Shown: piece by piece, positions 1 through 37,585 of the stretch
How the letters are laid out: each line of letters opens with the position of its first letter
Numbering within the stretch: position 1 is the first letter of the stretch
Source: Lachnospiraceae bacterium
GTDB taxonomy: Bacteria > Bacillota > Clostridia > Lachnospirales > Lachnospiraceae
DNA: 37,585 nt
NCBI GenBank assembly: GCA_003507655.1
Contig: DNUZ01000011.1
Span: forward strand, 1-37,585
Reading direction: 5' to 3'
The notes under the pieces: generated by a model
Told to the model about the DNA's origin: nothing
Databases searched by the model: none
Seen by the model: the letters and a program-made list of their open reading frames with translations, nothing else
Position numbers and translations under genes: made by a program

Positions 1-13
1 AAAATGTATTCAT
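1..13 (-). CDS. Start of a downstream gene, candidate RHS immunity gene (partial)
   Basis: An ATG at 11-13 lies six bases after an AGGAG that overlaps the TAG stop of the RHS gene. It opens the reading frame M-N-T-F before the window ends. The tight coupling and the position directly after a polymorphic toxin tip are typical of a cognate immunity gene. Only four codons are visible, so the function is inferred from position alone. Confidence 0.45.
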
Positions 14-22
14 ATGCTTCTC

Positions 23-3000
23 CTATGCCGGACACCCTCCATTCATTATAATATCCTCTCTAACAGACTTTCTAAGTTGTTTCATTGTTGATTTTTTTAC
101 TCTCTTCCATAAAATCGTATTTTCTGCAACATACAGATTCTCCTTTTTGGTAAAATCTAAAACACTATCCCAAAACAGTTCTTCATCTGCCTTATATATC
201 TTCTTTTGTAGTTTTTTAAACTGCTTTCCCATAACATCTTTTGTTTCCTTTTTTACTTCCCTTAAAGTTGCTTCTGCCGAATCCGTCTTATTTTTCACAT
301 TATTTCGAACTTCCTTATAAATCTTATCATCCCCACACTTACGGTTCCATAAAGCAGATACTAAATAATTCTCTATTGCATTCAAAACTACTTTTCCTAT
401 CATTTGAGAACTAAACTCCTTTTCCTCTATTACCAGTTCCTTATATAGAGTATTTGCAATATCCATTGCAATTCCTAAGCCATCTTTTAGCCATTTCTTA
501 TCTATATGTCCAAATACTCCACAAATAGCTCCATATGCAGCTTCCTGCATAATCCTCTTTCCTTCAATCTCATCTCCTGCTATATATGCCTCTACCAAAT
601 AGCTCAATACATTCCATAATGCATTAACTACTGCACTCACTATTCGTGTTGCAATAGTTATAGATTCCCCATTTTCATCAATATAATTTTTCGGGCTGTT
701 ATAACAGTATACATAAGCATTCAGACTATCCGGCATCTCCACATCGCCACCAAGGATATCTTCTGCTGCAAATCGTCCCTGTGTCGGCAAATATTCCCTT
801 GCCTGTGCAAAATATGTACCTGTCACTGCATCCGGCTGATAACCAGTATATCCAAATGGCTGATACAATGTCTCCTCAACAATTTTTTCATTTCCAAATT
901 CATCATAGGCATACCTGCCAATCGTCTTTCCCTTTTCATCAAGAAAACGCAGTGGACTTCCCACTTCATCTGTCAGGTAATATGATTTTCCTTTCTCGCC
1001 TATCTGAACTGCCGCGCGTCCATCCCATAGATACCAATTATTTGTTTTCTCGCTTTTAAGTCCCAAAAGATTATTTGCCTTAGCCATCAAATCTGTCAAG
1101 TATTCTGTCTGGGTTTCTTCCTGACTTTCATTGACCTCTATTCTTCTAATTCGTTGACCTAAAGCATGATAACCATACTGAACTTTTCTCTGTTCTATGA
1201 AATCTACTGCTTCCTCCAGGCGATTTGTACTTCCATATCGAAAGGTCTTCCGAATGGTATGTCCTTCCTGCATCTGTATCATATTTCCTCTTCCGTCGTA
1301 TTGATAACAGATGTCCTGTCCTTCACTCTGTTCACATATCAATTCATTTGCATTATTATATTTATATAATGTAACACGTTTTTTCTGATTACTCCACTCC
1401 TCCTTACGAATTCTATTTCCTCTGACATCATATTCATATTTATGTTGCAGACTTCCATCTTTTCGTACTTCTTTCAACCTTCCTAAAATATCATATAGAT
1501 ACTCTTCTTTTCCGCTTTCTTCACTCATCCCTTCACGAAAACGTTCTATTCCAATGCGGTTTCCCATACAATCATAAGACATTCGTATTTTTTCTAGAAG
1601 TTTTCCTTCTATTTTACTCTCCATACTTTCTAACTGACCAGCCTTCGTGTGGTAATAAAAAGTATGAACACCATTGGGCAGTTCTTTCTCTGCCAGCCTT
1701 CCCTTTTCATCATACCGGTAACGGATACTTTCTTGCGCTCCCTCTCCGGTTCTGGTCAGCAGTTCCTCTAACCGCTGTCCTTTTCCATAACGGTACTCCG
1801 CTTCCGTTCCGTCCGGATAGACCAGGCCCGTGCGTTCTCCCCTCCTTCCATAACGGCAGCTTACGCTCTCTCCTCCCGGATAGATGGTCTGTACCACACG
1901 GCCTAAAGCATCATTGATGAAGGTTGTGGTTCCATTCCAGTCTTCCACTCCGGTCAGGTTCCCTGCCGCATCATAATGGTACTGTGCCCTGCGTCCGTCA
2001 CCATACAGGATCTCCTCCCGTTTTCCTGACGGGGTATAGCGGTAACGCGTCTCATATCCGTCTCGGTCTTTTTTTAGGACTGCCCTGCCTAAAAGGTCAT
2101 AGCCATAATAAGTGCTCCGTCCAAGGGCATCTGTCTCGGCCAGGATGTTCCCTGCATGGTCCCTTTCATAAGTACAGAGGTCTGTTCCTCCCATGCAGAC
2201 TCGGATCAGGCGGTCCATGGCATCATAAGCATACAGGGTTCTTGTCCCTGCCGCATCTGTGACTGCACAAAGGTTCCCATTTCTGTCATACTCCCTCTTT
2301 GTGGTATTCCCCATGGCATCCGTGACACTTATAAGGTTCCCCTGTGCATCATAGGCATAGCTTTCCTTCTGTCCCAGGTTTCCTTCCATGGTTATCACAC
2401 GGTTTAACAGATCATATCCGTAACGGATACTTTCTTCCCCGGGGCCGCTCCTTTCGATCAGGTTCCCGCTCTCATCATACCGGTATGTCTGGCTTGTGCC
2501 GTCCGGGCAGCGGAGCGCCCGCAGCCTTCCTCCTGCTTCTCTTTCAAATGTAATGACTCCGCCTTCTGCATCCGTGACCGTCTCGATATCCCCTAAGACC
2601 GTATAGCTGTATTCCGTACGGTTTCCCATCACGTCTGTCTTTGCATGCAGAAGTCCCGCTGCATTATACTCATAATGCGTCTTATATCCGTTTGCATCCG
2701 TTTCACAGACCAGGTTCCCGTTCCCGTCATACTCATAGCTCTCTTTTTCTCCCTGCGGTCCGCAGTGCCCTGTGATCCTTCCCAGGACATCATAGGCATA
2801 TCCTGTTACATTCCCTAATGCGTCCGTCTCACGGATGCATCTGCCTGCCGCATCATACTCATAACGGGTCGTCTCCCCAAGAACTCCTGTCTTTTGGATG
2901 AGGCGGTTTCTTTTATCATAATGGTAATGCTCCTTTCCTCCGTCCGGATGGTACACGGTTTTTAGGTTCCACATCTCGTCATACTCATAACGGGTCGTGT

Positions 3001-4978
3001 TCCCGTTCGCATCCGTATGGCTCTCCGGAAGGTTTAAGGCGTTATAGGTAACGCTTTCCTCGATACCGTCCGATGTCCGCATTCCGGTCCGCTTCCCTCC
3101 TGCCCCGTAGGTGTACTCTGTCCGGTTCCCCAGGGCATCCGTGACTGCACAAAGGCGGTCTGCATCATCGTATTCATAATGCGTCTCCTCCCCACGGGGT
3201 CCCGTACTCCGGATCCTCCGGTTCAGGCTGTCATAGGCATAACGGGTGGTATTCCCCCATGCATCCGTAACCCCCGTAAGGTTTCCGTTTTCATCATAGG
3301 TCAGACGGATCTTTGCCCCGTCTGCAAGACGCACCTGCTCTGGCCGTCCGTGTTTTGTCTCTTCCCCATAAAGGAATTCCGTACGGTTTCCGCTGTTGTC
3401 TTCTGCACAGGTCAGATGTCCCTGTCTGTCCCATGCAAGTTTTGCCAGCATCTCCCCGTTCCTCGTCAGGCTCATCAGATGGTTGTCTGCATCATAGGTG
3501 GCATTCACCTTGTTCCCCATCGCATCTATGGTCTGGGTCAGGTTTCCACGGCTGTCATAAGCATGACGGGTGGTATTTCCCAGGGCATCCCGGTACAGGG
3601 TCAGCTGTCCGCGGCTGTTATAGGCATATGTCTCCTCTCCGTCCTCATGGATGGTTTTCGTGTTCTGGTACCTTCCGTTATGGCAGTGGACCGTCCGGCT
3701 TTGGTTCCTCTCCGTCAGCAGTACCTGCCCTTCCTCCTCATAAGAGAATTCCATCGTGCTCCCGTCCGGAAAGGTCTGCTTTACGGCACGGTTCTCACTG
3801 TCGTATTCCGTATGGACTCCTATGATCCCTGCCGGGCTCAGGACTTCTTCCAGATTTCCGCCGGCATCATAACGGTATCCGGTTTCCGTGCCATCCGCTC
3901 CCTGCACACGGATCAGCTGCTCCCCTTCATAGCTATAGGTGATGCTCCTTCCCGTATCATCCTGTATCCCGCTTAAATGTCCTTCTTCATCATAGGACAG
4001 GTACAGGCTCATGCCGTCGCTTTCCCTCGTGACACGCTCCAGTCTCCCCTCTGTCCAGCTTCGTACAATGGCTCCTCTGTCCCCATGGATCTCCCGGATG
4101 CTGTTCCCGTCTGCATCGAACACGGTCCGTTTCCCATCCCTGGTGCGGTATTCCCATGCTCCATCCCGGTTGCGGAGTACGGCGGTTGTCCCGCTTCCAT
4201 GGCAGGTTCCGTCTTTCTTTTTTACAAAGGTCTGTTCTTCCCCGTCTTCTAATACGACCGTAAGGCTCTCTTCTTCCTGTATCAGGTGCATCTCATGGCT
4301 GTGGCTCCATCCCCTTCCGAAGATCCCTCCGCGTTCATCCACGCTGTTATAATGGCGTGTAAAGGACAGCTCCGGGATCCCCCGGATGACAAGGTCTGTC
4401 TTTTTGTACAGAAAATTTCCCGTACTGAGGTTTACGGGGTCCGCGCTCTGCTGCATGTATTCATGATCCCCTCCCTTTAAGGCGGCCAGGGCTTTGGACA
4501 TCCTTTTATCTAAGTCCTCATCTTCTTTTTCCCATTTCATCCCAAGGTCTCTTATTTTTTTCTTAAATGCATGGTAGCTCCCCGGCTCGACTTTTCCCGG
4601 GACAAGTTTCTTAAGCTCTTTCGTCCTCTGGACTGCTTTTCCCGTAACGGATACAGCTTCTGAAAGATTCTTTCCTATCTCTGCATCCCCGAGGCTGATT
4701 TTCCCGCTGATACGCTGGAGGTCTGCCTTCAGATGACTGGCATAATCCGTATAGGTTCCCTTTGTTTTTGGCAGGCTGCTGCTTAATTCGGATGCCGCTG
4801 CCCTGAGTCCCGGACTGGGAAGACCGCTCTCTAACACTCCGAGCAGGGTCTGCAGGCTGTCGGACTGTGTCCGCAGGCTTCCCGTGCTTTCTTCTGCCTT
4901 TCCCATCAGGTTTCCTGTCTTTTCATATATTTTTCTTATTTCTTCCGTGTGGAACGCACGGTCTTTGGCGATTCCCAT
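23..4978 (-). CDS. Giant RHS-repeat polymorphic toxin, probable T7SS substrate
   Basis: This 1651-residue protein has the build of a polymorphic toxin delivered to rival cells. Residues 1-175 are helical and hydrophilic with no signal peptide, resembling WXG/LXG-type targeting domains. A DUF6531-like entry segment follows near residue 181 (DPVNLSTGNF, then RHYNSVDERGGIFGRGW). Next come several dozen YD/RHS repeats of about 20-21 residues (pattern YDxxGNLxxxxDAxGNxTxYxYD), which in known RHS proteins form a shell around the toxin. The conserved RHS core (YLTDEVGSPLRF, AREYLPTQGRFAAED, ending near YIDENG) closes at about residue 1437. The final ~214 residues are the variable tip and match no toxin family I recognise. 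The ATG at 4976-4978 follows GAGGGGAG at good spacing. GC content falls from about 50-55% in the 5' two thirds to about 35% in the 3' third. The T7SS link is inferred from the neighbouring essC/EsaA-like genes. Confidence 0.9.
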   Translation of the reverse strand: MGIAKDRAFHTEEIRKIYEKTGNLMGKAEESTGSLRTQSDSLQTLLGVLESGLPSPGLRAAASELSSSLPKTKGTYTDYASHLKADLQRISGKISLGDAEIGKNLSEAVSVTGKAVQRTKELKKLVPGKVEPGSYHAFKKKIRDLGMKWEKEDEDLDKRMSKALAALKGGDHEYMQQSADPVNLSTGNFLYKKTDLVIRGIPELSFTRHYNSVDERGGIFGRGWSHSHEMHLIQEEESLTVVLEDGEEQTFVKKKDGTCHGSGTTAVLRNRDGAWEYRTRDGKRTVFDADGNSIREIHGDRGAIVRSWTEGRLERVTRESDGMSLYLSYDEEGHLSGIQDDTGRSITYSYEGEQLIRVQGADGTETGYRYDAGGNLEEVLSPAGIIGVHTEYDSENRAVKQTFPDGSTMEFSYEEEGQVLLTERNQSRTVHCHNGRYQNTKTIHEDGEETYAYNSRGQLTLYRDALGNTTRHAYDSRGNLTQTIDAMGNKVNATYDADNHLMSLTRNGEMLAKLAWDRQGHLTCAEDNSGNRTEFLYGEETKHGRPEQVRLADGAKIRLTYDENGNLTGVTDAWGNTTRYAYDSLNRRIRSTGPRGEETHYEYDDADRLCAVTDALGNRTEYTYGAGGKRTGMRTSDGIEESVTYNALNLPESHTDANGNTTRYEYDEMWNLKTVYHPDGGKEHYHYDKRNRLIQKTGVLGETTRYEYDAAGRCIRETDALGNVTGYAYDVLGRITGHCGPQGEKESYEYDGNGNLVCETDANGYKTHYEYNAAGLLHAKTDVMGNRTEYSYTVLGDIETVTDAEGGVITFEREAGGRLRALRCPDGTSQTYRYDESGNLIERSGPGEESIRYGYDLLNRVITMEGNLGQKESYAYDAQGNLISVTDAMGNTTKREYDRNGNLCAVTDAAGTRTLYAYDAMDRLIRVCMGGTDLCTYERDHAGNILAETDALGRSTYYGYDLLGRAVLKKDRDGYETRYRYTPSGKREEILYGDGRRAQYHYDAAGNLTGVEDWNGTTTFINDALGRVVQTIYPGGESVSCRYGRRGERTGLVYPDGTEAEYRYGKGQRLEELLTRTGEGAQESIRYRYDEKGRLAEKELPNGVHTFYYHTKAGQLESMESKIEGKLLEKIRMSYDCMGNRIGIERFREGMSEESGKEEYLYDILGRLKEVRKDGSLQHKYEYDVRGNRIRKEEWSNQKKRVTLYKYNNANELICEQSEGQDICYQYDGRGNMIQMQEGHTIRKTFRYGSTNRLEEAVDFIEQRKVQYGYHALGQRIRRIEVNESQEETQTEYLTDLMAKANNLLGLKSEKTNNWYLWDGRAAVQIGEKGKSYYLTDEVGSPLRFLDEKGKTIGRYAYDEFGNEKIVEETLYQPFGYTGYQPDAVTGTYFAQAREYLPTQGRFAAEDILGGDVEMPDSLNAYVYCYNSPKNYIDENGESITIATRIVSAVVNALWNVLSYLVEAYIAGDEIEGKRIMQEAAYGAICGVFGHIDKKWLKDGLGIAMDIANTLYKELVIEEKEFSSQMIGKVVLNAIENYLVSALWNRKCGDDKIYKEVRNNVKNKTDSAEATLREVKKETKDVMGKQFKKLQKKIYKADEELFWDSVLDFTKKENLYVAENTILWKRVKKSTMKQLRKSVREDIIMNGGCPA
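1700..3960 (-). repeat. YD/RHS repeat array inside the RHS toxin gene
   Basis: On the coding strand this stretch repeats, at roughly 60-63 base spacing, units encoding Y-x-Y-D-x-x-G-N/R-L followed by D-A-x-G-N-x-T. Short exact matches recur; for example, the 19-base string beginning catactcataacggg occurs near 2854 and 2975, and gtgactgcacaaagg occurs near 2262 and 3141. The DNA repetition follows from the protein repeat. It is also possible substrate for recombination between units. Confidence 0.75.
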
Positions 4979-5045
4979 GACTTTTCTCCCCTCTTGGCTA
5001 ATACCTTATCTTTATCACTTACTTAACTTATATGTCATACTTTGA

Positions 5046-5771
5046 TTACTTTTTTAATGTATACGCTAACTTATTTCCTTCTTTATCACTCTGCAGATCT
5101 GTAAAATACCAAAAATACCATTTCTTTCCGTTCTCTTCATAGGGAATTACTGCATCCGGTTTCTGTCCTTCTACGGTCAGTGCCTCTGCACTTTCTCCTT
5201 TTTTCAGTTTCGCTTCCATGATGTCTCCAAATACAAATCTTGCATTTTTGTCAATTCCATAGTGCTGCATATAGTCACTTCTTGCTAACTGTGCCTTTGT
5301 ATTCTTATCAGCATCTCCTATTCCTTTATAAAATTTTTCAGAGTCCCTTACATAGGAACGCAAAAATGCATAACATTTTTCGCCGTTCACTTCCCGTATC
5401 TTAAAAGTTGCAAATGTATTCATACTCTTTTTCTTTTGGATGGATTGATAATAGATGAATCTGTACTGATCATTCTCCATATCAACCAAAAGATTATCTA
5501 TATTTTTCTGATACGGTTCATACTCATCATAATAGACATCTGCCTTTTGTAGGGCTTCTTCCATGGTTGGATAATACTCTTCATCGGGTATATCATCTTC
5601 GTTGACTTCGCTAATGTAACGAGGGTATTCACCGGTATAAGATTCTTTTATATTGGGGTCTAAAGTGATGGACCTGTCATACCAATATAAAATGACTATC
5701 CCTAAAATTCCAATCACAAATAAGATATTTTCACATATTTTTCCTGCTTTTTTTCCCTTGCTCTTATTCAT
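5046..5771 (-). CDS. Membrane-anchored protein, paralogue of the adjacent upstream gene; candidate immunity
   Basis: This 241-residue protein has a short basic N-terminus, one transmembrane helix at about residues 13-31 (ILFVIGILGIVILYW) and a hydrophilic domain probably outside the membrane. I do not recognise the family. Its C-terminal half shares a clear signature with the upstream protein: a FxxGDxM segment, then LTVEGQKPD, WYFWYxTDL and a terminal YTL. Its start overlaps the upstream stop by 8 bases, so the two are translationally coupled. It lies 67 bases before the RHS toxin gene and after an orphan RHS tip, where immunity genes commonly sit. A role in self-protection is inferred from this context and the membrane anchor. 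Confidence 0.8.
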   Translation of the reverse strand: MNKSKGKKAGKICENILFVIGILGIVILYWYDRSITLDPNIKESYTGEYPRYISEVNEDDIPDEEYYPTMEEALQKADVYYDEYEPYQKNIDNLLVDMENDQYRFIYYQSIQKKKSMNTFATFKIREVNGEKCYAFLRSYVRDSEKFYKGIGDADKNTKAQLARSDYMQHYGIDKNARFVFGDIMEAKLKKGESAEALTVEGQKPDAVIPYEENGKKWYFWYFTDLQSDKEGNKLAYTLKK

Positions 5772-6534
5772 TGTCTTTTCCCCCTAATGTATAGTTCAAT
5801 TCAGTACCTTTCTTCCTGCTTTTTAAATCTGTATAGTACCAAAAATACCAGACCTCACCAAAAGTCTTATATTCAACGATTCCATCCGGCTTCTGTCCTT
5901 CCACGGTCAGCTTATTTATACTTTCGTTTTCTCTTAAACCATATTTCATTACATCACCACTTGCAAATCGCTTTTCCTTAGGATAGGCACTAAGCTCCTG
6001 CTTATAATAATCGCCCGTCCACAAATCATGACCTACCATATCATATTCACTGTATTTTGTCGTTCGTTCTTTTCTCAACATCGTAACCGGATGTGCTTCT
6101 ATAAAAGCATATCTATTTTTACCATCTACTTTCTCTTTTTTGAATTTAACCCAAGCCCTACAAACCTCGTCTTTTCCTTTACGCGACTGATACAACATGA
6201 TTATATGATTGCTATTTTCAAAAGTTGCGATAACATGATCTAGACTTTTCCGGTACTCTTCTCCCTGCTTCCTTCCTATCATAGAATTTTGAATGGTCTC
6301 TTGTATCGTTGCATAAAACTCTTCTCCCTCCAGCAATTCTTCCTCTGTATCCATGCTATCAGATTCTCCTGTATATACTGCTTCCACTTCCAATTCTTTT
6401 TTTTCTTCTGCAGGCTCTTCTATTGGATTAATCAGACGTAAAATGGATGAAATACTTGCCTGTATAACCAGGATCAAAATAATCCCACCAAACACACATA
6501 TTATTTTCTTTATTACATTTAAAAGTTTTTTCAT
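5764..6534 (-). CDS. Membrane-anchored protein, first of a paralogous pair; candidate immunity
   Basis: This 256-residue protein has an N-terminal transmembrane helix (about residues 10-33, IICVFGGIILILVIQ), an acidic linker rich in Glu, and a soluble domain. It shares with the next gene the YTGE segment after the helix, FxSGDVM, LTVEGQKPD, WYFWYYTDL and a terminal YTL, so the two arose by duplication. The ATG follows GAGGAGCAGT. It is the first gene downstream of the orphan RHS tip, across a long perfect inverted repeat, which fits an immunity protein for that toxin end. The function is not established from the sequence; a lipoprotein-like or secretion-accessory role is the alternative. Confidence 0.8.
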   Translation of the reverse strand: MKKLLNVIKKIICVFGGIILILVIQASISSILRLINPIEEPAEEKKELEVEAVYTGESDSMDTEEELLEGEEFYATIQETIQNSMIGRKQGEEYRKSLDHVIATFENSNHIIMLYQSRKGKDEVCRAWVKFKKEKVDGKNRYAFIEAHPVTMLRKERTTKYSEYDMVGHDLWTGDYYKQELSAYPKEKRFASGDVMKYGLRENESINKLTVEGQKPDGIVEYKTFGEVWYFWYYTDLKSRKKGTELNYTLGGKDNE

Positions 6535-6557
6535 ACTGCTCCTCTTTACTTTCTCAT

Positions 6558-6602
6558 ATTTCTAACATTGAAACTTTAATTAATAATTTCAATGTTAGAA
6601 AT
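6558..6602. repeat. Perfect 16-bp inverted repeat
   Basis: Arms at 6558-6573 and 6587-6602 are exact reverse complements (ATTTCTAACATTGAAA on the plus strand), around an AT-rich 13-base loop. It lies between the orphan RHS fragment and the first paralogous membrane gene. No T-run follows on either strand, so a standard intrinsic terminator is doubtful. An operator, an RNA-stabilising hairpin or a recombination scar are alternatives. Confidence 0.8.
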
Positions 6603-6628
6603 ACTTAAATTTACTATGACAACTTCTC

Positions 6629-8089
6629 TCAATTTAAACACGATGTTTTAACCATGAATAAACCTGGAAGTTTTTTGATTAAATACTCATATATCACAGG
6701 TGATGTACTTGCTATATATCTAGTCAGAACCACTATAAGTCCATCATCTAGAACACCTACTAAACTCCCATCATCACTTACTATCACTGCTAATGCGACT
6801 AAGGCCAAAGATATCTCTACCAGTTGTTTCCAATTACATATATTTTCTTTCGTTGATATCACCCATTTTAAACTGTTAAAATCTTCAATCTCAGTTCCAT
6901 CCGGTAATGGAAACGGAATATTTTCATATCCGCCTGACATATTACTCATTACTCCCAGACCATCTTTATCAATATAGAATCCTGAAGTCATATTATAACT
7001 CCCATTTTCTCCTACATCTGTTCCTGCTGACACTGTAAGAGATACTTTCCATGTTTTCGGATTTCCATCCGTTCCAGAAATCCGAATTCTTAGATAGTCC
7101 ATTATTCCTGCATTAAATCCCCATCCTTTATATCTATCATTCCCCTGTTTTTCTATAACAACAATATTACCACCAGTATGTATTTTAGCTAAATATTCAA
7201 TGTTTTTTCCTTCCTTTTTATCAATTATTTCATCCGTACCATATATTTTTTTTCTCCAATCATTATCTACTAACCACCGTACAACTTCACTTACCGATTT
7301 ATCTGCTTCTGCTTCCGATGGCCATTCACCTGTCCTGTCCACAAATATCATCGGACTATTAAAACAATAAATATAACGGTTCTGGCTTAATGGTATATCT
7401 ACATAACCGGCTCTTATATCGTGTGCCGTAAATCTTCCCACTTCCGGCATATATTCTCTCGCTTTTGCATAAAGTGTCTCTGCATTAGAATCACGCATAT
7501 ATCCCGTGTAACCAAATGGTTGAATCCGATCTGCATTTTCGTATAAATCGTTTCCAAATTCATCATAACCATACTGCTCTATACTTGTTCCTGTTTCATC
7601 AAATATGTCTAAAGGACTTCCCTGCACATCCGTAAGATAGCTGTATACTCCTTTAGAGTTTTTCAACAAAGCCAGTCTGTCATCCCAGATATAATTCTCT
7701 CTTTCTCTCCCGTTTTCAATACTTATGACATTCTGATTTTCACCATTATAGTCTACTGTATATGTGACTTTTTTACCGTTACTTTTTAAACCGACTCTAT
7801 TTTCTAAACCATCATAAAGATATGTTACCTTTTCGGATAAACTCTCGGACTCCTCCATACGATTTATTGCACCATACCGATAACGGTGAATAGTTTTTCC
7901 ATTCTCGCAGATTTCATTGAGATTTCCTCTCTTATCATAATGATACTGTTTTTCTGTTACATCCTGTTTTTCAAAAAGGAGTTCTCCTGTCTCACTATAA
8001 CGATACACTGTTTCCTGTTTCTCGTTTTTCGTGTAACTTTCCTTCTTGATTCGGTTTCCGAAAATATCATAGGTATATTTACGATACAA
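6629..8089 (-). pseudogene. Headless RHS fragment with its own C-terminal tip (orphan toxin end)
   Basis: The reading frame matches about the last 470 residues of the large RHS protein in order: YTYDIFGNRIKK, YLTDVQGSPLDIF, YDEFGN, PFGYTGYMRD, AREYMPEVGRFTAHD and CFNSPMIFVDRTGE. It then diverges into a separate tip of about 230 residues that ends with a hydrophobic stretch (VEISLALVALAVIV, later LIVVLTRYI). The usual RHS N-terminal domain and nearly all repeats are missing. The only upstream start is a TTG with no ribosome site, and an in-frame TGA lies just before it. Its 5' end is fused to the cut essC gene, whose frame overlaps it at 7957-8089. It may be untranslated, or a silent cassette that could recombine onto a full RHS gene. 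I do not recognise the tip. Confidence 0.7.
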
Positions 8090-11000
8090 ATATCCATATT
8101 GTCAACTACTATCACAATTGCTTTTAATGGCTTATCTGTTAACTGGTTATATACGGAAAAACTTTGTGCAGAAACCTGTGCAAACTTCTGTTTACGCACC
8201 TTCATTTCTTTTTGGATCAGACGGAAGAATTTTCCTCTTTTTTCTTCATCATCATAGGTCATATAATCTGCTGTATGTGCCAGTTTTTTCAGTGGGATTA
8301 ATGCGCTGTTTCCAAAATCAAAAATATAAAAGTTTAATTCTGAAACACGATTTTTTCTTGCCAGACTTAAAATGCAATTTGTTAACACTGTCGATTTTCC
8401 ATAACCTGCCGCTGAAAAGAACCCAAAGTTACCCTCTGTCTCTAAATCAATCCAAAACTCTTCCTGGCTTTGTTGATCTGGAATATCTACCATACCTAGT
8501 GGAAATGATAAATCCAGTTTTTCCATTGCTTTAATTTCTTGAATTGTACTAATCATTTTGAATGGCAAGGATGGCAGCCATGGTTTTGGCACTTTTTCAC
8601 AATGCTGTTCCTCAAAAATCTCCTCTATATAATCGACCACCGCTTCTAACTGTGTCCTTTTTTCACCGCTTTCGCTTTCATCATCTAAATTTTCATTTAA
8701 AAGTTCTCCCTGACCTAATTCATTGATTTTATAAACCCGGTCATCTATCTGTTCACTCATTCCTCCTGCTTCTACTGTAGCACCACTCCATGCTGACTGG
8801 AAAAGTTCATAAATTTCATTATTACCCACCTGTAGATAAGCACGACCGGGCTGTGTAATAAATGCCGCATCTGCTGTCTTTAAAATTTCCCGGCTGTCTG
8901 CTTCATCCTGTACTTTTAATGCAAGTTTAAATTTTGAGTTTGACCAGATCTGATCATCTACTACACCTGATGGTTTTTGTGTTGCTAAGATCAAATGTAC
9001 TCCCAAGCTACGTCCGATACGTGCTGTGGAAATCAATTCTGCCATAAAATCCGGCTGCTCTTTTTTTAATTCAGCAAACTCATCACTGATTAAGAACAAA
9101 TGTGGAATTGGAACGCTGGCCTCACCGCTTTTAAACAATTTATTATAGCCATTAATATGATTCACCCCATATTCGCTAAATATCCTCTGTCGTCTTTTTA
9201 ATTCACTTTTAATGGATGCCATTGCCCGAAGGCTTTCTGCACCATCTAAGTTTGTGATCGTTCCAAGTAAATGTGGCAAATTTTTAAATAATCCTGCCAT
9301 TCCACCACCCTTATAATCAATAAGTAAAAATCCCACCTCATAAGGATGAAAATTAACTGCCAGAGAGAGAATATAGGATTGTATGATTTCTGATTTTCCT
9401 GATCCGGTAGTTCCTGCCACTAATCCGTGTGGTCCATGTGCCTTTTCATGTAGATTTAAATACACATATTCATCATTTCCACGCACACCTAACGGAACTG
9501 CTAATGATTTATGTGACTGGCTTTTTTTCCAACGCTGTTCTGCATTTAATTCCCTTGCCTGTTGTATACCATACATCTCATAAAAGGTGATATTCTCCGG
9601 TATTTTTGATACAATTCCCTGTTCGTGTTGTAAAACACTCAGATTTCTCGCCATCCACTCTAAGCTGACATTACCTACCCTGTACAATTCCAAGTTCTTA
9701 TTTAAAAATTTCTTTTCATTTAAAACAAGCTGTCCTTTCTTAGAATCTAATACTTCCATAACAGTCCCAATACTATCCGGCAGATTTGCCATCTGTTGTG
9801 TCGTATAGATTACAGAAAATGCAAGATTACTCCCATTATTGTCGATATATTCCATAATGGCATGAGAAGAAATAAGTTTTGGTTCATCTATTACAAATAA
9901 AAAATATGGTGCAAAACGCGCCTCGTTCTTTTTCTCTTCGCACTTCATCTTACGGTCTTTTAATATCTGTAGAATACTTCCGAGCACCTGATCTCGCATC
10001 TGTTCTGAATTAATCAACCCTCTTAAGTTCAATGCACGGATTTTACTATGCGGAAGCCATTTCATCCATGAAAATTCTTCCTCATATTCCTTGTCATAGA
10101 TTGTAATTATCTGAAGATCATGATAACTTTGAGCAAATACCAGTTGTGTTAAAAGAATCTGTAACTGTTCATGAACATTTTCACGATCACCAACAATTCC
10201 CAAATGTGCTTTTTTCAAATCAACAATCATTGGTTTTTGTGGTATCTTTCCAAAGATTGCTTTTAAATGTTCCCCCTCTTCTTCCAATTCATCTGTTTCA
10301 TATTTCATTGCATTATTTTCATAGTCAATTTTAAAATTAACTTCTGCATCCCAGTATCCTACTGCAACTGTCATGAAATCTTCATCATGAATATTTCTCT
10401 CATAAATACGCGGACTATATTCTCTGATCAATCGCTCCATTTCATCAATTTGAGGGTAATTATAAGACCACGCTTCTATTTCTTTTTCTCTTGCATGATT
10501 CAGTTCTTTTCGTTTTGTCACGAGATAATCCTCATACAGTTCCTCTCGTCTTTTATTTTTCTGCCGACATGCTTTTCTGTCATCAAAATATTTCGTTACA
10601 GTAAAAATCGTTGTCAGTACTGTAGTCAGAGCTGTCACGATAACAAATCCACCCATTTTCATTACAAGACTACTGATAATTGTTACTGCTGTCATTAGCA
10701 GAGGCGGCAAGATCATTTGTACCAGACTTCCTTTTCCCATAACGGACTTTTCCATCGGTGTTTGAATATCTATGGTGTCCTTTGGTAGTCTTTTAATGAT
10801 CCTTGGAGATCTCTTATATTTAGGAAAACCTTCAAACTCATAATTTTCCGGATATAACTCCATAACATGAATCTGAATCCTTTCCGGCTCTGCCTGTATC
10901 ATCAGGCTATCCTCTAAAAATACAATTTCACATCCTCCAACAGAAAATTGATCCTCTTCCCGGATCTGATAGCTACTCTTACCTGTTATCGGTTGTCCAT

Positions 11001-11157
11001 TCCAACGACACTCACCCTCACTTCCCTGATTATAGACATGGAGTATTTCTCCGTCTACCATCGCAAGAACAGCACTATCTGCAATTTCAATATCGGCATT
11101 TTCTCTGCCAAATGTAATTCTTGGATTTCTTTCATAAATTCTTTCCGTACTTTTCAT
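7957..11157 (-). CDS. essC: Truncated EssC/YukB-type T7SS ATPase, C-terminus lost
   Basis: EssC is the membrane FtsK/SpoIIIE-type motor of Firmicutes T7SSb. Visible in order: one FHA-like domain (about residues 1-85), the family segment KYKRSPRIIKR, two membrane helices (about 145-190), a degenerate first ATPase domain (about 300-500), an intact second ATPase domain with Walker A GTTGSGKS near residue 584 and Walker B LFLISDEFAEL near 690, and the start of a third with Walker A SAAGYGKST near 915. EssC-like sequence stops at VIVVDNMD, the third Walker B, near residue 1020. The remaining ~45 residues are RHS DNA read in the wrong frame. At 1066 residues it is well short of the usual ~1300-1500. 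The third domain, which binds secretion signals in known EssC proteins, cannot fold normally, so the gene is probably non-functional. The ATG follows a GGGTG-type site. Confidence 0.9.
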   Translation of the reverse strand: MKSTERIYERNPRITFGRENADIEIADSAVLAMVDGEILHVYNQGSEGECRWNGQPITGKSSYQIREEDQFSVGGCEIVFLEDSLMIQAEPERIQIHVMELYPENYEFEGFPKYKRSPRIIKRLPKDTIDIQTPMEKSVMGKGSLVQMILPPLLMTAVTIISSLVMKMGGFVIVTALTTVLTTIFTVTKYFDDRKACRQKNKRREELYEDYLVTKRKELNHAREKEIEAWSYNYPQIDEMERLIREYSPRIYERNIHDEDFMTVAVGYWDAEVNFKIDYENNAMKYETDELEEEGEHLKAIFGKIPQKPMIVDLKKAHLGIVGDRENVHEQLQILLTQLVFAQSYHDLQIITIYDKEYEEEFSWMKWLPHSKIRALNLRGLINSEQMRDQVLGSILQILKDRKMKCEEKKNEARFAPYFLFVIDEPKLISSHAIMEYIDNNGSNLAFSVIYTTQQMANLPDSIGTVMEVLDSKKGQLVLNEKKFLNKNLELYRVGNVSLEWMARNLSVLQHEQGIVSKIPENITFYEMYGIQQARELNAEQRWKKSQSHKSLAVPLGVRGNDEYVYLNLHEKAHGPHGLVAGTTGSGKSEIIQSYILSLAVNFHPYEVGFLLIDYKGGGMAGLFKNLPHLLGTITNLDGAESLRAMASIKSELKRRQRIFSEYGVNHINGYNKLFKSGEASVPIPHLFLISDEFAELKKEQPDFMAELISTARIGRSLGVHLILATQKPSGVVDDQIWSNSKFKLALKVQDEADSREILKTADAAFITQPGRAYLQVGNNEIYELFQSAWSGATVEAGGMSEQIDDRVYKINELGQGELLNENLDDESESGEKRTQLEAVVDYIEEIFEEQHCEKVPKPWLPSLPFKMISTIQEIKAMEKLDLSFPLGMVDIPDQQSQEEFWIDLETEGNFGFFSAAGYGKSTVLTNCILSLARKNRVSELNFYIFDFGNSALIPLKKLAHTADYMTYDDEEKRGKFFRLIQKEMKVRKQKFAQVSAQSFSVYNQLTDKPLKAIVIVVDNMDICIVNIPMIFSETESRRKVTRKTRNRKQCIVIVRQENSFLKNRM

Positions 11158-11176
11158 TTTTCACCCATTCCCCTGT

Positions 11177-11398
11177 TTATTTTTCTTCCGTTATCAAAAT
11201 CTCTTCTCTTTTCTCTGATTTTATTTCTTTGAAATTCTGAGTACCCTCTGTCTCATAAGAAAATAAAATCTCTTCTTTACTTTCTTCGTAAGTACTTTCT
11301 AAAAATTCTTTTCTTGAAAATACCAATCTGCTCCAATCATACTGATTTTGTGCTGTCATGTCTGCTTTACGGACGTTTTTCTGTATAATTTGACTCAT
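11177..11398 (-). CDS. Short acidic ORF, possible N-terminal remnant of EssB/YukC
   Basis: This 73-residue product has no membrane segment. Its start (GAGGAGAGCAGTT then ATG) overlaps the end of the EsaA-like gene by 32 bases, and its stop is 19 bases before essC. In T7SSb operons EssB lies just before the EsaB/EssC genes. The pattern DWSRLVFSRKEF...EILFSYETEG...FKEIKSEKREE recalls the N-terminal pseudokinase domain of EssB, but the kinase-like body and membrane helix are absent. I therefore suspect an essB remnant left by an internal deletion. An independent small protein remains possible. The resemblance is from memory of the family, not an alignment. Confidence 0.5.
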   Translation of the reverse strand: MSQIIQKNVRKADMTAQNQYDWSRLVFSRKEFLESTYEESKEEILFSYETEGTQNFKEIKSEKREEILITEEK

Positions 11399-12641
11399 AA
11401 CTGCTCTCCTCTATCATTCTTTCTTTTTTCTTTTTTAAATATCGATACCAAATAATTACAAAAATCAGAACTATCACGAGAATTCCTATCCCTAACATTC
11501 TCTGTGACTGCTGTTCCGCTTTTTCATAATCTTTGTTCATGATAATTACCATTCTCTCCTGAAAAATAGTTCCGGTAATCTGCTCATTTGTGTTTTTCCT
11601 ATTGTATGTATCTATAAAAAGGTTCTGATATAGGTCCTTTTCTTTTTTTCCATCAAAGACATTTTCTTTAACACTATTCTCAATGTTGTCACGGCTTGTC
11701 TTCAATTTTCCATCCGTCTGCTTTTTGCCATAAGAATTGATTTCCTCTACCATAGACTGTTCTAAAAGACTTCTTTGTCCTTCTACTTTTTTATTAGACT
11801 CATCAATCTCATTGTTGACACTCGTAATTCCATTTTCAATCGTTGATTTACCTTTTTCATCTACTAACGGGTTAACTTTAGACACTCCTGTCTTTAAATT
11901 CTCCAACGCAGTAAGCATAGAATCCTGATCATCTGTAATTTTATCGTAATCCTGTTGACCATTATCAAGTGCATTATCAAACTGCTCTCCTATAGATTTG
12001 GCTGTATTTTCCAGCCCCTCACTTTCCTTAGATAAATCAATTGGACTAATGACCTCATTGTTCTCTTTTAACTCTGTAAACTCTACTGTCTGTATCAATT
12101 CTTCTGCCGAAACACCTGACAGATTTTCTCTTTCCGAGTCGTCATTTGCAAGTATTGTCATTGAACCATCCTGTACATTATGTACTTCCTTCAAAATTGC
12201 ATCTAAAAATACATAGGATACATTATTTCGGATACTGTCCTGAAAGGCGGTAAGTTCATAGATCATATTATCTCTGTCCTGTCCCTCTAAATGTGGGTTG
12301 ATCTGATATTCAAATACCGCTTTTTGAGGTGTCCCATTAATACTGTCAACGGCTGTTGAAAATGTAGAAGGTATAATAATATATGCTCCATACAAATCTT
12401 TTTTCATTCCGTCTTTTGCTTCTTCTAAACTTGTAGTCTGATAGCTTTCATCCGGGTATTCAATCAGTTTTGCAGCATAGTAAATCTGCTCTCCCTTCTT
12501 TTCGACGCCGGTATCCAGATTAATGACAGCAATCCTTTCCAGATTAGCACGGAAAGTCACTGAGCGAACAGGCGTTTTCTTTACCTTACCGACCATTCCT
12601 TTGACATACGGTCCTCCAATCATACCGACAGTAAGACACAT
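11367..12641 (-). CDS. EsaA-like (YhgE/Pip N-domain) T7SS membrane protein
   Basis: The protein has an N-terminal hydrophobic segment and a YhgE/Pip/EsaA-type extracellular segment (IAVINLDTGVEKKGEQI..., YGAYIIIPSTFSTAV, residues 30-150). A long helical, Gln/Asn/Asp-rich coiled-coil region follows (about 190-370). It ends in one C-terminal helix (about 381-398, LGIGILVIVLIFVIIWY) with a basic tail. Classical EsaA has several C-terminal helices, so this is a shorter bitopic relative or a derivative. The first standard start in frame is the ATG at 12639-12641, inside the membrane segment. The real start was probably 17 codons upstream at 12690-12692, where the sequence now reads ACG GCA AAG AAA behind AAAGGAGG; see findings. 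It is the first gene of the damaged T7SS cluster, and no EsxA or EsaB gene is visible nearby. Confidence 0.75.
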   Translation of the reverse strand: MCLTVGMIGGPYVKGMVGKVKKTPVRSVTFRANLERIAVINLDTGVEKKGEQIYYAAKLIEYPDESYQTTSLEEAKDGMKKDLYGAYIIIPSTFSTAVDSINGTPQKAVFEYQINPHLEGQDRDNMIYELTAFQDSIRNNVSYVFLDAILKEVHNVQDGSMTILANDDSERENLSGVSAEELIQTVEFTELKENNEVISPIDLSKESEGLENTAKSIGEQFDNALDNGQQDYDKITDDQDSMLTALENLKTGVSKVNPLVDEKGKSTIENGITSVNNEIDESNKKVEGQRSLLEQSMVEEINSYGKKQTDGKLKTSRDNIENSVKENVFDGKKEKDLYQNLFIDTYNRKNTNEQITGTIFQERMVIIMNKDYEKAEQQSQRMLGIGILVIVLIFVIIWYRYLKKKKERMIEESSYESNYTEKRP

Positions 12642-12897
12642 AACTCCTGCAAGGATTTCAAATAACAGTCTCTTTGATTTTTTCTTTGCCGTGATGACCT
12701 CCTCCTTTAATTATTTTCAAAACTCTTTCACCACCTTTCGCTTCCACAAAGTCAGTTTCGCTTATATGACAACGTGGTATTTATTTTTTTGCTTGGGATT
12801 CTGTTTAATAAAAATTAGACTTAATTGAAATTCGAATTGTATTGTATACTAACTCCTAGAATGTCCTATAATTTTCCATACTCCCAATACATCTTCT

Positions 12898-12928
12898 ATT
12901 TTATATGTTTTCACAAAAATTTCAACAA
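12898..12928 (-). promoter_or_regulatory. Candidate sigmaA promoter for the EsaA-like/essC cluster
   Basis: On the minus strand a TTGTTG (-35, 12923-12928) and TATAAA (-10, 12900-12905, extended as TATAAAAT) are separated by 17 bases. They lie just downstream of the galE terminator and about 200 bases before the EsaA-like gene. This is a motif match only. Confidence 0.5.
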
Positions 12929-12960
12929 AAAAATGCCTGTTTTCGACAAAACAGACATTT
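12924..12960 (-). terminator. Intrinsic terminator of galE
   Basis: The hairpin at 12931-12960 has arms AAATG-x-CTGTTTT and AAAACAG-x-CATTT around a CGAC loop. A run of seven T follows on the minus strand. It sits 25 bases after the galE stop. Confidence 0.85.
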
Positions 12961-12984
12961 TGATGAATTTCGACAATTTTCGGT

Positions 12985-13995
12985 CTAATAGCCGTTTGGA
13001 TTCTTTTTCTGCCAGTTCCAGGAGTCGCGGCACATTTCCAAAATTCCGTATTCTGCTTCCCAGCCAAGCTCTCTTTTTGCTTTGGATGCATCCGAATAGC
13101 AGGTTGCAATATCACCGGCACGGCGAGGCTTGATCTCATATGGAATCCGGATTCCGGTTGCTTTTTCAAAATTCTTTACCACATCTAAGACACTGTATCC
13201 CACTCCGGTTCCCAAATTGTAAATACTGAGTCCGGAATGATCTTCTAGCTTTTTCAAGGCTTTTACATGACCCTTTGCTAAATCCATAACATGGATAAAA
13301 TCACGCACTCCGGTTCCATCCGGCGTATCATAGTCATTGCCAAATACACCCAGGGATTTCAGCTTTCCTACTGCTACCTGTGTGATATAAGGCATCAGAT
13401 TGTTCGGAATCCCATTTGGATTTTCTCCGATCAAGCCACTCTCGTGTGCGCCAATCGGATTAAAGTAGCGAAGTAGTACGATATTCCAGTCCGGATCTGC
13501 TTTTTGAATATCGGTCAAAATCTGCTCTAACATGGATTTTGTCCAGCCATATGGATTCGTGCACTGACCTTTTGGACATTCTTCGGTGATCGGAATCTGT
13601 GCCGGATCTCCATAAACGGTTGCAGAAGATGAAAAAATCAGATTCTTCGCACCATATTTTTTCAATACATCCACTAAGATCAAGGTTCCGGTCAGATTAT
13701 TGTGATAATATTCCCATGGTTTTTCGACTGATTCACCAACTGCTTTCAAACCGGCAAAATGAATACAGGAGGTAATGTCCTCTTTTTCAAAAACGCCTTC
13801 TAAGAACTCTCTGTCTAAAATGTCGCCTTTATAAAAAGTAACCTCTTTTCCGGTAATCTCTTTGACACGCTCTAAAGACTTTTCACAGGAGTTGCTCAGG
13901 TTGTCAACGACAACTACATCATATCCGTTTTCTAAAAGTTCTACACAGGTGTGGCTTCCGATAAATCCGGCACCTCCGGTCACTAAAATACTCAT
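12985..13995 (-). CDS. galE: UDP-glucose 4-epimerase
   Basis: This enzyme interconverts UDP-galactose and UDP-glucose with bound NAD, in the Leloir pathway and in supplying sugars for surface glycans. The 336-residue length is standard for GalE. It has the Rossmann GGAGFIGSH at residues 7-15, the SSSATVYG segment, the catalytic Y-x-x-x-K in NPYGWTK, and the GalE-typical [12 protein letters not shown] and [12 protein letters not shown] stretches. The ATG at 13993-13995 follows AAGGAGGAAACGGT. That ribosome site directly abuts the T-run of the rplT terminator, so no separate promoter fits between them and expression may depend on read-through. It has its own terminator downstream. Confidence 0.96.
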
Positions 13996-14009
13996 ACCGT
14001 TTCCTCCTT

Positions 14010-14047
14010 AAAAAAGGACAACTTCTGTATTTCACATGAAGTTGTCC
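14010..14047 (-). terminator. Intrinsic terminator after rplT
   Basis: A perfect 10-bp stem (GGACAACTTC at 14016-14025 with GAAGTTGTCC at 14038-14047) and 12-base loop are followed on the minus strand by TTTTTT at 14010-14015. It ends the infC-rpmI-rplT transcript immediately before the galE ribosome site. Confidence 0.9.
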
Positions 14048-14056
14048 TAAATTTCA

Positions 14057-14413
14057 TTAAGCTACTTTACTTTTTGCTAATTCTGCTAATGTTGCAAATC
14101 CTTCTGCATCATTAACTGCCATCTCTGCTAACATCTTACGGTTCATCTCAACACCTGCTAATTTTAAACCGTGCATGAACTGGCTGTAAGAGATTCCGTT
14201 CATACGAGCTGCTGCATTGATACGTGCGATCCATAACTGTCTAAACTGACGTTTTCTCTCTTTTCTACCTGCATAAGAACTTGTTAATGCTCTCATTACA
14301 GACTGTTTTGCAACACGATACTGTTTGGAACGGGCTCCTCTGTATCCTTTTGCTAATTTTAATGTTCTATTATGTTTTTTCTTTGCGTTCATTCCGCCTT
14401 TAACTCTTGCCAT
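14057..14413 (-). CDS. rplT: 50S ribosomal protein L20
   Basis: This 118-residue protein is the usual L20 length, with the family start [26 protein letters not shown] (basic extension) and the globular domain ending around [11 protein letters not shown]20 is an early 50S assembly protein on 23S rRNA. In Firmicutes it also represses its own operon by binding the infC leader. It is the last gene of infC-rpmI-rplT, 24 bases after rpmI, with AGGAGGAAAAGATC before the ATG and a strong terminator 10 bases downstream of its stop. Confidence 0.98.
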
Positions 14414-14437
14414 GATCTTTTCCTCCTAATCTGATTC

Positions 14438-14635
14438 TTATAAATATGGTAAAATCTTCTTCATATTCTTAACGTTTGTAGAATCTACTAACGGCTGCTT
14501 TCTCAGATTTCTCTTGGTCTTTGCAGACTTCTTGGTTAAGATATGTCTTCTGTATGCTTTATTTCTCTTTAAGTTTCCGCTTCCTGTCTTTTTAAAACGT
14601 TTTGCTGCTGCTCTGTTTGTCTTCATTTTTGGCAT
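14438..14635 (-). CDS. rpmI: 50S ribosomal protein L35
   Basis: This 65-residue, highly basic protein begins [20 protein letters not shown], the signature start of L35, and continues with [18 protein letters not shown]. It is a structural protein of the large ribosomal subunit. It lies between infC (21-base gap) and rplT in the conserved operon, with GGAGGAATATATC before the ATG. L20-dependent control of the leader should also set its level. Confidence 0.98.
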
Positions 14636-14656
14636 GATATATTCCTCCTAGTTGTA

Positions 14657-15163
14657 TTATTTTTTCTCTGCCAACACCATAGAAACGCTTCTGCCCTCTA
14701 CCTTTGGTGCTTTTTCCACTACTGCCACCTCTTCTAACTCTTTTGCGATGTCATCTAAGATGTGCTTGCTGCTATTCATATGCGCCATTTCTCTTCCCCT
14801 GAAACGCAGGGTAACCTTTACTTTATTGCCTTTTGCAAGAAACTTGCGCGCAGAATTCATTTTCGTGTTCAAATCGTTTGCTTCAATATTTGGAGACAGA
14901 CGAATCTCTTTGACCTCAACGGTTTTCTGCTTTTTCTTTGCTTCTTTTTCTTTTCTCGCCAGTTCGTATCTGTATTTTCCGTAGTCAATAATTTTACAAA
15001 CCGGTGGTTTTGCCTTCGGTGCAATCTTCACCAAATCCAACTCTGCCTCTTCGGCACGTTTCAAAGCTTCTCTGGATGACACGATGCCAAGCTGTTCGCC
15101 GTCCGGACCAATCAGACGTACTTCCTTATCTTTGATTTGTTCATTGATCATTAACTCGCTAAT
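14657..15163 (-). CDS. infC: Translation initiation factor IF-3, with an AUU start
   Basis: IF-3 binds the 30S subunit, blocks premature 50S joining and checks start-codon/initiator-tRNA pairing. The protein shows NEQIKDKEVRLIGPDGEQLGIV, the YRYELARKEKEAKKKQK linker and the C-terminal domain with TLRFRGREMAH. I place the start at an ATT codon (15161-15163). It lies nine bases after a GGAGG and gives a 168-residue product of standard length. The nearest ATG (15149-15151) is 21 bases from that site. A longer frame reaching 15235 would have to translate through the leader terminator. AUU starts are known for infC in other bacteria, where IF-3 represses its own non-canonical start. Confidence 0.93.
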   Translation of the reverse strand: MSELMINEQIKDKEVRLIGPDGEQLGIVSSREALKRAEEAELDLVKIAPKAKPPVCKIIDYGKYRYELARKEKEAKKKQKTVEVKEIRLSPNIEANDLNTKMNSARKFLAKGNKVKVTLRFRGREMAHMNSSKHILDDIAKELEEVAVVEKAPKVEGRSVSMVLAEKK

Positions 15164-15328
15164 GGTCTTATACCTCCAAATTATTATTTGATTTTGCTCG
15201 AAAAAAAAGTGGATAGGCAGACTATCCACAATCATTACTCAAATAAACATTGTCATCTGAAATATGAACGCTTAGTCGCTCATTTGCGCTAAGGTGAGAG
15301 TGGATACTCTACTTTGTTTTCTAACAAC
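15164..15328 (-). ncRNA. infC leader RNA with attenuator, L20-leader type
   Basis: The ~165-base leader runs from the predicted transcription start to infC. Near its end is an intrinsic terminator. Upstream, the bases complementary to 15300-15306 read TATCCAC in the RNA, repeating the terminator 3' arm and able to pair with its 5' arm GTGGATA, a plausible antiterminator. A further bulged hairpin (CTTAGCGC with GCGACTAAG) lies between them. This matches the known Firmicutes mechanism in which L20 favours the terminator fold. The L20 binding itself is inferred. Confidence 0.75.
15201..15229 (-). terminator. Attenuator terminator in the infC leader
   Basis: An 8-bp perfect stem (GTGGATAG with CTATCCAC) around a five-base loop is followed by eight T on the minus strand at 15201-15208. 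It lies upstream of infC, so it must act conditionally. Confidence 0.88.
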
Positions 15329-15334
15329 TTCATT

Positions 15335-15363
15335 ACTATATCACAGACCTTCTGTGATGTCAA
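15335..15363 (-). promoter_or_regulatory. sigmaA promoter of infC-rpmI-rplT, with a dyad in the spacer
   Basis: A consensus TTGACA (15358-15363), a 17-base spacer and TATAGT (15335-15340) form a near-perfect promoter on the minus strand. The whole spacer is a symmetric dyad, TCACAGA-AGG-TCTGTGA. Confidence 0.9.
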
Positions 15364-15410
15364 TTGTTTTGTGAAACATTTTTATGTCTGTTCCTTTACA
15401 AGACTCCAGT

Positions 15411-16883
15411 CTAAGAATTTTTCTCACTGACGGTCTTGACTAACTCTTTCATTCTCTCTTCGATTTTTTTCAGGGTATCTGTATTTTCCTCTTCGGCATT
15501 CATGGTCTCACCTGCATGGGCAGACACTTCCTCTGAAACGGCGGAAATGGTCTGAATGGACTCCATGATCACACGGTTTGCCTCTTTTAACTCCTCTACA
15601 CTGTGTGTCAGATTTTCCACCTGACTTTGTATTGCAAGGGTATTATGCTGGATGGACTGAAAACTTCCCGCGGTATTCTCTGCGGACTGTTTTTCCTCAT
15701 TGATACCGGAGATCATCTGGTAAATAACCTCTACCACTTCCGTAATGGCAGTCGATACGTTTTCGATCAGCTCCGTAATATGTACCGTTGCTTCATTGGT
15801 CTGGGATGCCATGCCGGAAATCTCCGTTGCCACTACCGCAAATCCTTTTCCTGCCTCCCCGGCTCTTGCCGCCTCAATACTTGCATTCAGTGCAAGCAGG
15901 CTTGTCTGGGAAGCAATGCTTTTGATCAGTTCGACGATCGTATTCATCTGCTCCATGTATTTATCCAGTGTCTGGAGTTTTTCCGCAACATCTGCACCAT
16001 TTTTTACTGATACTTCTACTTTTTGTACCAGTACCTCCATGTCTTGATTTCCGTCTTTTAAAACGGACAAAGTCTGCTGCATACTGTCTACGATCTGCTC
16101 GTTCGCATCATTGACAACATCTACTTTCTTTTGGATCTCTTCTGTCTGTAAAAGCTGATCCTGTACGGCTAATGCTGTGTCGTTTGCTCCCACGGAAACG
16201 CCCTGCATTGCTTCTTTGGTAACACCGGATGCACGCTCTAATTTTTCTAAATCTATGTAAGTTGCCTCAATTCCTGTCTTTAAGGTCTCAGAGAGTTCCT
16301 CCATATTCTTTAAAACTGCCTCCGTCTGGCTTTGCACTTTTTTGATCCGTCCTACCTTGTGCTCTGCATTGCTCTGTGCAGTTCTTGCTGCCATAATCGA
16401 ATAGATTCCCACTAAGATCATGATCACGACCTGGATAATCGCAGAATCACTGCCGGCATAACCGAATCTTCCGGTCTTTGCTCCGATAATTCCCACTAGC
16501 AGGCTTTCAATTACGGTTCCTGTATTGATCATAATGGAATACCGCACATCATTATATACGGAGACGATCAGGATCATAGGTATTACAAATGCAAATACCA
16601 GATTATTTTTTGCCGTAAACAATGCAACACTATAAAAAATCGCAAAACCGATGGCAACAAAATGCTTGATCATAGGTGTGTTATGGTCTTTTTTCCAGTA
16701 CACCAGTTCCAGTCCCGCCGGAACCAGACCTAATATGGACAGTCCAAGCACATACAGCCATGTCTGCAATCCGGTCGCTGCCTGTAAAACACAAAACGTC
16801 AACATTACCACCGTATCAATGATATATGCTATCATTGCTGTCCGGTTATTTCGCTCTACATCTGTAATTACTTTTTCTTCCAT
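15411..16883 (-). CDS. Methyl-accepting chemotaxis protein, integral-membrane sensor type
   Basis: This is a 490-residue chemoreceptor-like protein. Residues 17-185 form about six hydrophobic helices with short loops, so any sensing is likely within or through the membrane; no periplasmic ligand domain and no clear HAMP domain are seen. A coiled-coil signalling domain follows, with the highly conserved hairpin tip [30 protein letters not shown] (split here only for naming; about residues 325-355) that contacts CheA and CheW. Glu/Gln pairs along the coils are candidate methylation sites. The ATG follows GAGGTAGTATT. It is transcribed alone, divergently from the PHP gene, with no chemotaxis or flagellar neighbours. 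Its ligand cannot be read from the sequence. Confidence 0.93.
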
Positions 16884-16950
16884 AATACTACCTCACTCAA
16901 CGGTTTTTTCCGTATGTTTCTCTTTGGAGTCTATCGTTAATATTAACTTT

Positions 16951-16979
16951 ATTGTACTATATGGATACTCTTTTCGCAA
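16951..16979 (-). promoter_or_regulatory. Candidate promoter of the chemoreceptor gene
   Basis: On the minus strand, TTGCGA (16974-16979), a 17-base spacer and TACAAT (16951-16956) precede the gene. A 12-bp perfect palindrome GTTAATATTAAC (16937-16948) lies just downstream, around the expected transcription start, and could be an operator. Confidence 0.6.
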
Positions 16980-17005
16980 GGTGGTTTAGACACTTATCTT
17001 TCTAC

Positions 17006-17034
17006 TTGACCCAATGGAAATTGTTTGAGAAAAT
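17006..17034 (+). promoter_or_regulatory. Candidate promoter of the PHP phosphoesterase gene
   Basis: TTGACC (17006-17011), a 17-base spacer and a weak GAAAAT (17029-17034) lie about 35 bases upstream of the ATG. The -35 is good and the -10 poor. Confidence 0.4.
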
Positions 17035-17068
17035 GAAGAAAATATCTATCCAGAAAAGAGGTTTTTCC

Positions 17069-17911
17069 ATGATCGATCTACATGTACATTCTACAGAATC
17101 CGATGGCACGGACACACCGTGCGAACTTGTCACACTTGCAAAGCAGGTGGGGCTTCATGCCTTTGCCCTGACTGACCATGATACCATCGGCGGTTTGAAG
17201 TATGCCCGCCCGGCTGCAAAAGAAGCCGGCATTGAACTGATCCCGGGGATTGAGCTGTCTACCGACTACGAAGGAAAAGAAGTGCATATTTTAGGATATT
17301 ATATTGATGAAAACAATCCTGATTTTTTAAAGCATTTAGATACCTTTGTCAACAGCCGTGATCTTCGAAACGAAAAAATGACGGTCCTTTTGCAAAAAGA
17401 AGGTTTTGCGATCACGATGAAAGATTTATATCGTGAAAATCCGGAGAGTGTGATCACCCGTGCCCATTTTGCAAAATATTTAGTGGAACACGGTATGGTC
17501 AAAGACCGTGAAACCGTATTTGCAAAGTATCTCGGAGACGGATGCCGCTGCTATGTGCCACGCGAAAAAATTGATCCGTTTGAGGCGATCCGGTTGATCC
17601 GGCTTGCCGGCGGCGTTGCATTTTTTGCACATCCGGTACTCTGTCATATGAATTTTGACCGTTTAAAAGCTTTTATCTTAGAACTTAAGGAACATGGCTT
17701 AACCGGCATTGAAGCGATCTATTCTGCGAACTCTCCCGGAGACGAACGGAATTTCCGTCAGATTGCCAAAGAATACGATCTATTGATCAGCGGTGGTTCT
17801 GATTATCACGGAGCAAATAAACCCTACCTGCATTTAGGCACAGGAAAAGGCGGCCTTTTGATCCCGGATGAGATTCTCATTCCGATCAAAAAAGCCGCCG
17901 GGGTGCTTTGA
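17069..17911 (+). CDS. PHP-domain phosphoesterase, RNase AM (YciV/TrpH)-like
   Basis: The 280-residue protein is a stand-alone PHP metal-dependent phosphoesterase. Metal-binding motifs are visible in order: DLHVHSTESDG at the N-terminus, LTDHDTIGG near residue 36, GIELS near 61, RAHFAKYL near 133, FFAHPV near 189 and GSDYHG near 250. This set is typical of the YciV/TrpH family, whose studied members degrade short RNA 5'-3' or remove 3'-phosphates from nucleotides; the exact substrate here is unknown. I chose the ATG at 17069 because AGAGG lies seven bases before it and homologues start with M-I-D-L-H-x-H. A longer in-frame start at 16952 would translate the promoter region. It converges on the HAD gene with only 34 bases between stops. 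Confidence 0.92.
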   Translation: MIDLHVHSTESDGTDTPCELVTLAKQVGLHAFALTDHDTIGGLKYARPAAKEAGIELIPGIELSTDYEGKEVHILGYYIDENNPDFLKHLDTFVNSRDLRNEKMTVLLQKEGFAITMKDLYRENPESVITRAHFAKYLVEHGMVKDRETVFAKYLGDGCRCYVPREKIDPFEAIRLIRLAGGVAFFAHPVLCHMNFDRLKAFILELKEHGLTGIEAIYSANSPGDERNFRQIAKEYDLLISGGSDYHGANKPYLHLGTGKGGLLIPDEILIPIKKAAGVL

Positions 17912-17924
17912 GGTGACATCTGAT

Positions 17925-17971
17925 ATTCTTACTATCCGTGATCTGTTATGATTCGGATAGTAAGAATTTTT
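17925..17971 (+). terminator. Terminator of the PHP gene, overlapping the HAD gene end
   Basis: A perfect 14-bp inverted repeat (ATTCTTACTATCCG at 17925-17938 and its complement at 17954-17967) around a 15-base loop is followed by a T-run on the plus strand. The second arm is inside the last codons of the opposing HAD gene. The minus strand has no T-run after the hairpin. Confidence 0.8.
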
Positions 17972-18767
17972 CAATTACTTCTGCGATTCCAGCCTCATTA
18001 TTCGTGCGTTGCGTCACATAGTCTGCACACGCTTTCACTTCCTCTTTTGCATTTTTCATTGCAACTCCGATGTGTGCCTCCTGCAACATCGGGATATCGT
18101 TCCTTTCATCACCGGCTGCGACGGTGTTTTTGAGCGGAACATCTAAGTATTCACATATGAAATCCACACCGGCTGCTTTTGTTGCTCCCGGTGGGCAGTA
18201 TTCTAAATAGGTATCCATGGAAAAAAGACTGATGCATTTTCCTTTCTGCCACTCCATATTATCCCTCTGGAACTGTTCTAACTTCGACTTGTCGGTCAAA
18301 TGGATCAGCATTGCCTTTTGCGGTTCTTCGTCTAACACTTCAAATACATCCTCTACCACCTGATAAGAAAGCTTTGTATGATTGCGGTATGCTTCTAACT
18401 CCGGGGAATCCTGCGTTGTAATGATCTGATTTCCTTTGTAGGTCTGAATGTAAAGCCCTGCTTTTTTTGCACGTTCAAACAGCTCTTTTACATAGGCAAG
18501 AGGAAGAGATTCTTTTTTTAAGACCTTTTCATTCCCACAATCATAGACAATCGCTCCATTGTAGGCAATCAGATAACATCCCTGCATCATCAGTCCTAAA
18601 TCCTTTGCCACTGCTTTTGCACTGTCTAACGGTCTGCCGGTTGCCACAACCACATAGTGGCCAAGATCTAAAGCTTTTTGGATCGCGGTCATATTTTCTT
18701 TTGGAATCTCCTTTTGGTCATTAAGCAGTGTCCCGTCAATGTCTGCAAATAAAATCTTTGTTTCCAT
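17946..18767 (-). CDS. Cof-type HAD-IIB family phosphatase
   Basis: This 273-residue protein shows the HAD motifs: FADIDGTLL near the N-terminus (nucleophile and acid/base Asp), ATGRP as motif II, a Lys in the cap-to-core region, and the final AAGDERNDIPML as motifs III/IV. The type IIB cap between them marks the Cof/YidA group, which dephosphorylates sugar phosphates, flavin precursors or other small phosphates; the substrate cannot be told. It is the last gene of the pheA-DUF815-ppx-ppk1-HAD run, 12 bases after ppk1. Confidence 0.95.
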   Translation of the reverse strand: METKILFADIDGTLLNDQKEIPKENMTAIQKALDLGHYVVVATGRPLDSAKAVAKDLGLMMQGCYLIAYNGAIVYDCGNEKVLKKESLPLAYVKELFERAKKAGLYIQTYKGNQIITTQDSPELEAYRNHTKLSYQVVEDVFEVLDEEPQKAMLIHLTDKSKLEQFQRDNMEWQKGKCISLFSMDTYLEYCPPGATKAAGVDFICEYLDVPLKNTVAAGDERNDIPMLQEAHIGVAMKNAKEEVKACADYVTQRTNNEAGIAEVIEKFLLSES

Positions 18768-18779
18768 TCCCTGTTCCTC

Positions 18780-20924
18780 CTACTGTCTGTCATCCTCTGC
18801 CTGTTCCGCCGGAATAAAGACACGTTCTCTGTGTTCTTCTTTTTCTTCCACGAAGCTGTTTTTTGCTTCCTCACAGAACTGCTCCTGTGAATTGACTAAC
18901 ACTTTTCCACGTTTATCGACTTTCACATACTGACCGTCGGCATTCAGGATATGGGCTTTGACGTTATCTGCAAGCTCTACTTCTAAGATGTGCATCACCT
19001 GTTTTTTCAACTGTTCATCCTCTACCGGAAACAGGATTTCTACACGGCGGTCTAAGTTTCTTGGCATCCAGTCTGCACTTCCCATGTAGACATCTTCAAA
19101 TCCGTCATTATAAAAATAGAAGATCCTGCTGTGCTCTAAGAAGTTTCCGACAATGGAACGCACATGGATATTCTCGCTAATCCCCGGAATTCCCGTTTTC
19201 AGACAGCAGATACCGCGGACTACTAAATCAATCTTGACTCCTACTGCCGATGCTTCATAAAGTGCCGCAATGATCCCCTGATCACAAAGAGAATTCATCT
19301 TTGCTACGATCCTTGCTTCCCTTCCTGCCCTTGCATTCCTTGTCTCACGCTGGATCAGGCTTAAGAACTTTTTACGGAGCCAGATCGGTGCAATGACTAA
19401 TTTATTCCATGTAGACGGTTCGGAATAGCCGGAGAGCATATTAAAGACTGCCGTAGCATCCTCTCCGATCGCCTCTGAGCAGGTAAACATTCCACAGTCG
19501 GTATAGAGTTTTGCCGTGGAATCATTGTAATTTCCGGTTCCCAAATGCACATATCTGCGGATGCCGTCTTCTTCTTTCCGTACCACCAGTGCGATCTTAC
19601 TGTGTGTTTTCAAACCGACTAAACCATAGATAACATGACATCCGGCTTTCTCTAATTTTTTCGCCCAGACAATGTTATTTTCTTCATCAAAACGTGCCTT
19701 TAACTCTACTAAAACAGATACCTGTTTTCCGTTTTCTGCGGCTAATGCCAAAGATGCAATGATCGGCGAATTACCGCTGACACGGTACAGGGTCTGTTTG
19801 ATGGCAAGTACATCCGGGTCCACTGCCGCCTGACGGATAAAATCCACGACCGGATCAAAGGTCTGGTATGGATGATGTAACAGAATATCTTCTTTTCGGA
19901 TCGCCTCAAAGATGTCGCAGCCTGCCGGGATTTTTGGCACCTTCTGCGGTTTGTACGGTGCATAACGCAGATCATCACACCCCTCAATACCGTAGACTTT
20001 CATTAAAAAGGTCAGGTCCAGAGGTCCGTTAATTTTATAGATATCGTCCTTTGGGATCTGTAACTCTTCCTTTAAAAAATGAAGCAGTTTTTTGTCGATC
20101 TTATCCTCGACCTCTAATCGGATGATCTCGCCCCACTGACGTTTTTTCAACTGCTTTTGGATTTCCTGTAATAAATCCTCTGCTTCGTCCTCATCAATGG
20201 TAAGGTCTGCATTTCTCATGATACGGTATGGATAAGCACAAATTACATCGTAATTTAAGAAAAGCCGTTCCATATTTTTTTCAATGATCTGCTCTAACAG
20301 GATAAAACTGTGATTCTCTCCATCCGGGATCGGTATGATACGCGGTAGTACTCCCGGCACCTGTACCGTAGCAAATTCATAGTTTTCTTCTTTCTTTTTC
20401 TCACCTTTTTTTAATAAAAATGCGGCAATGTTCAAGGTCTTATTACGGATCAACGGAAACGGACGGGAAGCATCCACCGCCATCGGCGTAAGCACCGGAT
20501 AAACCGTTTCCTCAAAATATTTATCCACAAATTCCTGCTGCTCTGCGGTCAGTTCTTCAAAAGCATCGATGATGCGGATGCCCTTCGCCTCTAACTGTGG
20601 CACTAAGGAGCGGTTATAGGTGGAATACTGCAGCTCCACCAGTTCTCTGGTTGCCACATTGATCTTTTCTAACTGCTCTGTTGCCGTCATTCCCGCAATA
20701 TCTGCTTTTTTGTAATCCGCATGTACCATATCTCTTAAAGAAGCGACTCTTACCATAAAAAATTCATCGAGATTTGAGGAAGTGATACTGACAAATTTTA
20801 AACGCTCTAAAAGAGGAATGGATTTATCCCGTGCTTCATTTAATACTCTGCCGTTGAATTTGAGCCAGCTTAATTCTCTGTTTTCATAATATTCCGGGCT
20901 TAAAAAAACATTTTTTTCTTCCAT
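18780..20924 (-). CDS. ppk1: Polyphosphate kinase 1
   Basis: PPK1 reversibly makes inorganic polyphosphate from ATP at the membrane. The 714-residue length is normal. Family segments are ENRELSWLKFNGRVL and ITSSNLDEFFMVRVA near the N-terminus, the catalytic H-x-K region GLKTHSKIALVV with YVHLGTGNYN, and MGSADWMPRNLDRRVEIL near the end. The start at 20922-20924 has TAAGGAGGAAATA before it. A longer frame upstream overlaps ppx and lacks homology, so I reject it. It sits 10 bases after ppx, a functional pair for making and breaking polyphosphate, and 12 bases before a HAD phosphatase. Confidence 0.97.
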   Translation of the reverse strand: MEEKNVFLSPEYYENRELSWLKFNGRVLNEARDKSIPLLERLKFVSITSSNLDEFFMVRVASLRDMVHADYKKADIAGMTATEQLEKINVATRELVELQYSTYNRSLVPQLEAKGIRIIDAFEELTAEQQEFVDKYFEETVYPVLTPMAVDASRPFPLIRNKTLNIAAFLLKKGEKKKEENYEFATVQVPGVLPRIIPIPDGENHSFILLEQIIEKNMERLFLNYDVICAYPYRIMRNADLTIDEDEAEDLLQEIQKQLKKRQWGEIIRLEVEDKIDKKLLHFLKEELQIPKDDIYKINGPLDLTFLMKVYGIEGCDDLRYAPYKPQKVPKIPAGCDIFEAIRKEDILLHHPYQTFDPVVDFIRQAAVDPDVLAIKQTLYRVSGNSPIIASLALAAENGKQVSVLVELKARFDEENNIVWAKKLEKAGCHVIYGLVGLKTHSKIALVVRKEEDGIRRYVHLGTGNYNDSTAKLYTDCGMFTCSEAIGEDATAVFNMLSGYSEPSTWNKLVIAPIWLRKKFLSLIQRETRNARAGREARIVAKMNSLCDQGIIAALYEASAVGVKIDLVVRGICCLKTGIPGISENIHVRSIVGNFLEHSRIFYFYNDGFEDVYMGSADWMPRNLDRRVEILFPVEDEQLKKQVMHILEVELADNVKAHILNADGQYVKVDKRGKVLVNSQEQFCEEAKNSFVEEKEEHRERVFIPAEQAEDDRQ

Positions 20925-20934
20925 TATTTCCTCC

Positions 20935-22464
20935 TTATAACTTTCTCTTTTCCCGAAGAACCGGTTTGATCCCAAAGATTGCTTCAAAGCTGTCTGATTT
21001 ATTTGCCAACAGCCCTTTTTCTAAAATAATGTCATCTTTTGTTTCTACCGTGATGAGAAGTTCTTTATTTTTTAATACGACTTTGATCGTACTGAATTTC
21101 TGTTTATGGCTGCGGTCTAATGCATTAGACACCCGAAGGATGGCAGCTAACTTCGCTGCTGTCATATAGCTTTGTACATCCATTTTATCGGCTACCCGTT
21201 CATAGGGGTCTAACGGTCTGGTGTTGTAGCGCACGGTACTTGCCACGATCTCACGTTCTAAATGGGACAGTCCGATGATCTCTGATGCCATGATGATGTC
21301 ATAGGCACAGTCCGGTCCGTTGGCAAGACTGACAAATTTTCCACAATCATGCAGGATGGCTGCAACCTGAAGCAGCAACAGTTCTCTGCTTCCCATGCCA
21401 TGTACTTTCTGAATCGCCTGAAAGATCATCGTGGACATTTTCGTCAGTGCATCAATATGCGGTGAATAGCTGTGATAACGTTTCGAGAGGTTGGTCGCCG
21501 CACTTAATACGTCGTTATCAAAATCATGTACGGATTTTAATAATTTATTCTCACTTGCATACTGATATGCCATACCGTCACTGATATTATTTCCCGGAAC
21601 CCAGACTTCGCCGGTTCCAAGCTCCTGTGCAATGCAGCGGTACATCACAATGGATGGCAACAACAGCGGGTCTACCGTAGACAACTTCAACTGCTCTGCC
21701 ACATCTTCCGGAGTCTGTCTGCCTAACTCCTTTAAATGTTCTGCAAAGACTTCTGTTTTTGCCGTTTTGATCTCGCCGTTTCCCTGAATACTCTCCATCA
21801 GTTCTAAGCTGTAGTCACCTAAAAAGATCAGATAACGCAGTTCTCTTTTTTTCAGATACATTGCTTTAAATACTTCAATCTCTTTGTTGATCAGCTCTTC
21901 CATCTGCTTTTCAAAACGGGCAACCGTATTTCCGATCCCTGCAAGCTGCTCCCGCAAACGCATGGTTCCAAGAACAAGGTGCTGCGTCGTTACTACGCCG
22001 CCCTCGGAAAAGAGTGTGATCTGGATGCTTTCGCCGCCGACATCGACAACTGCCGCTCCCTCTTTAGTCATGGCATCAAATTCTTCTCTGGCCGCAACTG
22101 ACTGATATCCGATAAACCTCCGCTCAGAGTTGCTTAAAATCTGTAAAGTCAGTCCTGTCCTGATCCGGATCTGCTCTAAGACAAACAGAACATTTCCTGC
22201 ATCCTTTAAAAAGGCTCCTGCATAGACACGGTAAGCATCTACCCTGTAAGACTTCATGATCTCTTCATATTCTGAAAGGATCTCACAGAGTTCTTCCATG
22301 ACTTCTGTTTCCACTTTTTTATGTTTATAAATATTTCTGCCGATCCCGATCCTGCTTCTGATCAGATCAATCTCTCTTATCTTGCGTTTTGCTGAGATTT
22401 CCGTGATCTTTAAGCTGACCTCATAAGAACCGACATAGATTGCTGCAAATGTTGTAATCCTCAT
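20935..22464 (-). CDS. ppx: Ppx/GppA-family exopolyphosphatase with C-terminal HD domain
   Basis: This 509-residue protein has the two-lobed actin-like Ppx/GppA phosphatase fold followed by an HD domain (ILHDCGKF near residue 373), the layout of polyphosphate- or pppGpp-hydrolysing enzymes. The phosphate-2 loop is clear (AAVVDVGGESIQI), as is the following LGTMRLRE. The first phosphate loop is unusual: where the family has a D-x-G-S-N stretch this protein reads AAIYVGSYE, so the metal-binding Asp and the Asn are replaced by Tyr. It may therefore have altered activity, or rely on the HD domain. It is coupled by position to ppk1 downstream (10 bases) and to the DUF815 ATPase upstream (19 bases). 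Confidence 0.9.
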   Translation of the reverse strand: MRITTFAAIYVGSYEVSLKITEISAKRKIREIDLIRSRIGIGRNIYKHKKVETEVMEELCEILSEYEEIMKSYRVDAYRVYAGAFLKDAGNVLFVLEQIRIRTGLTLQILSNSERRFIGYQSVAAREEFDAMTKEGAAVVDVGGESIQITLFSEGGVVTTQHLVLGTMRLREQLAGIGNTVARFEKQMEELINKEIEVFKAMYLKKRELRYLIFLGDYSLELMESIQGNGEIKTAKTEVFAEHLKELGRQTPEDVAEQLKLSTVDPLLLPSIVMYRCIAQELGTGEVWVPGNNISDGMAYQYASENKLLKSVHDFDNDVLSAATNLSKRYHSYSPHIDALTKMSTMIFQAIQKVHGMGSRELLLLQVAAILHDCGKFVSLANGPDCAYDIIMASEIIGLSHLEREIVASTVRYNTRPLDPYERVADKMDVQSYMTAAKLAAILRVSNALDRSHKQKFSTIKVVLKNKELLITVETKDDIILEKGLLANKSDSFEAIFGIKPVLREKRKL

Positions 22465-22483
22465 GTATTTCTCCTCTCAGGTA

Positions 22484-23785
22484 CTATTTCATCGTTCCAA
22501 GCAGATGGTCAATGAACTGCTGGGCAGTCCTTCCTGACAGCCCGCCGTTGCTTAACTCCCACTTATTGGCTTCTAAAAGGAGTTCCTCCTGCGGCATGTT
22601 GATTCCATGCTTCTCTGCTAGAACTTTCACAATCTCCTGAAATTCTTTTTTGTTTGGTGCACCAAAATAGATGGATACGCCAAAACGGTATACTAAGGAA
22701 AGTTTTTCCTGTACCGTATCGGAAGTATGCATATCCTCTCTGACTTCTTCTTTGTCGCTGAAATTCTCGCGGATCAGATGTCTGCGGTTTGAAGTTGCAT
22801 AGATCAAAACATTCTGCGGTTTTTTCTCTAAGCCGCCTTCAATGACTGCCTTTAAATACTTATATTCGATCTCAAACTCCTCAAAAGACAGATCATCCAT
22901 ATAAATAATGAATTTGTAATTACGATTTTTGATCTGCGCGATCACACTCTGTAAGTCTCCGAACTGGTGCTTATAAATTTCGATCATCCGAAGACCTTTA
23001 TCATAATACTGATTGATGATCGCCTTAATACTTGAACTCTTTCCGGTTCCCGCATCTCCAAATAAAAGACAGTTATTTGCTGCCCTGCCTTCTACGAATG
23101 CTTCCGTATTCTCTACTAATTTTTTCTTTGCAAGTTCGTAACCGACCAGATCGTCTAAATGGACATGTGCGATATTTGTGATCGGTACGATCCCTGCACC
23201 ATTTTCATGGTGTTCCACGCGGAATGCCTTGTGCAGTCCGAGTTTTCCCACTCCAAAATCCCGGTAAAATTCCGTAACACAGTCTTTAAATTCCGATACA
23301 TTTTCGGTCTGCTCTAACCGGACACTCAGATCACAGATGCGGTCGCGGATCCTGCTGTTAAATACCTTGCCGTTTCCTTCAAACCGCTCATAGTGCAAAA
23401 GTACCGGAATACAGTCTACTCCGAGTTTTCGTCCTAATTCTTCCAGATCAAATTCAAAGAAATAACGGAAAACCTCAAAATCATGCAGAGCGATCTCATT
23501 GATGCTTCCCTCGATATTTCCGCGTATTTCACAGGCTCTGCTGTATGCATTTTCATTGCTGATCAACAGATATGTAAGATAGTTATGCCACAGATTTCCC
23601 TGAAAACCATGACTTGCAGATACTTCTAACAATCGATGAAAACACTCGTAGAACTTCTGCCTCTCCTCCTTAGCATCCATTCCGCCGCGTCTGCTCCGCT
23701 CAATGATCGATGCCATCGGATAAAAAATCTCTTCATCTGTTCCGTTAAAATCTTTGTATAATATCAATTCGCCTGCACTTTTCAT
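22484..23785 (-). CDS. DUF815-family AAA+ ATPase
   Basis: This 433-residue protein has an N-terminal helical region of about 200 residues with no recognised domain, then a DUF815 AAA+ core: a leading HLDDLVGYELAKKKL, Walker A GDAGTGKSS near residue 245, Walker B FIIYMDDLSFE near 293, a sensor-1-like ATSNRRHLI, and a C-terminal lid with GLSGRTAQQFIDH. The family is widespread in Clostridia and Proteobacteria but its substrate is not firmly known; a remodelling role is likely from the fold. It lies 20 bases after pheA and 19 before ppx, so it is co-expressed with both. I see no direct biochemical link between those pathways. Confidence 0.92.
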   Translation of the reverse strand: MKSAGELILYKDFNGTDEEIFYPMASIIERSRRGGMDAKEERQKFYECFHRLLEVSASHGFQGNLWHNYLTYLLISNENAYSRACEIRGNIEGSINEIALHDFEVFRYFFEFDLEELGRKLGVDCIPVLLHYERFEGNGKVFNSRIRDRICDLSVRLEQTENVSEFKDCVTEFYRDFGVGKLGLHKAFRVEHHENGAGIVPITNIAHVHLDDLVGYELAKKKLVENTEAFVEGRAANNCLLFGDAGTGKSSSIKAIINQYYDKGLRMIEIYKHQFGDLQSVIAQIKNRNYKFIIYMDDLSFEEFEIEYKYLKAVIEGGLEKKPQNVLIYATSNRRHLIRENFSDKEEVREDMHTSDTVQEKLSLVYRFGVSIYFGAPNKKEFQEIVKVLAEKHGINMPQEELLLEANKWELSNGGLSGRTAQQFIDHLLGTMK

Positions 23786-23805
23786 TTCATTACGCCTCTT
23801 CTCAC

Positions 23806-24936
23806 TTAATAATTACCCAGTATTTTTAACTTGCTTGTCTCTTCTGACAAACCGTTTAATGCATTCTGTACTGCTCCGTCATTCAGATTTCCTTCAATAT
23901 CTATAAAAAACCGGTATTCCCAGTTCTTTCCCTGAATCGGTCTCGATTCAATCTTTGTCATATTGATCCCATTAAAGATAAAATGTGAGATCATCTGATA
24001 AAGAGAACCGCTCTGATGCGGGATCTCAAAGCAGATGCTGACCTTCTTCGCATCTTTTTCAAAGACATGCTTTCCGGTCACGATGATAAATCTTGTATAA
24101 TTATCTGCATTATTCGAAAGATTTTCTTTTAAGATCTTAAGCCCGTATAATTCGGCAGTCAGTTTGCTTGCAATTGCCGCCTGATTCTTCTTTCCATCCT
24201 CTTTGACTTTTTTTGCAGAAACAGCTGTATTCTTTAAGCTGATCTTTTCCCAGTCACGGTGTTCTTCTAATATCTTACTGCACTGCATCAACGCCTGTGG
24301 ATGGGAATAGACCTGATCGATATCTGAAAGTTCTGCCTCCGGCAGTCCTAACAGCACATGTTCGATTTTTATGATCTGCTCACCGACAATGCAGTGGTCA
24401 TATTCGACTAACAGATCGTAGTTCTCACGAACACTTCCCGCTGAGGAATTCTCGATCGGAAGTACCGCATAATCCGCTTCTCCGTTTTTAATAGCTTCCA
24501 TCGCATCCCGCCACGTTTCCACATGAAAACTGTCTGTGTCACTGCCAAAGAATTCTTTCATGGCTGCTTCGCTGTACGCTCCTTCCACACCCTGAAAAAC
24601 CACTCTTGCCTTGGTAAAATCCAGCTTGTCCTCACAGATGAAATCCGGCTTTTTTGTCAATCCCTGTTCGGTCAAAATCTGATACTGACGTTTCCGGCTC
24701 ATCGACATGATATGCTCAAACAGTTCCCTGACACTTCGTTTATTAAATGTATTTGATGCAAGGCTCTCTGCTTTTTCTAATTTTGCCTGCTCCCGCTCTT
24801 TATCAAAAATCTTCTTTCCGGTCGAAATCTTATATTCCGCCACCTGTGCGGTACACTCCATGCGCTTTTCATAGAGTTCGATCATCTGACCGTCAATGCG
24901 GTCTATTTCCTCTCGTATTTCCAGTAAATCTTTCAT
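23806..24936 (-). CDS. pheA: Bifunctional chorismate mutase / prephenate dehydratase
   Basis: This protein makes phenylpyruvate from chorismate through prephenate, the committed route to phenylalanine. Residues 1-88 form an AroQ chorismate mutase (LLEIREEIDRIDGQMIELYEKR, later VAEYKISTGKKIFD). Residues 105-290 are the prephenate dehydratase (VVFQGVEGAYSEAA, VLPIENSSAGSV, and the catalytic NYTRFIIV). A C-terminal ACT domain carries the ESRP and WEYRFFIDIEG segments that bind phenylalanine for feedback inhibition. I chose the ATG at 24934-24936, five bases after GGTGG. A GTG three codons upstream is possible. It is the first gene of a five-gene run and has a clear promoter divergent from the DUF5050 gene. 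No T-box or leader peptide is visible. Confidence 0.96.
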   Translation of the reverse strand: MKDLLEIREEIDRIDGQMIELYEKRMECTAQVAEYKISTGKKIFDKEREQAKLEKAESLASNTFNKRSVRELFEHIMSMSRKRQYQILTEQGLTKKPDFICEDKLDFTKARVVFQGVEGAYSEAAMKEFFGSDTDSFHVETWRDAMEAIKNGEADYAVLPIENSSAGSVRENYDLLVEYDHCIVGEQIIKIEHVLLGLPEAELSDIDQVYSHPQALMQCSKILEEHRDWEKISLKNTAVSAKKVKEDGKKNQAAIASKLTAELYGLKILKENLSNNADNYTRFIIVTGKHVFEKDAKKVSICFEIPHQSGSLYQMISHFIFNGINMTKIESRPIQGKNWEYRFFIDIEGNLNDGAVQNALNGLSEETSKLKILGNY

Positions 24937-24963
24937 TTTTTCCACCCTGTCATATTTTTTTCT

Positions 24964-24992
24964 ATCATACCCTATCCCGCTTTTGATATCAA
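24964..24992 (-). promoter_or_regulatory. Promoter of the pheA operon
   Basis: On the minus strand TTGATA (24987-24992), a 17-base spacer and TATGAT (24964-24969) precede pheA, leaving a leader of only about 25 bases. The -35 lies 7 bases from that of the divergent DUF5050 promoter. Confidence 0.75.
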
Positions 24993-24999
24993 GATTTCC

Positions 25000-25028
25000 T
25001 TGCGAAAAAGCATCGTATGCACTATAAT
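25000..25028 (+). promoter_or_regulatory. Promoter of the DUF5050 gene
   Basis: TTGCGA (25000-25005), a 17-base spacer and a perfect TATAAT (25023-25028) lie about 45 bases upstream of the ATG. Confidence 0.8.
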
Positions 25029-25071
25029 TTTACATGAATTTTAAATATATTTTAGAAGGAGCATACATACC

Positions 25072-26085
25072 ATGATTAAAAAGATGAAATGGATTCTTCC
25101 GATTGCAGCCGTACTGCTTATCATTGCCATCTGGCTCATACATTTTTTCCATACAAAAAACCATTTTAATGACACCTATGTTAACGGAAACACTGCCGGA
25201 AACCTTTATAACGGCGGCATGTTCTGCGAGTATGACGGTACCGTCTATTTTGCAAATCCCGATGACAATTACCGCCTTTACTCCATGTCTTTAAATGGAG
25301 ATGATGTAAAAAAATTAAGCAACGACACCGCAACCTTTATCAATGCAGATGAGCACTACATTTACTATGCCAGAAACAATAAGGCAGAGAACAGTGATTT
25401 TTCCTTTTTACGCTGGAATAATAACAGCCTTTGCCGTATCAACCGCAAAAACGGAAAAGGACGTGTGATCTTAGACCCGGAGCCTTCCATGTACGCCTCC
25501 CTTTTGGGCAATTATATGTACTATCTGCACTATGACAAGGACACTGCGACTACCATGTACCGTGTAAAAATTGATGGAAAAGAAAAAGAACAGGTTAAGG
25601 ATCAGCCTTATTATACCTGTTCTGCCAACGGCAATTATTTATATTACAACGGATTAGAAAACGACCGCCACATCTACTCCATGAATGCGGAGACCAAAAG
25701 CTCTAATCGGATTTTTGACGGTGACTGCTGGATGCCGATCGTCGATGGTGATACGGCTTACTATATGGATTGTTCGAACAATTACTGCTTAACAAAAGTA
25801 AATCTGAACACCAAAGAGACAACCGTCTTAACAAATGAGCGTGTGGACTGTTTCAATGTCTATGGCAGTACGATCTACTATTGCAGAAATCAGAATCCTG
25901 CCCTTTGCCGTATGCAGACAGACGGTTCAAATTCTGAAGTGATTTCTGAGGGTATTTATACGGATATCAATATTACCTCACAGTTTGTCTACTGCCGCAG
26001 ACTGAATGAAAACGATACGATCTTCTATACTCCGACAACCGGTGCTGCCAATATCAACACTTTCCATGCCGGAGTCAAAGACTAA
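25072..26085 (+). CDS. DUF5050-type membrane-anchored beta-propeller protein
   Basis: This 337-residue protein has a basic start and one transmembrane helix (about residues 7-25, WILPIAAVLLIIAIWLI), then an outward-facing domain of repeated short beta segments. Recurrent patterns such as G-x-x-V-Y-F-A-N, D-x-x-x-L-Y-S-M, D-E-H-Y-I-Y-Y-A and G-N-Y-L-Y-Y-N are typical of DUF5050/PA14-less propellers found in many Clostridia. No catalytic residues stand out. A sensing or binding role at the cell surface is likely, but its partner is unknown. The ATG follows AGAAGGAGCATACATACC. It has its own strong promoter divergent from pheA and converges on aroA with 9 bases between the stops, without a visible terminator. 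Confidence 0.88.
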   Translation: MIKKMKWILPIAAVLLIIAIWLIHFFHTKNHFNDTYVNGNTAGNLYNGGMFCEYDGTVYFANPDDNYRLYSMSLNGDDVKKLSNDTATFINADEHYIYYARNNKAENSDFSFLRWNNNSLCRINRKNGKGRVILDPEPSMYASLLGNYMYYLHYDKDTATTMYRVKIDGKEKEQVKDQPYYTCSANGNYLYYNGLENDRHIYSMNAETKSSNRIFDGDCWMPIVDGDTAYYMDCSNNYCLTKVNLNTKETTVLTNERVDCFNVYGSTIYYCRNQNPALCRMQTDGSNSEVISEGIYTDINITSQFVYCRRLNENDTIFYTPTTGAANINTFHAGVKD

Positions 26086-26094
26086 TGCGAAACC

Positions 26095-27384
26095 TTAACG
26101 GTGCTCCTTTATAATCTGATCTAACAGAGTAAAATACTCTTCAAACGTCTTTCTACAGCATAGCGGATTGTCTATGACAATTCCTTCGCTTCTTAAACCG
26201 ATCAGGGAAAATGCCATTGCCATCCGGTGATCCTCATAAGTATTGACGACGGATGGCTGTGGTATTCCAGGATAAATGACTAAGAAATCTTCTCCTTCTT
26301 CTACCCGGATTCCCATTTTTGTTAATTCTTTGGCAATCGCAGATAACCGGTCCGATTCCTGTAAACGGATATGTCCGATATTTCGGATGGTCGTTGGCGA
26401 ATCCGCAAATGGAGCTAATGCTGCAAGCGTCATCGTCTGGTCTGAAAAATCATTCATATCTACGGTAATTCCCGGATAATGTCCGTCATTCGTTCCTGTC
26501 ACTTCAATCCCTGCTTCGGTATCTGTGACATGACAGCCTAATTTTTCTAACACTTCTAAAAATCGCAGATCTCCCTGCATTGAATCCTTATGAACACTCT
26601 TTACGACGGTCCTGCCTCCGGTCAATGCCGCCATCGCATAAAAATAGCATGCCGCAGAGACATCCGGCTCAATCTCATAAACTTCTCTTTGATATTGCTG
26701 TCCCTTTTTTATATGATAGGAATCTCCATCAAAGTTACATTCCACGCCGAACTGTTCCATCAGCTTTCTTGTGATCCTGATATAAGAACCGTCTTTTTTC
26801 TCACTCGTAATGTGGATCGTAAAATCCTCGCCTAAAACAGGTGCCATCATCAGCAATGCACTTAAAAACTGGGTACTGCGGCTGATATCTAAGGATGCTT
26901 CCTTAAAACCGCCGCGTTTTCCACGCACACGCACCGGAAGAAAACCTTCTTTTTCTAAATAGGTAAACTCTGCCCCTGACTGCTCTAATGCCTCAAAGAG
27001 CGGACGCATAGGCCTGCGCTTCATCTGCTCCGATGCCTGTATGGTATAGACTCCTTCGGAAAGTGCCAGCATCGCCGTTAGAAAACGAGCTGCCGTTCCG
27101 GCACTTCCCACATAGATTTCTGCTTCTTTCTTTGGGATCACGCCTCCACAGCCGCCTACGATAACCTCTTTTTCTTCTTCCCGGATCTCTACTGAAAAAC
27201 CAAGAGATTTTAAGCTGCTTAAAAAGTATCTCGAATCCGCCGAAAAAAGGACTCCCTTTAAATGCACCGCTCCGTTTCCAAGAGCCGCTAAAAAAAGCGC
27301 ACGATTGGTAATACTTTTAGAACCCGGTACTGCAATTTCTAAATTTATAGGATGATTTAATTTTTTTACTTTATATGTATCCAT
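26095..27384 (-). CDS. aroA: 3-phosphoshikimate 1-carboxyvinyltransferase (EPSP synthase)
   Basis: This enzyme joins phosphoenolpyruvate to shikimate-3-phosphate in the chorismate pathway, which feeds the pheA product elsewhere in the window. The 429-residue product has VPGSKSITNRALFLAAL near the N-terminus, GSAGTAARFLTAML near residue 85, DVSAACYFYAMAAL, the conserved RLQESDRLSAIAKEL and the late YEDHRMAMAF. I chose the ATG at 27382-27384, seven bases after GAGG, giving the family start M-D-T-Y-K-V. The frame extends five codons further to 27399 but without a good ribosome site. It lies 31 bases after polC and ends the housekeeping run. Confidence 0.97.
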   Translation of the reverse strand: MDTYKVKKLNHPINLEIAVPGSKSITNRALFLAALGNGAVHLKGVLFSADSRYFLSSLKSLGFSVEIREEEKEVIVGGCGGVIPKKEAEIYVGSAGTAARFLTAMLALSEGVYTIQASEQMKRRPMRPLFEALEQSGAEFTYLEKEGFLPVRVRGKRGGFKEASLDISRSTQFLSALLMMAPVLGEDFTIHITSEKKDGSYIRITRKLMEQFGVECNFDGDSYHIKKGQQYQREVYEIEPDVSAACYFYAMAALTGGRTVVKSVHKDSMQGDLRFLEVLEKLGCHVTDTEAGIEVTGTNDGHYPGITVDMNDFSDQTMTLAALAPFADSPTTIRNIGHIRLQESDRLSAIAKELTKMGIRVEEGEDFLVIYPGIPQPSVVNTYEDHRMAMAFSLIGLRSEGIVIDNPLCCRKTFEEYFTLLDQIIKEHR

Positions 27385-27415
27385 AAAGCAACCTCGCATT
27401 TCATTTAATCTTGAT

Positions 27416-30400
27416 TTAAAAATCGAATAAGGATAACTGGTTCGTCTCCGGAAGTCCTTCTAAGAGTCCGAGATCACTCATCAGATCAATAACGGTCTTA
27501 GATACCTTTGTTCTCTGTCTGAAATCATCTTTTGACAGGAATGCTCCCTGTTTTGCAGCATCTTCGATGGCTTCTGCCGCCTTATCACCCAGTCCTTCGA
27601 TGGTATTGAGTGCCGGCATCAGCTTTTCATCTATAATCTGGAAATACCTTGCCTTTGCGGTATAGACATCTAACGGTAAGAAAGTAAAGCCTCTGGCATA
27701 CATTTCCTGTACAATACGCATATCCTTTACGGTATCCTGCTCTTTTTTTGTCAGAGTATCTTTTCGTTTTTCATAATCCTTGATAAAGTAATTCAGTTTT
27801 TCTTTTCCCTGACACATCAGCTCATAGTTGAATGCCGTAGCACGAATACTGAAATATGCTGCATAATATGCAAGCGGATAGTATACCTTACAATAAGCAA
27901 TTCTCCATGCCATCATAACATATGCCGCCGCATGGGCTTTCGGGAACATGTACTTAATCTTCTGACACGACCAGATATACCAGTCCGGCACATCATGTGC
28001 CTTCATCTCCTCGATCCACTCATCCTTTAAGCCTTTTCCCTTTCGGACAGACTCCATAATGGTAAAGGACAGCTCACTTTCCAAACCCATACCAATCAAA
28101 TAAATCATGATATCATCACGCGTACAGATTGCCGTGGAAATCGTCGCTTTTCCCTCTTCGATCAGGGTCTGTGCATTTCCTAGCCACACGTCCGTACCAT
28201 GGGACAGACCCGAAATACGGATCAGATCGGAAAAGCTCTGCGGTTTTGTATCAATTAACATCTGGATAACGAAATCTGTTCCAAACTCCGGAATTCCAAG
28301 AGAGCCTAACGGACATCCGCCTAAATCTTCCGGCTCTACTCCTAATGCACTGGTATTTAAAAACAGGGACATGACCGTTGGTTCGTCAAGAGGGATCTGT
28401 TGTGCATCAATTCCGGTTAAATCCTCTAACATACGAATCATGGTCGGATCATCGTGTCCGAGTATATCTAATTTTAATAAGTTGTGATCGATCGAGTGGT
28501 AATCAAAGTGTGTCGTAATGATATCTGTTTCCATATCGTTCGCCGGATGCTGTACCGGTGTAAAGGAATAGATTTCTTCTCCTACCGGAAGTACGATGAT
28601 TCCACCCGGATGCTGTCCGGTTGTCCTGCGGATCCCGACACAGCCCTGTACGATCCGGTCGATTTCACAGTTTCTCTTTGCAATTCCACGCTCTTCATAA
28701 TAATTCTTTGCATAACCGAATGCGGTCTTATCTGCTAAGGTTCCGATCGTTCCGGCACGGAATGTCTGTCCCTCACCGAAAATAACCTCCGTATAGCGGT
28801 GTGCCTTTCCCTGATAGTCACCGGAAAAGTTCAGATCGATATCCGGCTCTTTATTTCCCTTAAATCCCAAGAAGGTTTCAAATGGGATATCAAAGCCGTC
28901 TTTCGTCAGCGGCTCGCCGCAGACCGGACAGTTCTTATCCGGCATATCACAACCGGAACGTCCTGCATAGGCTAATACCTCTTTTGAATCAAAATCACTG
29001 TAGTGGCATTTTTTACAATAATAATGTGGTCTTAACGGATTGACCTCGGTAATACCCGACATGGTTGCCGCAAATGAAGAACCTACGGAACCACGGGAAC
29101 CTACCAGATAGCCGTCTTCATTTGATTTCCACACCAGCTTCTGTGCAATGATATACATTACGGCATAGCCGTTTGATATAATGGAATTTAATTCTCTTTC
29201 TAAACGTTCCTGTACGATCGGCGGCAGTTCTTCCCCGTACATCTCATGTGCCTTGTTATAACAGATATCACGCAGCATCTGGTCTGAATTCTCGATCACC
29301 GGCGGACATTTATCAGGACGCACCGGCTCAATGCGTTCACACATCGCCGCAATCTTATTTGGATTTGTAATGACTACCTCTCTGGCTTTTTCACTGCCAA
29401 GATACTCAAATTCTGCTAACATTTCTTCGGTAGTACGCAGATACAACGGTGCCTGATCATCCGAATCCTTAAAGCCTTTGCCTGCCATGATGATCCTTCG
29501 GTAAACCTCATCCTGCGGGTCTAAAAAGTGGACATCGCAGGTTGCGACCACCGGTTTGTGGAACTCCTCTCCTAACCGGCAGATTTTACGGTTGATCTCC
29601 TGAAGTTCCTCTATGGTCTCCACCGGAGCTTTGTCACTCTCTAACATGAACATATTGTTGCCCAGCGGCTGGATTTCTAAATAGTCATAGAAATTGACCA
29701 GTCTTGCGATCTCTTCCTGTGGTCTTCCGTTTAAAATTGCCTGATACAGTTCTCCTGCTTCACAGGCAGAACCAATGCAGAGTCCCTCTTTATATTTTAG
29801 GTAAAGACTCTTTGGAATCCTTGGTCTCTTCGCATAATACGTCAGATGCGATTCGGAAACGAGACGATAGAGATTAATCCTTCCGACTTCATTCTGTGCT
29901 AAGATGATCGCATGGTGGGTCGGCAGCTTTTTCACCGTATCGACCGACGTTGCCCCAAGACTGTTCAGATCATTCAGTGTCTCAATATGGCGCTCTTTTA
30001 ACATTTCAATGAACTTTACAAAAATGTGTGCCGTACATTCTGCATCATCTACCGCACGATGATGGTTTTCTAATGAAATCTTCAGTGCTTTTGCGACGGT
30101 ATCTAATTTAAAACGATGTAAGGCCGGCAGTAAGATTCTTGCCATTGCCACCGTATCGCCAACCGTATGATTGCATGGGATATCTAAATCCATACAATTT
30201 TTGCGGATAAAGCTCATATCAAATTCTGCATTGTGTGCAATCATTACACAACCTTCACAAAATTCCATAAAACGCGGCAGGATCTCTTCAATGGTTTCCG
30301 CCCCCATGACCATATCGTCACGGATTCCGGTCAGTTCCTCGATCTTAAACGGAATCGGTACCTGTGGATTGACAAATTCCGAAAAACGCTCCGTGATCGT

Positions 30401-31912
30401 TCCATTTTCCACCTTCACGGCTCCAATCTCTATGATCTTACAAGTGTTTGGACTAAATCCTGTGGTCTCTAAGTCAAATACCACATAGGAATCATCCAGA
30501 CTCTGATTCTTAGAATTTGTAATGATTTCTTTTAAATCGTCAACTAAATATGCCTCTACTCCATATATGACCTTAAAATCATCCTCAGGACTGACGGAAT
30601 GATACGCATCCGTAAATGCCTGCACTGCACCGTGGTCAGTAATTGCGATTGCTTTATGACCCCATGATTTTGCCCTTTTTATGATGTCTTTTACATCAGA
30701 AACACCGTCCATATCGCTCATTTTGGTATGGCAATGCAGCTCGACTCTCTTTTCCATGCTGTTATCTAATCTTGGCGTGGTAAAATCAGGGATTTTCTTC
30801 ATACCGGCTAAGAAGGACAGCCCGATTTCATGGTCAAACTTGTCCATCGTTGTAACACCTTTGATCTTGATGAAGTTTCCTTTTTTCAGATGCTCCATCA
30901 ATTCATCCCGCTGCTCATTTTTTACAAAAATCTTAGCTGCGATCGTATCCGTAAAGTCTGTAATGACGATCTTGACGATCGTTTTTTCTCCATTCCGAAG
31001 TTCCCGCATATCGGTATCGATGATCTGTCCGCGAATAACGACCTCGCCGACTTCTCCCTGTATTGTATCGATCGTCACTGCTTCTTCGTCGAAATCACGT
31101 CCGTAGAATACATCCGGGTTGTCGGAATGCTTCAGACCGTACTCGCGCTTCTTAACTCCACCCTTCTTACCGTTCTGCCGGCTTCCCGCATCTGCTGCGG
31201 ACTTTGTCTTGGCTACTTTTGCACTCTGCTCTTTCGGACTCTGAGCCTTTGAAGTATCTGCCTCGTTTTCTTTTGCGACTGCTCCGAGCATTTCGTCCTC
31301 AGCGTGTTCCTGCTCATGCTCCGATTTTGCTGCCGCCGTACGCCTTACGATACTCTCGACTTCTAAATCGATCTGATGGTCGGTATCTTTTTTATAATGG
31401 CTCTCTTTTTTCTCCACGAACTGAATGTCGAACTTCGTCTGGATGCCACAGCGTTCTCTTATGATCTTATCTAAGACTTCGATCAGCTCGTCCTGACTTT
31501 CCCTTGCGATTAACGTATCTTCTAAGATCAACGTCATCTGCATATCTTCTTCAAAGCGGATCTCGGCTTTTCTAAAAATATTATAAAGGAGCAGGCTGTA
31601 TTCTTTGATCTCACACAACATGCTCTCTTTATAGGTATCTAAAAGTGTCTTTGCCGTATACTGGCCGGAAAGGCGGTAATGTTCCATCAGCTTGATCTGC
31701 ATCTTCTGATTTGGAAAAAGCTGCTGTCTCATATCCTCTTCTAACCGCCAGATATCTCTTTTCGGGATCAGCCTTGTATTGTCAAAATAAACACGGATAA
31801 AATCCCGGTTACGGTTAGAAGCCACTTTTGTTACCGTGGCTTCTGACAAAAGACCCTTCATTTCGTGATTTAGTTGTAATGTAGGAAAGACCTCTAAAAA
31901 GGCATTTGCCAT
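27416..31912 (-). CDS. polC: DNA polymerase III alpha subunit, PolC type
   Basis: PolC is the main replicative polymerase of low-GC Firmicutes, with built-in proofreading. The 1498-residue protein shows an N-terminal domain, a charged linker (about 200-270), an OB fold (about 285-370), a PHP domain (HCHTKMSDMDG near 394) interrupted by a DnaQ-type 3'-5' exonuclease (YVVFDLETTGF near 480, HNAEFDMSF, HRAVDDAECTAH), a four-Cys zinc site (CKKC...CPVCG, about 965-1000), the catalytic PDIDLNFSGDYQ near 1026, and the C-terminal fingers and duplex-binding regions. The ATG at 31910-31912 has GGAG eight bases upstream; a GTG three codons earlier overlaps ispG. It is directly downstream of ispG, with the start two bases past its stop. 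Confidence 0.98.
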   Translation of the reverse strand: MANAFLEVFPTLQLNHEMKGLLSEATVTKVASNRNRDFIRVYFDNTRLIPKRDIWRLEEDMRQQLFPNQKMQIKLMEHYRLSGQYTAKTLLDTYKESMLCEIKEYSLLLYNIFRKAEIRFEEDMQMTLILEDTLIARESQDELIEVLDKIIRERCGIQTKFDIQFVEKKESHYKKDTDHQIDLEVESIVRRTAAAKSEHEQEHAEDEMLGAVAKENEADTSKAQSPKEQSAKVAKTKSAADAGSRQNGKKGGVKKREYGLKHSDNPDVFYGRDFDEEAVTIDTIQGEVGEVVIRGQIIDTDMRELRNGEKTIVKIVITDFTDTIAAKIFVKNEQRDELMEHLKKGNFIKIKGVTTMDKFDHEIGLSFLAGMKKIPDFTTPRLDNSMEKRVELHCHTKMSDMDGVSDVKDIIKRAKSWGHKAIAITDHGAVQAFTDAYHSVSPEDDFKVIYGVEAYLVDDLKEIITNSKNQSLDDSYVVFDLETTGFSPNTCKIIEIGAVKVENGTITERFSEFVNPQVPIPFKIEELTGIRDDMVMGAETIEEILPRFMEFCEGCVMIAHNAEFDMSFIRKNCMDLDIPCNHTVGDTVAMARILLPALHRFKLDTVAKALKISLENHHRAVDDAECTAHIFVKFIEMLKERHIETLNDLNSLGATSVDTVKKLPTHHAIILAQNEVGRINLYRLVSESHLTYYAKRPRIPKSLYLKYKEGLCIGSACEAGELYQAILNGRPQEEIARLVNFYDYLEIQPLGNNMFMLESDKAPVETIEELQEINRKICRLGEEFHKPVVATCDVHFLDPQDEVYRRIIMAGKGFKDSDDQAPLYLRTTEEMLAEFEYLGSEKAREVVITNPNKIAAMCERIEPVRPDKCPPVIENSDQMLRDICYNKAHEMYGEELPPIVQERLERELNSIISNGYAVMYIIAQKLVWKSNEDGYLVGSRGSVGSSFAATMSGITEVNPLRPHYYCKKCHYSDFDSKEVLAYAGRSGCDMPDKNCPVCGEPLTKDGFDIPFETFLGFKGNKEPDIDLNFSGDYQGKAHRYTEVIFGEGQTFRAGTIGTLADKTAFGYAKNYYEERGIAKRNCEIDRIVQGCVGIRRTTGQHPGGIIVLPVGEEIYSFTPVQHPANDMETDIITTHFDYHSIDHNLLKLDILGHDDPTMIRMLEDLTGIDAQQIPLDEPTVMSLFLNTSALGVEPEDLGGCPLGSLGIPEFGTDFVIQMLIDTKPQSFSDLIRISGLSHGTDVWLGNAQTLIEEGKATISTAICTRDDIMIYLIGMGLESELSFTIMESVRKGKGLKDEWIEEMKAHDVPDWYIWSCQKIKYMFPKAHAAAYVMMAWRIAYCKVYYPLAYYAAYFSIRATAFNYELMCQGKEKLNYFIKDYEKRKDTLTKKEQDTVKDMRIVQEMYARGFTFLPLDVYTAKARYFQIIDEKLMPALNTIEGLGDKAAEAIEDAAKQGAFLSKDDFRQRTKVSKTVIDLMSDLGLLEGLPETNQLSLFDF

Positions 31913-31913
31913 C

Positions 31914-32960
31914 TTACTCACTCCAATTCAACAGTTCGTTTCTCAATGCATCTAAGAGTTCCTCTTCTGGAAGTTTCTGTACGATCTCGCCATGTTTGAT
32001 CAGCAATCCTTCCCCGATTCCTCCTGCAATCCCGATATCTGCCTCTCTTGCTTCCCCCGGTCCGTTTACCACACAGCCCATGACTGCAACCTTGATATCT
32101 AACGGAATATCAGCAACCATATCTTCCACACGGTTTGCAAGAGCGATCAGATTAATCTGCGTTCTGCCGCAGGTCGGACAGGATACTACCTCAATGCCGC
32201 CTTTCCGTAAACCGAGAGTACGCAGGATCAGCTTTGCAGACTTGATCTCTTCTAACGGATCTCCCGTTAAGGATACGCGGATCGTATCACCAATGCCCTG
32301 ATTTAAGATCAGTCCAAGACCGATCGCAGACTTGATGTTGCCGCTTGTGATCGTTCCTGCCTCTGTGATACCGACATGAAGCGGATAATCTGTCTTTTTT
32401 GCGATCAGCTCATGCGCATGTACACACATCATGACATCGGATGATTTAATAGAGATCACCAGATTATCATAGCCGTTTTCTTCTATGAGATGTACCTTAT
32501 CTAACGCACTCTCCACCAATCCTTCGGCTGTTACACCATGATATTTTGCCACCAGTTCTTTTTCTAAGGAACCGCTGTTGACACCCACCCGGATTGGGAT
32601 ATTTCTCTCTTTTGCTACATCTACTACCGCACGGATCCGCTCTTTTGAACCGATATTGCCCGGATTGATACGGATCTTATCCGCACCGTTTTCCATTGCT
32701 GCAATTGCCAGTTTATAGTCAAAATGGATATCGGCAACCAGTGGGATCTCAATCTGACGCTTGATCTCTCCTAACGCCTTTGCCGCCTCTATCGTAGGCA
32801 CTGCACATCGGATGATCTCACAGCCCGCTGCAGTCAGACGTTTGATCTGTGCCACGGTTGCCTGAACATCCTCCGTCTTTGTATTTGTCATCGACTGTAT
32901 CAAAACCGGATTCCCACCACCGATCACACGGTTTCCGATCCGTACTTCTCTTGTATCCAT
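31914..32960 (-). CDS. ispG: 4-hydroxy-3-methylbut-2-en-1-yl diphosphate synthase (flavodoxin-type)
   Basis: IspG converts methylerythritol cyclodiphosphate to HMBPP, the penultimate step of the MEP isoprenoid pathway, using a 4Fe-4S cluster. The 348-residue product starts with the family segment [25 protein letters not shown] and shows the TIM-barrel NPGNIGS region. The cluster ligands are visible as CPTCGRTQ and [20 protein letters not shown] near the end. The ATG at 32958-32960 has AGGAGG six bases before it; the frame extends 11 codons further without support. It lies 10 bases after rseP. With dxr in the same run, two MEP enzymes are co-expressed with uppS, which uses the pathway's product. 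Confidence 0.97.
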
Positions 32961-32970
32961 ACCATTCCTC

Positions 32971-34002
32971 CTAGAAGAGCTTTCGTATATCATTAAACAT
33001 AATGACTACCATCAATGCCATTAAAAGGCAGATCCCGATAAAATGGACCATCCCCTCTTTCTCAGGGTCAACCCCTTTTCCACGGATTGCTTCTATAATT
33101 AAAAATACCAGTCTTCCACCGTCTAATGCCGGAAGTGGAAGAAGATTCATTACACCTAAGTTCGCAGATAATAAGATCGTCCAGTTGAGCATTCCGACAA
33201 AAACGGAGAACCAGCCGACTGCCGCTCCTGCTTCATAGGTATCACTCACACCCTTGACAATGCCGACAGGTCCCGACATCTCATTGATCCCCACCTGTCC
33301 TGTTACAAGCATTTTAAGGCTTTCTAAGGTACTTGCGATCCAGTATTTCACTTCGTAGACACCGTATTGCAGGGTCTTGACCGGACCGCCTTTTGTCCGT
33401 TCGCCGCTTCCATAGAATCCAAAGAGATAACGATCATTTTCTTTGTCGTAGCGCGGTGTGATCGTTGTCTCATGTGTCTTTCCGTCACGCTCATATACCA
33501 CATCAATGGACTGATCTCCGTGGAAAAAGGTATAAATGCTGACTTCACGATAAAGATGAATCTTCTTTGAATTCAGCTTTTTGATCACATCTCCCTCTTT
33601 CATTCCTGCTTCCTGTGCAGGATATCCGTCCATGACACCGCTGATGACAGGTCTGTCATATCCGGTACATGCCACTAAAATGATGGCACAGACAAATGCC
33701 ATAATAAAGTTAAACACCGGACCTGCCGCAACCACGGAAATTCTTGCACCGACAGACTTGCTTTGGAAGGAATCTTCCGCCTTACTGTCTCCGTCCTCGC
33801 CCTCCATCATACAGGCACCGCCAAAAGGCAACAATTTGATGGAATATTTGGTTTCTCCTTTTGTAAAACCAACCAGCGTAGGGCCTAATCCGATGCAAAA
33901 CTCATTAACACGGATTCCCGCCCGCTTTGCTAACAGAAAATGTCCCAACTCATGGAACAGAATTATGATGCTGAAAATTAATATCGCAAAAATGATTTTC
34001 AA
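32971..34002 (-). CDS. rseP: Site-2 protease family zinc metalloprotease (RseP/RasP)
   Basis: This intramembrane protease cleaves transmembrane substrates such as anti-sigma factors and leftover signal peptides. It has the zinc motif [10 protein letters not shown] in the first helix, a PDZ domain ([19 protein letters not shown], about residues 120-200), the third-ligand motif [15 protein letters not shown] near 300, and about four membrane helices. I place the start at the TTG (34000-34002), five bases after a GGTGG, where it overlaps the dxr stop as TTGA. A GTG three codons earlier (34009-34011) is nearly as likely. It sits in the conserved uppS-cdsA-dxr-rseP-ispG order. Confidence 0.96.
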
Positions 34003-35147
34003 GGCTTCCACCTGCTCTCTATATACTCATATACTTCCTGTTCTGTACTTAGTATCTTCTCTAAATCCGGATGTTCCTGAAAATCAATATGTTCCATAGA
34101 TGCTTCAATGATTTCCGGAATATTCCAAAAGCCGATTTTTTTCTCTAAAAACATTGCAACCGCACGTTCATTCGCCGCATTAAATACCGTTGGCATATTA
34201 CCGCCTGCCTTCATGGCTTTCATAGCTAAGGACAAGCCCTGAAAAGTCTCCATATCCGGTTCTTCAAAGGTCAGGCTGCCCAATTCATAAAAATTCAGGC
34301 GTTTTCCACTCAGACTTCTGCGATTCGGATAATAAAGTGCATACTGGATTGGCAGACGCATATCCGGTGTACCAAGCTGTGCAATCACTGCACCGTCCTC
34401 GTATTCCACCATCGAATGAATGACGCTCTGCGGATGCACGACCACCTGAATCTGTTCTAATTCCACACCAAACAGCCACTTTGCTTCCATGACCTCCAGC
34501 CCTTTGTTTACAAGGGTCGCCGAATCTACCGTGATTTTTCTGCCCATGCTCCAGTTTGGATGCTTCAATGCATCCTCTAAGGTAACCTGCTCTAACTCTT
34601 CACGTTTTTTTCCACGGAAAGGACCGCCTGAGGCTGTCAGCAGAATCTTTGCGATCCGGTTCTGTCTCTCTCCATTTAAGGATTGAAAAATAGCACTGTG
34701 TTCACTGTCCACCGGAAGAATCGGCACTCCGTACTCTTTTGCTAACGGCATAATCAGATGTCCTGCCGTTACCAGTGTCTCTTTATTTGCAAGTGCAATC
34801 GTCTTTTTGGCTTTGATGGCTTCTACCGTCGGGCGAAGTCCTAGCATACCAACCACTGCGGTCACTAAAATCTCTGTCTGAGGCTCTGTAGCAACTTCAA
34901 TCAGTCCCTCCATGCCGCAAACAATCTTTACGTCCGCATCACGCAGTCTTCCTCGCAAATCTGCCGCCTTCTCCTCCGACTGCACCGATGCCAGTACCGG
35001 ATGAAATTCACGAATCTGCTGCTCTAAAAGGTCGATATTGTTTCCTGCTGCAAGCGCTCTCACACAGATATCCTTTTGTTCTCTTACAATCTCAAGTGTC
35101 TGGGTTCCAATTGAACCTGTGGAACCTAAAATCGCTATTTTTTTCAT
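33999..35147 (-). CDS. dxr: 1-deoxy-D-xylulose 5-phosphate reductoisomerase
   Basis: Dxr converts DXP to methylerythritol phosphate with NADPH, the first committed step of the MEP pathway. The 382-residue product has the N-terminal GSTGSIGTQTLEIV nucleotide loop, NKETLVTAGHL near residue 125, the metal-binding and substrate region PVDSEHSAIFQSLNG near 150, and the TASGGPFRG and PNWSMGRKITVDSATL signatures. It lies 11 bases after cdsA and its stop overlaps the rseP start, suggesting coupled translation. Confidence 0.98.
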   Translation of the reverse strand: MKKIAILGSTGSIGTQTLEIVREQKDICVRALAAGNNIDLLEQQIREFHPVLASVQSEEKAADLRGRLRDADVKIVCGMEGLIEVATEPQTEILVTAVVGMLGLRPTVEAIKAKKTIALANKETLVTAGHLIMPLAKEYGVPILPVDSEHSAIFQSLNGERQNRIAKILLTASGGPFRGKKREELEQVTLEDALKHPNWSMGRKITVDSATLVNKGLEVMEAKWLFGVELEQIQVVVHPQSVIHSMVEYEDGAVIAQLGTPDMRLPIQYALYYPNRRSLSGKRLNFYELGSLTFEEPDMETFQGLSLAMKAMKAGGNMPTVFNAANERAVAMFLEKKIGFWNIPEIIEASMEHIDFQEHPDLEKILSTEQEVYEYIESRWKP

Positions 35148-35158
35148 GGTAACCTCTA

Positions 35159-35962
35159 CTATTTTATGAAATACAATGCCAGATAGAATATAATCGGTGC
35201 GGTAAATATCACACTGTCAAAACGGTCTAAGATCCCGCCATGTCCCGGAATCAGTTTTCCATAGTCTTTAATCTCATAATTTCTCTTAATCGCTGATGCT
35301 GTCAGATCTCCCACCATAGAGATCAGTGCTCCCACTGCGCAGATTCCTGCCATAAACCAGATGGTCTGTGTGGTGCATCCCATGGCATCCTTGAATACAA
35401 ATCCATAGATAATGGCTAAAAGGGCTGCTCCGACAACGCCTCCGACTGCTCCTTCAATGGATTTTTTCGGACTCAGTTTTGGTGCCATCTTATGTTTTCC
35501 AATTAAGACTCCGACACAATAAGCACAGGTGTCACAGCCCCAGGAGCATAAGAAGATCAGCCATACCGTGTAAGTTCCCATCGGAAGCATTCTCGTCCGG
35601 TATACAAAGGACAGCATCACTGCCACATAGAATACCGCAAAAAATGCCGCTAACATCTGCTCCGTCTTATATTTTGGATAGGAAAATACATAAATAAACA
35701 TCAATACCACAAGTACACCGAGTACGAATATCATCATATCCGGTATAAAACCAAATAACAGGTTCAGATAATATACGATGGCCGCTATATATCCTGCTAC
35801 TCCTGCCGGTTCTTTTTCTATTTTAAAAATGCGGTATAATTCAAACATTCCGATCAGGGAAATTACGCACAGTGCTCCCAATAGAACGTTTCCGCCTGTA
35901 ATGATCAGTAATAATGCCAGTGCAACCAGTACGATTCCACTGATCAGTCTCGTCTTAAACAT
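35159..35962 (-). CDS. cdsA: Phosphatidate cytidylyltransferase
   Basis: CdsA makes CDP-diacylglycerol from phosphatidic acid and CTP, the branch point for phosphatidylglycerol and cardiolipin. The 267-residue protein is hydrophobic with about eight helices. It has the LSPKKSIEGAVGG segment and the C-terminal CDP-diglyceride synthetase signature GDLTASAIKRNYEIKDYGKLIPGHGGILDRFDS (residues about 222-254). Its ATG shares one base with the uppS stop (TAATG), so translation is coupled. An AAGGAGGAGG site lies in the end of uppS. Confidence 0.97.
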   Translation of the reverse strand: MFKTRLISGIVLVALALLLIITGGNVLLGALCVISLIGMFELYRIFKIEKEPAGVAGYIAAIVYYLNLLFGFIPDMMIFVLGVLVVLMFIYVFSYPKYKTEQMLAAFFAVFYVAVMLSFVYRTRMLPMGTYTVWLIFLCSWGCDTCAYCVGVLIGKHKMAPKLSPKKSIEGAVGGVVGAALLAIIYGFVFKDAMGCTTQTIWFMAGICAVGALISMVGDLTASAIKRNYEIKDYGKLIPGHGGILDRFDSVIFTAPIIFYLALYFIK

Positions 35963-36672
35963 TATGCCTCCTCCTTTACGCCGCCATACCGTCTGTCTCT
36001 CTGATTATACGCTTCTACGGCTTTTTCTAATTCTGCTTTTGAAAAATCCGGCCACGGAACCGGTGTAAAATAAAATTCACTGTACGCAAGCTGCCAAAGC
36101 AGATAATTCGACAGACGCTGCTCGCCACTGGTACGGATCAGCAGATCCGGGTCCGGAATCTCTTTCGTATCCAGATAGGAAGAAAAACATTCTTCAGTGA
36201 TGTCCTCTGTCGCTAATTTACCGGCATCATGGTCTTTTACCATTTTTTTCATCGCACGGATCATCTCATCACGACTGCCATAATTCAGGGCAATCTGCAG
36301 ATTCAGTCCTGTGTTCTTTTTGGTTACTTCTTCTAATTCCCGAATCGTGTTTTGGAACTTTGCATCCAGTCTGCTGATATCCCCGATCACACGGATTCTC
36401 ATATTATTCTTATCTGCTCTTTTGATACAGTTCTTTAAATAGGTCGCAAGAAGCTTCATCAGTGCTTCTACCTCTGTATCCGGACGGTTCCAGTTCTCTG
36501 TAGAAAATGCATACAGCGTCAGATACTGAATTCCCATATGATAGGCATCCTCACAAATAACCTCTACATTCTTCGCTCCCATGGTATGCCCGTAATTGCG
36601 CGGCATTCCTTTACTCTTTGCCCATCTTCCGTTGCCATCTAATATAATGGCTACATGCTGCGGAATCCTCAT
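35962..36672 (-). CDS. uppS: Isoprenyl transferase (undecaprenyl diphosphate synthase)
   Basis: UppS extends farnesyl diphosphate by eight cis isoprene units to make the C55 carrier lipid for cell-wall synthesis. The 236-residue protein starts PQHVAIILDGNGRWAK with the catalytic Asp at residue 12, followed by GHTMGAKNVE, LTLYAFSTENWNRP and, near the end, DLLIRTSGEQRLSNYLLWQ with PWPDFSK. The ATG follows AGGAGGAAGGACG. A 117-base gap with a terminator and repeats separates it from frr, so it may be transcribed separately. Confidence 0.97.
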   Translation of the reverse strand: MRIPQHVAIILDGNGRWAKSKGMPRNYGHTMGAKNVEVICEDAYHMGIQYLTLYAFSTENWNRPDTEVEALMKLLATYLKNCIKRADKNNMRIRVIGDISRLDAKFQNTIRELEEVTKKNTGLNLQIALNYGSRDEMIRAMKKMVKDHDAGKLATEDITEECFSSYLDTKEIPDPDLLIRTSGEQRLSNYLLWQLAYSEFYFTPVPWPDFSKAELEKAVEAYNQRDRRYGGVKEEA

Positions 36673-36701
36673 CGTCCTTCCTCCTACGTCTTACTTTCTA
36701 T

Positions 36702-36796
36702 GAACTTCCCATGGAAGTTCCAAAAATCTCTATGAAAGAAAAAGGGGAACACGGCGATACCGCTGTGTCCCCATGTGTTCCAAAAATTTCTATACG
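36702..36796 (-). repeat. Repeated element and dyad in the frr-uppS gap
   Basis: A near-identical 18-base string (minus strand CATAGAGATTTTTGGAAC and ATAGAAATTTTTGGAAC) occurs twice, at about 36717-36734 and 36779-36795. Each copy borders a hairpin: the frr terminator, and an 8-bp dyad GAACTTCC-CAT-GGAAGTTC at 36702-36720. Confidence 0.55.
36734..36772 (-). terminator. Terminator between frr and uppS
   Basis: The hairpin arms GGGGACACAGCG and CGCCGTGTTCCCC (36744-36772, with small bulges) are followed by TTTTTC and more pyrimidines on the minus strand. It should end or reduce the pyrH-frr transcript before uppS. Confidence 0.75.
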
Positions 36797-37344
36797 GTAA
36801 GAATCTCTTTGGATTTTTCTTCAATGGCTTTATCTATATCTGCTATAAATTTGTCAGTCATTTTCTGTGCCTGTGTCTCTAAGTCTTTTACTTCATCCTC
36901 AGACACTTCTGATGATTTTCCTAATTTCTTAAAGGAATCATTTGCATCACGGCGAATGTTACGGATCGCTACCTTAGCAGCCTCACCTTTTTTCTTTACA
37001 TCCTTTGCAAGCTCTTTTCTGCGTTCCTCTGTAAGTTCCGGGAATACTAAACGGATCACTTTTCCATCATTGGTCGGGTTGATTCCTAAATCGGACATAT
37101 TGATCGCTTTTTCAATCTCTTTTACCAAAGAAGCCTCCCAAGGCTGAATCTGTATCATTCTCGGTTCCGGTACGCTGACGTTTGCCACCTGCTGTAAAGA
37201 AGTTGGTGTACCATAGTAGTCTACCTTGATCTTATCTAACACATGTGGGTTCGCACGTCCTGCACGAACTGTTCCAAGTTCCTCTATCAGATTATGATAG
37301 GATTTTTTCATTTTATCCTCAAATGGGGTTAATCTCTCATCCAT
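36790..37344 (-). CDS. frr: Ribosome recycling factor
   Basis: RRF splits post-termination ribosomes together with EF-G. The 184-residue product has the family start DERLTPFEDKMKKSYHNLIEELGTVRAGRANP, the small second domain around YYGTPTSLQQVANVSVPEPRMIQIQPW, and the return helix with NDGKVIRLVFPELTEERRKEL. The ATG follows AGGAGGAACCAAC. It lies 16 bases after pyrH, the conserved partner in Firmicutes, and ends before a terminator. Confidence 0.98.
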   Translation of the reverse strand: MDERLTPFEDKMKKSYHNLIEELGTVRAGRANPHVLDKIKVDYYGTPTSLQQVANVSVPEPRMIQIQPWEASLVKEIEKAINMSDLGINPTNDGKVIRLVFPELTEERRKELAKDVKKKGEAAKVAIRNIRRDANDSFKKLGKSSEVSEDEVKDLETQAQKMTDKFIADIDKAIEEKSKEILTV

Positions 37345-37360
37345 GTTGGTTCCTCCTGTT

Positions 37361-37585
37361 TTATACCGTTACTACGGTTCCGTTGAATTTACCGCTGATC
37401 GCTTTTACGATACTGTTCTCTTCATTCAACCCAAACACATACATCGGCATATGATTTTCCATGCACATGATAGAAGCAGTCAGATCCACAACTGCAAGCT
37501 GCTTGTCGATGACTTCCTGAATGGAAACCTCATCGTAGCGTACTGCATTCGGATTTACCTTCGGATCACTGTCATATACTCCGTC
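37361..37585 (-). CDS. pyrH: UMP kinase, C-terminal part (cut by the window edge)
   Basis: The last 74 codons are present, reading DGVYDSDPKVNPNAV at the window edge and ending GKFNGTVVTV before a TAA at 37361-37363. The DGVYDxDPKxN segment, LxVVDLTAxxMCxEN and the final G-T-V-V form the C-terminus of the bacterial UMP kinase, which phosphorylates UMP to UDP and is a hexamer regulated by GTP and UTP. The 5' part lies outside the window. It is followed 16 bases later by frr, the usual order. Confidence 0.95.
   Translation of the reverse strand, partial: DGVYDSDPKVNPNAVRYDEVSIQEVIDKQLAVVDLTASIMCMENHMPMYVFGLNEENSIVKAISGKFNGTVVTV

What the first reader, a model, noticed from the sequence alone, without database searches (positions are those of the whole stretch)
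8040..8130. essC cut at its third Walker B and joined out of frame to an RHS tip
The EssC frame is recognisable up to VIVVDNMD (near 8097), then continues for ~45 codons as out-of-frame RHS DNA until a stop at 7957. Conversely, the RHS frame runs cleanly from about 8089 rightwards into YTYDIFGNRIKK, with an in-frame TGA just before it. This is what a single deletion would leave after removing the end of essC, any genes between, and the 5' ~70% of an RHS gene. It should disable the locus's motor while keeping a toxin tip as a possible donor cassette. A parallel is the strain-variable EssC C-terminus of Staphylococcus, linked to different effector sets.
Basis: partly seen in the sequence, partly recalled or inferred. 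Interest (0 to 1): 0.7.

Follow-up and report, generated by a model that had tools for sequence, protein, structure and literature searches.

The report
Secretion locus wrecked by recent deletions
A relative of gut Lachnospiraceae carries a toxin-secretion gene cluster broken by several deletions, one of which joined the motor gene to the tail end of a toxin gene; near-identical intact versions of both genes are on record, so this looks like recent gene loss and not a new machine.

Summary
The EssC frame matches to residue 1023 (window 8089), then runs 43 codons through out-of-frame RHS DNA to a stop ending at 7957; the RHS frame opens at TTG 8089. A 1389-aa EssC (P0002) differs at 2 of these 1023 residues and parts company at 1024. 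A 1662-aa RHS (P0135) matches the fragment from its residue 1177 (99 of 99 over fragment residues 2-100). So one deletion removed the end of essC, whatever lay between, and 71% of an RHS gene. By codon reasoning the joint shares at most about 2 bp. The cut is in ATPase domain 2 (Walker B); domain 3 is gone.

Near-identical proteins, presumably of the same species, carry other lesions (P0003, P0044, P0243, P0244, P0245).

Best reading: a dead type VIIb secretion locus, broken recently and more than once. The kind is known (Listeria truncated essC/lrhA; a Staphylococcus pseudo-T7SS). The new angle is several different lesions in near-identical alleles. The toxin-cassette role is untested.

The parts
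8089..11157 (-). essC codons 1-1023: N-terminal part, ATPase D1 and first half of D2 up to Walker B
   Evidence: 1021 of 1023 residues identical to intact P0002
8086..8090 (-). deletion joint essC::RHS1; shared sequence at most about 2 bp (inferred from the residues of P0002 and P0135)
7957..8088 (-). 43 out-of-frame codons plus stop: tail of the essC frame inside RHS DNA
6629..8089 (-). RHS1 3' fragment (last 29% of an RHS gene): end of RHS repeats, core and C-terminal toxin-like tip; no DUF6531
   Evidence: matches P0135 from its residue 1177, 99 of 99 over fragment residues 2-100
6629..7327 (-). C-terminal toxin-like tip of RHS1 (232 aa), no Pfam family found
   Evidence: 41% to the tip of P0135, 38% to P0136
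5764..6534 (-). 256-aa protein with N-terminal hydrophobic stretch (seen in the sequence), candidate immunity protein
   Evidence: similar to the next gene; length and layout resemble the published description of LrhI; no sequence test
5046..5771 (-). 241-aa paralogue, candidate immunity protein
23..4978 (-). RHS2, intact 1651-aa RHS protein with about 175 residues ahead of DUF6531; first 1100 residues 98.5% identical to P0135
11177..11398 (-). essB remnant, 73 codons; matches only residues 6-70 of a 431-aa relative
11367..11651 (-). essA 3' part (matches residues 76-160 of a 160-aa relative) fused in frame behind esaA
11652..12641 (-). esaA 5' part (330 codons) in the EsaA::EssA fusion ORF

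Best explanation
This is a dead type VIIb secretion (T7SSb) locus of a Lachnospiraceae-type bacterium. A locus that probably had the order seen in relatives (esaA-esxA-esaB-essA-essB-essC, then small genes and an RHS effector) suffered at least three deletions: esaA to essA, inside essB, and essC D2 to RHS codon 1177. The third looks like an end-joining deletion with almost no homology; by the geometry of relative L001 it removed roughly 5-6 kb (inferred). What is left most likely cannot secrete: EssC lacks half of D2 and all of D3, EsxA and EsaB are not found, and most of EssB is gone. The RHS1 tip is a headless fragment beside two candidate immunity genes; RHS2 is intact but has no complete machine in view. 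Because the kept protein sequence is 99-100% identical to alleles on record, the loss is probably recent. Shown: the joints, the intact counterparts, the missing parts. Inferred: same species, loss of secretion, deletion size, and why the locus was lost (relaxed or negative selection).
For: P0002 equals window EssC 1-1023 except 2 residues, then differs from 1024 on. P0135 is an intact RHS matching the fragment 99 of 99 (residues 2-100) and 252 of 259 (residues 2-260), from its residue 1177. 67 of 70 loci continue 340-419 residues past the aligned part. tblastn at E 0.01 with EsxA (3 sequences), EsaB, EssC 1024-1389 and six small proteins from L001 and L020 finds nothing in the window; EssA, EssB and EsaA are found only in part. 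Other lesions in near-identical alleles: P0003, P0044, P0243, P0244, P0245. S. aureus EssC lacking D3 or D2-D3 does not secrete (PMC9436818, passages).
Against: No DNA of an intact allele was available, so parents are known as proteins only, synonymous changes could not be counted, and the joint homology is inferred. Loss of function is not tested. A second T7SSb elsewhere in the genome could take over; the genome is not held, and two assemblies (those of L001/L010 and of L004/L030) do carry two essC loci each. Three deletions with very few amino-acid changes is more than slow neutral decay would lead one to expect. The test for missing partner genes is weak: those six queries match only 2 or 3 of 70 loci, their own included.
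Confidence: 0.85

Rival explanations
1. Assembly or chimera artefact: the joints were created when a mixed or amplified sample was assembled, and the real genome has an intact locus.
For: Several joints in one locus with few amino-acid changes; some other rearranged alleles sit on short contigs (P0254 on 1245 bp) or have one member (P0044, P0244, P0245). The EsaA::EssA fusion cluster P0242 (7 members, contig 161,365) is marked as the window's own protein, so it is not clearly independent support.
Against: No long shared sequence at the essC/RHS joint to mislead an assembler (inferred); other window genes tested by family search (polyphosphate kinase, pheA, aroA, polC) match their models over nearly full length, so the damage is not spread over the contig.
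Confidence: 0.1
2. Kept fragment with a function (not exclusive of a dead locus): the headless RHS tip is retained as a donor cassette for toxin swapping by recombination with RHS2 or an incoming RHS gene.
For: The RHS1 fragment and candidate immunity genes have open frames and lie next to RHS2; RHS genes recombine, and PMC10327511 proposes a template role for truncated lrhA (passages); P0135 shows an RHS2-like body joined to an RHS1-like core.
Against: The fragment and RHS2-type proteins (P0122, P0123) are only 40% identical over the shared core, giving little homology for exchange in this genome; no conservation of the joint was seen among the 120 listed hits; nothing shows expression.
Confidence: 0.12
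3. EssC variant switching as in Staphylococcus or Listeria: the C-terminus was replaced by another variant region.
For: The break lies in D2, within the D2-D3 part where Listeria variants differ (passages).
Against: The new tail is 43 out-of-frame codons of RHS DNA, and the usual EssC 1024-1389 finds nothing else in the window.
Confidence: 0.02

Closest known systems
Truncated essC and truncated lrhA of Listeria (Bowran et al. 2023, PMC10327511; passages read)
   Same: RHS protein with DUF6531 encoded at a T7SSb locus (1656 aa there, 1651 aa RHS2 here); an immunity gene of 261 aa with a TM near its N-terminus there, proteins of 256 and 241 aa with an N-terminal hydrophobic stretch here; headless RHS with toxin domain downstream of truncated essC in L. 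seeligeri, partner genes missing.
   Different: In L. monocytogenes the truncated essC keeps the 3' part (from residue 771) as a second copy beside a full essC; here the 5' part is kept and fused to the RHS 3' part in one joint, and the rest of the core locus is also damaged.
Pseudo-T7SS of Staphylococcus aureus CBS2016-05 (PMC11652724; abstract and passages)
   Same: [quoted passage not shown] T7SSb broken in one strain.
   Different: There five core genes are absent and essC is 5' truncated, with one deletion suggested by the authors; here at least three scars leave gene ends, and essC is 3' truncated.
Experimental EssC truncations of S. aureus (PMC9436818; passages)
   Same: Loss of D3 or D2-D3 abolishes secretion; D2 is needed to assemble EssC with EsaA, EssA and EssB.
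   Different: Engineered, with the other core genes present; the truncation here ends inside D2.
Orphan Rhs toxin of Salmonella (PMC3967940; listing and start of abstract only)
   Same: Headless RHS C-terminal fragment beside an intact RHS gene (recalled).
   Different: Recalled: those orphans lie downstream of the intact gene and arose by tip displacement; here the fragment lies upstream of RHS2 and arose by deletion into essC.

Membership tests
EssC of T7SSb (TIGR03928) | Score above curated cut-off | tested here: met
   1259.3 bits against a cut-off of 778.4, but only model positions 2-926 of 1296
EssC of T7SSb (TIGR03928) | Three C-terminal ATPase domains D1-D2-D3 | tested here: not met
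   D1 motifs present, D2 cut after Walker B (1014-1023), EssC 1024-1389 not found in the window
Functional T7SSb locus | Core set EsxA, EsaA, EsaB, EssA, EssB, EssC | tested here: not met
   EsxA and EsaB not found; EsaA, EssA, EssB and EssC partial. Copies outside the window could not be sought
Functional T7SSb locus | Secretion of EsxA or effectors | not testable with these tools
   needs culture
T7SSb-linked RHS toxin (LrhA-like) | N-terminal targeting region plus DUF6531 and RHS repeats | tested here: not met
   For the fragment 6629-8089: no DUF6531 and no N-terminal part. RHS2 (23-4978) does have DUF6531 and RHS repeats; whether its N-terminus is helical was not tested
T7SSb-linked RHS toxin (LrhA-like) | Small partner genes next to the effector | tested here: inconclusive
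   six small proteins from L001 and L020 find nothing in the window, but the same queries match only 2 or 3 of 70 loci, so divergent partners could be missed
Strain-variable EssC C-terminus (Staphylococcus/Listeria type) | Alternative homologous D2-D3 in place of the usual one | tested here: not met
   tail is out-of-frame RHS DNA
Orphan RHS tip as donor cassette | Evidence of exchange into an RHS body or of expression | not tested
   P0135 only shows that a related tip sits on an RHS2-like body in another sequence

The most novel reading that the evidence does not exclude
In this one species the T7SSb locus is being taken apart repeatedly and fast: near-identical alleles carry many different joints (three in the window, one each in P0044, P0003 and P0245, three in P0244, plus a likely frameshift in P0243), often several scars per allele, while an intact essC is also on record (P0002, cluster of 194 member sequences). 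That would mean either strong selection against the weapon inside hosts, or a local deletion-prone process, with recombination stacking scars.
Probability: 0.35. Interest if true: 0.55.

Novelty: new member of a known kind. Interest (0 to 1): 0.33.

Why it matters
Taken alone it is one more broken secretion locus. Taken with the other alleles it suggests that a contact-weapon of a commensal-type bacterium may be lost again and again within one species, which would make the cost of carrying a T7SSb measurable from strain collections. It also warns that a headless RHS tip beside an essC end can be a deletion scar and not a designed cassette.

Tried and rejected
Own-genome search: no genome is held, so a second essC could not be sought. 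Finding a same-species genome: 397 genomes of the family of G001, the one genome in the genus of G003 and 98 relatives of G003 gave at best 80% DNA identity over the stretch from 12985 on (galE, L20 and IF-3 by recall), so no same-species DNA. Pattern scans of viral contigs found no relative of EssC or of the RHS fragment. The toxin-like tip had a match in 1 of 397 genomes, at 36% over 111 residues. Considered and rejected: EssC C-terminal variant switch; repeat-mediated deletion (parents like P0002 and P0135 allow at most about 2 bp of shared sequence at the joint, on codon reasoning); a conserved 1066-aa EssC. RHS right behind essC is not general: of 70 loci, 51 have at least 3 kb downstream, and 3 of these 51 have an RHS match within 9 kb on the same strand. 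Reading frames of the joints were not used as evidence of selection, because protein searches favour in-frame joints. Literature on loss: no title or abstract start among the rows shown is about T7SS loss in Lachnospiraceae (4 of 4 rows, 12 of 134, 10 of 29, 8 of 22); this is a statement about those rows only.

The partner-gene test was downgraded to inconclusive.

Full report
Observation. The EssC ORF (7957-11157, minus strand, 1066 aa) is a strong EssC (1259 bits, TIGR03928, model 2-926 of 1296). Its frame is EssC up to codon 1023 (8091-8089) and then 43 codons of RHS DNA in the wrong frame. The RHS frame opens at TTG 8089 and runs to 6629. The upstream in-frame TGA belongs to essC DNA. The coordinates and the description given are right. 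The ATPase count needs correcting: the cut is in D2 (Walker A 916, Walker B 1014), not D3; the solved structure 5fv0 aligns to 884-1388 of the intact protein (domain and motif names by established knowledge of EssC and by PMC9436818).

Both parents exist intact as proteins. P0002 (1389 aa, cluster of 194 member sequences) differs from the window protein at 2 of the first 1023 residues and parts from it at 1024. P0135 (1662 aa, 220 members) matches the RHS fragment from its residue 1177: 99 of 99 over fragment residues 2-100 and 252 of 259 over residues 2-260, with the toxin-like tip at 41%. So 1176 RHS codons are missing. P0002 has Leu at EssC 1024 and P0135 has Glu at RHS 1176. Whatever codons such parents use, the window sequence can be shared by both over at most 2 bases (inference). 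That points to end-joining and not to recombination between repeats. The DNA of neither parent was seen.

Is the truncation shared? In the genome collection, 67 of 70 EssC loci read on for 340-419 residues past the aligned part, and the 3 others (L030, L045, L059) run off their contigs. Two of the 67 (L007, L050) have essC split into two frames further upstream, so broken essC is not unique to the window. Among the 120 listed of 678 protein hits, three are shorter than 1100 residues (P0003, P0013, P0083) and none ends like the window's.

The wider wreck. Upstream, the 424-aa EsaA ORF is EsaA residues 1-330 fused in frame to the last 85 or so residues of EssA. essB is a 73-codon remnant matching residues 6-70 of a 431-aa relative. 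Searches with EsxA (3 sequences), EsaB, EssC 1024-1389 and six small proteins from L001 and L020 find nothing in the window at E 0.01. The same queries match 9 to 33 of 70 loci for EsxA, 16 for EsaB, 65 for the EssC end, but only 2 or 3 for the small proteins, so absence is well tested for the EssC end, fairly for EsxA and EsaB, and poorly for partner genes. In L020 the order is esaA, esxA, esaB, essA, essB, essC; in L001 essC is followed by three small genes and an RHS gene (gene names assigned by position and similarity). From L001 the essC/RHS deletion would be about 5.8 kb (inference: 1.1 kb of essC, 1.15 kb between, 3.5 kb of RHS).

Other alleles, presumably of the same species. Proteins 99-100% identical to the window outside their joints carry other lesions: P0044 (EsaA 568 to EssC 444, 1 member), P0003 (EssC 826 then KLSK, 115 members), P0244 (EsaA 315 to EssC 255, EssC 500 to 694, end at 799; 1 member), P0245 (EsaA 200 to a DUF6560 protein, 1 member), P0243 (change after residue 335 that would fit a frameshift, DNA not seen; 31 members), and P0254 (MurB start joined to the same EssA point as the window; 1 member, 1245-bp contig). 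P0242 (7 members, contig 161,365) is marked as the window's own fusion protein, so it does not count as independent. P0044 and P0244 share two residue markers (H31, I46) that the window, P0243 and P0245 lack, so different lesions occur within one sublineage. Several of these rest on single sequences, so artefacts among them cannot be excluded. Members are counted at 90% identity and need not all share a lesion.

How it works now. It most likely does not. In S. aureus, EssC without D3 or without D2-D3 does not secrete, and D2 is needed to hold the membrane complex (PMC9436818, passages). Here EsxA and EsaB are not found and most of EssB is gone too. The RHS1 fragment has no N-terminal part and no DUF6531, and it would need a TTG start inside the end of the essC frame. 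Two paralogous proteins with an N-terminal hydrophobic stretch (256 and 241 aa) follow it; by position and layout they resemble LrhI, the 261-aa candidate immunity protein of Listeria LrhA. That is a resemblance, not a sequence test. RHS2 is intact and its first 1100 residues are 98.5% identical to P0135 (1084 of 1100).

Known parallels. Listeria has truncated essC copies, and in L. seeligeri headless lrhA genes without partner genes occur at such loci; the authors propose a template role (PMC10327511, passages). S. aureus CBS2016-05 has a pseudo-T7SS with five core genes lost (PMC11652724, abstract and passages). This window is a new case of that kind. What stands out is the number of different lesions in near-identical alleles with very few amino-acid changes, which could reflect selection for loss, a deletion-prone locus, or recombination that combines scars. 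The present data cannot separate these.

Noticed in passing
window 11367-12641: In-frame EsaA(1-330)::EssA(tail) fusion ORF, a second deletion scar in the locus.
   Followed up: yes
window 11177-11398: 73-codon essB remnant ending directly before essC: the start of EssB followed by a few codons that do not align to EssB.
   Followed up: yes
proteins P0044, P0003, P0244, P0245, P0243: Near-identical alleles with other deletions, fusions or a likely frameshift in the same T7SS genes; P0244 alone has three joints.
   Followed up: partly
protein P0254: MurB start fused to EssA at the same EssA residue (GKKEKDL) as the window's EsaA::EssA joint; shared fragile purine run, or a chimera on a 1245-bp contig.
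   Followed up: partly
window 23-4978 and P0135: RHS2 and P0135 share 98.5% of their first 1100 residues and then diverge sharply near residue 1103: two tip lineages on one RHS body.
   Followed up: partly
proteins P0133 and P0134: RHS2 relatives on contigs above 1 Mb with an altered last stretch (1645 instead of 1653 aa), possibly a frameshift at the toxin end.
   Followed up: no
L007, L050; proteins P0013, P0083: Other broken essC genes in more distant relatives: two loci with essC split into two frames and two shortened EssC proteins about 70% identical to the window's.
   Followed up: no
L001/L010 and L004/L030: Pairs of loci from the same assembly: relatives with two essC loci in one assembly.
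   Followed up: no
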